Assembly (NCBI GenBank): GCA_945921515.1
Contig: CAMEKR010000002.1
Span: forward strand, 1-55,749
Direction of reading: 5' to 3'
Source: an uncultured Clostridia bacterium
GTDB lineage: Bacteria > Bacillota > Clostridia > Oscillospirales > Ruminococcaceae
Length of the DNA: 55,749 nt
Part shown: positions 1 through 55,749 of the stretch, piece by piece
Numbering within the stretch: the first letter of the stretch is position 1
Layout: each line of letters starts with the position of its first letter
Position numbers and translations under genes: made by a program
The notes under the pieces: generated by a model
What the model saw: only the letters and a program-made list of their open reading frames with translations
The model's database searches: none
Told to the model about the DNA's origin: nothing

Positions 1-2
1 GA

Positions 3-374
3 CTCAGTTCTTCTGCAAGCTACAAATTCCGTATAAAAGCATTCAAAATGTATGGATCTTCCTTTGAGTCAAGCGCATTTACATATCTCAATGTGAATAC
101 ACGCCCATCAACCGTAACCGGTTTCGGAGTATCGGCAAAAACAAGCAACTCCGTCTCGCTTAAATGGAACAAGAATACTTCGGCATCGGGCTATGTTCTT
201 GACCGTTACGACGGTACAAAATGGGTAACAATAAAGAAGTTCACCGATAATACCGCTGTATATTTAAAGATATCGGGACTCAGTTCTACAACAGGCTGCA
301 AGTTCCGTATAAAAGCCTACAAAATGTACGGCTCGTCCTTTGAGTCAAGTGCATTTGCTTATGTTACAACATAA
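3..374 (+). CDS. C-terminal part of a fibronectin type III-repeat secreted/surface protein (5' truncated by window edge)
   Basis: Frame open from window start to TAA at 372-374; Fn3-like repeats SVSLKWNKNTSASGYVLDRYDG...FRIKAYKMYGSSFESSAFAYV, with a near-identical copy of the last ~30 aa at the window start. Confidence 0.75.
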   Translation, partial: LSSSASYKFRIKAFKMYGSSFESSAFTYLNVNTRPSTVTGFGVSAKTSNSVSLKWNKNTSASGYVLDRYDGTKWVTIKKFTDNTAVYLKISGLSSTTGCKFRIKAYKMYGSSFESSAFAYVTT

Positions 375-400
375 GCATAGTGAATAGCAAAACATACGAT

Positions 401-438
401 AAAAATGACCTTTGCACTTATTGTGCAAAGGTCATTTT
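401..438. terminator. Bidirectional intrinsic terminator between convergent genes
   Basis: AAAAATGACCTTTGCAC TTATT GTGCAAAGGTCATTTT stem-loop with flanking A/T tracts. Confidence 0.8.
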
Positions 439-1271
439 CTTAAAAGTTTCTTATAAATTAAGCCGGTCACAAAACTCGGTACAATAAAGAGCAATACCTG
501 CCCTATGCAAGGTATCAGGAAATCGAAAAAGCTTGAATAGCCGGATTTATAAATCTTTTTTCTTACTGCAATAAAGCTCTTGGTGTTTTTTAAATTTCTG
601 CGGCGTTTCAGATTTTCGTGTGTTACTCTGTACAGCACAAGAACCTGCGGAATATTTGCGGCAATTGCGCCGTCTGCCAGCATACGCACCATAAAATCGT
701 AATCCTCGCAGCGTTCAAGCTCCTCGCTGTAGCCGCCGATTTTCTGTGCCGCCGATTTTTTATACACAAGCGTCTGATTATTGAAGGGCGCTCTTCTTTT
801 TGCAAAAGTCCTTATCTCATCGTTAGCAACGGGGGTCTTTCTAACGGCTATCTCTTCTCCGCTGTCGCTGTCGAACTCACGGATAAAGCAGCCAAGTATT
901 GATATATCGGGATGATGTGCAAGATATTCCATCTGTATAGCCGCACGCTCAGGCAGGCAAATATCATCCGAGTCCATCTTCATTATATAATCATTTTTAC
1001 ATAATGCAAGTCCCGTATTTGCACACTTTGCCGTACCGCCGTGTTCTTTCAGACGATGAACCTTCAGCTTGCCCGAAAACTTCTCCTCGTATAAGGCAAT
1101 CAGCTTATCAAGCTCTGCGTTGAGCTTTCCGTCACATACAAGCACTATTTCATCCGCAGGATAGGTCTGAACATAAAGGCTTTCAAGACTCTCTGCAAAA
1201 AAAGCAGGGTTTTCTCCGGCGTACACTGACATAAGGACGCTGTACGGCATGAGATTTATATTGTTATCCAT
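432..1271 (-). CDS. Family 2 glycosyltransferase
   Basis: PYSVLMSVYAGENPAFFAESLESLYVQTYPADEIVLVCDG ... IMKMDSDDICLPERAAIQ: GT-A fold with DSDD motif. Confidence 0.88.
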   Translation of the reverse strand: MDNNINLMPYSVLMSVYAGENPAFFAESLESLYVQTYPADEIVLVCDGKLNAELDKLIALYEEKFSGKLKVHRLKEHGGTAKCANTGLALCKNDYIMKMDSDDICLPERAAIQMEYLAHHPDISILGCFIREFDSDSGEEIAVRKTPVANDEIRTFAKRRAPFNNQTLVYKKSAAQKIGGYSEELERCEDYDFMVRMLADGAIAANIPQVLVLYRVTHENLKRRRNLKNTKSFIAVRKKIYKSGYSSFFDFLIPCIGQVLLFIVPSFVTGLIYKKLLRK

Positions 1272-1369
1272 ACAGCACCTCCCTTTCGTGCAACAAAAAT
1301 TAAACGATTACATTAATTTTACCATATAAACGAAAATTAGTCAATCAATTTTAATGCTCTTTATTCTTA

Positions 1370-2986
1370 TCAATCACCGAAGTATAACGCATTTCTGTAA
1401 TCTATCTGTCCTGTGAATGCGTCGTAATCTATATTTTTGCAGTTTTTTGTGCTTATAAAATACTCGGTAACATAAGCAAGCGGTAAAAAGCGGCCGTCGC
1501 TGACAAGCATTGTTTCTGCCTGCTTACAAAGCTCATATTCTTCGTTTTCATCCTTCGCGGACGAAGCCTGCGCTATCAGTTCGGCGTAGCTGTCACCCAT
1601 TGCACTGTATTTCAGCGTGTTTCCCGTAAACATACCGAGATATGCTTCGGGACGGTTATACTCGCCGTTTAGCTTTGTAAGTGCCAGCGTATAGTCGCCC
1701 TGTGCCAGTTTTTCTTCGTACTCATCCTCGCTTACAAAAGCTATACTGCAGTAGAATCCGAGCTTAGCCTGCCATTGCTGCATTACTCCTTTAAGCGCCT
1801 CGGCTATCTCTTCGTCACGCCCCTGCACGGCAAGTATGCTTATACTGTGCAGATCCGACTTATCTATAGACTCGCACGCCTTGAGATAAGAAGAACGGGC
1901 TTTTATCTCATCGGGTTTCATCGGCGCTTTGTCGCCTGCATATTCTCTGTAGCCTCCGACCGACAAAGGTACGACACCTTCTGCTGCAGTATATCCGAAA
2001 GGCATCGTTACAGCAGACCTGTCGGTTGCAAAATACAGCGCATATCTAAGCTGTTCGCTTTTGAAAACCGAGCTTTTTACATTCATTATTACTCCGTATA
2101 CGCTGGTATAAAACTCATCATATACATAGTCGCTGCCGAGATAGTCCTTTGCCTTACTGCCAGACAGAATAATACTCTGCGATGTACCGTCTTCAAAATC
2201 GGGCATGGGATCATCTTCAATAAAGAAGTTAAGCCCGAGCGGCGTAACCTCGTCATGCTCGCTGTATTTGTCACTGTAGCGCAGTACCAGATTGTTATTG
2301 TTATTGCTCCACGGGTCGTAGTACCACGATTTTACATAGAACGGACCATTCGACGGAGTACGCTCTGCGTCAAGCCCGTACTTACCCTGTGCCGCAATGA
2401 AATATTCCTCGTTGCACGGCATAGCGGCAGGCATAGCAAGCAAAAGCTCAAAATGCGGCTGTGTATATTCAAGCTCTATTGTAAGCCCATACTTTCCGTC
2501 GGCGGTAACTCCGAGCTGTGAAGCATCGGCAATTTCCCCCGAGTTTATCTTTTTTCCGTTTTTGATGCAGAAATACTCCGATACCTTAGGCGCTCTCGTT
2601 TCGGGCATGAAAAGGCGTCTTAAGCCGAATACAAAGTCATCGGCTGTGACCTGCTTCTCGTAGCCGTTCACATCTATCCAGTATCTGTCCTGTTTCAGCC
2701 GGAATTTATATGTAAGTCCGTCATCCGATACGGTGTAGCTTTCTGCCATTGCCGCTACGGCATTTCCGTCACTTCCTATCCTGAACAAGCCTTCAAACAC
2801 AGAGCCTATTATCAGGTACGACTCACGGTCGGAAGCGTACTGCGGATCAAGACTGCCCGGATTTGACGAAATATCATATCCGAAGACATATCCCTTTCCG
2901 TCGTCCTCATCGCAGGAAGTAAGGAAAAAACAGCTTAAACAAAGCAATAAGGCAGTAAAGCACATCATCGCTCTTCTCTTCATCAA
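1370..2986 (-). CDS. Peptide/oligopeptide ABC transporter substrate-binding lipoprotein (SBP_bac_5-like)
   Basis: Signal peptide with lipobox (LSCFFLTSC), DPQYASDRESYLIIGSVFEGLFRIG, AESYTVSDDGLTYKFRLKQ typical of OppA-type proteins. Confidence 0.85.
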   Translation of the reverse strand: MMKRRAMMCFTALLLCLSCFFLTSCDEDDGKGYVFGYDISSNPGSLDPQYASDRESYLIIGSVFEGLFRIGSDGNAVAAMAESYTVSDDGLTYKFRLKQDRYWIDVNGYEKQVTADDFVFGLRRLFMPETRAPKVSEYFCIKNGKKINSGEIADASQLGVTADGKYGLTIELEYTQPHFELLLAMPAAMPCNEEYFIAAQGKYGLDAERTPSNGPFYVKSWYYDPWSNNNNNLVLRYSDKYSEHDEVTPLGLNFFIEDDPMPDFEDGTSQSIILSGSKAKDYLGSDYVYDEFYTSVYGVIMNVKSSVFKSEQLRYALYFATDRSAVTMPFGYTAAEGVVPLSVGGYREYAGDKAPMKPDEIKARSSYLKACESIDKSDLHSISILAVQGRDEEIAEALKGVMQQWQAKLGFYCSIAFVSEDEYEEKLAQGDYTLALTKLNGEYNRPEAYLGMFTGNTLKYSAMGDSYAELIAQASSAKDENEEYELCKQAETMLVSDGRFLPLAYVTEYFISTKNCKNIDYDAFTGQIDYRNALYFGD

Positions 2987-3489
2987 AGCTCCTTAATTAC
3001 GACTTTGCCGCTTTTAAGCGACTCCTGACAATCGATTATTCTCTGATTGCGGCTGCCTTTGAAATGAAGCTCAAGACTGCGCTCGGCAAGGACAAATCTT
3101 CCGTCAACAAGTATATCGACAACAGACAGAAGATTTTTAATATCCTCGTCGGTCTTTGCCTTTTCCAAAAGCTGTTCAAAGGTGAAGCCGGTATATGACA
3201 TTATGTCAAGTTTTGTATTCTCTTTTATCTTTTTTCCGAGATCGTACAGCGGCGCAGGCTGGCAGAACGGCTCTCCGCCCGAAAAAGTCACGCCCTTAAG
3301 CAGCGGATCGGCAATAATATGTGCATATATCTTGTCGGTATTGGCAAGCTTTCCGCCGTTAAAATCATGCGTTTCGGGATTATGACAGCCCTCACAATGA
3401 TGCGGACAGCCCTGAGTAAATATTGTGTATCTTATTCCGGGCCCGTCGACTATTGATTCTCCGACAGTTCCGGCTATTCTGATGACCAT
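2983..3489 (-). CDS. nrdG: Anaerobic ribonucleoside-triphosphate reductase activating protein
   Basis: VDGPGIRYTIFTQGCPHHCEGCHNPETHDF radical SAM CxxxCxxC; GVTFSGGEPFCQP. Confidence 0.93.
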   Translation of the reverse strand: MVIRIAGTVGESIVDGPGIRYTIFTQGCPHHCEGCHNPETHDFNGGKLANTDKIYAHIIADPLLKGVTFSGGEPFCQPAPLYDLGKKIKENTKLDIMSYTGFTFEQLLEKAKTDEDIKNLLSVVDILVDGRFVLAERSLELHFKGSRNQRIIDCQESLKSGKVVIKEL

Positions 3490-3581
3490 TGTATCACATT
3501 CCTTAAAATTATTTCTTATTTATTATATCCTTATTCGCTGAAAAAAGCAATAGCCTTCACGCCTTAAACAAAGCCGAAAGA

Positions 3582-3613
3582 TAAAAAATGAGTGAGGTTT
3601 TGCTCACTCATTT
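3582..3613 (-). terminator. Intrinsic terminator downstream of the Fur-family gene
   Basis: Minus strand AATGAGTGAGCAAAACCTCACTCATTTTTTATC. Confidence 0.8.
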
Positions 3614-3645
3614 GACACATTTTTCATATTCTTTCTACTTGTCGA

Positions 3646-4044
3646 TTATGCCGTTTCTCCGCTTCCCTGTTTTTGGTCGCATTCGCTACAAACGCCCTTA
3701 ATGCTTATCTCGTAGTCGGTAACACGGAAGCCGTACTGAGAGCCTATCTTATCGGTAATACAGAGCATCTCGCCGAGCTCGACATCAAATACCTTCTCGC
3801 AGTGAGTACATACCATATGAAAATGCGGATCTGTCCTTCCGTCAAAGCGAACACTTCCGTACGAACTGCATATCTTTTTCAGAATACCGTGTTCGGCAAG
3901 CTGGTTTAAATTGCGGTAGACCGTGCCCAGACTTATCTTTGGATAGCTTCTTCTTGCAATATCATATACCTGCTCCGCTGTGGGATGGATAGGATTGGAC
4001 ACGACAATATTCAGTATACAGTTTCTCTGCTGTGAATAATTCAT
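3646..4044 (-). CDS. Fur-family transcriptional regulator (PerR-like)
   Basis: HPTAEQVYDIARRSYPKISLGTVYRNLNQLAEHGILKKI ... DPHFHMVCTHCEKVFDVE ... CSECDQ. Confidence 0.93.
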   Translation of the reverse strand: MNYSQQRNCILNIVVSNPIHPTAEQVYDIARRSYPKISLGTVYRNLNQLAEHGILKKICSSYGSVRFDGRTDPHFHMVCTHCEKVFDVELGEMLCITDKIGSQYGFRVTDYEISIKGVCSECDQKQGSGETA

Positions 4045-4056
4045 TCTCTCCTCCTG

Positions 4057-4674
4057 TTAGGTGTAGCTCTTGTTATCGGTAACAAAGTGACGAATCCTCA
4101 GCGGAATGTCAAGTCCTTCGGCAAGCTCCTTGCACAGCTCTATCTGTTCGGGTGAGATAACATCGACAACCGTAAACATTACCGTTGGCACGATAGATTT
4201 TACCGTCTGTGCGAAGTTTATCATAGAATTGAATGAGGGCAGACCGAACTTCGGCTTTGTTACTTCAAGGTAGCTCTCGGGATCGGGTGCGTTAAGGCTT
4301 ATAGATATGCTGTCAATGAGATATCTCATCTTGTAAGGGTCAAACGCGGGGTTTATAAAGTCTACAAGTCCGTTAGTATTGATGCGGATGGTCATATCTG
4401 TAGTTTGCTTAACATACTTTGCGACCTCGAGCAGAACATCGCATCGCTCCATAGGTTCACCGTAGCCGCAGAAAACAAGCTCGGAAAGTCCCGTTTTGTC
4501 AAACTCGTCAAAAGCCTTGATTATCTCGTCAATATCAGGCTCACGCTCAAGCCAGAGGCTGTCGTTGTCCGCAACGCTGTCACCGTTCTTTCTTAAACAG
4601 AAAACACAAGCGCAGGGACATTTGTTGGTTATGTTTGCGTAAAGCTTACCTTCAAACTTGTAGAAAATCGTCAT
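4057..4674 (-). CDS. Radical SAM protein (TatD-associated-type)
   Basis: YANITNKCPCACVFCLRKNGDSV CxxxCxxC motif, LVFCGYGEPMERCDVLLEVAKYVKQTTDMTIRINTNGL. Confidence 0.82.
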   Translation of the reverse strand: MTIFYKFEGKLYANITNKCPCACVFCLRKNGDSVADNDSLWLEREPDIDEIIKAFDEFDKTGLSELVFCGYGEPMERCDVLLEVAKYVKQTTDMTIRINTNGLVDFINPAFDPYKMRYLIDSISISLNAPDPESYLEVTKPKFGLPSFNSMINFAQTVKSIVPTVMFTVVDVISPEQIELCKELAEGLDIPLRIRHFVTDNKSYT

Positions 4675-5091
4675 ATTAACACCTCGGCGGTAAAATTGAT
4701 AATCTTTCTCATTTCAGTATAACATAAAGAAAAAAATTAGTCAATACCAAAATCAATAAAAAGCTTAACAATCGTGCTTTTAAGCCTGCTTGCCAAATCT
4801 TTCGGCGGTAATCAATGAAATTGCCTTGTGCATCACTCTCTAAATGGCTTTTTTATTGCGGCCGTCGATAGCCGAACTGCGTATACCGAGCTTTTGCCGA
4901 AATCAAACACCATATTTAAAGGGAATCCGCTTCCTTTCATTTACTCATACTGAAGCCGTAATTCTTCCGCCTCAGTATTCATAAATAATCCGCCCCTTTC
5001 CGCATACGACAGCAGCACTCACATTCGGGAGAATTTCCATTACTGTATGAATATACCATTTTATGTCTAGAATGCAAATTAAGGCGATAAT

Positions 5092-5122
5092 AATAAAAAA
5101 ATCCGTGTACAGAAATACACGG
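5092..5122 (-). terminator. Intrinsic terminator after the four-helix-bundle gene
   Basis: Minus strand CCGTGTATTTCTGTACACGGATTTTTTTATT. Confidence 0.75.
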
Positions 5123-5154
5123 GGATATTGATGTGAAAAAGGCTTTGTGGTCTA

Positions 5155-5523
5155 TCATTTACTGCCGGACTTTGAAGTGTTGATGGAAGAAATCAGCATT
5201 CTGCGTATCGATCCACAATTGTGCAGAACACTTTTTGCAATATCCTCAGAAAGAATACCGGCTTTTTGAGCAATTTCAATCCAGTATTCTGTTTCGTAAC
5301 ATTCTTTTAATGCAATCTACAGCTTTGCAATAAAATCAGATCGACTATGTGCATATTTTGCTTCACGAACATTTGTGCCAATGCTCGTACCGTTTCTTTC
5401 AAGCGGATTAGACAACGAGTAATGTCCTTTAATATTATCAGTCAGTTCCAGTATTTTAACAACAAAGTCCGTAGTTAAATCAGCAAGCTTATTTTCAGCT
5501 ATATCAATCACCTCTTTGCACAA
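5155..5523 (-). pseudogene. Four-helix-bundle protein (23S rRNA intervening-sequence/S23 type) interrupted by an in-frame TAG
   Basis: MCKEVIDIAENKLADLTTDFVVKILELTDNIKGHYSLSNPLERNGTSIGTNVREAKYAHSRSDFIAKL*IALKECYETEYWIEIAQKAGILSEDIAKSVLHNCGSIRRMLISSINTSKSGSK*; the same frame continues through the TAG to TGA at 5155-5157. Confidence 0.8.
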
Positions 5524-5633
5524 ATAGCACTACTGCACGATTATATTATAAATGAAATCGCCCAAAGGCAATAAAATCCTCGCATAGCTCGGATGAAATT
5601 AAAAGTGTACTTAAACCAACAAGAAACCATAGC

Positions 5634-5803
5634 AATGATATATTGCTGACGCAATATGATATACGGCTAATGCCGCATGATATGCTCGCTATGCAAGCAT
5701 GATATAATATCCGTTCCCCAATACGCGAAGCGTATATCATCTGCGAAGCAGATATCATACCGACAGGTATATCATCCGTGACCGCATGGAACGGATATCA
5801 TTG
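5634..5803. repeat. Array of ~7 short hairpins separated by ATGATAT / ATATCAT spacers, orientation switching near 5706-5720
   Basis: TATTGC-TGAC-GCAATA; ATACGGC-TAAT-GCCGCAT; ATGCTCG-ctatg-CAAGCAT; ATACGC-GAA-GCGTAT; ATCTGC-GAA-GCAGAT; ATACC-GACA-GGTAT; ATCCGT-n11-ACGGAT; plus ATATCCGTTCC (5707-5717)/GGAACGGATAT (5788-5798). Confidence 0.85.
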
Positions 5804-5845
5804 AAAAAGACCGTATTTGTCTATAAGACAAATACGGTCTTTTTC
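5803..5845 (-). terminator. Intrinsic terminator immediately downstream of tRNA-Leu
   Basis: GAAAAAGACCGTATTTGTCTATAAGACAAATACGGTCTTTTTC. Confidence 0.85.
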
Positions 5846-5846
5846 G

Positions 5847-5933
5847 TGGTGCGGGGAAAGGGACTTGAACCCTCACGCCAATACTGACACAAGCACCTCA
5901 AGCTTGCCTGTCTGCCGATTCCAGCATCCCCGC
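5847..5933 (-). tRNA. tRNA-Leu (anticodon GAG), 3' CCA encoded
   Basis: Minus strand GCGGGGATGCTGGAATCGGCAGACAGGCAAGCTTGAGGTGCTTGTG...GGTTCAAGTCCCTTTCCCCGCACCA; anticodon arm CAAGC-TTGAGGT-GCTTG; long variable arm. Confidence 0.93.
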
Positions 5934-6067
5934 GAATCAGCATAATCTATTATAGCAGAACAAACACCGTTTGTCAAGCATTTTTTATAATTTTTTTAGA
6001 ATTATTTTTAAAACGCCGTAAAACCGCATAAAATAAGGGGTTAAAGGTTAATTAAGCACATAACGGC

Positions 6068-6532
6068 TTATCTGTTTCTCATCTTGAGTTCTCTGTCGAT
6101 AGTGCGCTTTGCGTCTCTCTGCGCTATTGCGTCACGCTTGTCGTGGAGTTTTTTACCTTTGCAAAGTCCAACCTGAACCTTTACCCGACTGCCTTTGAAA
6201 TAAACGGAGATTGGAATGAGCGTCAGACCGTCCTGCTTTATCTGTCCGAGCAGCTTCATTATCTCCCTTTTATGCATCAGCAGTTTTCTTGTCCTTAAGG
6301 GGTCTTTGTTGAAAATATTTCCCTTTTCATAAGGGGAGATATGCATCTGCTTAATATATGCCTCGCCGCCGTCTATAGATATCCAGCTGTCCTTGAGGTT
6401 AAGTCCGCCGTCACGGATAGACTTGACTTCAGTGCCGGTAAGCTCGATTCCTGCCTCAAAGCTTTCAAGTATAAAATAGTCGTGCCTTGCCTTGCGGTTG
6501 TCAGCAATAGTTTTTAAAGCGGTTTTTTCCAC
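6068..6532 (-). CDS. smpB: SsrA-binding protein
   Basis: [40 protein letters not shown] ... [21 protein letters not shown]; likely GTG start at 6532 (ORF extends to 6562). Confidence 0.96.
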
Positions 6533-6622
6533 GATATTACCTTCTTTCGTATGCGAGCCCATTATATATAAGGTAAGAATTACCCGATAAATTGTCAGCC
6601 ATTAGAAAATAGTATGTATATT

Positions 6623-6651
6623 ATTTTACTATATATCTCGCCTTTTTGCAA
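6623..6651 (-). promoter_or_regulatory. Sigma-A-type promoter for smpB
   Basis: Minus strand TTGCAA-N17-TAAAAT. Confidence 0.6.
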
Positions 6652-6781
6652 GAGGCAAGAAAAAAATTCCTGTGTTTTGCAACAACAGAATCTAAAACTT
6701 GCGTAAATATGCGGATGATAGGTGAAGTTTTGCGCTTTTTTGAGTTTTTTAAACTTTTTTATGAAAATTTTTAAAAAACTA

Positions 6782-6810
6782 TTGCAAATTTTGCGTATAT
6801 GTGATATACT
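6782..6810 (+). promoter_or_regulatory. Sigma-A-type promoter for gdhA; implies a ~155-nt 5' leader
   Basis: TTGCAA-N17-TATACT. Confidence 0.65.
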
Positions 6811-6956
6811 TTTCTTGCATTAAAAAAACACTTACGGCAAGAGCCGCACCGATTCATCGCATTATCCGATGATAAAACGCTTTCTGCTTTTCTTTACAGC
6901 AAGAACAGCGGTTTTCATCCGCAGATATGCGGTATGCGAGCCTTAAGCCGAAATAA

Positions 6957-8324
<1,368 letters not shown>

Positions 8325-8359
8325 GCATTTTAAAACTGCTCCTTAAAGGAGGGCTTTAA

Positions 8360-8521
8360 ATGAAAAATACTTCACTTTCTCACGGAAAGAAGAGTACGGT
8401 TGATACAAAGGACTCACTTGTAAAGAACAACGGAAATTTCAAGCGTTCCGACGACCTGTCAAAAACAGGACTTGAGTTTCACAAGCCGTTTACTCACAAC
8501 ACTTCCGAAAAGAACAAATAA
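8360..8521 (+). CDS. Small hydrophilic protein (53 aa), hypothetical
   Basis: RBS AAAGGAGGG then ATG: MKNTSLSHGKKSTVDTKDSLVKNNGNFKRSDDLSKTGLEFHKPFTHNTSEKNK*; lies between gdhA stop and a terminator; below the ORF-track size cutoff. Confidence 0.65.
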   Translation: MKNTSLSHGKKSTVDTKDSLVKNNGNFKRSDDLSKTGLEFHKPFTHNTSEKNK

Positions 8522-8525
8522 TATT

Positions 8526-8558
8526 AACTGCATGGTCAGACGGCCATGCAGTTTTTTT
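8526..8558 (+). terminator. Intrinsic terminator of the gdhA/small ORF transcript
   Basis: AACTGCATGGTCAGACGGCCATGCAGTTTTTTT. Confidence 0.88.
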
Positions 8559-8625
8559 GTGAATAAATACAATTTTCTGCGCAGATTATTAGACTTTTTT
8601 CTGCCCCGTAAGTGCCCGATTGAAA

Positions 8626-8654
8626 TTGACATACGCTTTTATATATAGTATAAT
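8626..8654 (+). promoter_or_regulatory. Consensus sigma-A promoter for MBOAT/DHHW operon 1
   Basis: TTGACA-N17-TATAAT. Confidence 0.85.
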
Positions 8655-8737
8655 TATATACTGATAGGGTTTTGCCTGTTTTAAGGACAGCCTTATTAAC
8701 AAAAATCTGATCAAAGAACAAAGAAAGGACGATACTG

Positions 8738-10141
8738 TTGATATTCGCCGATTTATTTTTCCTTTATGTATTTATGGCGTTATGCTTCATTGCATATTTC
8801 ATCTGCCGTAAAACAGTATATCGCAACTGGGTGCTTATCGTATTCTCAATGATATTCTATGCATGGGGTGAGCCTGTATGGGTGTTTCTGCTTGTAGGCA
8901 GTGTAACGCTGAATTACTTTGCAGGTATACTGATAGATAAATACCGTGACACCAAAAAATCCACAATGTTCACAGCGGCGGCGCTGATAATAGATATAGG
9001 CGTGCTTGTCGTATTCAAGTATTCCGGCTTCTTAGTCGAAAACTTCAATGCAATAAGCCCCGTTGACCTGCCTGTGCCGAATGTCGAAATGCCGATAGGT
9101 ATAAGCTTCTTCACATTCCAGATAATCTCCTATATCCTTGATTGCTATTGGGGAAAGATAAAGGTACAGAAAAGCTGGTACAAGCTACTCATGTACATTT
9201 CTATGTTCCCTCAGCTTGTAGCAGGACCTATCGTCCGCTACAGCGTTATAGAAAGCGAAATAGACAACAGAGTTATCACTTCTGCCGATATAAGCGAGGG
9301 TATCACACGCATTTGCATGGGACTCGGTAAGAAAGTCATACTTGCAAACAACCTCAGTATTATAGTTGACACTTTCTTTAAAGACGGCGATCTTGCTTCG
9401 CTGTCGGTAATGGGAACTTGGTATACGGTCATTGTCTACGCTATGCAGGTATACTTTGACTTCTCGGGTTATTCTGATATAGCAATAGGTCTTGGACGAA
9501 TATTCGGCTTCCACTTTGACGAGAACTTCAGATATCCGTTTATCAGCAAGAATATCACAGAATTCTGGCAAAGATGGCACATTTCGCTCGGCACCTTCTT
9601 CCGTGACTATCTGTTGTATGTTCCGATTTTCGGCAAAAGAAGAAAATACCTCAACCTCTTTCTTGTATGGTTCTGTACGGGCTTCTGGCACGGAGCAAAC
9701 TGGAACTATATAATCTGGGGATTATACTTCGGAATGTTTATCTTAATTGAACGCACTATCGGCAACAAGAGAATGAGAAAGATGCCGACGGCGCTTGCAC
9801 ATATCTATAACACTATCGTTGTGGTAATAGGCTTCGGAATATTCTACTTTACCGATCTCGGAAAGCTGGGTACATTCCTCGGAAACCTCATCGGCTTAAA
9901 CGGAAATGCGATGTTTGATATGATTTCCGCAAAGAATATGATGGCAAACGCTTGGCTTGTAATCGTATGTATCATACTTTGTATGCCTGTTGTTCCGGCT
10001 CTCAAGAAAAAGCTCGAGAGTATGGATTTGTACCTCCTGTCGACCACCGGTCAGACAATACTTAATGTTGCGTCGTTTGCACTTAGCAGTATATTGCTTG
10101 TAAACGCCACCAACAACCCGTTTATTTACTGGCAGTTCTGA
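8738..10141 (+). CDS. MBOAT-family membrane O-acyltransferase (AlgI-like), copy 1; TTG start
   Basis: MPIGISFFTFQIISYILDCYWGK ... FPQLVAGPIVRYSVIE ... FWQRWHISLGTFFRDYLLYVPI ... TGFWHGANWNYIIWG. Confidence 0.94.
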   Translation: MIFADLFFLYVFMALCFIAYFICRKTVYRNWVLIVFSMIFYAWGEPVWVFLLVGSVTLNYFAGILIDKYRDTKKSTMFTAAALIIDIGVLVVFKYSGFLVENFNAISPVDLPVPNVEMPIGISFFTFQIISYILDCYWGKIKVQKSWYKLLMYISMFPQLVAGPIVRYSVIESEIDNRVITSADISEGITRICMGLGKKVILANNLSIIVDTFFKDGDLASLSVMGTWYTVIVYAMQVYFDFSGYSDIAIGLGRIFGFHFDENFRYPFISKNITEFWQRWHISLGTFFRDYLLYVPIFGKRRKYLNLFLVWFCTGFWHGANWNYIIWGLYFGMFILIERTIGNKRMRKMPTALAHIYNTIVVVIGFGIFYFTDLGKLGTFLGNLIGLNGNAMFDMISAKNMMANAWLVIVCIILCMPVVPALKKKLESMDLYLLSTTGQTILNVASFALSSILLVNATNNPFIYWQF

Positions 10142-10158
10142 GAAAGGAGGAGTAACAA

Positions 10159-11769
10159 ATGGCAGATAACATAAATGATAAAGAGCTTGAAGAGCTTAAC
10201 GAGATATACCGTCAGAAGATGGAAGCACTCAAAAACTCGCCAAAGCACGAGCATGAACATAAAAACAAAAAGGTAAAGACTGTTGTTAAGGCAGAGTCAT
10301 CCGAAAAATCATCCGATAAGAAAAACAGCAAAAGCGACAGCGTTAATGTAGACGACCGCAAAAAGAAGCTGGCAATAAGAATAAATATCGGAGTATGCAC
10401 GGCATTTTTCGCAATTACGGCAATTTGTCTTATCGTACTCCCCCGTCCTACCGTATCCGAGACCGAGAAGAGAAATCTTGCCACCTTCCCCGACTTCACA
10501 TGGAAAGCATACTGGAGCGGTGACTATGCCGAAGATATCAGTTACTACTTCAACGATACCGTTCCTTTCAGAGATACTTTCAAGTCTATCGGCGCTACAT
10601 TCCGTTCACTCTTCGGCTTCTCAATTGACGGTGCAGAATTGAACGGCACGATTTCACAGGTGAACAGCGGTAATTCTCAGACAGAGGTAACTACCCAGTC
10701 CACAAAGCCTATACAGATAGTTATCCCTCAGACAACGGAAAGTTCAGACAGTACGCCCGCTCAGACCGATGAAAACAGCTCGCAGACGGGCGGTTCTGAC
10801 GAAACCTCAGCCGACAGTAAGCCAAAGCCCGATGACAGCGTTTATATAGCACCATCCGATCCGGATGCTGTTATAGTAGCGCAAAGCGGAACGCAGATAG
10901 CGTATGTCGGCAGCGACGGTAATGTTTACGCAGCGGTACTGTACAACGGAAACCGCAGTAATGCAGAGGATTATGCTTACAGCGTCAACACAATAAAAGA
11001 AAAACTTCCCGATGCCAATGTGTACAGTATGCTTGCCCTGACGCAAAGCACATTCATCACTCCGTCAGAGCTGTCTATCACGGATTATACAGAGCTCAGC
11101 GACTCGGTATTTATATCGAATATGCTTAGCAAGGATATAAAAGTTATAGATACGCTTGAGGCGCTTTTACCGCACAAGGACGAGGATATTTTCTTCCTCA
11201 GAGATTGTCACTGGCAGCAGCTCGGTGCATATTATGCGGCTGAGAGCTTTGCAAAAGCCGCAGGAGTAAAATTTGCCGATTTGAAGGAATATGACGAATA
11301 CGGCGAATATTGCAGAGGCTCGGTATATGCGGCAACACAGTACGACGGACTTAGCGAAGCGTACGAAATGTTCAACTTCTATGTTCCGAAAAACAAGTAT
11401 ACTACCGAGTATTACAACTCAAAGTATGAATATCAGTTTGAGTATCCTCTTATGCCGACCTCCGACTATAACAGCAACTCGTTCTACAGCTTGTTTATGG
11501 TTGCTGACAGCTACATAAAGCATATCACGACCGATGCAGGCAACGGCAGAGTGCTTGTTGTGCTGAAGGACGATTATCCCAGCGCAATGGTACCGTGCCT
11601 TACATCTTCTTTTGAGGAGATATATGTTATCGATGTGCGCTACTGCGACTTCAATGTTATTGATTTTTGCAAGGAACACGGCGCTACCGATGTTCTGATA
11701 GGTATGACTACCGAGAGTGCGCTCGGCGAAATAGGCGATACGCTTTCTTATCTTGTAAATTTACAATAA
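10159..11769 (+). CDS. DHHW-family (AlgX/SGNH-like) protein, copy 1, with long charged N-terminus and S/T/D-rich linker
   Basis: RPTVSETEKRNLATFPDFTWKAYWSGDYAEDISYYFNDTVPFRDTF ... IFFLRDCHWQQLGAYYAAE; single TM near aa 74-94; RBS AAAGGAGGAG. Confidence 0.88.
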   Translation: MADNINDKELEELNEIYRQKMEALKNSPKHEHEHKNKKVKTVVKAESSEKSSDKKNSKSDSVNVDDRKKKLAIRINIGVCTAFFAITAICLIVLPRPTVSETEKRNLATFPDFTWKAYWSGDYAEDISYYFNDTVPFRDTFKSIGATFRSLFGFSIDGAELNGTISQVNSGNSQTEVTTQSTKPIQIVIPQTTESSDSTPAQTDENSSQTGGSDETSADSKPKPDDSVYIAPSDPDAVIVAQSGTQIAYVGSDGNVYAAVLYNGNRSNAEDYAYSVNTIKEKLPDANVYSMLALTQSTFITPSELSITDYTELSDSVFISNMLSKDIKVIDTLEALLPHKDEDIFFLRDCHWQQLGAYYAAESFAKAAGVKFADLKEYDEYGEYCRGSVYAATQYDGLSEAYEMFNFYVPKNKYTTEYYNSKYEYQFEYPLMPTSDYNSNSFYSLFMVADSYIKHITTDAGNGRVLVVLKDDYPSAMVPCLTSSFEEIYVIDVRYCDFNVIDFCKEHGATDVLIGMTTESALGEIGDTLSYLVNLQ

Positions 11770-11777
11770 TAGCAAAC

Positions 11778-11808
11778 GGAGCAATATGGCATTTGCCATA
11801 TTGCTCCT
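11778..11808. terminator. Perfect hairpin downstream of DHHW copy 1, probable terminator
   Basis: GGAGCAATATGGCA TT TGCCATATTGCTCC followed by TAAATTT. Confidence 0.6.
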
Positions 11809-11842
11809 AAATTTATACACAAGAAAAAGCTCCGACATTTAT

Positions 11843-12036
11843 GTGTTTCCGATAAAGCAATTTTCGCCCCGCCAAGCAAATCATCTGTTGAAAAGATTAA
11901 GTTACGGCGAGGCGGAGTTGCCAAAAGGGACACCTTTAGTGTGTTTCCCATAAAGCAGGTTTGCTCCGCCGAGCAAATCATCTGTTGAAAAGATTAAGTT
12001 ACGGCGAGGCGGAATTGCCGGAAGGGGCACCCTTTA
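11843..12036. repeat. Direct repeat, two ~98-bp units, each containing an internal inverted repeat
   Basis: GTGTTTCCnATAAAGCA...AGCAAATCATCTGTTGAAAAGATTAAGTTACGGCGAGGCGGA...; 42-nt core identical at 11875-11916 and 11972-12013. Confidence 0.88.
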
Positions 12037-12052
12037 CCGGAGCCTTTTTATA

Positions 12053-12853
12053 TTACTTGCTTTCCGCAAGCTCATATGCCCTTGCTGTACAAGCCTTACA
12101 GCACTCCTCGACCGCTTTTGTGAGCTTACCCTCATACAGCTTGTCAAGACCGGCTATTGTAGTGCCGCCCGGAGAGGATACCTGCTTTATAAGTGCGTCT
12201 ACGGTCATACCGGAATCGGTCAGCATTTTTGCCGAACCGACAAGCGACTGTGCAAACAGCTTAAGAGCCGCCTCGCTGTCTATTCCGACAGAATTTGCGT
12301 AATCAACAAAGCCCTTAGCAAACAGATAGATAAACGCAGGAGAACTGCCGTTTACTGCGATTATCTCCTTCATCTTGTTGATAGGTACTTCTTCGGCAAT
12401 GCCGCAGCTTTCTATAACCGATTTTGCAAAGGCAAATTCTTCATCGGAAACGCCGTCTGCTCTTGAGATTGCGCTTGCTCCAAGTCCCAGCATCATAGGC
12501 GTATTGGGCATAACAAGTATAACCTTTGCCTCAGGTATCGTATGACTGCGGATAAAGTCCTCGGATATACCTGCGCAGATAGAAATGATTACCTTATCGT
12601 GAGTGACCTCATCGGATATTTCATCAAGAACACCGCCGAGCACCTGAGGTTTTACAGCAAGCAGTATATAATCGTTCTCGCTGACAAGCTCCTTTTCGCT
12701 TGCACAAGGCGATACTCCGAATGCCGAGAGTGCGTCCAGCTTTGCCGTATCTTTATCATAAGCCGAAACGCTTATCTCCATCCCCGACGAAAAAATACCG
12801 CGCATAATAGCGCTGCCCATATTTCCTGCACCTAAAAATCCGAGTTTTATCAT
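12053..12853 (-). CDS. proC: Pyrroline-5-carboxylate reductase
   Basis: IKLGFLGAGNMGSAIMRGI ... VILVMPNTPMMLG ... LIKQVSSPGGTTIAGL. Confidence 0.96.
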   Translation of the reverse strand: MIKLGFLGAGNMGSAIMRGIFSSGMEISVSAYDKDTAKLDALSAFGVSPCASEKELVSENDYILLAVKPQVLGGVLDEISDEVTHDKVIISICAGISEDFIRSHTIPEAKVILVMPNTPMMLGLGASAISRADGVSDEEFAFAKSVIESCGIAEEVPINKMKEIIAVNGSSPAFIYLFAKGFVDYANSVGIDSEAALKLFAQSLVGSAKMLTDSGMTVDALIKQVSSPGGTTIAGLDKLYEGKLTKAVEECCKACTARAYELAESK

Positions 12854-12897
12854 TTGTGAATATCCTTTCTTATCACAGCGGATATTCCGCCTGCCTT

Positions 12898-13494
12898 TTA
12901 AGCGGCGGTCTTTTTCAGCCGTGATTTGTCTACCATTCTTTCATAAGCAAGCTTTGCCGGCACCAGAACAGCCATACAAAGATAAGAGCCTATGCAGAAG
13001 GTAATAACATTGGTAGCTATTCTTGCCGCAAACAGTGCCGCAAAACTTTCGCCCGTAATAATGCCGTAGCTGTACAGCGCCAAGGTATTCAGCGTGAGAT
13101 TGCATACACCGCAGACAAGGCCTCTTGCTAACACTATCCTTATAATCTGCTTGTAGGTTTTCTCCGGCTTCATATTATACAGAATAAGACCGTATATAAA
13201 GCCTTCAAGTCCCGAAATCAGCACCAGCCACGGAAGAAATGCTCCCACAGGGTTTACAAGATATCCGATAACATCAACAAGAAGTCCGGATAAACAGCCG
13301 ACTACAGGGCCGAACAACATACCGATAAGCGCAAGCGGTAAAAATGTAAAGTTGATCTTCAAAAATTCTCCGATCCTTATTGAGCCGAATCCGTCAAGAA
13401 CTACCGCTACCGCTAAAAATACTCCTACCGTCACTATGCACTTTACACTTTTCAGCTCAAGTGCAGAGCGTTTAAAAATTGAAAAAAACGCCAT
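12898..13494 (-). CDS. folT: ECF transporter S component, folate family (FolT-like)
   Basis: LDGFGSIRIGEFLKINFTFLPLALIGMLFGPVVGCLSGLLVDVIGYLVNPVGAFLPW; preceded by THF riboswitch; start at 13494 with RBS GAGGAGG. Confidence 0.88.
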   Translation of the reverse strand: MAFFSIFKRSALELKSVKCIVTVGVFLAVAVVLDGFGSIRIGEFLKINFTFLPLALIGMLFGPVVGCLSGLLVDVIGYLVNPVGAFLPWLVLISGLEGFIYGLILYNMKPEKTYKQIIRIVLARGLVCGVCNLTLNTLALYSYGIITGESFAALFAARIATNVITFCIGSYLCMAVLVPAKLAYERMVDKSRLKKTAA

Positions 13495-13569
13495 ATTTAC
13501 CTCCTCAATGACGCAGCTAAAACGCAATCGCATAAACGGGATAAATACGGCGATTATCTCTTATATGCA

Positions 13570-13668
13570 ACAGCGAGATGCGGATAACGCACCGCCACCT
13601 TAATGGTGTTCGTCCCGAGGACAACTCCCCGTCCCCCGGGCACTTTACGCGCATTAACCTACTCTGTC
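13570..13668 (-). promoter_or_regulatory. Tetrahydrofolate (THF/folE) riboswitch upstream of the folate ECF S component
   Basis: Minus strand ACAGAGTAGGTTAATGCGCGTAAAGTGCCCGGGGGACGGGGAGTTGTCCTCGGGACGAACACCATTAAGGTGGCGGTGCGTTATCCGCATCTCGCTGT: GAGTAG, GCGT.AAGTG, GGGACGAA, GGCGGTG...CCGC.TCTC elements. Confidence 0.87.
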
Positions 13669-13724
13669 AGTTATGCCTTATAAGGCAATTTTTATATAAC
13701 GGAAATATCCGTTATTTGCTTAAA

Positions 13725-14696
13725 TCAGAAGCTTATCTCATTAGCGATCTCATAGAGATGATGAGGGAATTCCTTCTTCATTCTGAGAGCTTCCTGAATA
13801 TCATAGTCTACAACTTCATTTTTCTGAAGACCTACAACACGGTTGCCTATGCCCTTTGACAGCAGATCAACAGCATAATAGCCGAGCTGGCTTGCCGCTA
13901 CTCTGTCCTGAACCGTAGGACTGCCGCCTCTCTGAACATGACCGAGGATAGTAGCACGGCTCTCAACGCCAGTAGCCTGCTCGATTTCCTTTGCAATCTG
14001 CTCAGAACCGCCGATGCCCTCTGCAACGATAACGATGAAGTGGTGCTTGCCGCTCTTCTGTCCTTCGATTATCTTGCTGATAACATCGTTTATTGTGAAG
14101 GGTTCTTCCTTAGTGATAATGTATGTTGCGCCGCAGGCGATACCTGCGTTGAGTGCGATATATCCTGCATTTCTGCCCATAACTTCAACAACAGAGCATC
14201 TGTCGTGTGACTGAGCTGTATCACGCAGTTTGTCAACCATATCTACAACAGTATTCATAGCGGTGTCATAACCGATAGTGTATTCTGTCATAGAGATATC
14301 GTTGTCGATAGTGCCGGGAACGCCTATACTGAGTATTCCTCTTGCTGAAAGGTCTGCGGCACCTCTGAACGAACCGTCGCCGCCTACTACAACAAGGCCC
14401 TCAATACCGTTTTCTTCGCAGGTCTTCTTTGCCTTCTGAAGACCTTCTTCATATCTGAACTCAGCACATCTTGCTGTGTAAAGCATCGTGCCGCCTCTCT
14501 GAATTATATCGGATACGCTTCTTGCGTCAAGAGGAATAATGTCTCCGTTGATAAGACCGTTATATCCTCTGCGAACACCTACGACTTCCATGCCCTTAGC
14601 AATAGCCGCTCTTGTTACCGCACGGATAACCGCATTCATTCCCGGCGCATCGCCGCCGCTTGTTAAAACGCCAATCTTTTTCATAATATCGTACAT
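13725..14696 (-). CDS. pfkA: ATP-dependent 6-phosphofructokinase
   Basis: MKKIGVLTSGGDAPGMNAVIRAV ... VVVGGDGSFRGAADL ... GVPGTIDNDISMTEYTIGYDTAMNT. Confidence 0.97.
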   Translation of the reverse strand: MYDIMKKIGVLTSGGDAPGMNAVIRAVTRAAIAKGMEVVGVRRGYNGLINGDIIPLDARSVSDIIQRGGTMLYTARCAEFRYEEGLQKAKKTCEENGIEGLVVVGGDGSFRGAADLSARGILSIGVPGTIDNDISMTEYTIGYDTAMNTVVDMVDKLRDTAQSHDRCSVVEVMGRNAGYIALNAGIACGATYIITKEEPFTINDVISKIIEGQKSGKHHFIVIVAEGIGGSEQIAKEIEQATGVESRATILGHVQRGGSPTVQDRVAASQLGYYAVDLLSKGIGNRVVGLQKNEVVDYDIQEALRMKKEFPHHLYEIANEISF

Positions 14697-14791
14697 CCTT
14701 CCTTTGAGGTTGCCCTCATAGATTATTTACACACATCTTAGTTTACTCCTAAAATGCAATTTAGTCAAGGGGGAAAATTCATTTTTTCGAC

Positions 14792-17700
14792 TTATTTGAT
14801 AATAATATTGTTTTTACCGCATATCCCGGTGATTTTTTGTACAAAATCACTGTTCAGATCTACCGAAAGCGACGGCGGAAGCACTACGGTTTCCCTTGTA
14901 TCGTCAAAGCATATCTTAGTGACGGTACTGCCCTTGTTCTTTTTTAACAATTGTTTTACCGCAGGTATCCTGCTGTCGCTTCTTCCCGAAAATCTGATAT
15001 ACAGCGTTTTGCCTTCCTTAACAGCTTCGGGAACCGATATCCTGTTTACAAGCAGTTTCGGCTCATTGTCATCCTCGCAGGATATATTTCCCTCAAAGCA
15101 CAATATCTTTCCCGTTTCAAGTAGCTCGGCAAATAACTCATAGGTGGTTGCAAATATAAGGCACTCTATCTCGCCGCTCATATCCTCTATAACTGCAAAA
15201 CACATAGTCTTGTTCTGCTTAGTGACATGGACACGCTTTGACGCAAGCAAAGCGGTAACTTTTACGCTCTGCTTATCCTTGCACTCACTGAGCAATCTGC
15301 CTACCGTCATACCTCCGCTGTTAAGAGCCGCTTTATAATATGCGTCGGCAGGGTGTCCCGAAATATATATGCCGAGCATCTCCCTTTCCATTGAGAGAAG
15401 CTGTGCTTTTGAATATTCTTCCTCAGGCTTTATCGGGTATTCGCCGGGAGCGTCATCTTCGGAGAAAAGGCTGAGCTGTCCTTCAAGCTCATTTGACCGT
15501 GAAAGAGTGTCCATCATAAGCTCATACGACATCATCATCTCTTTGCGGTTGTTGCCCAGTCCGTCAAGAGCGCCGCTTTTAATAAGAGCCTCAATAGCTC
15601 TTTTGTTTATATTCTTATCCGACATCCGACTGCAAAAATCATAGAGAGAAGTAAACGGGCGCTTTTCACGCTCGGCTATGATATCGGATATCATATTTGC
15701 ACCGATATTCCTTATTGCAAGCAAGCCAAAGCGGATTCCGCTGTCCTCGCAGGAAAAGCCGATCTCACTGCGGTTTACATTCGGAGGCAGCAGCTTAAGC
15801 CCGTGAATCCCCAGATCGCCGATATATTCTGCGGTTTTTCCTCCCGAGCCTATAACGCTTGTGAGCAAAGCCACCATATATTCTTTATAATAATGGCATC
15901 TCAGATATGCGGTACGGTACGCCAGCACCGAATATGCCGCCGCATGAGATTTATTGAAGGCATAGCTTGCAAAGCCTACCATATCGTCGAATATTTCGTT
16001 TGCGGTATCTGCGTCAATGCCGTTTTTAGCCGCACCCAACACAAATATCTCCCGCTCTTCAAGCATCACGCTCTGCTTTTTCTTTGCCATCGCCCTGCGG
16101 ACAATATCAGCCCTGCCGTAAGAGTAGCCTGCAAGCACTCTGCATATCGTCATTACCTGCTCCTGATACACTATACAGCCGTAAGTGACATCAAGTATAT
16201 CCTTTAAAAGCGGGTGCTTGTAGCGTATCTTTTCGGGATGACGGCGATTTTCGAGATATTGCGGTATTGAATCCATCGGGCCCGGACGGTACAGCGACAG
16301 TGCGGCGGTAAGGTCTTCTATTGAGCGAGGCTTCATCCGTGAAAGCAAAGAAGTCATTCCTGCACTTTCAAACTGGAATATTCCAAGCGTTCCGCCGTTT
16401 GACATCATATCGTATACCGCTTTGTCGTCTTCGGGTATCTTTTCTATATCAAAATCAGCATTATTTCTTTGTATCAGCTTACAGCAGTCCTGAATAACCG
16501 TTAAATAGCGCAGTCCGAGAAAATCCATCTTCAAAAGCCCCAGACGCTCTATAGTGGTCATCGTGTACTGCGTCATAACTTCGCCCTCGCCGTTTTTGTA
16601 CAGCGGAACATAATCCGATACCGGATCTCTTGTTATTACTATTCCTGCGGCGTGTATGGAAGTATTTCTCACCATACCTTCAATCTTCATTGCCGTTTCT
16701 ATAAGACGGCTGACCTCATTGTCCGATGAAGCGAGCTTCACAAGCTCCTTTTCGCTTTTCAGTGCGCCTTCTATGGTTGAGTGAAGACTCATCGGTATCA
16801 GCTTTGCAACGCTGTCCACCTTTGAATACGGCAATCCCATAGCTCTGCCTGCGTCACGGATAGCTCCCCTTGCCGCCATAGTACCGAAGGTGATGATTTG
16901 CGCCACATGATCCCTGCCGTATTTTCTTACGACATAATCAATTACCTCCTGCCGCCTTATATAGCAGAAGTCTATATCAAAATCGGGCATACTTACCCTT
17001 TCGGGATTGAGGAACCTTTCAAACAGCAAATCAAATCTTATCGGATCAATATCCGTTATTCCGAGACAGTACGCACAGACGCTTCCCGCTCCCGAGCCTC
17101 TGCCGGGACCTACAGCGATATCATTTCGCTTTGCATAGCCGATAAAATCGGCAACTATCAGAAAATAATCGACAAATCCCATCTTGCTTATTACCGACAT
17201 TTCGTATTCGGCACGCTGAACGATTTTTTCGGGGACGGGATTGCCGTAACGCTTTACAAGACCTTCCCTTATCTGCTTTTCAAAGTAGATATAATTGTTC
17301 TCATACCCCTCAGCCTTAAAATAAGGCAGTATGGTATGACCGAAGGTGAAAGAAACATTGCACCTTGAGGCAATTTCGGCGGTATTGTCGTATGCCTGCT
17401 CAGGAAAGCCAAGCAGTTTCATCTCGTCTTCGCTTTTAAGATAGAACTCATCAGTCGGAAACTGCATACCGCTGTTATCGGACAGCGTTGTGTTTGTTGC
17501 GATACAGGTCAGCACACGCTGAACATAGCTGTCGCTCTTCTCGCAGTAATGGGCGTCGTTGGTCGCAACTATTTGCGTATCCGTTTCTTTTGCCGCACGG
17601 ATAAGGTAAGGAAGTATCCTTTTCTGCTCCTTTATGCCGTGATCCTGAAGCTCTATATAATAATTCTCATCGCCGAAAATGCTCTTATACTCACGGATAA

Positions 17701-18172
17701 CGCTAAGAGCTTCGGAGTATCTGCCGTCAAGCAGAAGTCTTGGCAGTTCGCCCGCAAGGCAGGCAGAAAGGCAGATAAGCCCTTTTGAATGTTCTCTCAG
17801 CTGCTGCTTATCCACTCTCGGCTTATTGTAAAAGCCTTCGGTGTAACCGAGGGTTACAAGCTCCGACAGATTTTTATAGCCCTCATTATCCTTGCACAGC
17901 AGTATGAGATGATGCGGCCGCATATCTTCTTTAGTCGCTTTGTCGGCGTGTCCTCTCGGCGCAACATAAACTTCGCATCCGATAATCGGCTTTATGCCGT
18001 TCTCAATGCACTCGTTATAGAAGTCAATACAGCCGTACATAACGCCGTGATCGGTTATCGCAACAGTGGTCTGCCCCATTTCCTTTACACGACGAACAAG
18101 CCCTCTTATACGGCAGGCGCCGTCAAGAAGGCTGTATTCGGTATGAACGTGCAAATGGACAAATCCGCTCAC
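14792..18172 (-). CDS. dnaE: DNA polymerase III subunit alpha
   Basis: FVHLHVHTEYSLLDGACRI PHP domain; VGPGRGSGAGSVCAYCLGITDIDPIRFDLLFERFLNPERVSMPDFDIDFC. Confidence 0.97.
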   Translation of the reverse strand: MSGFVHLHVHTEYSLLDGACRIRGLVRRVKEMGQTTVAITDHGVMYGCIDFYNECIENGIKPIIGCEVYVAPRGHADKATKEDMRPHHLILLCKDNEGYKNLSELVTLGYTEGFYNKPRVDKQQLREHSKGLICLSACLAGELPRLLLDGRYSEALSVIREYKSIFGDENYYIELQDHGIKEQKRILPYLIRAAKETDTQIVATNDAHYCEKSDSYVQRVLTCIATNTTLSDNSGMQFPTDEFYLKSEDEMKLLGFPEQAYDNTAEIASRCNVSFTFGHTILPYFKAEGYENNYIYFEKQIREGLVKRYGNPVPEKIVQRAEYEMSVISKMGFVDYFLIVADFIGYAKRNDIAVGPGRGSGAGSVCAYCLGITDIDPIRFDLLFERFLNPERVSMPDFDIDFCYIRRQEVIDYVVRKYGRDHVAQIITFGTMAARGAIRDAGRAMGLPYSKVDSVAKLIPMSLHSTIEGALKSEKELVKLASSDNEVSRLIETAMKIEGMVRNTSIHAAGIVITRDPVSDYVPLYKNGEGEVMTQYTMTTIERLGLLKMDFLGLRYLTVIQDCCKLIQRNNADFDIEKIPEDDKAVYDMMSNGGTLGIFQFESAGMTSLLSRMKPRSIEDLTAALSLYRPGPMDSIPQYLENRRHPEKIRYKHPLLKDILDVTYGCIVYQEQVMTICRVLAGYSYGRADIVRRAMAKKKQSVMLEEREIFVLGAAKNGIDADTANEIFDDMVGFASYAFNKSHAAAYSVLAYRTAYLRCHYYKEYMVALLTSVIGSGGKTAEYIGDLGIHGLKLLPPNVNRSEIGFSCEDSGIRFGLLAIRNIGANMISDIIAEREKRPFTSLYDFCSRMSDKNINKRAIEALIKSGALDGLGNNRKEMMMSYELMMDTLSRSNELEGQLSLFSEDDAPGEYPIKPEEEYSKAQLLSMEREMLGIYISGHPADAYYKAALNSGGMTVGRLLSECKDKQSVKVTALLASKRVHVTKQNKTMCFAVIEDMSGEIECLIFATTYELFAELLETGKILCFEGNISCEDDNEPKLLVNRISVPEAVKEGKTLYIRFSGRSDSRIPAVKQLLKKNKGSTVTKICFDDTRETVVLPPSLSVDLNSDFVQKITGICGKNNIIIK

Positions 18173-18175
18173 TTT

Positions 18176-19039
18176 TTAGTCTCCTGTTTTCTCTTTTCCT
18201 CTTAACGTATCGGCTATAAGCGAGATCTTCTTCAGCCTGTGATTTACACCGCTTCTGCTTATAGGCGGCTCAAGCAGCTTTCCTATGTCGCTCAGCGACA
18301 GCTCAAGTGCTGTCAGCCTTATCTTTGCTACCTGCAAAAGCTCGTCGGGAAGATAGCTCTCCCCTTTATGCTCAAATATATATCTTATATCCTCCGCCTG
18401 CTTCTGCGCCGCAGCAATGGTCTTGTCAAGATTTGCCGCCTCGCAGTTTACACTGCGGTTGACATTGTTGCGTACTTCTTTATATATCTTGACATTCATT
18501 ATCTCCATTGCCTGCATCATAGCGCCCATAAAGGTCAGCATATCTGATATCTTTTCGCTCTCTTTTATGTAAAGGAAACTGCTCCCTCTGCGTGAAGACA
18601 GCTTTGCGCCCATACCATGCTCCTCTATCATAGAAAGCAGAAGCCTGCATTTCTCTTCGTCATGAAGAAAAAGCTCAAGCTGATAGCCTTTTTCGGGATT
18701 CGCAACAAGTCCGCAAACAAGAAACACACCTCTTAAATATACGCCGAATGCCTCGTCATCCGAGCAGTCGGGAACGGGATGTGCATAGCTTTTATCCGCA
18801 AGGCTTACCGTATAAAGCGTTCTGCCTCTGAAGCAGCTTTCACTTACCGCATTTTCTTTGCCGACACAGTCAAAAGCGTCGGCTATGCACCGGGCGGCTT
18901 TTTTGTTTTCGGTATTAAAAAAACAGCCGTCGCCGTCTTCCGTCATAGCAAATGCCGCACCTTTGGCAAGAAGCTCAAGCTGTTTTTTGCTGTGCTCCGC
19001 CTTGCACAGCTCATTTTTTACATCGGCGGCAAAAGACAT
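18176..19039 (-). CDS. whiA: DNA-binding protein WhiA
   Basis: MSFAADVKNELCKAE ... YLRGVFLVCGLVANPEKGYQLEL ... NVNRSVNCEAANLDKTIAAAQKQ ... LLEPPISRSGVNHRLKKI. Confidence 0.96.
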   Translation of the reverse strand: MSFAADVKNELCKAEHSKKQLELLAKGAAFAMTEDGDGCFFNTENKKAARCIADAFDCVGKENAVSESCFRGRTLYTVSLADKSYAHPVPDCSDDEAFGVYLRGVFLVCGLVANPEKGYQLELFLHDEEKCRLLLSMIEEHGMGAKLSSRRGSSFLYIKESEKISDMLTFMGAMMQAMEIMNVKIYKEVRNNVNRSVNCEAANLDKTIAAAQKQAEDIRYIFEHKGESYLPDELLQVAKIRLTALELSLSDIGKLLEPPISRSGVNHRLKKISLIADTLRGKEKTGD

Positions 19040-19069
19040 AAATCTCTCCTTAGTACCCTCTGTTTGCCT

Positions 19070-19936
19070 TTATTTATCCTTTTTTATATCTCTGTGCAAT
19101 ACTCTTGCTTTCAGATGATTTTTGCTGAGATGCTCGCAGGTGGTTTCGGCGAAAGTTACACTGCGGTGTTTTCCGCCCGTACAGCCGAAAGCAATAACAA
19201 GCTGGCTCTTGCCCTCGTGCAGATACTGCGGAATAAGAAAATCTATCAGGTCAAACAGCTTTGTCTGCAATGCTTTAGAGCTGTCAAAGCTCATAACATA
19301 ATCTCTTACTTCCTTGTCGAGCCCCGTTTTTGTCTTTAGCTCGGGTATGTAGAAAGGATTCGGAAGACAGCGCACATCAAAGACAAGGTCGGCTTCGTTG
19401 GGAACGCCGTACTTAAAGCCGAATGAGATACAGCTTATAGTCATACTGTCAGACGGGGTGTCAAGGAAAATATTCAGCACATTTTCCTTAAGCGTTGAGG
19501 TAGACATAAGGCTGGTGTCAATGTAATAATCCGCATTTTCACGAAGCGGCTCAAGTATCTCCTTTTCGGCGTCTATCGCCTTGTCTATATCTCCGTTTGC
19601 CGCATCAAAAAGCGGATGGCGGCGGCGGGTCTCCTTATAGCGCTGTTTAATCACATGATGGTTTGCATCGACAAACATAAGCTTAGTGTCAAGACCTCTT
19701 GCTTTAAGCTCGTCTATAGTCTCGCTCAGATGCAGAAACAGCGTGCCGCCTCGTATATCCGTTACGATAGCGACCTTTGAGATATCCTCATTTTCTTCGC
19801 ATATTTCGGCGAATTTCGGTATCAGCTGAGGAGGCATATTGTCAATACAGAAATAGCCTATATCCTCCATAACATTTACCGCACAGGATTTACCTGCTCC
19901 CGAAATTCCCGTAACAATAACAAATTCGGTCTTCAT
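19070..19936 (-). CDS. rapZ: RNase adapter RapZ / YvcJ nucleotide-binding protein
   Basis: FVIVTGISGAGKSCAVNVMEDIGYFCIDNMPPQL ... IAFGCTGGKHRSVTFAE. Confidence 0.96.
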   Translation of the reverse strand: MKTEFVIVTGISGAGKSCAVNVMEDIGYFCIDNMPPQLIPKFAEICEENEDISKVAIVTDIRGGTLFLHLSETIDELKARGLDTKLMFVDANHHVIKQRYKETRRRHPLFDAANGDIDKAIDAEKEILEPLRENADYYIDTSLMSTSTLKENVLNIFLDTPSDSMTISCISFGFKYGVPNEADLVFDVRCLPNPFYIPELKTKTGLDKEVRDYVMSFDSSKALQTKLFDLIDFLIPQYLHEGKSQLVIAFGCTGGKHRSVTFAETTCEHLSKNHLKARVLHRDIKKDK

Positions 19937-19978
19937 TATCGTTTCCTTTCCCTGCACCGCTTATCTTTCTTATTCTCT

Positions 19979-20884
19979 CTACTCCATTATAAGAACTTCG
20001 CATTCAAGCGTTACGCCTGTCTGCTCCTTAACTTTCTGTTTTACCGTATCTACTACGCCCATAACATCTTTAAAGGTCGCATTGCCCTTGTTTATTACAA
20101 AGCCACTGTGCTTGGTGCTGACCTCTGCTCCTCCGCAGGAGGTGCCTTTCAGTCCGCACACCTCGATAAGCCGTGCGGCAAAATCTCCCTCGGGGCGCTT
20201 GAAGGTACTTCCTGCGCTCGGATACTCAAGCGGCTGTTTGTCTCTTCTGCGCTCCATAAGCGTATCCATACGGTCTTTTATTTTATCCCGTTCGCCTTTT
20301 TGAAGCCTCATCTTTACCGATGTTATACAAAGCTCACGCTCTGAGAAAAAGCTGTGCCTGTATGACAGCTCCATCTTTTCAAGCGGCAGTTCTTTTATCT
20401 TGCCGTTTTCGTCGATATATCTGCAGGATACCAGCACATCCTTCATCTCGCCGCCGTAAGCGCCCGCATTCATAAATACCGCACCTCCGACAGAGCCGGG
20501 AATACCATAAGCAAATTCAAGACCGGTAAGGCTGTTTTCAAGCGCAACATTACATACCGCCGCAAGCGACGCTCCTGCCTCGCACTCTATTATATCGCCC
20601 TTTACCCGTACCGAGCCGAAGTCCTTGCCGATAAGCAGTACCGCACCTCTGAGTCCTTCATCGCTGACAAGTATATTGCTCCCTCTGCCGACAATATAAT
20701 ATTTGACCGAGTTCTCACTGCACAGCTTTATCAGCTCGCACAGCAGAGCCTCGCAGTTTATCTTTATCATTATATCGCACGGTCCGCCTATGCAAAAAGA
20801 AGTGTGGCTCTTCATAGGCTCATTCATCAGTACAGCCGCACCGTACTTTTCTGCGGTGTTAATCAATATGCCGTAATCGTTCAA
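19979..20884 (-). CDS. murB: UDP-N-acetylmuramate dehydrogenase
   Basis: YIVGRGSNILVSDEGLRGAVLLIG ... FAYGIPGSVGGAVFMNAGAYGGEM ... YPSAGSTFKRPEGDFAARLIE. Confidence 0.96.
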   Translation of the reverse strand: MNDYGILINTAEKYGAAVLMNEPMKSHTSFCIGGPCDIMIKINCEALLCELIKLCSENSVKYYIVGRGSNILVSDEGLRGAVLLIGKDFGSVRVKGDIIECEAGASLAAVCNVALENSLTGLEFAYGIPGSVGGAVFMNAGAYGGEMKDVLVSCRYIDENGKIKELPLEKMELSYRHSFFSERELCITSVKMRLQKGERDKIKDRMDTLMERRRDKQPLEYPSAGSTFKRPEGDFAARLIEVCGLKGTSCGGAEVSTKHSGFVINKGNATFKDVMGVVDTVKQKVKEQTGVTLECEVLIME

Positions 20885-20949
20885 AGCAAACTCCTTGTAA
20901 ATTTATTTTTTTCGGATATTCCGCAAATAAACTTCCCCGGTGTATGCCG

Positions 20950-21903
20950 TTAGTCCTTCAGTCTGTACAGGTTTGCCGCACCGACAATACCTGCGTCGTT
21001 GCCGAGCTTGCAGATACCGAGAACTGTAGAACGGTCGGGATTTATACAATAGCTCTCACGCTTTATATACTCCTCAAGAGGCTTTGTTAGATAGTCGCCC
21101 TCCTTGCAGATGCCGCCGCCAATAAGCAGCATTTCCGGCTGGAATGTATTGACAACATTTGTAAGTCCGCAGCCCAGATAGTTTAGATACTCATCCACTA
21201 CCTTCTTACCGCTGTTATCGCCTGCACGCATTGCGTCAAACGCTGTCTTACCGTCAACGTTATCAATGCTTCCTGCGATTGACCACATTGCGCTGTCCTT
21301 ATCCTCTTCCATTGCTTTCTTGGTAGCTGTAATAAGCGCTGTAGCAGAGCTGTACGCCTCAAAACAGCCTTTCCTGCCGCAGTTGCACTGTCTGCCGTTG
21401 TACTCAATTACAACGTGTCCGAGCTCTGCACCGCAGAAATTAAAGCCGGTATATATTCTGCCGCCGATGATGATACCGCCGCCGACGCCCGTTCCGAGCG
21501 TAATTACTACTACATCCTTACAGCCCTTTGCCGCACCGCCGAGCACTTCTCCGTATGCCGCAACATTTGCGTCATTCTCAACAAAAATATCCGTACCAAG
21601 TCTTGCTTTGAGCAGACCGCCGAGATCGGTATTATTAAAGCCTAAGTTACAGGAATAAAGAACCACGCCCGTATTTCTGTCGGCAACGCCCGGTGTGCCT
21701 ATTCCTATGCTGTTTATATCGGCAACGGTTATACCGGCTTCCTTGCAGGCAAGCTCAACGCCCTTTGCAATGCTGTCTGCTATTTCCTCTGCAGGTCTTG
21801 GCAGGTCGGTCTTTATATTTGACTTTCCTACAATTTTAAAATTGTCGTCTACTACTCCGACCTTTATATTTGTTCCGCCGAGATCTATACCTATGTTGTA
21901 CAT
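20950..21903 (-). CDS. glcK: ROK-family glucokinase
   Basis: YNIGIDLGGTNIKVGVVDD ... TLGTGVGGGIIIGGRIYTG ... GRQCNCGRKGCFEAYSSA. Confidence 0.92.
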   Translation of the reverse strand: MYNIGIDLGGTNIKVGVVDDNFKIVGKSNIKTDLPRPAEEIADSIAKGVELACKEAGITVADINSIGIGTPGVADRNTGVVLYSCNLGFNNTDLGGLLKARLGTDIFVENDANVAAYGEVLGGAAKGCKDVVVITLGTGVGGGIIIGGRIYTGFNFCGAELGHVVIEYNGRQCNCGRKGCFEAYSSATALITATKKAMEEDKDSAMWSIAGSIDNVDGKTAFDAMRAGDNSGKKVVDEYLNYLGCGLTNVVNTFQPEMLLIGGGICKEGDYLTKPLEEYIKRESYCINPDRSTVLGICKLGNDAGIVGAANLYRLKD

Positions 21904-21956
21904 TATGTTATGTTCCTTCCGGTTTTCTTTGATAATATATTCTGCTGACAGCTCTC

Positions 21957-22691
21957 TTATTCCGCACAAAGCTCGCTGTCGGGCTTTATTCCCTTGAGCT
22001 TTAAGAACGCTTCAAAACGCTCAATATCGGCATTAATAACAAGCTCATTCGGAAAATCTATTTCGCAAAGCAGCTTTTCCGCCTTGTCAAAAGCGCCTAT
22101 CTTATCATGGAAATGAGCGTCTGAGTTTACTATTATACTGCATTTATTCTTGGCGCAGGTCGGCAGTATAAGTTTTCTCAGGTTTTCTATTGACTGTGCA
22201 TTGCGGAAACGGCTTACATTAAACTCAATAAGCACATTTTTCTCTGCGCACGCCTTTGTTACCGTATCAACATCATACGGATACTGAGGCGAATCGGTAT
22301 GGCACAGCACGCACGCCTTAGGATGCTCAATAGCCTTGAGATAAGCTCTTGTATGAAGGTCGGCAGTCGCCGGTACTATACAAGGATCGTGCATTGAGAT
22401 ATTTACCCACTCCACATCGGTCATATATTCGGTAAGGTCAAGCGTGCCGTCATAGTCGCATATATTAGCTTCGATACCCTTGATCACACGAATACCGCAT
22501 AAATGATCCGGTATGACCTTAAGATTGCAGAAGTGCCACTCGTGAGGAGCGTCTTCCATCTTTATGCCGTGATCGGTCATGGCAATGTATGAAAGTCCCG
22601 CCTTTTTTGCGGCGGCGGCATTTTCCGTAACGGTCGAGTACGCATGAGTCGATGCGATAGTGTGAGTATGCATATCAGCAACGAATTTCAA
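21957..22691 (-). CDS. PHP-domain phosphatase/hydrolase (YcdX-like)
   Basis: VADMHTHTIASTHAYSTVTENAAAAKKAGLSYIAMTDHG ... IIVNSDAHFHDKIG. Confidence 0.87.
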   Translation of the reverse strand: MKFVADMHTHTIASTHAYSTVTENAAAAKKAGLSYIAMTDHGIKMEDAPHEWHFCNLKVIPDHLCGIRVIKGIEANICDYDGTLDLTEYMTDVEWVNISMHDPCIVPATADLHTRAYLKAIEHPKACVLCHTDSPQYPYDVDTVTKACAEKNVLIEFNVSRFRNAQSIENLRKLILPTCAKNKCSIIVNSDAHFHDKIGAFDKAEKLLCEIDFPNELVINADIERFEAFLKLKGIKPDSELCAE

Positions 22692-22738
22692 TTTAAGTCA
22701 TATCCTTTCTTATTTCGTTTTACACATTTTTATCTTTA

Positions 22739-23692
22739 TCAGGTCCAGCTGGTAACTGTGTCACTGCTCTCCATATTAAGTCCTAAATTGTCAAGCAGTT
22801 CCTGTGCGGCATTATAGCCCATCTTTTTCTGTCTGTTGTTCATAGCCGCAACCTCAAGTATAACCGCTAAGTTTCGTCCGGGCTTTACCGGGATAGTAAG
22901 CGAAGGTACCTTTACGCCGAGAATAGAAACATAGTGATTGTCCACGCCCATTCTGTCGTATACCTTTTCGGGATTCCACAGCTCAAGCTCAACTACCATA
23001 TCTATCTTTTCGCTGACCTTGACAGCACCCATACCGAAAAGCTGTCTTGCGTTGATAATGCCGATACCTCTCAGCTCCATAAAGTGTCTGATGTTATCGG
23101 GAGAGCTTCCTACAAGCGTAATGTTGGAGGCTTTTCTTATTTCTACTGCGTCGTCAGCTACAAGACGGTGTCCTCGCTTTACAAGCTCTATAGCCGTTTC
23201 GCTCTTACCTACACCGCTTTCGCCGAGTATCAGCATACCTTCGCCGTATACCTCGATAAGCACTCCGTGACGAGTGATTCTCGGAGCAAGCTGAAGGCTC
23301 AAATATGCAACCAGCTTTGAAGTGAAGGTCGATGTGCTTTCCTCGCTTCTCAGCAGAGGGACACCGAGTTCCTTAGACAGTTCCTTCATTTCGGGCATAA
23401 TATCCATGCCTCTTGAAACGACAACCGCCGCAGGCTGTTCGCTGAAGAATTTTCTTATTCTCTGCGCTCTTATCTCAGCTCCGCACTGTTCAAGATATGC
23501 AGTCTCCGCCTTGCCTATTATCTGTATTCTTTGCTTGTCGAAATATTCATAGAAGCCTGCAAGCTGAAGACCGGGACGGTTTACATCGATATTTGATATA
23601 AATATCTCCGACGGGTCTTTAGGCGTCTGAATTACTTCGAGCTTGCACTCATTTATTATCGCCTGAAGCGATACGGTAAATTCCTGAGCCAT
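22739..23692 (-). CDS. hprK: HPr kinase/phosphorylase
   Basis: GEGMLILGESGVGKSETAIELVKRGHRLVADDAVEI; MELRGIGIINARQLFGMGAV; PVKPGRNLAVILEVAAMNNRQKKMGYNAA. Confidence 0.96.
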   Translation of the reverse strand: MAQEFTVSLQAIINECKLEVIQTPKDPSEIFISNIDVNRPGLQLAGFYEYFDKQRIQIIGKAETAYLEQCGAEIRAQRIRKFFSEQPAAVVVSRGMDIMPEMKELSKELGVPLLRSEESTSTFTSKLVAYLSLQLAPRITRHGVLIEVYGEGMLILGESGVGKSETAIELVKRGHRLVADDAVEIRKASNITLVGSSPDNIRHFMELRGIGIINARQLFGMGAVKVSEKIDMVVELELWNPEKVYDRMGVDNHYVSILGVKVPSLTIPVKPGRNLAVILEVAAMNNRQKKMGYNAAQELLDNLGLNMESSDTVTSWT

Positions 23693-23795
23693 ATTTATCC
23701 TCTTTCTGCATAATGGTGTATTCCCCGGGCATAACTGCCCTATCATATCAATTATACTACATCGGGCAGTTTATTGCAAGTAAAATTTACAGCAA

Positions 23796-23829
23796 AACGG
23801 ACACAGAAAATATTATTATCCGTGTCCGT
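23796..23829 (-). terminator. Probable terminator of the three-gene membrane-protein operon
   Basis: ACGGACACAG...TATCCGTGTCCGTATTT stem-loop. Confidence 0.5.
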
Positions 23830-23884
23830 ATTTGTATGTCTTTATTAAAGGATTATTCCTCGCATAAGCCATTAACCGACTTTG

Positions 23885-24445
23885 TTATTCGTACATAATA
23901 TCATCTTTGTTGAACTTCTGGGTATAGCCGAAATAGTATCCGAGGTGCGTTGCTGCAGGGATTCCCGCATAGCACAGCATATATATAAACGGAACGAACA
24001 CCTGCATACTGTCTATAGAATTATCCGGCACTATCATCAGCGACAGCGGATAGACCATACCGTCTATTATTCTGTGAACAAAGGTCATATCAAAATACCA
24101 GCCGCATATCTTGTCCAAAAACAGCACTGCGGAAGGTATAAACATTATCAGCATAAGCAAAGCGCCTATAACAAGCCACTTGTTCTCCTTGGGAGGCTCT
24201 GCCTTGTGAAGTCTGACATATTTCTGCTCCCTGTCGCCGTCACGGTATCCTGCGGTGAAAATCATGGAATAGAAGATAGCTAATGTCAGAATGAACACTA
24301 CTACCTTAAAAAACTCAATATTCATAAACGGAGCTGTGGATATTGTTACTATAGTACACAGCAGATTTCCGAACATCATAAATAAAAATCCCGTCAGCAG
24401 CAGCTTCCAGAACGGCTGTCTGCCCGATTTAGCATAATAATCCAT
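23885..24445 (-). CDS. Multi-pass membrane protein, hypothetical
   Basis: Several hydrophobic segments; same strand, 11 bp downstream of the next ORF. Confidence 0.75.
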   Translation of the reverse strand: MDYYAKSGRQPFWKLLLTGFLFMMFGNLLCTIVTISTAPFMNIEFFKVVVFILTLAIFYSMIFTAGYRDGDREQKYVRLHKAEPPKENKWLVIGALLMLIMFIPSAVLFLDKICGWYFDMTFVHRIIDGMVYPLSLMIVPDNSIDSMQVFVPFIYMLCYAGIPAATHLGYYFGYTQKFNKDDIMYE

Positions 24446-24456
24446 AATATCACTCC

Positions 24457-25266
24457 TTAGTCCGAACTGCTCTCGGTCTGCGTTTCATTCACCTTATTGC
24501 CCGTGAGTATATTTCTCAGGACCTCTTTTGCGCGAATCTGGCTTTCCTTTGACGCATTGTAGCTCACCATGCCCTCTTTCTCCTCACGAATGGAGAACGC
24601 AAGACTTTCGGGGCAGGAGTTTTCCCATTTTGCATCAGCAGCAAAAGCAGTATCCCTGACGCTCACTCTTTTTATGCCCTTGTACTCCTCTAAACCCGTA
24701 GCCTCACCGATATCGGCAAACATCATATCATAGGTTACTAAGGTGCTTTCCGGATCGTAATCCACAGAAGATCCTTCTATCGAAAAAATGTCGGGATCGC
24801 AGATATACAGCTCTGCTCGACCTCGTTGAATCTCTCCGTAGAATTTAGCTGCATTGGATTGCATATACTGAGTGTTGTTGCTGACCGTAAGATCCATATA
24901 ATACACATCTACATGAACCTTTCCGTTTCCGTCAAAATCGGGGCAATACTGTTCAAACGCAAGCTCCAGGTCGTTTACTTTCTGGTAAATGTTAGGCGTT
25001 TTTGCCGAGTCGGATATTGCCACTATTACGGTAAGGTCGGCGTTCTCCTTTGATAAAAGCTGATAGGTCAAAAATCCCAGCAGGCTTATGACAAATACCG
25101 CCGCTATAAAGTACCACTTGTTGCGGTACATAAAATTCTCGATCCACTTAAAGCCTGTAGGTTTCACTATCTCTTCGTGGACATCTTCTTCTATAATATC
25201 GCTCTGTTCGATAAGACCTTGCTTTAATTTAAGAAGCTCTCTTTTTTCGTCGCTTTCTTTTGACAT
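24457..25266 (-). CDS. Single-TM extracytoplasmic protein, hypothetical (DFDGNGK motif)
   Basis: RELLKLKQGLIEQSDIIEEDVHEE, TM YFIAAVFVISLLGFLTYQLL, EQYCPDFDGNGKVHVDVYYMDLT. Confidence 0.78.
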   Translation of the reverse strand: MSKESDEKRELLKLKQGLIEQSDIIEEDVHEEIVKPTGFKWIENFMYRNKWYFIAAVFVISLLGFLTYQLLSKENADLTVIVAISDSAKTPNIYQKVNDLELAFEQYCPDFDGNGKVHVDVYYMDLTVSNNTQYMQSNAAKFYGEIQRGRAELYICDPDIFSIEGSSVDYDPESTLVTYDMMFADIGEATGLEEYKGIKRVSVRDTAFAADAKWENSCPESLAFSIREEKEGMVSYNASKESQIRAKEVLRNILTGNKVNETQTESSSD

Positions 25267-25300
25267 CGGATATGTTCCTTTCTGTTCACGGAATGATGTT

Positions 25301-25990
25301 TTATTCGGACTTTATATACATTATGCCGCCGATAAGATTTTCGATAAACTTAAGCCCGTTCTCTTCTTTTTCATCGTTGCTGTTTCTTACTGCGGCATAC
25401 AGCTCGGTATAGAACAGCTTGTTGCTTTTGCCGTAGGCTGTCTGCCTGAGATCGATTATGTATCCCTCTTCTCCCGTAAGCTGTGACAAATCGCTGAAAA
25501 GCGGCTCTTTTCCTGCCGTAGTAAAGCTGTCATACGCCTTTTGAAGCTCTTCTTTCGTGCCGATAAACACCTCGCAGCTTCCGTTTACAAGCTCGTTGCA
25601 CAGCTCTGTTTCGCCGAGAAATTCATCGGGTACAGCCTGTGTTATAGATACACGGTGTTTGCCGTTACCGTCAAAATCAGGCACATACGGCGACATTGAA
25701 TTTTCGCAGTTGGTTCTGACCGACATTGCATAATTGCCTACGCTGTAAATGCTGATATCGGGTGCCTCTTTCACAAAGAACATAAAGTATATAATTATGC
25801 CGAGTCCGATGAGCAGTACCGCACACACAATGATCACGGTATGATACCACAGCCAGTTCTTAGCCTTTTCTCCTGCTGTCTTTGGCATTTTTACATCGTA
25901 GCCCGTCTCTTTTATTTCGCTGTCTTTTTCATCTACAAGGCCTTGTCTCAGCTTTAACAGCTCTCGCCTGTCCTTCTCGTTATCAGCCAT
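25301..25990 (-). CDS. Single-TM extracytoplasmic protein, paralogue of the preceding ORF
   Basis: RELLKLRQGLVDEKDSEIKETG, TM TVIIVCAVLLIGLGIIIYFMFF, SPYVPDFDGNGKHRVSITQAV. Confidence 0.78.
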   Translation of the reverse strand: MADNEKDRRELLKLRQGLVDEKDSEIKETGYDVKMPKTAGEKAKNWLWYHTVIIVCAVLLIGLGIIIYFMFFVKEAPDISIYSVGNYAMSVRTNCENSMSPYVPDFDGNGKHRVSITQAVPDEFLGETELCNELVNGSCEVFIGTKEELQKAYDSFTTAGKEPLFSDLSQLTGEEGYIIDLRQTAYGKSNKLFYTELYAAVRNSNDEKEENGLKFIENLIGGIMYIKSE

Positions 25991-26062
25991 TTCGGAACAC
26001 CTCCGTATCGGTTTAATTTTACACAGTTAATATTAATGTAGTTTAAACCGTGACTGCTTATT

Positions 26063-26091
26063 AGTATAGCATAAAAGTGAAATCTATTCAA
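26063..26091 (-). promoter_or_regulatory. Sigma-A-type promoter for the 25990-23885 operon
   Basis: Minus strand TTGAAT-N17-TATACT. Confidence 0.6.
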
Positions 26092-26136
26092 GTGCTGATA
26101 TAAAACGCAACAAAACCCCGACAAAAGTCGGGGTTT

Positions 26137-26306
26137 CAGCTTGTCGAAAAAGTCTATATTTTAATTAATAGGTTAAGTTCTATAACCCCATCCCCAAACC
26201 CCTTCCCCTCGGGAAGGGGCTGTTTTTCGGGGGCTGCCGCCCCTGCGACCTTGCTTGGGGCTTCGCCCCAAACCCCATTTTTATAAAATAATAGGTTTAT
26301 CGACAG
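26137..26306. repeat. GC-rich structured intergenic element with termini CAGCTTGTCGAAAAAGT...GGTTTATCGACAG
   Basis: Internal hairpins CCCTTCCCCTCGGGAAGGGG, GGGGGCTGCCGCCCC, TTGGGGCTTCGCCCCAA; flanked by hairpins AAAACCCCGACaaaaGTCGGGGTTT and AAAACCCCGACtctcGCCGGGGTTTT; same termini as 45861-46096. Confidence 0.7.
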
Positions 26307-26309
26307 TAT

Positions 26310-26336
26310 AAAACCCCGACTCTCGCCGGGGTTTTA
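26310..26336 (-). terminator. Intrinsic terminator of rpsB-tsf
   Basis: Minus strand AAAACCCCGGCGAGAGTCGGGGTTTTA. Confidence 0.8.
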
Positions 26337-26353
26337 TATTTGTATTAAGATTA

Positions 26354-27274
26354 TTACTTAACCATCGAAGCAACTTCTGCAGCGAAGTCGTCTTCCTTCT
26401 TCTGAATACCTTCGCCCTTTTCGAAACGAACAAATTCAACAACCTTGATGTTCTTGCCAACAGAAGCGATGAACTTAGCAACTGTCATGTTAGGATCCTT
26501 AACATAGGGCTGGTCGAGTAAGCAGATCTCTTCTGCGAACTTTCTCATTCTGCCGTCAACGATCTTCTCAAGAACGTTCTGGGGCTTGGGCTTTGCCGAC
26601 TGCTCGTTTTCATTCTGAACGAGCTTGAGCTGTACTTCCTTCTCAGCTTCGATAACAGAAGCAGGAACATCTGCCTGTGCAACGAACTGAGGTGCGCTTG
26701 CTGTGATCTGGAGAAGCAGATCCTTAGCGCAAGCCTTTACAGCGTCGTCGTTTGCATCGTCAGCTTCGATCTTTATCATAGAGCCTATGATAGAGCCGCC
26801 GCCGTTGTGTGTGTAAGCGAACAGATCGCCTGTCATTCTCTTGAAACGACGGATCTGGATGTTCTCGCCGATTGTAGCGATTCTCTCTGTGAGGATATCG
26901 CCGATGTTCTCTGTCTGACCTGCGGGTACTACAGCCTTTAATGCCTCAACATCTGCAACATCATTATCAATGATTGTGTTTGCTACGAGCTCAACGAACT
27001 CGATGAATCTGTCTGTCTTAGCAGCGAAGTCGGTCTCAACATTGATCTCTACAACAACGCCGACCTTCTTAGCTTCATCAACCTTAGTATATACAAGACC
27101 CTCTGCAGCGATTCTGCCGGACTTCTTTGCAGCTTTTGCAAGGCCCTTTTCACGGAGGTTCTTGATTGCGGCGTCAACATCGCCGTTTGTCTCTTCAAGT
27201 GCTCTCTTGCAGTCCATCATACCGCAGTTTGTAAGTTCTTTTAACTGCTTTACTGCCTGTGCTGAAATAGCCAT
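26354..27274 (-). CDS. tsf: Elongation factor Ts
   Basis: VKQLKELTNCGMMDCKRALEETNGDVDAAIKNLREKGLAKAAKKSGRIAAEG. Confidence 0.97.
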   Translation of the reverse strand: MAISAQAVKQLKELTNCGMMDCKRALEETNGDVDAAIKNLREKGLAKAAKKSGRIAAEGLVYTKVDEAKKVGVVVEINVETDFAAKTDRFIEFVELVANTIIDNDVADVEALKAVVPAGQTENIGDILTERIATIGENIQIRRFKRMTGDLFAYTHNGGGSIIGSMIKIEADDANDDAVKACAKDLLLQITASAPQFVAQADVPASVIEAEKEVQLKLVQNENEQSAKPKPQNVLEKIVDGRMRKFAEEICLLDQPYVKDPNMTVAKFIASVGKNIKVVEFVRFEKGEGIQKKEDDFAAEVASMVK

Positions 27275-27296
27275 TGTTATTCTCCTTTAATATATA

Positions 27297-28037
27297 TTAT
27301 TCCTCAGTCTCAGCCTGTGCCTCAGCCTCAACTGCTTCTTCAACAGTCTCGGTCTGTCCCTGTCTTGCCTCGATGATAGCGTCAGCCATTGCACCTGCGA
27401 TAAGCTTTACTGCACGGATAGCGTCATCGTTGCCGGGGATAACATAGTCGATCTCGTCGGGATCGCAGTTTGTATCTACGATAGCTACTACGGGGATACC
27501 AAGCTTCTTTGCTTCTGATACTGCGATCTTCTCCTTGCGGGGATCAACAACGAACAGAGCGCTGGGGAGCTTCTTCATGTTCTTGATACCGCCGAGGAAC
27601 TTCTCAAGCTTTTCGATCTCAAGGTTCAGCTTAACAACTTCCTTCTTGGGAAGAAGGTCGAATGTGCCGTCGTTTTCCATTGTGTGAAGCTGTTCAAGTC
27701 TCTTGATTCTCTTCTCGATGGTCTTGAAGTTTGTCATCATACCGCCGAGCCATCTTGCGTTTACAAAGTGAGCGTTTGCTCTGAGCGCTTCTTCCTTGAT
27801 AGAATCAGCAGCCTGCTTTTTTGTACCTACAAACAGAACTTCGCCGCCGTCAGCCGCAACCTCATGAATGAAGTTGTAAGCCTCGTCGAGCTTCTTAACT
27901 GTCTTCTGGAGATCGATAATGTAGATACCGTTTCTCTCTGTGAAAATGTAGGGTGCCATTTTGGGGTTCCATCTTCTTGTCTGGTGTCCGAAGTGAACGC
28001 CTGCTTCAAGAAGCTGCTTCATTGATACTACTGCCAT
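27297..28037 (-). CDS. rpsB: 30S ribosomal protein S2
   Basis: [46 protein letters not shown]. Confidence 0.98.
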
Positions 28038-28208
28038 GGTAGTGTCCTCCTTGTTTTTTGGTTTTTTCCTCCGCTGTGCTTACCGGCTCAAGCCTGCTTA
28101 GGCACCTGAAAGCCTTATACTCAGCGTGTGGATTTGCTGTCAACAGCCTTTTAATTATAGCACACAGCCGCAAATAATTCAATATTTGCGGCAAAATTTT
28201 TTATTGTG

Positions 28209-28496
28209 CTACTTTAACAAATTTTTTAAAATACCGCCTTTGCGTTTTGGCGTATGTGCAAAATCACATCCGACAAGTATCGTATCCTCGCCTATTATCT
28301 CAATATCCGACCAATTTATGAATATATCGTCTTCTCTGCCGAAAAGTCCGAAAAAGCGGCTTTTGCCGAATACTATGATACGGCATATCTTTGCGGTAGA
28401 CGAGTCAAATTCTATATCATCGACAAATCCTATTCTGCAGCCGGTTTTGATGCTGATTACTTCTTTGCATCTTATATCGCAGAAATGGCACATCAT
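28209..28496 (-). CDS. YlmC/YmxH-family (PRC-barrel-like) protein
   Basis: CDIRCKEVISIKTGCRIGFVDDIEFDSSTAKICRIIVFGKSRFFGLFGREDDIFINWSDIEIIGEDTILV. Confidence 0.85.
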   Translation of the reverse strand: MMCHFCDIRCKEVISIKTGCRIGFVDDIEFDSSTAKICRIIVFGKSRFFGLFGREDDIFINWSDIEIIGEDTILVGCDFAHTPKRKGGILKNLLK

Positions 28497-28564
28497 AGTA
28501 TCACCGTCCGGTAATAATTTTAAACTATGATATGAAAAAAGGAAGGCGGATATGCATGAAAAAC

Positions 28565-29023
28565 TCAGCCCTGCGACTCCTGCTGTGACTTTTCCTTTTC
28601 ACGCCTGAGCAGATTTGCCTTGTAGTCAAGATAGTTCTGCAGGATGACCGCCGCAGCTACTGCGTCTATCACCTTTTTGCGTTCCTTGCCTCTTTTATTG
28701 ACATCGTTCATCATACTGTGGGCGGTAACGGTTGTGGAACGCTCGTCCCACATAACAACCGGTATATCGAGAAAATTCTGAAGCATATCGGCAAATGCCC
28801 TGCACTTTTCGCTTCTCGGTCCGTAGGTGCCATTCATATTGATGGGATTTCCTACAACGACCTCGCCGACTTCATATTCAACAGCGGCGGCGGCAACCTT
28901 TTCAACGCATATCTGAAAATTTCTTTCATCTATTACGCCAAGCGGAGAAGCAAGCGTTTCTGTCCTGTCACAGCAGGCAAGTCCCGTATGCGCGTCACCG
29001 TAATCCACAGCCATTATTTTCAT
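28565..29023 (-). CDS. ruvX: Holliday junction resolvase-like RuvX/YqgF
   Basis: MKIMAVDYGDAHTGLACCDRTETLASPLGVI ... VVGNPINMNGTYGPRSEKCRAFA ... MWDERSTTVTAHSMM. Confidence 0.94.
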   Translation of the reverse strand: MKIMAVDYGDAHTGLACCDRTETLASPLGVIDERNFQICVEKVAAAAVEYEVGEVVVGNPINMNGTYGPRSEKCRAFADMLQNFLDIPVVMWDERSTTVTAHSMMNDVNKRGKERKKVIDAVAAAVILQNYLDYKANLLRREKEKSQQESQG

Positions 29024-29027
29024 ATCG

Positions 29028-29555
29028 TTAATCCTTTCCGATTCTCATATCTTTGGTGATAAAGCCGAAATCAAGCTCTTTCATAAAATCATAAAGTCCC
29101 GGCATCAGCATTCTGTCACGGTTCATTCTTTCAAACTCGTCAATTGTGACAAGCTTTGCGTCTGCGACCTCTTCTTTTTGCAAAGTAAGATCGGACAGAG
29201 CAATATTTTTATGCAGTTCGTAGCAGTCGATAAAAAAAGTAGCTCCGTTCTTGGTGCCTCTGAAAACAAGCTCGCTGTCCGATACAGCTATGCCTATCTC
29301 CTCTTTTATCTCCCGTTTCATGCACTCAATGCTCGACTCTCCCGCCTTTACAGCGCCGCCGGTACATTCCCAAAGACCACCGTAATTCTTATATCTGCAT
29401 CTTTGTGTAACGAGCAGCCTGTCTCCGCTTACTATCCATGCCTCGCAGACCACGTTGTATTCACCGGGGTTCATACGGTGACCACGCTTATGAAGTTTTC
29501 CGGTACGCTTTCTTTGGGCGTCATAAACATCCCAGTATTCGGTCACTCGTTTCAC
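29028..29555 (-). CDS. NUDIX hydrolase
   Basis: GGLWECTGGAVKAGESSIECMKREIKEEIGI Nudix box. Confidence 0.92.
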   Translation of the reverse strand: MKRVTEYWDVYDAQRKRTGKLHKRGHRMNPGEYNVVCEAWIVSGDRLLVTQRCRYKNYGGLWECTGGAVKAGESSIECMKREIKEEIGIAVSDSELVFRGTKNGATFFIDCYELHKNIALSDLTLQKEEVADAKLVTIDEFERMNRDRMLMPGLYDFMKELDFGFITKDMRIGKD

Positions 29556-29579
29556 CTCCCTGCGAAAAACGGTTACTTG

Positions 29580-29831
29580 TTATTTGCTGTTCTTATACTC
29601 TTTAAGAGCGTTTGCAAGCTGTGCGGGGCAGGATGTGGACTTAGAGCCGCATCTTATTCCGTCAAGCCTTTCTATCACTTCGTCAACAGGCATACCTTTT
29701 ACAAGGTGTGCAATTCCCTGAAGGTTTCCGCTGCAGCCGCCTATAACCTCAAGGCCGGTTACCGTTTCATTCTCAACATCTATTATCATCTTACGGGCAC
29801 ATACTCCCTTTGGTGTATACTCAAATGTCAT
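29580..29831 (-). CDS. TSCPD domain protein
   Basis: GVCARKMIIDVENETVTGLEVIGGCSGNLQGIAHLVKGM...KSTSCPAQLANAL. Confidence 0.88.
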   Translation of the reverse strand: MTFEYTPKGVCARKMIIDVENETVTGLEVIGGCSGNLQGIAHLVKGMPVDEVIERLDGIRCGSKSTSCPAQLANALKEYKNSK

Positions 29832-29845
29832 TTTATTATCCTTTC

Positions 29846-31006
29846 TTACTGCTGTGCAGCCTTTGCAACCGCATCGGCTACCGCCTGTGCTACCGATTTG
29901 TCAAGAGGACTCGGTATGATATATTCTCTTGAGAGCTTGTCAGGGGTGACTATATCTGCTATTGCATAAGCCGCCGCCTTTTTCATCTCTTCGGTTATTG
30001 CCTTTGCTCCGCACTGCAGTGCTCCCTTGAATATTCCCGGGAAAACAAGCACATTGTTTATCTGATTGGGGAAATCGCTTCTTCCCGTACCCACTATAAA
30101 TGCACCTGCTTCAAGTGCCTTGTCGGGCATTATCTCGGGCTCGGGGTTAGCCATAGCAAATACTATCGACTTATCAGCCATAGACTTTACCATTTCTTCA
30201 GTCACAAGACCGGGTCTTGATACGCCGATAAATACATCTGCGCCCTTCATGGCGTCGGCAAGTTTGCCCTTTATATTATCCTTGTTTGTTCTCGTTGCAA
30301 TTTCTGCGTGAGCAGGATTTTCGTACTTATCATCCTTATTGATTATGCCGTTGATATCGACCATTATAAGATCGCCGATACCCATTTCAAGCAGGAATGA
30401 GCCTATTGCTATACCTGCGGCGCCTGCGCCGTTTATAACTACCTTGACATCCTTCATCTGCTTGCCTGCACAGCGTACCGCATTGATAAGCGCCGCACCT
30501 ACTACAACGGCTGTACCGTGCTGGTCGTCGTGGAATACGGGGATATCCAGCTTTTCTTTAAGCCTGCGCTCTATCTCAAAACATCTGGGTGCAGAGATAT
30601 CCTCGATATTGATTCCGCCGAAACTGTCGGAAATAAGCTCTATTGTTCTTACTATCTCATCGACATCCTTAGACTTTATGCATATCGGGAATGCGTCAAC
30701 TCCCGCAAACTCCTTGAACAGACAGCATTTGCCCTCCATAACGGGCATTCCCGCAAGACCGCCTATATCTCCGAGTCCCAACACTGCCGTACCGTCTGTT
30801 ATAACCGCAACTAAGTTCTTGCGGCGTGTGAGCTTGTATGACAGAGAGGGATCCTTCTCTATCTCAAGGCAAGCCTGTGCAACACCGGGGGTGTAGCACA
30901 GCGAGAGATCTTCTCTTGTGTTTACGGGAGCTCTTGATATTACCTCAATCTTTCCTTCCCATTCATAGTGCTTTTGGAGTGCCTGCTGTTTTATATCGGT
31001 TGCCAT
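29846..31006 (-). CDS. Malic enzyme, NAD(P)-dependent
   Basis: YTPGVAQACLEI ... VAVITDGTAVLGLGDIGGLAGMPVMEGKCCLFKEFAGVDAFPICI ... VFHDDQHGTAVV. Confidence 0.95.
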   Translation of the reverse strand: MATDIKQQALQKHYEWEGKIEVISRAPVNTREDLSLCYTPGVAQACLEIEKDPSLSYKLTRRKNLVAVITDGTAVLGLGDIGGLAGMPVMEGKCCLFKEFAGVDAFPICIKSKDVDEIVRTIELISDSFGGINIEDISAPRCFEIERRLKEKLDIPVFHDDQHGTAVVVGAALINAVRCAGKQMKDVKVVINGAGAAGIAIGSFLLEMGIGDLIMVDINGIINKDDKYENPAHAEIATRTNKDNIKGKLADAMKGADVFIGVSRPGLVTEEMVKSMADKSIVFAMANPEPEIMPDKALEAGAFIVGTGRSDFPNQINNVLVFPGIFKGALQCGAKAITEEMKKAAAYAIADIVTPDKLSREYIIPSPLDKSVAQAVADAVAKAAQQ

Positions 31007-31035
31007 TTTTCTTTTCCTTCCTTTTTGCCTGAATT

Positions 31036-31881
31036 TTATTTAGTCTTTTTCTTCAGTATTCGCTGAAGCGAAGCGTCGGGGGTATAATTTGTACCTATTG
31101 CTATCGGATAGTGGTTATAGAAACCGTGGAAATCCGAACCGCCGGTAGTAATGAGATTATGCTCCTGTGCTATTTTCATAAGGCGGTCACGCTGCTGTTC
31201 ATCTGCACTCTGGTGCCATATTTCAACACCGTCTATCTTTCCTGCCGCCGCAAGCTCTTCAAGAAGCTCGTAATTATCGAATACCGCAGGGTGCGCAAGC
31301 ACGGCAATTCCTCCTGCGGAATGGATAAGCTCAAGCACAAAATGCACCTCGGGGTAGTCCTGCATATCGGTGCTGACTTCTTCCGCACAAAGTCCCGTCA
31401 CCGGGTTGAACAGCTCTTCATACACCTTTCCGTAAAGGTCGGTAGTATAACCGTAATCCATAAGTGCGTGCATGATATGGCACTTGAATATGACCTTACT
31501 GCCTGTAGCATAGCGAAGTATGCTCTCAAGTGTAATAGGGTACTTTTCAAGAATCTTCATCGCCATCTGCTTGCCACGCTTCTTACGAAGCTCACAGGTA
31601 CGCAGGCACAGTCCTTCGAGCCTGTTAGGTTTTTCGGGATTGTAGCAGATTATATGAGCCTTGGTGCCGTGAGCGCTGTCGTATGTAGAAAACTCAACTG
31701 CGGGGATAACATTCACACCGTAGCGTTCTCCGAGCACTACAGCTCTTGAAGCAGACGATAGCGTATCGTGGTCGGTTATCGCAAAATAGTCGATTCCGTA
31801 GCGCTTTGCCTGCGCAATAGTTTCCTCAAGACCGAGGGATCCGTCAGACATTGTTGTGTGACAATGTAAATCAGCCTTCAT
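31036..31881 (-). CDS. PHP domain-containing metal-dependent phosphoesterase
   Basis: KADLHCHTTMSDGSLGLEETIAQAKRYGIDYFAITDHDTL ... GGSDFHG. Confidence 0.9.
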   Translation of the reverse strand: MKADLHCHTTMSDGSLGLEETIAQAKRYGIDYFAITDHDTLSSASRAVVLGERYGVNVIPAVEFSTYDSAHGTKAHIICYNPEKPNRLEGLCLRTCELRKKRGKQMAMKILEKYPITLESILRYATGSKVIFKCHIMHALMDYGYTTDLYGKVYEELFNPVTGLCAEEVSTDMQDYPEVHFVLELIHSAGGIAVLAHPAVFDNYELLEELAAAGKIDGVEIWHQSADEQQRDRLMKIAQEHNLITTGGSDFHGFYNHYPIAIGTNYTPDASLQRILKKKTK

Positions 31882-32020
31882 TTCAGTACCCTTCTTTCTT
31901 TGCGTTATGCTTTATGTGTGCAGAAAACCGCACAGCACATTATAATATTATAACACTTTTATAAGTGTAATGCAACATTTTTTGTAAATCTATAGTTTTT
32001 TCTGTCATAAATTGCAAAAC

Positions 32021-32053
32021 AGGCAGCCCCGCTTTTTCGGCGGGAATGCCTGC
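32021..32053 (-). terminator. Probable terminator of the YesL-like gene
   Basis: AGGCAGCCCCGCTTTTTCGGCGGGAATGCCT stem-loop. Confidence 0.55.
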
Positions 32054-32060
32054 AATACGC

Positions 32061-32885
32061 TTATTTTATAACCTTGCCGTGAGCCTTGGGCGTTGCCTTG
32101 ATCTCCTTTTCCGTGCCTCCTCTGTCAACGAATACTGCGCCTTCATCGCTCTCATCGCTGCCTATGGGACTAAGCTCGGGATTTGTTTCGCCTCGCTCCT
32201 CGTAATAAGGATTGATTATATACTTCTGAATTACGGGATAACAGATAAAGGTCGTGGTGAAACAAATCAGCGAAAGCGGAAGGAAAATTACCACAAATAT
32301 CGAGAAAGGCAGGAATATCACCACAAGAGTAATGATAGCCACATTTATAATGAATGCGAGTATATTCTGCTTAACGCCGAGGAATACAAGGAAAACCGCA
32401 TTCTTGAGGATGGCTTTAAGGCTGAGCTTAAGCGCAACTATCTCAAGATAAATGTAGAAGTGCATAATGAAAATTACCGTTGCACAGCAGATAAATATGC
32501 AGGCAAAGACCATATATTCATCGGGCAGTTTTTCGGCATATAGGAAATTTACCGCCGATACAAAAAGCGAAGCTAAGCAGATAACATCAACAATGCCTAT
32601 CGCCACCGACTGCTTGAAATTTTTCTTGAATGCCGTGAAAAACTCGTCAAATACAAAGCAGGGCTGCTCAAGAATGAACTTTCTCATAACATGAGTCAGA
32701 GCCGCCGTAGCCGGTCCGAATGTGATGACTGGTAAGCAAAAAAGTATATAGAGCATATTCAGCTCGATAATTTTCCAGAACTTTCTGCCGAATATCTCCC
32801 AGTATCTGAAGAAAGGTTTTTTCTGAGGGGCGGTTTTTGATACACCTTTGCCCGAACTCTGATAATCAAATAACTTGAATGCCAA
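32061..32885 (-). CDS. DUF624/YesL-family membrane protein
   Basis: YWEIFGRKFWKIIELNMLYILFCLPVITFGPATAALTHVMRKFILEQPCFVFDEFFTAFKKNFKQS. Confidence 0.8.
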   Translation of the reverse strand: MAFKLFDYQSSGKGVSKTAPQKKPFFRYWEIFGRKFWKIIELNMLYILFCLPVITFGPATAALTHVMRKFILEQPCFVFDEFFTAFKKNFKQSVAIGIVDVICLASLFVSAVNFLYAEKLPDEYMVFACIFICCATVIFIMHFYIYLEIVALKLSLKAILKNAVFLVFLGVKQNILAFIINVAIITLVVIFLPFSIFVVIFLPLSLICFTTTFICYPVIQKYIINPYYEERGETNPELSPIGSDESDEGAVFVDRGGTEKEIKATPKAHGKVIK

Positions 32886-33091
32886 GATAACAACTCCTTA
32901 ACGAATTCGTATTGCCGGGGAAATAATATATTAAAAATGTTAACAGCGTTTAAATAGACCGCTTTGGCAACACGAAAAATTGCCGTATAATATTATACAA
33001 TAATTTTTGTCGAAATGCAAGGTGCAAATAGGAATATTGTATAAAAATAATGCTCATGGCGGCTTCTTTGCGCCTGAAGCGCCTTAAACTA

Positions 33092-33120
33092 TTGAATCCA
33101 AAGCCATAAAGTGATATAAT
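33092..33120 (+). promoter_or_regulatory. Sigma-A promoter for the dusB operon
   Basis: TTGAAT-N17-TATAAT; overlaps the ORF-track start at 33120, arguing for the downstream GTG. Confidence 0.65.
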
Positions 33121-33152
33121 TGAATAAATATCGGCTGAAAGGAACAGGCTGT

Positions 33153-34136
33153 GTGGAACTCATCACAATAGGCAATGTTAAAATAGAAAAAACGGCTTCT
33201 CTTGCACCTATGGCTTCGGTCGCAGACAAAGCTATGCGCACCATGTGCAAAAAATACGGGGCGGCGATGCTGACAGGAGAGATGGCAAGCGCAAAAGGGC
33301 TGTGCTACTCCGACAGGAAAACACAGCAGCTGCTTTGCGTGACCGAAGAAGAACGCCCGATGGCAATACAGCTCTTCGGCAGTGAGCCCGAGTTTATGGC
33401 AAAGGCGGCAGTCATAGCGTCTAAGTATAAACCCGATATAATAGATATAAACTGCGGCTGCCCCGTGCCTAAGGTTGCAGGCAACGGCGCAGGTTCTGCG
33501 CTTATGAAGGATACCGTACTTCTCGGAAAGATAGTTGAGGCGGTCGTAAGAGCGGTAGATATACCCGTAACCGTCAAGATAAGAAAAGGCTGGGACGATA
33601 ACAGCGTTAATGCTGTGCAGGCGGCAAAAGCCGCACAGGAAAGCGGTGCGGCGGCGGTAGCCGTTCACGGCAGGACAAAAAGCCAGATGTACAGCGGAAA
33701 AGCCGACCTTGATATAATAGCCGAAGTTAAGCAGGCGCTAAAAATACCGGTTATAGGCAACGGCGATGTTGACAGCGGTGAAAGCTGTAAGTATATGTAT
33801 GATTACACAGGCTGTGATCTTGTCATGGTAGGCAGAGCCGCCTGCGGCAAGCCGTGGATATTTTCGCAGATTAGGCATTATCTCGAAACGGGAGAAACGC
33901 TCGCAGAGCCGTCAGCCGATGAACAGCTTGAAATAATGAAAGAGCATATTTATCTGCTGTGCGAGGATAAAGGCGAGTATATAGGCATGAAAGAGGCAAG
34001 AAAACATGCCGCATGGTATCTTAAGGGCAGACCGGGTGCGGCAAAGCTCCGCAATATGTGCGGAAGTCTTTCAACACTTGAGGATTTCGATAATATGCTG
34101 GAACTGATAAAAAATCAGGACAGGCAGGATATATAA
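33153..34136 (+). CDS. dusB: tRNA-dihydrouridine synthase (DusB-like), GTG start
   Basis: LAPMASVADKAMRTMCKKYGAAM ... IIDINCGCPVPKVAGNGAGSALMKD ... VAVHGRTKSQMYSGKADL. Confidence 0.94.
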   Translation: MELITIGNVKIEKTASLAPMASVADKAMRTMCKKYGAAMLTGEMASAKGLCYSDRKTQQLLCVTEEERPMAIQLFGSEPEFMAKAAVIASKYKPDIIDINCGCPVPKVAGNGAGSALMKDTVLLGKIVEAVVRAVDIPVTVKIRKGWDDNSVNAVQAAKAAQESGAAAVAVHGRTKSQMYSGKADLDIIAEVKQALKIPVIGNGDVDSGESCKYMYDYTGCDLVMVGRAACGKPWIFSQIRHYLETGETLAEPSADEQLEIMKEHIYLLCEDKGEYIGMKEARKHAAWYLKGRPGAAKLRNMCGSLSTLEDFDNMLELIKNQDRQDI

Positions 34137-34154
34137 GACGGAAAGGAAAGAAAA

Positions 34155-35348
34155 ATGAAAGAAACAGCTAATAAACTTAAATCTCTGACCGCATTTGATA
34201 TAAGCGGCGACTACATAATAGCTCAGTTTGAAAAGCTCGCAAGCGATGACGAGGGCACGGCAATAGAGGCATATTCAAACATCACAAGCTATCTTCTTAC
34301 CAACGACAAGACGCTGGCTGATTATCTTCGTGAGCTTCTGACCTATGCGGATTCAAAGCTTATTGAAAGCTACATAAAAAAAGAAGATCAGGCAAAGCTC
34401 TACGCAATAGAGTACGATGTGTCGGTAATAAAAGAGCTTGCAAAGATGTCCGCACACAAGCTCAAAGATTATCTTTTCCAGAAGTTCAACGATAATTTCA
34501 TCTTCTCTCTTCCCGAATATGTGACGGGCGGATTTGACTGCAACGCAGATTATTTCATACGTCATATCAGCGAAAACGGAAGCGGAATCTATGCTAAATA
34601 CAAGGCATTTGTATATGAAAAGGGCGAGCTTCAGCCTATTGAAAAACCCGACGCAATACGGCTTTCAGACCTTAAGAAATACGAGGCTCAGAGAAAGCAG
34701 ATAGTAGACAACACAAGAGCGTTCATCGCAGGACACCCTGCCGACAATGCCCTGCTTTACGGCGACAGAGGTACAGGCAAGTCTTCTACCGTAAAGGCGC
34801 TTTTAAACGAATATTCCTGTCTTCGTATAGTTCAGGTGGACAAGAAGGATGTTGCCTGCCTGCCCGAGCTTTACAAGACGCTGAGTGAAAATCCGCTGAA
34901 ATTTATCATCTTCATAGACGATTTATCATTCAGCGAAAACGACGAGGGCTTCGGGGTACTGAAAAAGGTGCTTGAAGGCTCGGTATGCGGCAGACCGTCA
35001 AACATACTGATATACGCTACAACAAACCGCCGCCACCTTATCAAAGAGACCGAAAGCAGTCGAATGGGCGATAATGTTCACAGTGCCGACGAGATAGACG
35101 AAAATATGTCGCTGTCCGACAGATTCGGACTGTTTGTGACATTCCTTGCACCTAACAAGGAAACCTACCTTGAGATAGTCAGAAGCATCGTTCTTGACAG
35201 AGGAATCATTATCGATGTCGAAAAGCTTGACAGATGCGCCGAAAGATTTGCGCTCAAGAGAAACGGCAGATCGCCGAGAACAGCAAGACAGTTCGCCGAC
35301 AGCCTGCAATCAAAACTGGCGCTCGGCATAGACCCGGAGAAGATGTAA
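34155..35348 (+). CDS. DUF815-type P-loop ATPase
   Basis: LLYGDRGTGKSSTVKALLNEY ... FIIFIDDLSFSENDEGFGVLKKVLEGSVCGRPSNILIYATTNRRHLIKE. Confidence 0.92.
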   Translation: MKETANKLKSLTAFDISGDYIIAQFEKLASDDEGTAIEAYSNITSYLLTNDKTLADYLRELLTYADSKLIESYIKKEDQAKLYAIEYDVSVIKELAKMSAHKLKDYLFQKFNDNFIFSLPEYVTGGFDCNADYFIRHISENGSGIYAKYKAFVYEKGELQPIEKPDAIRLSDLKKYEAQRKQIVDNTRAFIAGHPADNALLYGDRGTGKSSTVKALLNEYSCLRIVQVDKKDVACLPELYKTLSENPLKFIIFIDDLSFSENDEGFGVLKKVLEGSVCGRPSNILIYATTNRRHLIKETESSRMGDNVHSADEIDENMSLSDRFGLFVTFLAPNKETYLEIVRSIVLDRGIIIDVEKLDRCAERFALKRNGRSPRTARQFADSLQSKLALGIDPEKM

Positions 35349-35349
35349 G

Positions 35350-36348
35350 ATGAAGAAAAGAACAGCGCTTACTGCGGCGGTTATTCTCACTGCGGCTCTC
35401 TTAACAAGCGGATGCGACAATATTGTGCTTGTCCCGGGCAAATCTTCGGGTACGATAACCGAAGCAAGCTCTGCGCCAAGCGAGCCTCTGAGCGCATATC
35501 CCGTAGTATTAAACGATACCGAGATAGCAAAAACTCCCGAAAAAATAGTATCGCTCACTCCCGCCTATACGGAGATACTTTTTGAAATGGGATACGGAGA
35601 TAAAATAGTTGCCGTGAGCGACTACTGCAACTACCCTGAGGCTGTGGAGAAGCTTCCTAAGGCGGCAAGCAGCGCAAATCCCGATATTTCGGCAATAAAG
35701 AAGCTCAAACCCGACCTTGTCATTACCGCAACTCCGATAGTGACAAAGGACAAGATAACACTTGAGGCGGAAGGGATAAAGGTGCTGACTATAACCTCTC
35801 CCCGTACCATAGAAGAATTTGAGAACATCTACAAGTTCTTCGGACTTGCTTTTGAAGGTCTTTTCGAGGGAGAAGCCGTCGGTGAAAAAGCGTTTTCCGA
35901 TATAAGAAAACAGCTTGATGCAATTAAAAAGACCGACCTTAAGTTTGTATATATAACCGCCGCAAGCACTCCCGCAGGCGGAGATACCTTTGAGAGCGCA
36001 ATACTCAGCCTTTTCGGGACAAACTGTGCCGAGGACAGCGAGGGCTACAGCTATAAAGCCGAAAATCTTAAAGACAATCAGCCCGACATAATATTTGTAA
36101 GCGACTCGCTCGGCGAGGATATCCTCACCTCGAACAAAAACTACTCCTCGCTCACAGCGGTGGAATCAGGAAACACAGCGGTGCTTGAGAACAAATATTT
36201 CGAGCGTCCCAGCGCAAGGATAACAAGTCTTCTCGGCGATATTTCCGCCGCATTTGACAAAGCCGCAAAGCCCGAAGAAAAGCCCGACGCATCAAGCGGC
36301 GAAGAGAGCAGCGAAAGCACAAGCGCAAGCGAGCCGAATGAAGAGTAA
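35350..36348 (+). CDS. BtuF/FepB-like ABC transporter substrate-binding lipoprotein
   Basis: Lipobox LLTSGC; KTPEKIVSLTPAYTEILFEMGYGDKIVAVSDYCNYPEAVEKLPKAASSANPDISAIKKLKPDLVI. Confidence 0.88.
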   Translation: MKKRTALTAAVILTAALLTSGCDNIVLVPGKSSGTITEASSAPSEPLSAYPVVLNDTEIAKTPEKIVSLTPAYTEILFEMGYGDKIVAVSDYCNYPEAVEKLPKAASSANPDISAIKKLKPDLVITATPIVTKDKITLEAEGIKVLTITSPRTIEEFENIYKFFGLAFEGLFEGEAVGEKAFSDIRKQLDAIKKTDLKFVYITAASTPAGGDTFESAILSLFGTNCAEDSEGYSYKAENLKDNQPDIIFVSDSLGEDILTSNKNYSSLTAVESGNTAVLENKYFERPSARITSLLGDISAAFDKAAKPEEKPDASSGEESSESTSASEPNEE

Positions 36349-36355
36349 ATTTTTG

Positions 36356-36383
36356 TTGACTTTTTACCAAATTCGTATATAAT
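36356..36383 (+). promoter_or_regulatory. Sigma-A promoter for the alaS operon
   Basis: TTGACT-N16-TATAAT. Confidence 0.75.
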
Positions 36384-36458
36384 TAAATATGTATGTTCAA
36401 TAAAAGTCGGGTGCGGCTACCTGCACCCTGATGATAAACGGAAGGAATCATAAACTAT

Positions 36459-39095
36459 ATGAAATGGACAGGACTTAACGATTTAAGAGAAAGCTATCTG
36501 AAATTCTTTGAGAGCAAGGGACATCTAAGGATGGCGTCAGCTCCGCTGGTACCCCAGGGAGATAACTCCATACTGCTCATTAACGCAGGTATGACGCCGC
36601 TCAAGAAATATTTCCAGGGTATCGAAGAACCGCCGAGACACCGTGTTACCACTTGTCAGAAGTGCATAAGAACGCCCGATATCGACAATGTCGGCAAGAC
36701 GGCGAGACACGGCACTTATTTTGAGATGCTCGGCAACTTCTCTTTCGGTGACTACTTCAAGCACGAGGCTATCGCATGGGCGTGGGAATATCTCACAAAG
36801 GTGCTTGAGATACCCGAAGAAAGACTGTGGGTAACGGTATATGAACAAGATGACGAGGCGGCTGATATCTGGGCAAACGAGATAGGCTTACCCCGTGAGA
36901 AAATAATCAAGCTCGGCAAAGCGGATAACTTCTGGGAGCACGGTAGCGGTCCCTGCGGTCCCTGCTCTGAGATACACTTTGACAGAGGCGAAAAGTACGG
37001 TCCGTTTGAGAGCTTTGAACAGGCAAGCGACTGCGACAGAATTATCGAGATATGGAACAACGTATTCACACAGTTTGACAACGACGGCAAGGGCAACTAT
37101 ACCCAGCTTGCAACAAAGAACATAGATACAGGTATGGGACTTGAGCGTCTTGCCTGCGTAATGCAGGATGTTGACAATCTGTTCGAGGTAGATACCATTC
37201 AGAATATTATGAAGAAGATCTGCTCTATAGCAGGCGTAAACTACCACGACGATGAAACATCGGATATTTCCATCCGTGTTATTACCGACCATATCCGTTC
37301 CACAACCTTTATGGTAGGCGACGGAATACGCCCCTCAAACGAGGGCAGAGGCTATGTTCTGCGCCGTCTTCTCAGACGCGCCGCAAGACACGGAAGAATG
37401 CTCGGCGTAAACAAGCCCTTCTTATATCAGATATGCGATACCGTTATAGATGAGAACCTTACCGCATACCCCGAGCTTAACGAGAAGAGAGAATATATAA
37501 AGAAGGTCATCAAGACCGAAGAAGAGAGCTTTGCAAAGACGGTTGACAAGGGTATGCAGATACTTGGCGAATTTGTAAAGGAGCTTTCCGCCGAAGACAG
37601 CAAGAAGCCTATCTTAAGCGGTGAGAACCTCTTCAAGCTTCACGATACCTACGGATTCCCGATAGACCTTACAAGAGAGATTCTCCAGGAGAAGAATATC
37701 GGAATAGATGAAGAGCGCTTCTTCGAGCTTATGAGCGAGCAGAAGGCAAAGGCACGCTCAAATCAGGCGTTCAAGGGCGGCTGGGATGAAGCCACCGCAA
37801 CTGCGCTCAGCGGACTTACAACTTCCTTTGTAGGCTACACCACACTCAGCACAGACAGCAAGATTCTTGCAATGATAAAGGACGGCGAAGTCACCGATGT
37901 ATGCAATGAAGGCGACGAAGTAACGGTAGTTCTCGATATCACTCCCTTCTATGCAGAAAGCGGCGGACAGGTTGGCGACTGCGGTACGATATCAGCAGGC
38001 GACAATCTTCTCAAGGTTATCGACACAAAGAAGACAGCCGCAGGTCAGTATATATGCAACTGCCATGTCGAAAGCGGATGCTTCTATAACGATGACGCGG
38101 TAAAAGCTCATGTCAATGAAAAGAAGCGTATGGCTACAGCAAGAAACCACACCTGTGCGCATCTTTTACAGGCGGCTCTCAGAAAAGTTCTGGGCGATCA
38201 TGTTCACCAGGCAGGTTCTTTTGTGGATCCTTACAGATGCCGTTTCGACTTCAGCCACTTCAGCGCAGTTACTCCCGAAGAGCTTGAACAGGTAGAGATG
38301 CTCGTCAACGACTGGATACTTGCAGGTATACCGGTTGTTACCGAAGAGCTTCCTATTGAAGAAGCACGCAAAAAAGGCGCAATGGCTCTGTTCGGCGAGA
38401 AATACGGCGATATCGTAAGAGTTGTACAGGCAGGCGAGGTTTCAACAGAGTTCTGCGGCGGTACTCATCTTGACAACACAGCAAAGGCAGGTCTGTTCAA
38501 GATAATCTCCGAAACTTCCGTAGCGTCGGGCGTAAGAAGAATAGAGGCAGTAACAGGCTACAATGTGCTTTCGGCATACGATCAGACTAAGGCTATGGTA
38601 AATAATATAGCTCAGGCGCTGAAGATAGCTAATCCCTCGGCGGTTATGCAGAAGTGCGAAAATATGATGAACGAAATGCACGCTATGCAAGCTGAGATAG
38701 ACAGACTGAACGGCATCATTTCAATGAGCCAGATGCAGAATATAACAGATAACGCAACCGAAATAAACGGTATCAAGGTGTTCTCGGCAATGCTCTCGGG
38801 CGTTACGGGCGACAGCTTAAGAAAAGCGGGCGATAAGATAAAGTCTTCCAATCAGTCGTTTATTGCGGTGCTTGCAGGCGTATCGGACGGAAAGGGCAAC
38901 TTCCTGTGCATCGCAAGTCCCGAGGCAGTAGCTAAGGGTGCAAATGCCGGCAAGATAGTTAAGGATATCGCCGCAATAGCAGGCGGAAAGGGCGGCGGAA
39001 AGCCCGATACCGCTATGGCAGGTATTGCCGATGTGACAAAAATCGACGAGGCTCTGCTTGCGCTTGGCGACATTGTAAAGAATATGATAGGCTGA
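36459..39095 (+). CDS. alaS: Alanyl-tRNA synthetase
   Basis: MKWTGLNDLRESYLKFFESKGHLRMASAPLVPQGDNSILLINAGMTPLKKYF ... FCGGTHLDNTAKAG. Confidence 0.98.
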   Translation: MKWTGLNDLRESYLKFFESKGHLRMASAPLVPQGDNSILLINAGMTPLKKYFQGIEEPPRHRVTTCQKCIRTPDIDNVGKTARHGTYFEMLGNFSFGDYFKHEAIAWAWEYLTKVLEIPEERLWVTVYEQDDEAADIWANEIGLPREKIIKLGKADNFWEHGSGPCGPCSEIHFDRGEKYGPFESFEQASDCDRIIEIWNNVFTQFDNDGKGNYTQLATKNIDTGMGLERLACVMQDVDNLFEVDTIQNIMKKICSIAGVNYHDDETSDISIRVITDHIRSTTFMVGDGIRPSNEGRGYVLRRLLRRAARHGRMLGVNKPFLYQICDTVIDENLTAYPELNEKREYIKKVIKTEEESFAKTVDKGMQILGEFVKELSAEDSKKPILSGENLFKLHDTYGFPIDLTREILQEKNIGIDEERFFELMSEQKAKARSNQAFKGGWDEATATALSGLTTSFVGYTTLSTDSKILAMIKDGEVTDVCNEGDEVTVVLDITPFYAESGGQVGDCGTISAGDNLLKVIDTKKTAAGQYICNCHVESGCFYNDDAVKAHVNEKKRMATARNHTCAHLLQAALRKVLGDHVHQAGSFVDPYRCRFDFSHFSAVTPEELEQVEMLVNDWILAGIPVVTEELPIEEARKKGAMALFGEKYGDIVRVVQAGEVSTEFCGGTHLDNTAKAGLFKIISETSVASGVRRIEAVTGYNVLSAYDQTKAMVNNIAQALKIANPSAVMQKCENMMNEMHAMQAEIDRLNGIISMSQMQNITDNATEINGIKVFSAMLSGVTGDSLRKAGDKIKSSNQSFIAVLAGVSDGKGNFLCIASPEAVAKGANAGKIVKDIAAIAGGKGGGKPDTAMAGIADVTKIDEALLALGDIVKNMIG

Positions 39096-39116
39096 TAAGC
39101 CGGAAAGGATAAATTT

Positions 39117-39455
39117 ATGGACTGCATTTTTTGTAAGATAATATCGGGAGATATCCCCTCTGAAAAAGTATTCGAGAACGAAAAGGTGCTTGCTTTCAAG
39201 GACATAAACCCTATGGCTCCCGTACATATCCTTATTATTCCTAAGGAACATATCGACGGAGCTGATATGCTCAGCGACAGCAACGCAGAAATCGTAAAGG
39301 ATATAATGCTTGCCGCAAAGCAGATAGCACAGTCCTTCAACCTTGACAACGGCTGGAGAGTAGTTACAAATGTAGGCAACGACGGCGGTCAGACCGTGCG
39401 CCATCTGCATTTCCATCTGCTCGGAGGCAAAAAGCTCAACACAGAGCTTGCATAA
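39117..39455 (+). CDS. HIT-family nucleotide-binding protein
   Basis: MDCIFCKIISGDIPSEKVFENEKVLAFKDINPMAPVHILIIPKEHI ... GQTVRHLHFHLLGGK. Confidence 0.97.
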   Translation: MDCIFCKIISGDIPSEKVFENEKVLAFKDINPMAPVHILIIPKEHIDGADMLSDSNAEIVKDIMLAAKQIAQSFNLDNGWRVVTNVGNDGGQTVRHLHFHLLGGKKLNTELA

Positions 39456-39468
39456 TAGGTAAATAGAT

Positions 39469-41496
39469 ATGAGGCGCAAATCGGCAGCTGTTGGAGCATC
39501 ATACTTGACAGGACTGCTTTTCGCCTCATTTTTTCTATATAATGAAATTTTTGTAATTTCAGTAATAATTACCCTTGCTGTAGGCTGTGCGGTATCGGTG
39601 CTGTTTATAAAGAGATACGATATTGCGGCGGTGCTTATTTTTGCCGCTTTGGGAATAACCTTGTTCACAGCAGTATCCGCAAGGCTCGATAATGCCGCAG
39701 ACAGTCTTTGCAAAGAGAAAAGCGTTATCACTGCGGTAATAACGGATAAACGCACACTCGGCAATGATACAGCATTATTCACGCTGTCAAAGGATGTCGG
39801 CGGAACAAATGTCGGTATGCTTTTTTACTCAAGCGATATTTCAGCCGAAAAAGGCGATACCCTCTGCTTTGAAGGCTCTGCACAAAGGCTGTATAACACG
39901 GCGTATTTTTCTACCGCAGATATATACCGTTCAAAGAGAATAGTCCTCAGCGTAACTGCTGACAGCGAGATAACCGTAAAAAAAGGCGGTTTTGATATTC
40001 TGTCACCGCTTTATAAGCTGAGAGAAAGAGTCGCCGCAAAGACGGATATCTACTATGCCGATGACGGCGGCGCACTTATGAAAGGCATATTCTTAGGCGA
40101 TAAAAGCTCCCTGCCCGATACTCTTTATAACGATATAACAGCTTCCGGTGCGGCACATATGACCGCCGTTTCAGGTATGCACCTGACTCTTGTAGTCACC
40201 GTTTTGCTTTCGGTTTTATCCGCCTTGGGATTATCTAAAGCTCCTAAGACAAGATTTGCGGTCACTGTACTGCTCACTATCGCTTTTATGGCTTTTTTCG
40301 GCTTTACTTCGTCGGTGCTGAGAAGCGGAATAATGATAATCATTGCAAACACGGGAGCATTGTTTTTCAGAAAGAGCGACCCCGTTACTTCTGTAGGGCT
40401 TGCGGTACTGCTTATAACAATTGTAAATCCCCTTGCCTGTCTTGACGCAGGACTTATCCTGTCGGCGGTTACAACTATAGGCGCAGGAGCAATAGCGCCT
40501 GCGATATCCGAAAAGCTGTGCAAGCGGTTGTCCTTTATGAACAGAAAGCTGAGCGATATACTCTGCGTAGCTGTCTGTGCGGTGCTTGCAGGACTTATAC
40601 CGTCGTGTTTTTATTTTGGTATGTTCTCACTTACGGGAGCGATAGTATCAATAGCGGCTCTGCCGTTCTTTACCGTATGCCTTGTAGCAATGCTGATTTT
40701 TACGCTATCCGGCGCTACGGCGATATTTGCGGCGGACATTGCACATTTTTGTGCTGAGATAATGTGCAGGATATTTTCGTTCTTCGCTTCTCTGCCGTAT
40801 TCGCATTTTGCCTGCGACGAAACCGTCTGCCTTGCGGTACTGCTTATTTGTGCAGGGATAGCGGCGGCGGTAATAATAATCAAAGGCAAAAAATATACAT
40901 CGGTTGTAGTTTGCGTTTCTTTAGTTTGCTTTACGGCTGTCAATATTGCGTCAGCTGTGATACCCGATGACAGCGTTAAAATATTGCTTCACAGCGACGG
41001 TGAAAACGGATGTGCCGTTATAATATCCGATGATATTTCTGCGGCGGTAATTGCAGGCAACGATAAAGACGAACTTTCAGCCGCACTAAATACCCTGCGG
41101 CTTTATAATAAATACGATCCCGAGCTTATACTGCTTTGCAGTACAGGGCAAAACGAGGATATGATCGATACCGCCTCAGCCGCACACGGTTTTGCCGAAA
41201 ATGTGAGGCTGTGCGATGAAGAATACTCTCTTGCGGGCAAGCGGCTAAGTATTTTCTGCAAGGATAATAAGATAACGCTTACCGTTGGCTTAGTTACCGT
41301 CAACATATCAGATATCTCGGAGATACGAAGCGACTGCGTAAATATAGCATGGGGATATGATAAAGATATCACAACAAAAGCGCCGTGCCTGTTTTTCGAC
41401 AAGAAACAGCGAAGCGAAAACGGCATTCCCTTTTATTTTACAAAAATCGAGCTTAAAATAACCTATAATGGTATTGTGATGAAAAGCGAATACTGA
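39469..41496 (+). CDS. comEC: ComEC/Rec2-type competence membrane protein with diverged C-terminal domain
   Basis: LMKGIFLGDKSSLPDTLYNDITASGAAHMTAVSGMHLTLVV ... VLRSGIMIIIANTGALFFRKSDPVTSVGLAVLLITIVNPLACLDAGLILS. Confidence 0.88.
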   Translation: MRRKSAAVGASYLTGLLFASFFLYNEIFVISVIITLAVGCAVSVLFIKRYDIAAVLIFAALGITLFTAVSARLDNAADSLCKEKSVITAVITDKRTLGNDTALFTLSKDVGGTNVGMLFYSSDISAEKGDTLCFEGSAQRLYNTAYFSTADIYRSKRIVLSVTADSEITVKKGGFDILSPLYKLRERVAAKTDIYYADDGGALMKGIFLGDKSSLPDTLYNDITASGAAHMTAVSGMHLTLVVTVLLSVLSALGLSKAPKTRFAVTVLLTIAFMAFFGFTSSVLRSGIMIIIANTGALFFRKSDPVTSVGLAVLLITIVNPLACLDAGLILSAVTTIGAGAIAPAISEKLCKRLSFMNRKLSDILCVAVCAVLAGLIPSCFYFGMFSLTGAIVSIAALPFFTVCLVAMLIFTLSGATAIFAADIAHFCAEIMCRIFSFFASLPYSHFACDETVCLAVLLICAGIAAAVIIIKGKKYTSVVVCVSLVCFTAVNIASAVIPDDSVKILLHSDGENGCAVIISDDISAAVIAGNDKDELSAALNTLRLYNKYDPELILLCSTGQNEDMIDTASAAHGFAENVRLCDEEYSLAGKRLSIFCKDNKITLTVGLVTVNISDISEIRSDCVNIAWGYDKDITTKAPCLFFDKKQRSENGIPFYFTKIELKITYNGIVMKSEY

Positions 41497-41513
41497 AAGA
41501 AAGGAGCGTCAGC

Positions 41514-42566
41514 GTGAAAACAGATGAAGAAAAGCTCTCTCAGGGCATAAAAAGCGGAGATATGAGCCGTGTGTATTATCTTTACGGAGAAGAACGGTTC
41601 CTTACAAAGACATATACCGACAGGATACTTGACAAAACGGTCGGCAAGGACAGAAACGATATAAATCTTGTGAAGCTGGGAGAGGTATTCCCCGTTGACG
41701 CATTAATAGACAGCATTGACGCATTGCCGCTTTTTGCAGACAACAAGGCCGTGCTGATAAACGACCTCGACCTTGAAAAATTTGAAGATAACGATATCGA
41801 AGCGATTATAGACGCTCTTGGAGATGTACCGGATGAATGTACCGTAGTCATCAGCATTACGGGAGCTAACGATCAGCTTAAAAAAGCCAAAAACAAAAAG
41901 CTGATCAGCACACTCACAAAGCAAAAAGACGCCGCTGTATGCGATTTTTCGTTTATGCCTGTGCCTAAAGTAGCGGACCTTATCGTGAAAAAAGCGGCAA
42001 AACGGGGCTGTATAATATCCGTAGCAGACGCAAGGCGAATAGCGGAAATGACTCTGTGTGACCTGTCTCTGTGCTCTGCCGAGACTGACAAGCTGTGCAG
42101 TTATGCGGGAAGCGGAAAAATCACCCCCGATATGATAGACAAGCTGATAGTAAAACAGCTTGATACAAACATATTTGCGCTGTCAGCAGAGCTTGCCAAA
42201 GGAAACTGCAAACAGGCTTTGCATATTCTTGACGATTTGTTCTCACAGAGAAAAGAACCCGAAATAATACTGGCTTCTCTGGCGTCGAACTACATCGACT
42301 TTTACAGGGCAAAGGCGGCTTTAAACAAAGGGATAAGCGCCGATAAAACGGCGACGGACTTTGCTTATGCCAAAAACCGAACCTTTGTCGTATCAAAAGC
42401 CATGAAGCTTGTAAAGACGCTTGATATGGCGCATATAAGGGAATCCTTAAGTATACTGTCCGAAACCGATCTCGCGCTCAAGACAACAGGAACGGACAAA
42501 AAAACAATGCTTGAAAAAGCGATAATCAAGCTCTCTTCACAAAAAAGCAGGAGGGAATATTATTGA
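41514..42566 (+). CDS. holA: DNA polymerase III subunit delta
   Basis: RVYYLYGEERFLTKTYTDRIL ... SLPLFADNKAVLINDLDL-type HolA N-terminus; TDLALKTTGTDKKTMLEKAIIKL. Confidence 0.9.
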   Translation: MKTDEEKLSQGIKSGDMSRVYYLYGEERFLTKTYTDRILDKTVGKDRNDINLVKLGEVFPVDALIDSIDALPLFADNKAVLINDLDLEKFEDNDIEAIIDALGDVPDECTVVISITGANDQLKKAKNKKLISTLTKQKDAAVCDFSFMPVPKVADLIVKKAAKRGCIISVADARRIAEMTLCDLSLCSAETDKLCSYAGSGKITPDMIDKLIVKQLDTNIFALSAELAKGNCKQALHILDDLFSQRKEPEIILASLASNYIDFYRAKAALNKGISADKTATDFAYAKNRTFVVSKAMKLVKTLDMAHIRESLSILSETDLALKTTGTDKKTMLEKAIIKLSSQKSRREYY

Positions 42567-43156
42567 TAAAGCTTTCTCAGGCTGTTATAGTCGAAGGAAA
42601 ATATGACAAAATAAAACTGTCGTCCGTTCTTGATACGGTAATAATTGTCACAAACGGATTCGGGATATACAAAGACAAGGAAAAGACCGAGCTTATAAGG
42701 ACTCTTGCTAAATCCTGCGGTATCGTGATACTTACCGACAGCGACACAGCGGGTTTTCGCATAAGAAATCATATAAAGGGCTGCTGTAAAGAAGGACAGA
42801 TAATAAACGTATTTATCCCACAGATAAAAGGAAAAGAAAAGCGCAAGGAAAAGCCGTCCTCCGAAGGCTATCTCGGAGTAGAGGGGATGGACGAGCAGGT
42901 GCTGATAAATGCGCTTAATAGCGCAGGAGTAATTGCCGAAAGCTCGGACAGTACAAGCTTTCTTTCAAAAGCGGATATGCTCGACGACGGACTTGTAGGG
43001 GGAAAAGACAGCGCTGTTTTAAGGCGAAGGGTGCTTGAGAAGCTCGGACTGCCTACCCTGCTCAGTGCAAACACTATGTGCGAAGTGATAAACCGTCTTT
43101 TCACGATAGAGGAATATAAAACTGCGGTTGCCGCCGCAAAAGCAACAAACAACTGA
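42563..43156 (+). CDS. rnmV: Ribonuclease M5-like Toprim protein
   Basis: AVIVEGKYDKIKLSSVLDTVIIVTNGFGIYKDKEK ... GIVILTDSDTAGFRIRNHI ... EGYLGVEGM. Confidence 0.88.
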   Translation: MIKLSQAVIVEGKYDKIKLSSVLDTVIIVTNGFGIYKDKEKTELIRTLAKSCGIVILTDSDTAGFRIRNHIKGCCKEGQIINVFIPQIKGKEKRKEKPSSEGYLGVEGMDEQVLINALNSAGVIAESSDSTSFLSKADMLDDGLVGGKDSAVLRRRVLEKLGLPTLLSANTMCEVINRLFTIEEYKTAVAAAKATNN

Positions 43157-43172
43157 AAGGTATACTTCACCT

Positions 43173-44615
43173 ATGGTATTTTCTACATCGATATTTATTT
43201 ATCTTTTTCTGCCGATAACGCTGATAATATATTATCTCGCTCCCAAAAAGGGAAAGAATCTGATAATTCTGCTCAGCGGTCTGCTGTTCTACTCATGGGG
43301 CGAGCCGATATATGTCATAGTTATGCTTATCTCGACTATGATAGATTATTTTGCCGGACTTATTATGAATCACTTTGAGGGCAGAAAAGTACCGAGAAGG
43401 ATATGTCTTATTGTGTCAATAGTAATGAATCTCGGACTTCTCGGCATATTCAAGTACAGCGGATTTATCGCCGAGAACATCAATGCCATAGCAGGAACGC
43501 AGTTAATAGACATAAACAATATGAATTTCTTCGGCATTGAGTATCTGCCGATGAATATGCTTCCGATAGGTATCAGCTTCTTCACCTTCCAATCTATGTC
43601 GTATACAATAGACCTGTATCTCGGCAATGTAAAGGTGCAGAAAAACCCCATCAGCTTTGCCGCATTCGTCACGCTGTTCCCTCAGATAGTTGCAGGCCCT
43701 ATCGTAAGATACGATGATGTCGCAAAAGAGCTTGACGACAGAAGCATAACGATAGACCTTATCTATGACGGCATAATAAAGTTTATTATCGGTCTGTCTA
43801 AAAAGGTGCTTATCGCAAACAGCATAGGTGCGCTGTGGACATCGATAAAAGCTACGGATATAGCGAATGTTTCGGTGGTAAGCTCGTGGCTCGGTATCCT
43901 TGCATTCACCTTCCAGATATATTTTGACTTCTCGGGCTACTCGGATATGGCGGTAGGACTCGGAAAAATGATGGGCTTTAACTTCCCCAAGAACTTTGAC
44001 TACCCTTATCTTTCAAAAAGCATATCGGAATTTTGGCGCAGATGGCATATTACGCTCGGTGCGTGGTTCAAATCTTATGTATATATCCCTCTTGGCGGCA
44101 ACAGGAAGGGTATGGCAAGGACGATTTTCAATCTTGCTGTTACATGGTTCTTAACGGGAGTATGGCACGGCGCAAGCTGGAACTTCATACTTTGGGGAAC
44201 GCTGTACGGAGTGGTGATAATCCTTGAAAAGCTGTTTCTCGGTAAACTGCTTGACAAGATACCCGATATATTCGGGCATATATATACGATGCTGCTCGTA
44301 ATACTCGGCTGGGTGCTGTTTGATACCGCAGACCTGCCCACGGCAGGCGCATATATTGCAAAGATGTTCGGGTTTGGCGGAGGAGCGTTTATCGACAGTA
44401 CTGCGATGTATCAGATAGCGACCTACGGCATTACCTTTATCATTTGCATAATCGGCTGTACCAATCTGCCAAAGCTTGCAGTAGAAGCTTTAAAGAAAAA
44501 ATCTGCGGTGCTTGTAAACTACGGCGGCATTGCGGTGATAACGGGTATGTTCATAATATGTGCGGCATATCTTGTTGACCAGACCTACAATCCGTTCTTA
44601 TATTTCAATTTCTAA
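43173..44615 (+). CDS. MBOAT-family membrane O-acyltransferase (AlgI-like), copy 2
   Basis: MVFSTSIFIYLFLPITLIIYYLAPKKGKN ... LPIGISFFTFQSMSYTIDLYLG ... FWRRWHITLGAWFKSYVYIPLGGNRKG ... TGVWHGASWNFILWG. Confidence 0.96.
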   Translation: MVFSTSIFIYLFLPITLIIYYLAPKKGKNLIILLSGLLFYSWGEPIYVIVMLISTMIDYFAGLIMNHFEGRKVPRRICLIVSIVMNLGLLGIFKYSGFIAENINAIAGTQLIDINNMNFFGIEYLPMNMLPIGISFFTFQSMSYTIDLYLGNVKVQKNPISFAAFVTLFPQIVAGPIVRYDDVAKELDDRSITIDLIYDGIIKFIIGLSKKVLIANSIGALWTSIKATDIANVSVVSSWLGILAFTFQIYFDFSGYSDMAVGLGKMMGFNFPKNFDYPYLSKSISEFWRRWHITLGAWFKSYVYIPLGGNRKGMARTIFNLAVTWFLTGVWHGASWNFILWGTLYGVVIILEKLFLGKLLDKIPDIFGHIYTMLLVILGWVLFDTADLPTAGAYIAKMFGFGGGAFIDSTAMYQIATYGITFIICIIGCTNLPKLAVEALKKKSAVLVNYGGIAVITGMFIICAAYLVDQTYNPFLYFNF

Positions 44616-44632
44616 GGAAGGAGGCATTTAGT

Positions 44633-45817
44633 ATGAAAAAAGATAATATCCCTAAGATTCTGCTAATCGGCATATTTGCGCTGATGCTGACAGTTATCCC
44701 GATAGCTACGCTTATATCAAGCGCAGGTCTTCCCGAAAACGCAAAAAGCGAAAACGAAAACAAGTATCTGCAGAAAATGCCTCAGCTGAATTTTGAAACG
44801 ATTACGGAAAAGACGTTTATGTCCGACTTTGAAGAATATTTTTCGGACAGAATAGTGCTGAGAGAGGACTGGATAAGGCTTACTAACAGCTTCGACAGAT
44901 TGCTTGGAAAAAGAGAGATAAAGGGCGTTTTCACCGAAGACGGCAGAATGATGCAGTCGTGGAGAACAAGCGACTATGACATTAGCAGTGTTGATAAAAA
45001 TCTCGCTGCAATGGAAAACTTCGCTCAGAAATTCCCTAAGATGAAAACCTTCTTTATGCTTGTACCCAATGCGCAGGAGATATACAGCGATACGCTTCCG
45101 GCAAATTGCGGTGCGGCTGACCAGAAGCAGTTTATAAAATACTGTTACGATGCCACGCCGTCTATAGCGGGAATCGACGCATACTCGGGACTCTTAGCCG
45201 CAAAAGAAGAGTATATCTACTACCGTACCGATCATCACTGGACGAGCTACGGTGCGTATATCGGCTACAAGGCAGCAAGCAGCGTAATGAAATTCGTCCC
45301 TTATTCAAAGGACAAATTCTGTATCGAACACGCATCCAACGAATTTAAGGGTACGCTGTTCTCAAAGACTCTTGACAACAGCATATTGCCCGATACAATA
45401 GATATCTACTCTCTTGCCCAGGGTGAACCCTCTGTACAGGTGAGCGTCTACAGCTCGGCAGAAAGCACAGCGACATACGATTCTATGTACTTCAGAGAGT
45501 TTCTTAGTCAGAAGGACAAATATTCCGCCTTTCTCGGTCAGAATGTGCCGAGAATAGACATCGACACAGAGTTATCCGAAGAAAATGACAAGGGCAGTCT
45601 GCTGATAATAAAAGACAGCTACGCTCACTCACTTGTGCCGTTCCTGTCAAAGCACTACAGCCACATTACTATGCTTGATTTACGCTATATAAACAGTGAC
45701 CTTAGCAATATAGGAGTAGATGTAAGCAAATACGGTACGACCTTGTTTATGTACAATGTGATAACATTCTCGCAGGATGAAAATGTCAAGAAGCTGAACT
45801 TTGTAGTACCGGATTAG
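44633..45817 (+). CDS. DHHW-family (AlgX/SGNH-like) protein, copy 2
   Basis: SENENKYLQKMPQLNFETITEKTFMSDFEEYFSDRIVLREDWIRL ... YYRTDHHWTSYGAYIGYKAA. Confidence 0.93.
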   Translation: MKKDNIPKILLIGIFALMLTVIPIATLISSAGLPENAKSENENKYLQKMPQLNFETITEKTFMSDFEEYFSDRIVLREDWIRLTNSFDRLLGKREIKGVFTEDGRMMQSWRTSDYDISSVDKNLAAMENFAQKFPKMKTFFMLVPNAQEIYSDTLPANCGAADQKQFIKYCYDATPSIAGIDAYSGLLAAKEEYIYYRTDHHWTSYGAYIGYKAASSVMKFVPYSKDKFCIEHASNEFKGTLFSKTLDNSILPDTIDIYSLAQGEPSVQVSVYSSAESTATYDSMYFREFLSQKDKYSAFLGQNVPRIDIDTELSEENDKGSLLIIKDSYAHSLVPFLSKHYSHITMLDLRYINSDLSNIGVDVSKYGTTLFMYNVITFSQDENVKKLNFVVPD

Positions 45818-45860
45818 AAAAGAATAATAGGAACGGCACGGTTGATTTTCCCGTGCCGTT

Positions 45861-46096
45861 CAGCTTGTCGAAAAAGTATTTTTCGACAAGCTGTCAGACT
45901 GCGAGAAACACACGCAGACGAGGAAAGAGTCACCGTCGGCGTACAAAAGTACGGTAGGTGACTCTTGACAAAGTAAGCAAAAACACTTTCGGAGAGCCGA
46001 TTTGAGGCTCTCCGAAAATTTAACAATAATTTCCTTTTAGATAAATCCAACTACTTGCTAAAAATGTGTTTTTGCGGTGCGTGGGTTTATCGACAG
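45861..46096. repeat. Structured intergenic element with nested inverted repeats, termini CAGCTTGTCGAAAAAGT...GGTTTATCGACAG
   Basis: Perfect palindrome CAGCTTGTCGAAAAA-GTA-TTTTTCGACAAGCTG (45861-45893); GAGTCACC...GGTGACTC (45927-45964); GCAAAAACAC/GTGTTTTTGC (45978-45987/46066-46075); TTCGGAGAGCC...GGCTCTCCGAA (45988-46016); CTGTC..AAACaCACGC versus GCGTGGGTTTATCGACAG. Confidence 0.75.
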
Positions 46097-46165
46097 CCTG
46101 ACGGCACGGGAAACCGTGCCGTTCTTCTTTAATCTATAAAACGCCGTATAATGCGGTGGTGGCGG

Positions 46166-48763
46166 TTAACTGCATATCAGCTTTTCACCGTCATAGTCTA
46201 CCGTAAGGGTTGAGCCGGGGGCGATATCGTCGGCTATCAGCTTTCTTGCAATGAGCGTTTCCACCTTACGCTGTATGAATCTTCTCAGCGGTCTTGCGCC
46301 GTAGTTCGGATCAAAGCCGTTATCTATGATATAATCCTTTGCGGCGTCGGTAATGGCAAAGCCTACCTCTTTATCGGCAAGGCGCTGTCTGAGGTCTTTA
46401 AGCATAAGATCTACTATCTTCACTATCTCGTCCTTGCGAAGCGGCTTGTAGAATACTATCTCGTCAAGACGGTTGAGGAACTCGGGGCGGAACTGGGTTT
46501 TAAGCAGTTTGTCGACCTCGCTCTTTGCCTCGTCGGTTATCTCACCGTCTTCGTTTATACCGTCAAGAATATACGGTGAGCCTAAGTTGCTGGTGAGGAT
46601 AAGGATAGTGTTCTTAAAGTCCACCGTTCTTCCCTGAGAGTCGGTTATTCTGCCGTCGTCAAGTATCTGGAGCAGGATGTTGAATACATCTGGGTGAGCC
46701 TTCTCAACCTCATCAAGAAGCACTACGGAATACGGTTTTCTGCGTACCGCTTCTGTCAGCTGACCGCCCTCTTCGTAACCGACATATCCGGGAGGCGCAC
46801 CGATAAGACGGCTCACGCTGAACTTCTCCATATACTCCGACATATCTATACGAACCATACTGTGCTCATCGTCAAACAGTGCTTCGGCAAGCGCTTTTGC
46901 AAGCTCTGTCTTACCTACGCCGGTAGGTCCTAAGAACAAGAACGAACCTATAGGCTGGTCGGGATTTGCAATGCCTGCTCTTGAACGGAGTATAGCCTCG
47001 CTGACCTTTTGTACGGCTTCATCCTGACCTATTACTCTTTCGTGAAGGAGGTCTTCCATATGGAGCAGTTTTTCACGCTCACCCTCCATCAGCTTTGAAA
47101 CAGGTATTCCTGTCCAGCGGCAGATAATCTTTGCTATCTCCTCTTCGGTTACTTTATCATGGAGCAACGAAGCCGACTTTGACTGCTCTGCAAGTTTCTC
47201 CTCTTCTTCAAGCTCTTTTTGAAGTGCGGGCAGTTTGCCGTATTTCAGCTCAGCCGCTTTATTAAGGTCATAACTGCGTTCTGCCTGCTCAATAAGTCCA
47301 TTGGTGTTTTCTATCTCCTCACGGAGCTTCTGAACCTTAGATATCGCAGACTTTTCGTTATCCCACTTTGCCTTCATCTCGTCAAACTGCGAGCGCAGTT
47401 CTGCAAGCTCCTGCTGTACTTCGGCAAGATGCTCGACAGAGATACGGTCTGTTTCCTTTTTAAGTGCCGCTTCTTCTATCTCGTGCTGCATTATCTTGCG
47501 GCGGATATCGTCAAGCTCGGACGGCATAGACTCCATCTCTGTCTTGATAAGAGCGCAAGCCTCATCTACAAGGTCTATTGCCTTATCGGGAAGGAATCTG
47601 TCGGAGATATATCTGTCGGACAGCGTTGCGGCGGCAATAAGTGCAGAGTCGTGTATCTTTACGCCGTGGAATACCTCATAACGCTCTTTAAGACCTCTCA
47701 GTATCGAAATAGTATCCTCTACGGTAGGCTCGCTTACCATTACCGGCTGGAATCGTCTTTCGAGTGCGGCGTCCTTTTCTATATACTGTCTGTACTCGTT
47801 CAGAGTCGTTGCGCCGATACAATGAAGCTCGCCTCTTGCAAGGAGAGGTTTAAGCAGATTTCCTGCGTCCATTGCGCCGTCTGTCTTGCCTGCTCCGACT
47901 ATGGTATGAAGCTCATCGATGAACAGAATTATCTGTCCCTCGCTCTTCTTTATGGTCTGTAAAACGGCTTTCAGTCTTTCCTCAAACTCGCCCCTGTACT
48001 TTGCACCGGCAACAAGAGCGCCCATATCAAGCGAGAATATCTGGCGTTCTTTCAGATTTTCGGGTACATCGCCCCTTACTATACGCAGTGCAAGACCTTC
48101 TGCTATAGCGGTTTTACCAACGCCGGGTTCGCCTATCAGCACAGGGTTGTTCTTCGTCTTTCGGGAGAGGATACGGATAACATTTCTTATCTCGCTATCT
48201 CTGCCGATAACAGGATCGAGCTTATTCTGACGGGCAAGCTCGGTAAGATCCTGACCGTATTTTTTAAGCACATCGTATGTCTCCTCGGGGTTCTGACCGG
48301 TGACACGGACGCTTCCTCTTACCTGCTCAAGCGCCCCGAGAAACGCCTTTTCGGTTATACCAAGCGATGAGAATATCTCTTTAAGCTGACTATTCGGCTT
48401 TTCAAGAAGTCCGATAAACAGATGCTCGACGGAAATATACTCGTCCTTCATCTGCTTTGCCTTTTCCTCTGCGGCTGTAAGCGCTTTGTCAACATCCTGC
48501 GACACATAAACCTTGTCGGGTTCTCTGCCGCTTCCCGTCACCTTGGACAGACCGCTGATACTGCGCTCTGTCTTAGAGATAAGCGCATCATTATCCACAC
48601 CCATTTTCTTCATAAGCTGAGGGATAAGTCCGTCCTCAGCCTGTGCCAATGCAAGCAGAAGATGCTGCTGCTCTATATTCATGTTCTGATACGATACAGC
48701 AATACTCTGAGCCTGACTTATGGCTTCCATTGATTTTTGCGTCAGATTATTTGTGTTAAGCAT
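46166..48763 (-). CDS. clpB: ATP-dependent chaperone ClpB
   Basis: [34 protein letters not shown] ... [24 protein letters not shown] ... [44 protein letters not shown]; long middle coiled-coil. Confidence 0.98.
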
Positions 48764-48787
48764 ATCAATATCATCCTTTCTTTTGGT

Positions 48788-49456
48788 TTACACCAGTACT
48801 TTTACTGTTTTAAGTCTTTCTTTGTATGCGTCTTCTATAAGCGTTACCGCCCTCTTTCTGTTGTCCGCATTTTCAAAAAACAGCTTTATCATCCTGTCAA
48901 GGAAATTTACATAATCCGCTATTGCCTCTGCTATGAGATTAGCGTCGTTTATTTTTCTGCCGTCTCTTAATATAGGCATATTGAGCATTCTGCACATCTT
49001 GTCGTTGTCTATCTGCATAACGACATCCAAATCGTCGTATTTCATAAGGCAACGGTTCTCTATAGACGCAAAGCAATTAAGGAATATGTTCATAAGCTGC
49101 ATAAGAGAAGCGTTCTGCGTACGGAAGCTTACTTTCAGCCTGCCGAGATATTTTCCTTCTCTCAGCAGTTCTACCGAATAGCGTATCGTAGGCTTATATT
49201 TGTACGGCAGAGGGCTTTTTATAAGCATACCTCCTTCGCTCGCCGCTGACTGCAGACGGAAAATCTCTTCGTCAAAAAAACTGCTGATATTTTCCATTAT
49301 GTTTCTCATACGGATCTCGGGAGTCTGCATAGACAGACGCTCGGCAAGTATCCTGTCTATCAGCGCAGAACGGCTGGTATCCATCCTGTATGCCATTGCG
49401 TCTATCGCTCTTACTATCTCATCTGTCAGCACAAGGCTGTACACGCTCTTACTCAT
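48788..49456 (-). CDS. Ribbon-helix-helix-like protein of unknown function, immediately upstream of clpB
   Basis: MSKSVYSLVLTDEIVRAIDAMAYRMDTSRSALIDRILAERLSM resembles a CopG/Arc-type N-terminus; C-terminal ~170 aa unrecognised. Confidence 0.7.
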   Translation of the reverse strand: MSKSVYSLVLTDEIVRAIDAMAYRMDTSRSALIDRILAERLSMQTPEIRMRNIMENISSFFDEEIFRLQSAASEGGMLIKSPLPYKYKPTIRYSVELLREGKYLGRLKVSFRTQNASLMQLMNIFLNCFASIENRCLMKYDDLDVVMQIDNDKMCRMLNMPILRDGRKINDANLIAEAIADYVNFLDRMIKLFFENADNRKRAVTLIEDAYKERLKTVKVLV

Positions 49457-49514
49457 TTTTGACGACCATTCCTTTCATACGATAATCCGTATCCATCCTT
49501 TCGGGTTTATCAAT

Positions 49515-49543
49515 ATTGTAGCACACTCTTCATAACTTGTCAA
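49515..49543 (-). promoter_or_regulatory. Sigma-A promoter of the RHH-like gene/clpB operon
   Basis: Minus strand TTGACA-N17-TACAAT; inverted repeat ACTCTT-N11-AAGAGT (49525-49547) overlaps -35 and spacer. Confidence 0.8.
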
Positions 49544-49678
49544 GAGTTTTATATAAATATTTTTACGATTTATCAAAAAATATTCAAATTTATTTGCCGT
49601 AATGGCAAATAATACAGCTCTTCCGAGGTTTAGGCAAACGATATTTTTATATGGGTAGCGAGAAATTTTCGTTACATA

Positions 49679-49707
49679 TCGACTTTTTTACTAAGATGTG
49701 ATAAAAT
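49679..49707 (+). promoter_or_regulatory. Probable promoter of the pyridoxal kinase gene
   Basis: TCGACT-N17-TAAAAT. Confidence 0.45.
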
Positions 49708-49741
49708 ATCTTCGTATATGTAAGAAAGAAGGATATAAGCG

Positions 49742-50605
49742 ATGTCTCAACATAAAAAGATAGCGGCGATACACGACCTTTCGGGTTACGGAAGATGTTC
49801 GCTTTCGGTTATTATACCGGTAATATCGGCAATGGGGATACAGGTATGCCCGGTGCCTACTGCGGTACTTTCCACCCATACCGGCGGATTTACCGATATG
49901 GCACTTGAAGACCTTACCGAGCATATCTCGGACTGCTATGAGCATTACAAGAGACTGGGACTGCAGTTTGACGCAATATATACGGGATTCATGACATCAT
50001 CCGAGCAGGTGGACAGCTGCCTTAAATTCTTAGACGGCAATCCCGATGCGCTTAAAGTAGTCGATCCCGTACTCGGAGACAACGGCAAACCATACAGCAC
50101 CTGCACTCCCGAGCTTATGAGAAGAATGAAGGAGCTTGTAGAAGAAGCGGATGTTATAACTCCCAACCTCACAGAGACCTGTATGCTTCTCGGTGAGGAA
50201 TGTCCGCCTATGATGTCGGTCTCGCAAGCACGGTCATGGCTTGCAAGACTGAGCAATAAGCCGCGCATAGTAGTAATAAAGGGCGTACCTCTTATCGACG
50301 ATGAAGGGCAGAAGCTGTCGAACATAGGCTTTGACAGAGAGAGCGGCAGTTTCTGGCGGATCGACTGGGATCACATTCCCATGCACTATCCCGGAACGGG
50401 TGATATTTTCACCTCGGTGCTGACAGCGTCATTGCTTAAAGGTGAGAGCCTGCCGATTGCGCTTAACCGTGCCACCACCTTTACCGAGATAGCGGTAAAA
50501 ACTACCTACAGCTACGGTACGGAGGCAAGGCAGGGCGTGCTATTTGAGGATTGTCTCAGCTGGCTTATGACAAATACCGTGCTCAGCGACTACAAACGGC
50601 TATAA
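49742..50605 (+). CDS. Pyridoxal/pyridoxamine kinase family protein
   Basis: KKIAAIHDLSGYGRCSLSVIIPVISAMGIQVCPVPTAVLSTHTGGF ... VVDPVLGDNGKPY ... MHYPGTGDIFTSVLTASLL. Confidence 0.92.
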   Translation: MSQHKKIAAIHDLSGYGRCSLSVIIPVISAMGIQVCPVPTAVLSTHTGGFTDMALEDLTEHISDCYEHYKRLGLQFDAIYTGFMTSSEQVDSCLKFLDGNPDALKVVDPVLGDNGKPYSTCTPELMRRMKELVEEADVITPNLTETCMLLGEECPPMMSVSQARSWLARLSNKPRIVVIKGVPLIDDEGQKLSNIGFDRESGSFWRIDWDHIPMHYPGTGDIFTSVLTASLLKGESLPIALNRATTFTEIAVKTTYSYGTEARQGVLFEDCLSWLMTNTVLSDYKRL

Positions 50606-50610
50606 TAAAG

Positions 50611-50645
50611 CAAAAACGCTTGTGAATCACTTCTCAAGCGTTTTC
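50611..50645. terminator. Bidirectional terminator between convergent pyridoxal kinase and comF genes
   Basis: AAAAACGCTTGTGAATCACTTCTCAAGCGTTTTCTTT. Confidence 0.75.
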
Positions 50646-51308
50646 TTTATTCTTATCATTTTTATTTACCGTTCTTGCAAATACGGCAAAATCAACAGCA
50701 TCACACTCCGACGGCAAAAGCGTGCGGAACACTTCTTCGAGCGTTGCTCCCGTAGTCGATACATCATCAACAACAAGGATATGCTTGCCGCTAAGCGCCT
50801 TAGCGTCGGACAGAGCAAAACTGCCCTTAAGATTATCAAGACGGTCTTTTCTTTTCAGCGACTTCTGCTCTTTTGTCCGTCGTATCTTTTCCACCGCTTT
50901 AACAACGGGTATGCCGGTAAGCTCGCTCAATTCAGCGCATATCTTTTCGGTATGGCTGTAGCCCTTCTTCCGCTTATCCGAGCTGTACATAGGTACGGGC
51001 ACCAATACATCCGGAAGCGTGTCATAGTGCTGTGTTATGCACTTCATCAGAGTATACGCCATAAAGCTGAGCTTACTGCCGTCACGGTTACGCTTAGCGC
51101 CAAGTACTATCCGTGAGGACTTGTCGTCATATCTGCATACGCAAAGCAGCCTGCCTGTGCAGAACTTCTGGGCAGTATAACTATACTCAAACTCTTCTCC
51201 GCACTCTTTGCAGATATAATCCATCCTGCCTATGACCTTATTGCATACGGGACAGCGGTTCGGAAAGAACACATCGAGCAAGGTTCTTTTAAGTTCGTAT
51301 TTAGTCAT
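50634..51308 (-). CDS. comF: ComF-family phosphoribosyltransferase-like protein
   Basis: LLDVFFPNRCPVCNKVIGRMDYICKECGEEFE zinc finger; VLVPVPMYSSDKRKKGYSHTEKIC; HILVVDDVSTTGATLEEVFRTL PRPP motif. Confidence 0.93.
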   Translation of the reverse strand: MTKYELKRTLLDVFFPNRCPVCNKVIGRMDYICKECGEEFEYSYTAQKFCTGRLLCVCRYDDKSSRIVLGAKRNRDGSKLSFMAYTLMKCITQHYDTLPDVLVPVPMYSSDKRKKGYSHTEKICAELSELTGIPVVKAVEKIRRTKEQKSLKRKDRLDNLKGSFALSDAKALSGKHILVVDDVSTTGATLEEVFRTLLPSECDAVDFAVFARTVNKNDKNKENA

Positions 51309-53430
51309 CGTGAATATCGTCTAAAAACGGATTTCTTATTTTTGAAGGCTTCTTAAGTCCGTCAAGCAGACGCTTGGCAGTATTCTTGCCGATAGCGCTG
51401 TTATCTGTACGGCCGGGTTTATCATCCTCGTCATACTCTTCAATATCATCTGCAAGCGGTGCGTCAAGTTTAATCACGGGTACGGGGCGTGGCGCTTCCG
51501 AAACGGTTTTCTCACTTTGTACGGACGCTGTAACAGCCGGTGCGGCTGAAGACGGCAGTATATCAAAATCATCCTGAGTTATGCGCTCGCCGCCCTGCTG
51601 TATCTCGGGATATTCTTCAGCTCCTGTAGTCTCGGCGGTGCGCTTGTACATACCTGCGGCATAACTGTTCTTTGACGGTGTACGCCTGTTGTAATCCGCC
51701 TTTGCAAACTCACCTGCGAATCCGCTGTCAGCGACAGGCGCATTATCGGCGGCGAAAGCTGCGTTAGCTTCTTTCTCTGCTTTTTCCCCGTCTATATCCG
51801 CTCCGCCTTTTGCTGACATATCGTCATCCGTTTCATCAAAGCTGAATATAGCATCAAGGGGCTTGAAGGTACGATCGCTTATCTTCCTGAGTCCCGTAAG
51901 GCTGTCGTCAAATGCACCGTCAAAAGGATTCTCAAAGACTGTTACCGAAATGTTTTCGGTATCTTCCGCTTTCATAACATGAACGGTCGGCTTTTCCTCT
52001 GTAAATACAGCAGAAGCTAACGAAGCGGCTTCTTGCTCCTGTTCTTGCTCTTCCTGTTCTTCTTGCTCACGCTCCTGCTTTCTTCTGCGGTACTCCTGCT
52101 CATACAGCACGCTTCGGTCTACTCTTTCAAATACGAAAGGCTTCACTTCGGGCTGTTTTTCGCTCTGTGAAGGTTGCTCGGGCTGTTTTGGCTGTTCAGG
52201 CGCAGGAGGTGCAAAATGCAGTTCGTGCGAGTACTTCTCAAACTCACGGAATTCCGCAATACTGAGCGTGTTATGCAGAATGCTCTCTTTTATCGCCATA
52301 AAGCTCTGATACCATTCTGCAAAATCACGCTGTGTCAGATCGACATTTATCCGCTTTGACATATATGTGTACAGCTCGCCCGTCATATCGTCAAGCTGTT
52401 TTATCTCATCGGGTGTTCTCGGAGGAACGGTAATGCTGAGCTCAAGGCAGGTGCGGCCGCCCTGCTGAACCTTACTGCAATAATCGTGGTCGTATTCGCT
52501 GTCACGGACAAAATATTCACCGCATCTCGCACAGCGCTGTAGAACTGCTCCGCTTTCAAGCAGAAGGTCTATCTCAAGGTCGATAACCGCCTTCAAGCTG
52601 TCCGAAACATATACCTTTTTCGGCAAAGAGCGCATTGTGCTGATTATAGTACTGAGTACGGAATCGGGCTTTTCGGGGATACTGCCCTTTACCGCCGCAA
52701 ACACATCCATAGCCTCATTGTCCGAATGAATATGAGAGAACGGCTTTTTTACCGTGTCGCTGTATTCTATATCCGTCAGCGACGACGCAACCGCCTTTGC
52801 GGTATTTCCCGTAATGAACGGTGCGGCAGGCAGTCTTCCTACCGTATACACTTTAGCAGAGGCAAAGCATTCGGTCGGATAACCCATCTCATTTGCGGCT
52901 ATGCTGAAGATAAGGTCAAAATAATCCCGTCTGCCGTATGCCTTTTCAAGCGTTGTCTTTTCGCTGAAGATAAAGTCGAGCTTTCGCTTTGCGTATTCCT
53001 GAAGCCTTAAAAGGCTTACCCACTGATTGACCGCCTTATTGTGACGATACTCTGTCAGCCGTGAAAAAAGCAGCTTATCAAACGGAGTCTTTGCGCTTAT
53101 AAGCTCGTTCCACAGGGTAGATATTCCTACGCCCTTCTCCCTGCAGATATATTCAATAAACAGGTCCTGAACAACCTTTTCGTAACTGCCGTGTATATTA
53201 GCCTCGACATATTTATGACACGCACTTACGCTGTTGCGAAGCGCAACGATATCTTCAAGGCGGTATTCTCCGGTTTCTCTGCATCGGTTGCAGTAATCAG
53301 TACTGCGCTTGATAAAACCGGAGAAGTCATACGAGGTAAATTTAAGTATAGACTGAGGATATGAAAAAGAATATATTTCGCCGGAGTTTATTCCGGTCAG
53401 ATTTATCATCCGTCTTTTACTCATATTCAT
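51301..53430 (-). CDS. Hypothetical protein with CxxC zinc-ribbon-like motif and Q/E-rich linker (possibly DUF6076-like)
   Basis: LQRCARCGEYFVRDSEYDHDYCSKVQQGGRTC; RRRKQEREQEEQEEQEQEQEAASLA; stop/start overlap with comF. Confidence 0.7.
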   Translation of the reverse strand: MNMSKRRMINLTGINSGEIYSFSYPQSILKFTSYDFSGFIKRSTDYCNRCRETGEYRLEDIVALRNSVSACHKYVEANIHGSYEKVVQDLFIEYICREKGVGISTLWNELISAKTPFDKLLFSRLTEYRHNKAVNQWVSLLRLQEYAKRKLDFIFSEKTTLEKAYGRRDYFDLIFSIAANEMGYPTECFASAKVYTVGRLPAAPFITGNTAKAVASSLTDIEYSDTVKKPFSHIHSDNEAMDVFAAVKGSIPEKPDSVLSTIISTMRSLPKKVYVSDSLKAVIDLEIDLLLESGAVLQRCARCGEYFVRDSEYDHDYCSKVQQGGRTCLELSITVPPRTPDEIKQLDDMTGELYTYMSKRINVDLTQRDFAEWYQSFMAIKESILHNTLSIAEFREFEKYSHELHFAPPAPEQPKQPEQPSQSEKQPEVKPFVFERVDRSVLYEQEYRRRKQEREQEEQEEQEQEQEAASLASAVFTEEKPTVHVMKAEDTENISVTVFENPFDGAFDDSLTGLRKISDRTFKPLDAIFSFDETDDDMSAKGGADIDGEKAEKEANAAFAADNAPVADSGFAGEFAKADYNRRTPSKNSYAAGMYKRTAETTGAEEYPEIQQGGERITQDDFDILPSSAAPAVTASVQSEKTVSEAPRPVPVIKLDAPLADDIEEYDEDDKPGRTDNSAIGKNTAKRLLDGLKKPSKIRNPFLDDIHDD

Positions 53431-53451
53431 ATCCTCCTTTAACTGTTAATA

Positions 53452-54246
53452 TCAATAGTCTTCGTCGGTATCATCGCTGTCGACAGCATCGAAGTTGAAC
53501 TCACGAAGCCGTCCGTCTACATAGAGGGTGTGTTTATCCTTCCACTCTATCTTTGCAGGCTTGTTGTAGTTGGATGTTATGATGTGAAGGCTTCCCATTG
53601 CGTTTCTGCACTCAAGGAAAGGCAGGCTGATATCGCCCTCGGTCTGCTCAAGGTAGAACGATACCGTTCTGCTGGCGTCTCCCTCGGGATCGACATAAAG
53701 CACCACTCTGTAATTTTCATCGGGGGAATACTGATAGCTTGTGCTTCGCCTTGATAAATCAACATCCATCAGCGTAATATTGCCGAACAGCATCTTGAAG
53801 GTAAGATAGACAAGCACTCCGACAACATACATTATAAGGTATATAGTACCGAGAATTATCTTGGTAGTTTCGCTCATTCCGCAAATAAAGAACACGAAAA
53901 CGCTGACGACTATCGGAGGTATTGCCGCTATCCAGTTTCCGAAGCCGAACAGAAGTATAGCAAAAGCAACAAACGGAGCTATCATTGCGACAATTCTTGT
54001 GATTATCTGCTTTCTGGTGAATATCATAATTCCCATAAATATCAAATTGATAAAAATGTACAGCGTGACAAGCGCACCCTGATGCGTAGGCTCAAGATAG
54101 AAGCCTAACATCAGCCATGCAACAAAGGAAAGAAATACGATATATCCAAGTGATAAAACCGATACTCCGAGTTTGAACCATTTATTTGTAAGAAAGTTTA
54201 TAACTTTTTCCATATGCCTTCCTTTCAAGCCCATACGGGCATTCAT
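53452..54246 (-). CDS. Multi-pass membrane protein, hypothetical
   Basis: Several hydrophobic helices (VLSLGYIVFLSFVAWLMLGFY, LVTLYIFINLIFMGIMIF) and a soluble C-terminal region. Confidence 0.75.
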   Translation of the reverse strand: MNARMGLKGRHMEKVINFLTNKWFKLGVSVLSLGYIVFLSFVAWLMLGFYLEPTHQGALVTLYIFINLIFMGIMIFTRKQIITRIVAMIAPFVAFAILLFGFGNWIAAIPPIVVSVFVFFICGMSETTKIILGTIYLIMYVVGVLVYLTFKMLFGNITLMDVDLSRRSTSYQYSPDENYRVVLYVDPEGDASRTVSFYLEQTEGDISLPFLECRNAMGSLHIITSNYNKPAKIEWKDKHTLYVDGRLREFNFDAVDSDDTDEDY

Positions 54247-54310
54247 CTGACAGCATTGCTTATTATATTGTATACCAAAACGATGAAAATTTCAAGTGCT
54301 AATTACAGAT

Positions 54311-54345
54311 AAAGCCGCTGAGCATTTCACATTTGCACAGCGGCT
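54311..54345 (-). terminator. Intrinsic terminator of ftsZ
   Basis: Minus strand GAGCCGCTG...CAGCGGCTTTATCT. Confidence 0.65.
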
Positions 54346-54362
54346 CGAATATTGTATTATTT

Positions 54363-55547
54363 TCAGTTTCCTCTGCTGTTAAGAAGCTCGGAAAGTGCCG
54401 AGAAAGGATCGTCGTCATCATCTGCGCTGCCCGGAGTTGCAGGGAACACAAGCGATTCTGAGAAAGGCTTTTCTTCTGAAATTGTCTGTAACGGCTGTTC
54501 GGATACCGTCTGTTCGGCAGGAGCAGAAGCAAGAACGGTCTTTGCTGCAGCACCATCGGGTTTAGCAAGAGTGTTATCTGAGCCGTCCTTAAAGCAGGTA
54601 GCAATTACAGTGATAATGATCTCATCTTCAAGAGAGCTGTCAAAAGTAACACCGTGTATTACCTGAACATCCTTTGCGGCTGACTCTGTGAGAAGCTCCA
54701 TAACCTTAGCTACATCTTCAAGAGGTGTGTCGTCGGAAATAACAAAGTTTACAAGAAGCTTGCCTGCGTTCTTGATAGAAGTTTCGAGCAGAGGGCTGTT
54801 AACAACTTCGTCTACCGCCTGCTCGGCTCTTTCGTCGCCCTTACCGTGACCGATAGCAATGTGAGCGTCACCTGCGCCCTCAAGAGTGGTCTTGGCGTCT
54901 TCAAAGTCGATATTTATCTCACCGCTACCGTTGATAACATCGGAAATTCCCTTTACTGCCTTGTACAGTATATCATCAACCATTGCATAAGCCGCCTTGA
55001 TGGATATGTTCTTTTCCTTAATGGTAAGTAAACGCTGATTGGGAACGATGACGAGTGCGTCAACGTGCTTTCTCAACTCTGCAATGCCCTGGAGGGCAAG
55101 ATTCATCTTATATTCTCTCTCAAAGTCAAAAGGCTTTGTAACAACGCCGACAGTAAGTATGCCCATCTCCTTGGCAATCTCAGCTACAACAGGAGCTGCA
55201 CCCGTACCGGTACCGCCGCCCATACCTGCCGCAATGAAAACAAGCGACGCACCTTTGAGAACTTCCTGAATATCATCTCTGTTCTCTTTTGCAGACTCTG
55301 CAGCAATAGGCGGGTTTCCGCCTGCACCACGGCCTCGTGTAGTCTTTCTTCCTATCTGTACACGCTCCATTGTGCTGCCGTCCTTTGCCTTAAGGGCAGA
55401 GACATCGGTATTTATAATAATAAAGTCAACGCCTTCGACATTGTTTCTGACCATGTTTTCTACTGCGTTTCCGCCGCCGCCGCCAACGCCGACAACCTTT
55501 ATCTTGACATCACGCTCAAACTCTTCTTCATCGAAATCAAAGTTCAT
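54363..55547 (-). CDS. ftsZ: Cell division protein FtsZ
   Basis: IKVVGVGGGGGNAVENMVRNNVEGVDFIIINTDVSALK ... VFIAAGMGGGTGTGAAPVVAEIAKEMGILTVGVVTKPF. Confidence 0.98.
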   Translation of the reverse strand: MNFDFDEEEFERDVKIKVVGVGGGGGNAVENMVRNNVEGVDFIIINTDVSALKAKDGSTMERVQIGRKTTRGRGAGGNPPIAAESAKENRDDIQEVLKGASLVFIAAGMGGGTGTGAAPVVAEIAKEMGILTVGVVTKPFDFEREYKMNLALQGIAELRKHVDALVIVPNQRLLTIKEKNISIKAAYAMVDDILYKAVKGISDVINGSGEINIDFEDAKTTLEGAGDAHIAIGHGKGDERAEQAVDEVVNSPLLETSIKNAGKLLVNFVISDDTPLEDVAKVMELLTESAAKDVQVIHGVTFDSSLEDEIIITVIATCFKDGSDNTLAKPDGAAAKTVLASAPAEQTVSEQPLQTISEEKPFSESLVFPATPGSADDDDDPFSALSELLNSRGN

Positions 55548-55698
55548 TTTAGCATTCCTCCGTATTTTTCCGGGTAAAACCGTTTACTATAATATTTTAA
55601 CAGATTTCTATAATAATTGCAAGCGTTTTAATAAAAAATATCATCATAATTTGAATACTGTTTATAAATTACCACAATATCTTGGGGCTTTCGCCATT

Positions 55699-55749
55699 TT
55701 ACTCTTCCGGTTCGGTCGAATATCCCGGCTCAATTTCGGGTTCGGACTC
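55699..55749 (-). CDS. C-terminal tail of a CDS truncated by window edge (acidic E/P-rich; FtsQ/DivIB is a positional guess)
   Basis: Minus frame ...ESEPEIEPGYSTEPEE* open to the window end, directly upstream of ftsZ. Confidence 0.45.
   Translation of the reverse strand, partial: ESEPEIEPGYSTEPEE

Follow-up and report, generated by a model that had tools for sequence, protein, structure and literature searches.

A hairpin array behind a tRNA-Leu gene as the putative 5' module of a mobile gene cassette linked to S23 proteins in gut Clostridia

The window analysed here, a stretch of 55,749 nucleotides, contains a tRNA-Leu(GAG) gene on the minus strand (5847..5933) that serves as the host site for the features described below; the putative cassette starts one base past its CCA. 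Reading along the same strand, the tRNA gene is followed by a terminator hairpin (GAAAAAGACC..GGTCTTTTTC, 5803..5845) like those found behind different tRNAs elsewhere, and then by the hairpin array that is the subject of this study (5635..5802, minus strand). Beyond the array lie the remnant of an older array of the ATGAAAT/ATTTCAT type together with a TATAAT-like -10 box (5541..5603, minus strand), recognized by comparison with genome G027 (locus L384) and with locus L374, and a broken S23/IVP gene (5155..5529, minus strand) of the ATGAAAT subtype. This gene belongs to the PF05635 family and is interrupted by an in-frame TAG at approximately 5317-5319. All three S23 copies in the genome from which the window comes carry a stop, so none is intact. 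(A THF riboswitch, RF01831, scoring 92 bits, is also present in the window at 13569-13668 on the minus strand.)

The array had been proposed, in a preliminary description made from the sequence alone, to consist of hairpins with differing stems separated by a constant spacer. The words and hairpins read in the sequence and in aligned copies confirm that it does: between 5635 and 5802 there are four ATGATAT words on the left and four ATATCAT words on the right, with the hairpins listed in that description between them, and the minus-strand reading likewise runs from four ATGATAT words with hairpins to four ATATCAT words with hairpins. Six spaced word pairs occur in the window array, compared to a mean of 0.03 in 100 dinucleotide-preserving shuffles. 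Both of the GAA loops described earlier were found, in the right half, and the reported 11-bp inverted repeat, which forms a super-stem, was located at 5707..5717 (ATATCCGTTCC) and 5788..5798 (GGAACGGATAT). What did not hold was the division between stem and full-length spacer: the AT ends of the spacer sit inside the stems, so that only about 3 nt are unpaired between hairpins (GAT on the left, ATC on the right). The array folds better than 200 of 200 shuffles on both strands, and its advantage is larger on the minus strand (z of -5.35, compared to -3.46 on the plus strand). A known RNA family was ruled out, as no Rfam covariance model matched above its gathering score at the array, and a search for a plasmid or phage origin gave no match.

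The array is not confined to this locus. Its own genome contains three copies, two besides that in the window at approximately 82% identity, genome G039 contains several, and copies are found in many Clostridia. The spacing pattern matched 31 times in the own genome and not once in the reversed control, and a triple match was present in 16 of 71 genomes of the genus, part of these being low-complexity sequence. Array loci were fetched by scanning GTDB contigs for a 16-nt motif, and loci with the whole composite came from many species, mostly Clostridia MAGs. (Note that because the motif was required for fetching, its invariance is partly a matter of ascertainment.) A loose spacer pattern also gave 119 stretches in viral contigs, these being raw pattern matches.

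The resulting set comprised 67 non-identical array copies, with most loci from MAGs, in which 192 distinct hairpins could be parsed and approximately 95% of stem positions pair. RNAalifold, applied to 35 aligned copies in the minus sense, predicted 40 pairs, of which 19 show compensatory double changes; the stems thus covary across homologues, as had been anticipated. Pairing wobbles favour the minus strand by 40 to 9 and are concentrated in a few columns. The super-stem is nearly invariant within the ATGATAT family, and a sister family has another sequence at this position with pairing retained (AAATCCACCC/GGGTGGATTT in G027). Among right-half loops of 3-4 nt, 36 of 45 are of the G..A form and 34 of these are closed by C-G, while left-half loops, read on the other strand, are G..A in 17 of 41; taking both halves together, nearly all G..A loops have a C-G closing pair. 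The third position of the 4-base loops is C in 13, A in 9 and T in 4, and hence the GNRA rule of RNA is not followed. Four loci (L004, L063, L167 and L211) have an extra domain of approximately 80 nt (AAGAACCCGACCCGC..GGAACCTTGTTATTCGC) at the array centre that is conserved between species. Two more families of hairpin arrays with c(GAA)g loops, ATATCATCAA.. and ATATCACC.., occur in the genus (L047, L066, L085, L086, L087 and L090), some of them behind cargo-like genes.

The preliminary description had also raised the possibility that the array acts in cis as part of an element not yet described and associated with S23/IVP genes, an association that was borne out in other species. In 12 of the 55 copies with enough flanking sequence, a PF05635 ORF follows the array immediately and runs in its direction, compared to approximately 0.001 expected from S23 density; most array copies are without S23. 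In the genus, what precedes an S23 ORF is either a hairpin array with another spacer or a run of tandem heptads, and sister units carry other 7-nt spacers. Strong lag-7 periodicity was detected upstream of 34 of 77 S23 ORFs and downstream of 32 of 76 (other lags, 0-1 per set; control windows, 2 of 166), and the downstream heptads are often the reverse complement of the upstream heptads. Moreover, spacer type follows the S23 tree with seven changes, which is the minimum; shuffling gave a mean of 23.9, with none of 200 shuffles as low, although near-copies in the tree help this clustering. The ATGATAT group of the tree contains 11 rows, from organisms labelled as several families, with support of 99. 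The tree places the window S23 with the ATGAAAT sequences, in agreement with the type of the adjacent remnant array. Thus, the array does have the S23 neighbour that was first noticed, but this neighbour is not of the array's own subtype: it is different, older and broken by TAG. (The S23 protein of G067 matches the solved structure 2rld. Weak PF05635 matches at L367 in G053 and L368 in G042 lie beside sequence of a lectin-like variable protein and are probably DGR Avd.)

A tRNA or tmRNA gene of 13 kinds in all ends 28-45 nt away from the array, in the same orientation, in 44 of the 67 copies, and a terminator hairpin fills the gap. One identical 37-nt terminator stands behind tRNA-Arg, tRNA-Leu and tRNA-Gly in different genomes, so the terminator is part of the element and not of the tRNA; the description of the array as lying between the tRNA-Leu gene's own terminator and a four-helix-bundle gene is therefore correct as to the S23 neighbour but not as to the terminator. 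A search for empty sites in relatives was successful at two loci, with the caveat that the filled and empty sites compared are from different species. At the smpB-tRNA-Leu(GAG) locus the site is empty in G039, whereas in G027 a terminator and an ATGAAAT-type array are inserted between the CCA and the original terminator, the latter being displaced to the far end and the same as in the empty site. The same locus holds two arrays of the ATGATAT family and an S23 gene in G067; in the window genome an array of that family precedes an ATGAAAT-type remnant array and its S23. At a tRNA-Arg locus compared across 30 genomes, hairpin arrays are present in four and a tandem-heptad element in one, and most of the remaining genomes, including that of the window, have ordinary terminators. 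(At L381 in G031, L382 in G014, L387 in G039 and L158, the host tRNA is duplicated, wholly or in its 3' part, downstream of the element or empty site, as happens after integrase-type insertion.)

Comparison of these loci gives the order terminator, array, promoter, S23 (where present), cargo and tail for each unit, and units can be repeated in tandem. The start of a cassette directly follows either the CCA of a tRNA or the terminal GCA of the cassette before it; within the cassette, the array has a constant 7-nt word in its first half and the reverse complement in its second, with a super-stem closing the centre. A sigma-70-like promoter site with its -35 at or near the array end is present in 17 of 55 copies, compared to 1.7% of random windows and 20 of 498 windows further away. 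In many hairpin-type loci the cargo gene is coupled to the S23 stop codon (ATGA). The tail, of approximately 57 nt, is conserved and usually ends in ..CTCTTTSGCA; a profile built from ten hand-picked tails gave, at E<0.001, matches confined to array-bearing loci among 488 loci, and its one match in the own genome (L029) lies behind a tRNA. At L206, a tRNA-Arg gene is followed by terminator, array, promoter, S23, methyltransferase gene and tail, and then by another array with an identical terminator. At L461 an AATGATG-type cassette precedes one of the ATGATAT type that has a gene and a tail of its own, the two types occur in the opposite order at L177, and tandem one-gene units with a structured site between them are also seen at L004. 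Arrays stand behind cassette tails even where a tRNA is absent.

Second genes encode histidine phosphatase, methyltransferase, HD, DUF218, pyrophosphatase-like, DMP19 and DUF4275 domains, and genes behind arrays that lack S23 encode NUDIX, DUF4288 and shikimate kinase proteins and lipoproteins. (Note that we use the term cassette only where a tail follows the gene; other genes behind S23-less arrays are not all counted as cargo.) A 99-aa cargo protein, 97% identical, is found behind a GTGAAGT-type S23 in G039 and an ATGATAT-type S23 in G065, with the same tRNA-Arg in all cases, and lipoprotein and DMP19-like cargo recur in other contexts.

Because the same cargo can occur behind different array and S23 types and tRNA sites are found both filled and empty, we read the window array as the 5' module, acting in cis, of a mobile gene cassette, a reading to which we assign a probability of roughly 70%. 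The suggestion that the array is the cis-acting part of an S23-linked element is thus supported, with the refinement that the element would also include terminator, cargo and tail and, often, a promoter. From sequence comparison, the window copy is best read as the front of a cassette that lacks an S23 of its own, with tRNA-Leu on one side and, on the other, an older S23 cassette of the ATGAAAT type, now decayed. Such tRNA-flanking cassettes of gut Clostridia built around S23 appear to be a type of mobile gene cassette not reported before; no description of S23 combined with gene cassettes was found in the literature searched, most subscription journals being outside that search. In the mechanism we envisage, S23 would bind its own array via a spacer/hairpin code, array and tail would label the unit as one to be moved to the 3' flank of another tRNA by a recombinase or polymerase, and the cassette terminator would keep the tRNA transcript correct, making insertion harmless. 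We see even odds that this amounts to a site-specific system independent of integrons, in which S23, coded arrays and tail move one-gene units between tRNA 3' ends with CCA/GCA as the attachment point. At the level of sequence, comparison shows that the parts come in a modular order, that units stand in tandem and mix types, that sites are filled in some cases and empty in others, and that S23 is coupled to the spacer. Against mobility, no movement was seen within a strain, part of the shuffling could stem from exchange through homologous recombination at tRNA loci (the 99-aa cargo is at the same tRNA-Arg wherever it is shared), and a number of the downstream genes may be nothing more than host genes. 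As to a partner enzyme, a Y1/RAYT transposase and the UG26 reverse transcriptase were both tested and neither was supported.

With small hairpins in inverted arrays, flanked by a constant word, the element resembles REP/BIME sequences, and we entertained the idea that a Y1 (IS200/IS605) or RAYT transposase spreads such palindromes by acting on hairpins in ssDNA, with S23 as a hitch-hiker. C-G-closed G..A loops are very stable in DNA, and their frequency in the right half (34 of 36) suits a model of this kind, as does the Y1 match in six of the seven genus members judged to be true array carriers (one of them weak). However, no RAYT gene was found in the own genome, whose sole Y1 match is an IS200 with end hairpins unlike the array; the RAYT-like gene of G027 stands among palindromes other than the array; array-rich G067, at 83% completeness, has no Y1 match; and the words of the array are 7 nt long and vary by subfamily (here ATGATAT/ATATCAT), as opposed to GTAG. 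The idea also leaves unexplained the fixed site behind tRNAs, the adjacency of S23 (in place of RAYT), its coupling to the spacer, the cargo and the tail. We consider it quite unlikely; a Y1/RAYT transposase was rejected as partner, and the array is neither a REP/BIME with RAYT nor a known Rfam RNA. (The RAYT-like gene, at L110 on G027:C25, lies amid GGGCGACTATCAGTCGCCCCTAC-type palindromes.)

An RNA retroelement of the IVS/DGR type, in which S23 would bind array RNA from tRNA read-through and a reverse transcriptase acting in trans would copy it back, is unlikely in our estimation. Avd, the accessory protein of DGRs, is a four-helix bundle and a relative of S23. The pairing wobbles favour the strand that gives the sense of both tRNA and S23, the minus strand, and IVSs undergo processing at the RNA level (PMC4990558). 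Yet these wobbles sit in few columns, a terminator separates tRNA from array, the S23 promoter lies behind the array, and the array, unlike a DGR, comes without reverse transcriptase, template or variable repeat, the own genome having no RVT_1 match. All four genus members whose hairpin-type S23 is intact have a UG26 reverse transcriptase, which the own genome lacks; S23 occurs in 6 of 19 UG26 genomes compared to 52 of 332 others, an excess that is not significant at the family level, and UG26 was rejected as partner on this basis and because most copies share a conserved neighbourhood. (A SAP/DUF6434 protein is paired with UG26 at L470-L473, and at L470 and L472 the pair adjoins an AAA kinase and a Thg1-like gene.) The very regular position behind tRNA terminators and the conserved structure would also fit an immobile regulatory or insulating RNA or DNA, a tandem terminator-like module inherited with its locus. 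That account is very unlikely given that arrays are patchy at orthologous tRNAs, differ in type between species at the same tRNA and follow cassette tails where tRNA is absent, and that the terminator tracks the array and not the tRNA.

The mobile-cassette reading invites comparison with 23S rRNA IVSs, such as that in helix 45 of Coxiella burnetii, with which the element shares the PF05635 protein family (PMC4990558). The Coxiella IVS has heptameric repeats (GACAGAT) ahead of its S23p ORF (PMC4990558), and heptameric repeats before S23, complementary element ends and a site at a stable-RNA gene are common to both; the element has an S23 ORF within or adjacent to it in 12 of 55 copies and complementary flanks with heptads (ATGATAT versus ATATCAT). 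In location it does not qualify as an rRNA IVS: the cassette lies behind the tRNA CCA, and 44 of 67 copies are behind a tRNA or tmRNA rather than inside 23S rRNA. In addition, its heptads are interleaved with individual hairpins, and it has its own terminator, promoter, cargo gene, conserved tail and tandem units. In architecture alone, the units work like integron cassettes, with tandem one-gene units, a structured non-coding site and variable cargo. Unlike those, S23 units carry a promoter and often S23 itself, attach at a tRNA CCA or cassette GCA, and have many small hairpins in place of a single attC.

S23 is an enigmatic small protein previously known mainly from rRNA insertions, and the function and origin of S23/IVS elements were stated to be unclear more than 25 years after the discovery of IVSs (PMC4990558). 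With S23 tied to coded arrays, cargo, tails and tRNA sites that are either filled or empty, this question can be put to a direct test. If the cassette reading is correct, gut Clostridia possess a gene-capture system whose key parts, being non-coding repeats, escape annotation. On the integron-independent reading, 23S rRNA IVSs would form a branch within this class of S23 elements. In general, S23 elements appear to have tandem heptads on their flanks, and among the host sites spotted by eye are 23S rRNA and RNase P RNA genes. At L432 (G118) and L436 (G194), an S23 element with complementary heptads apparently lies inside the RNase P RNA gene.
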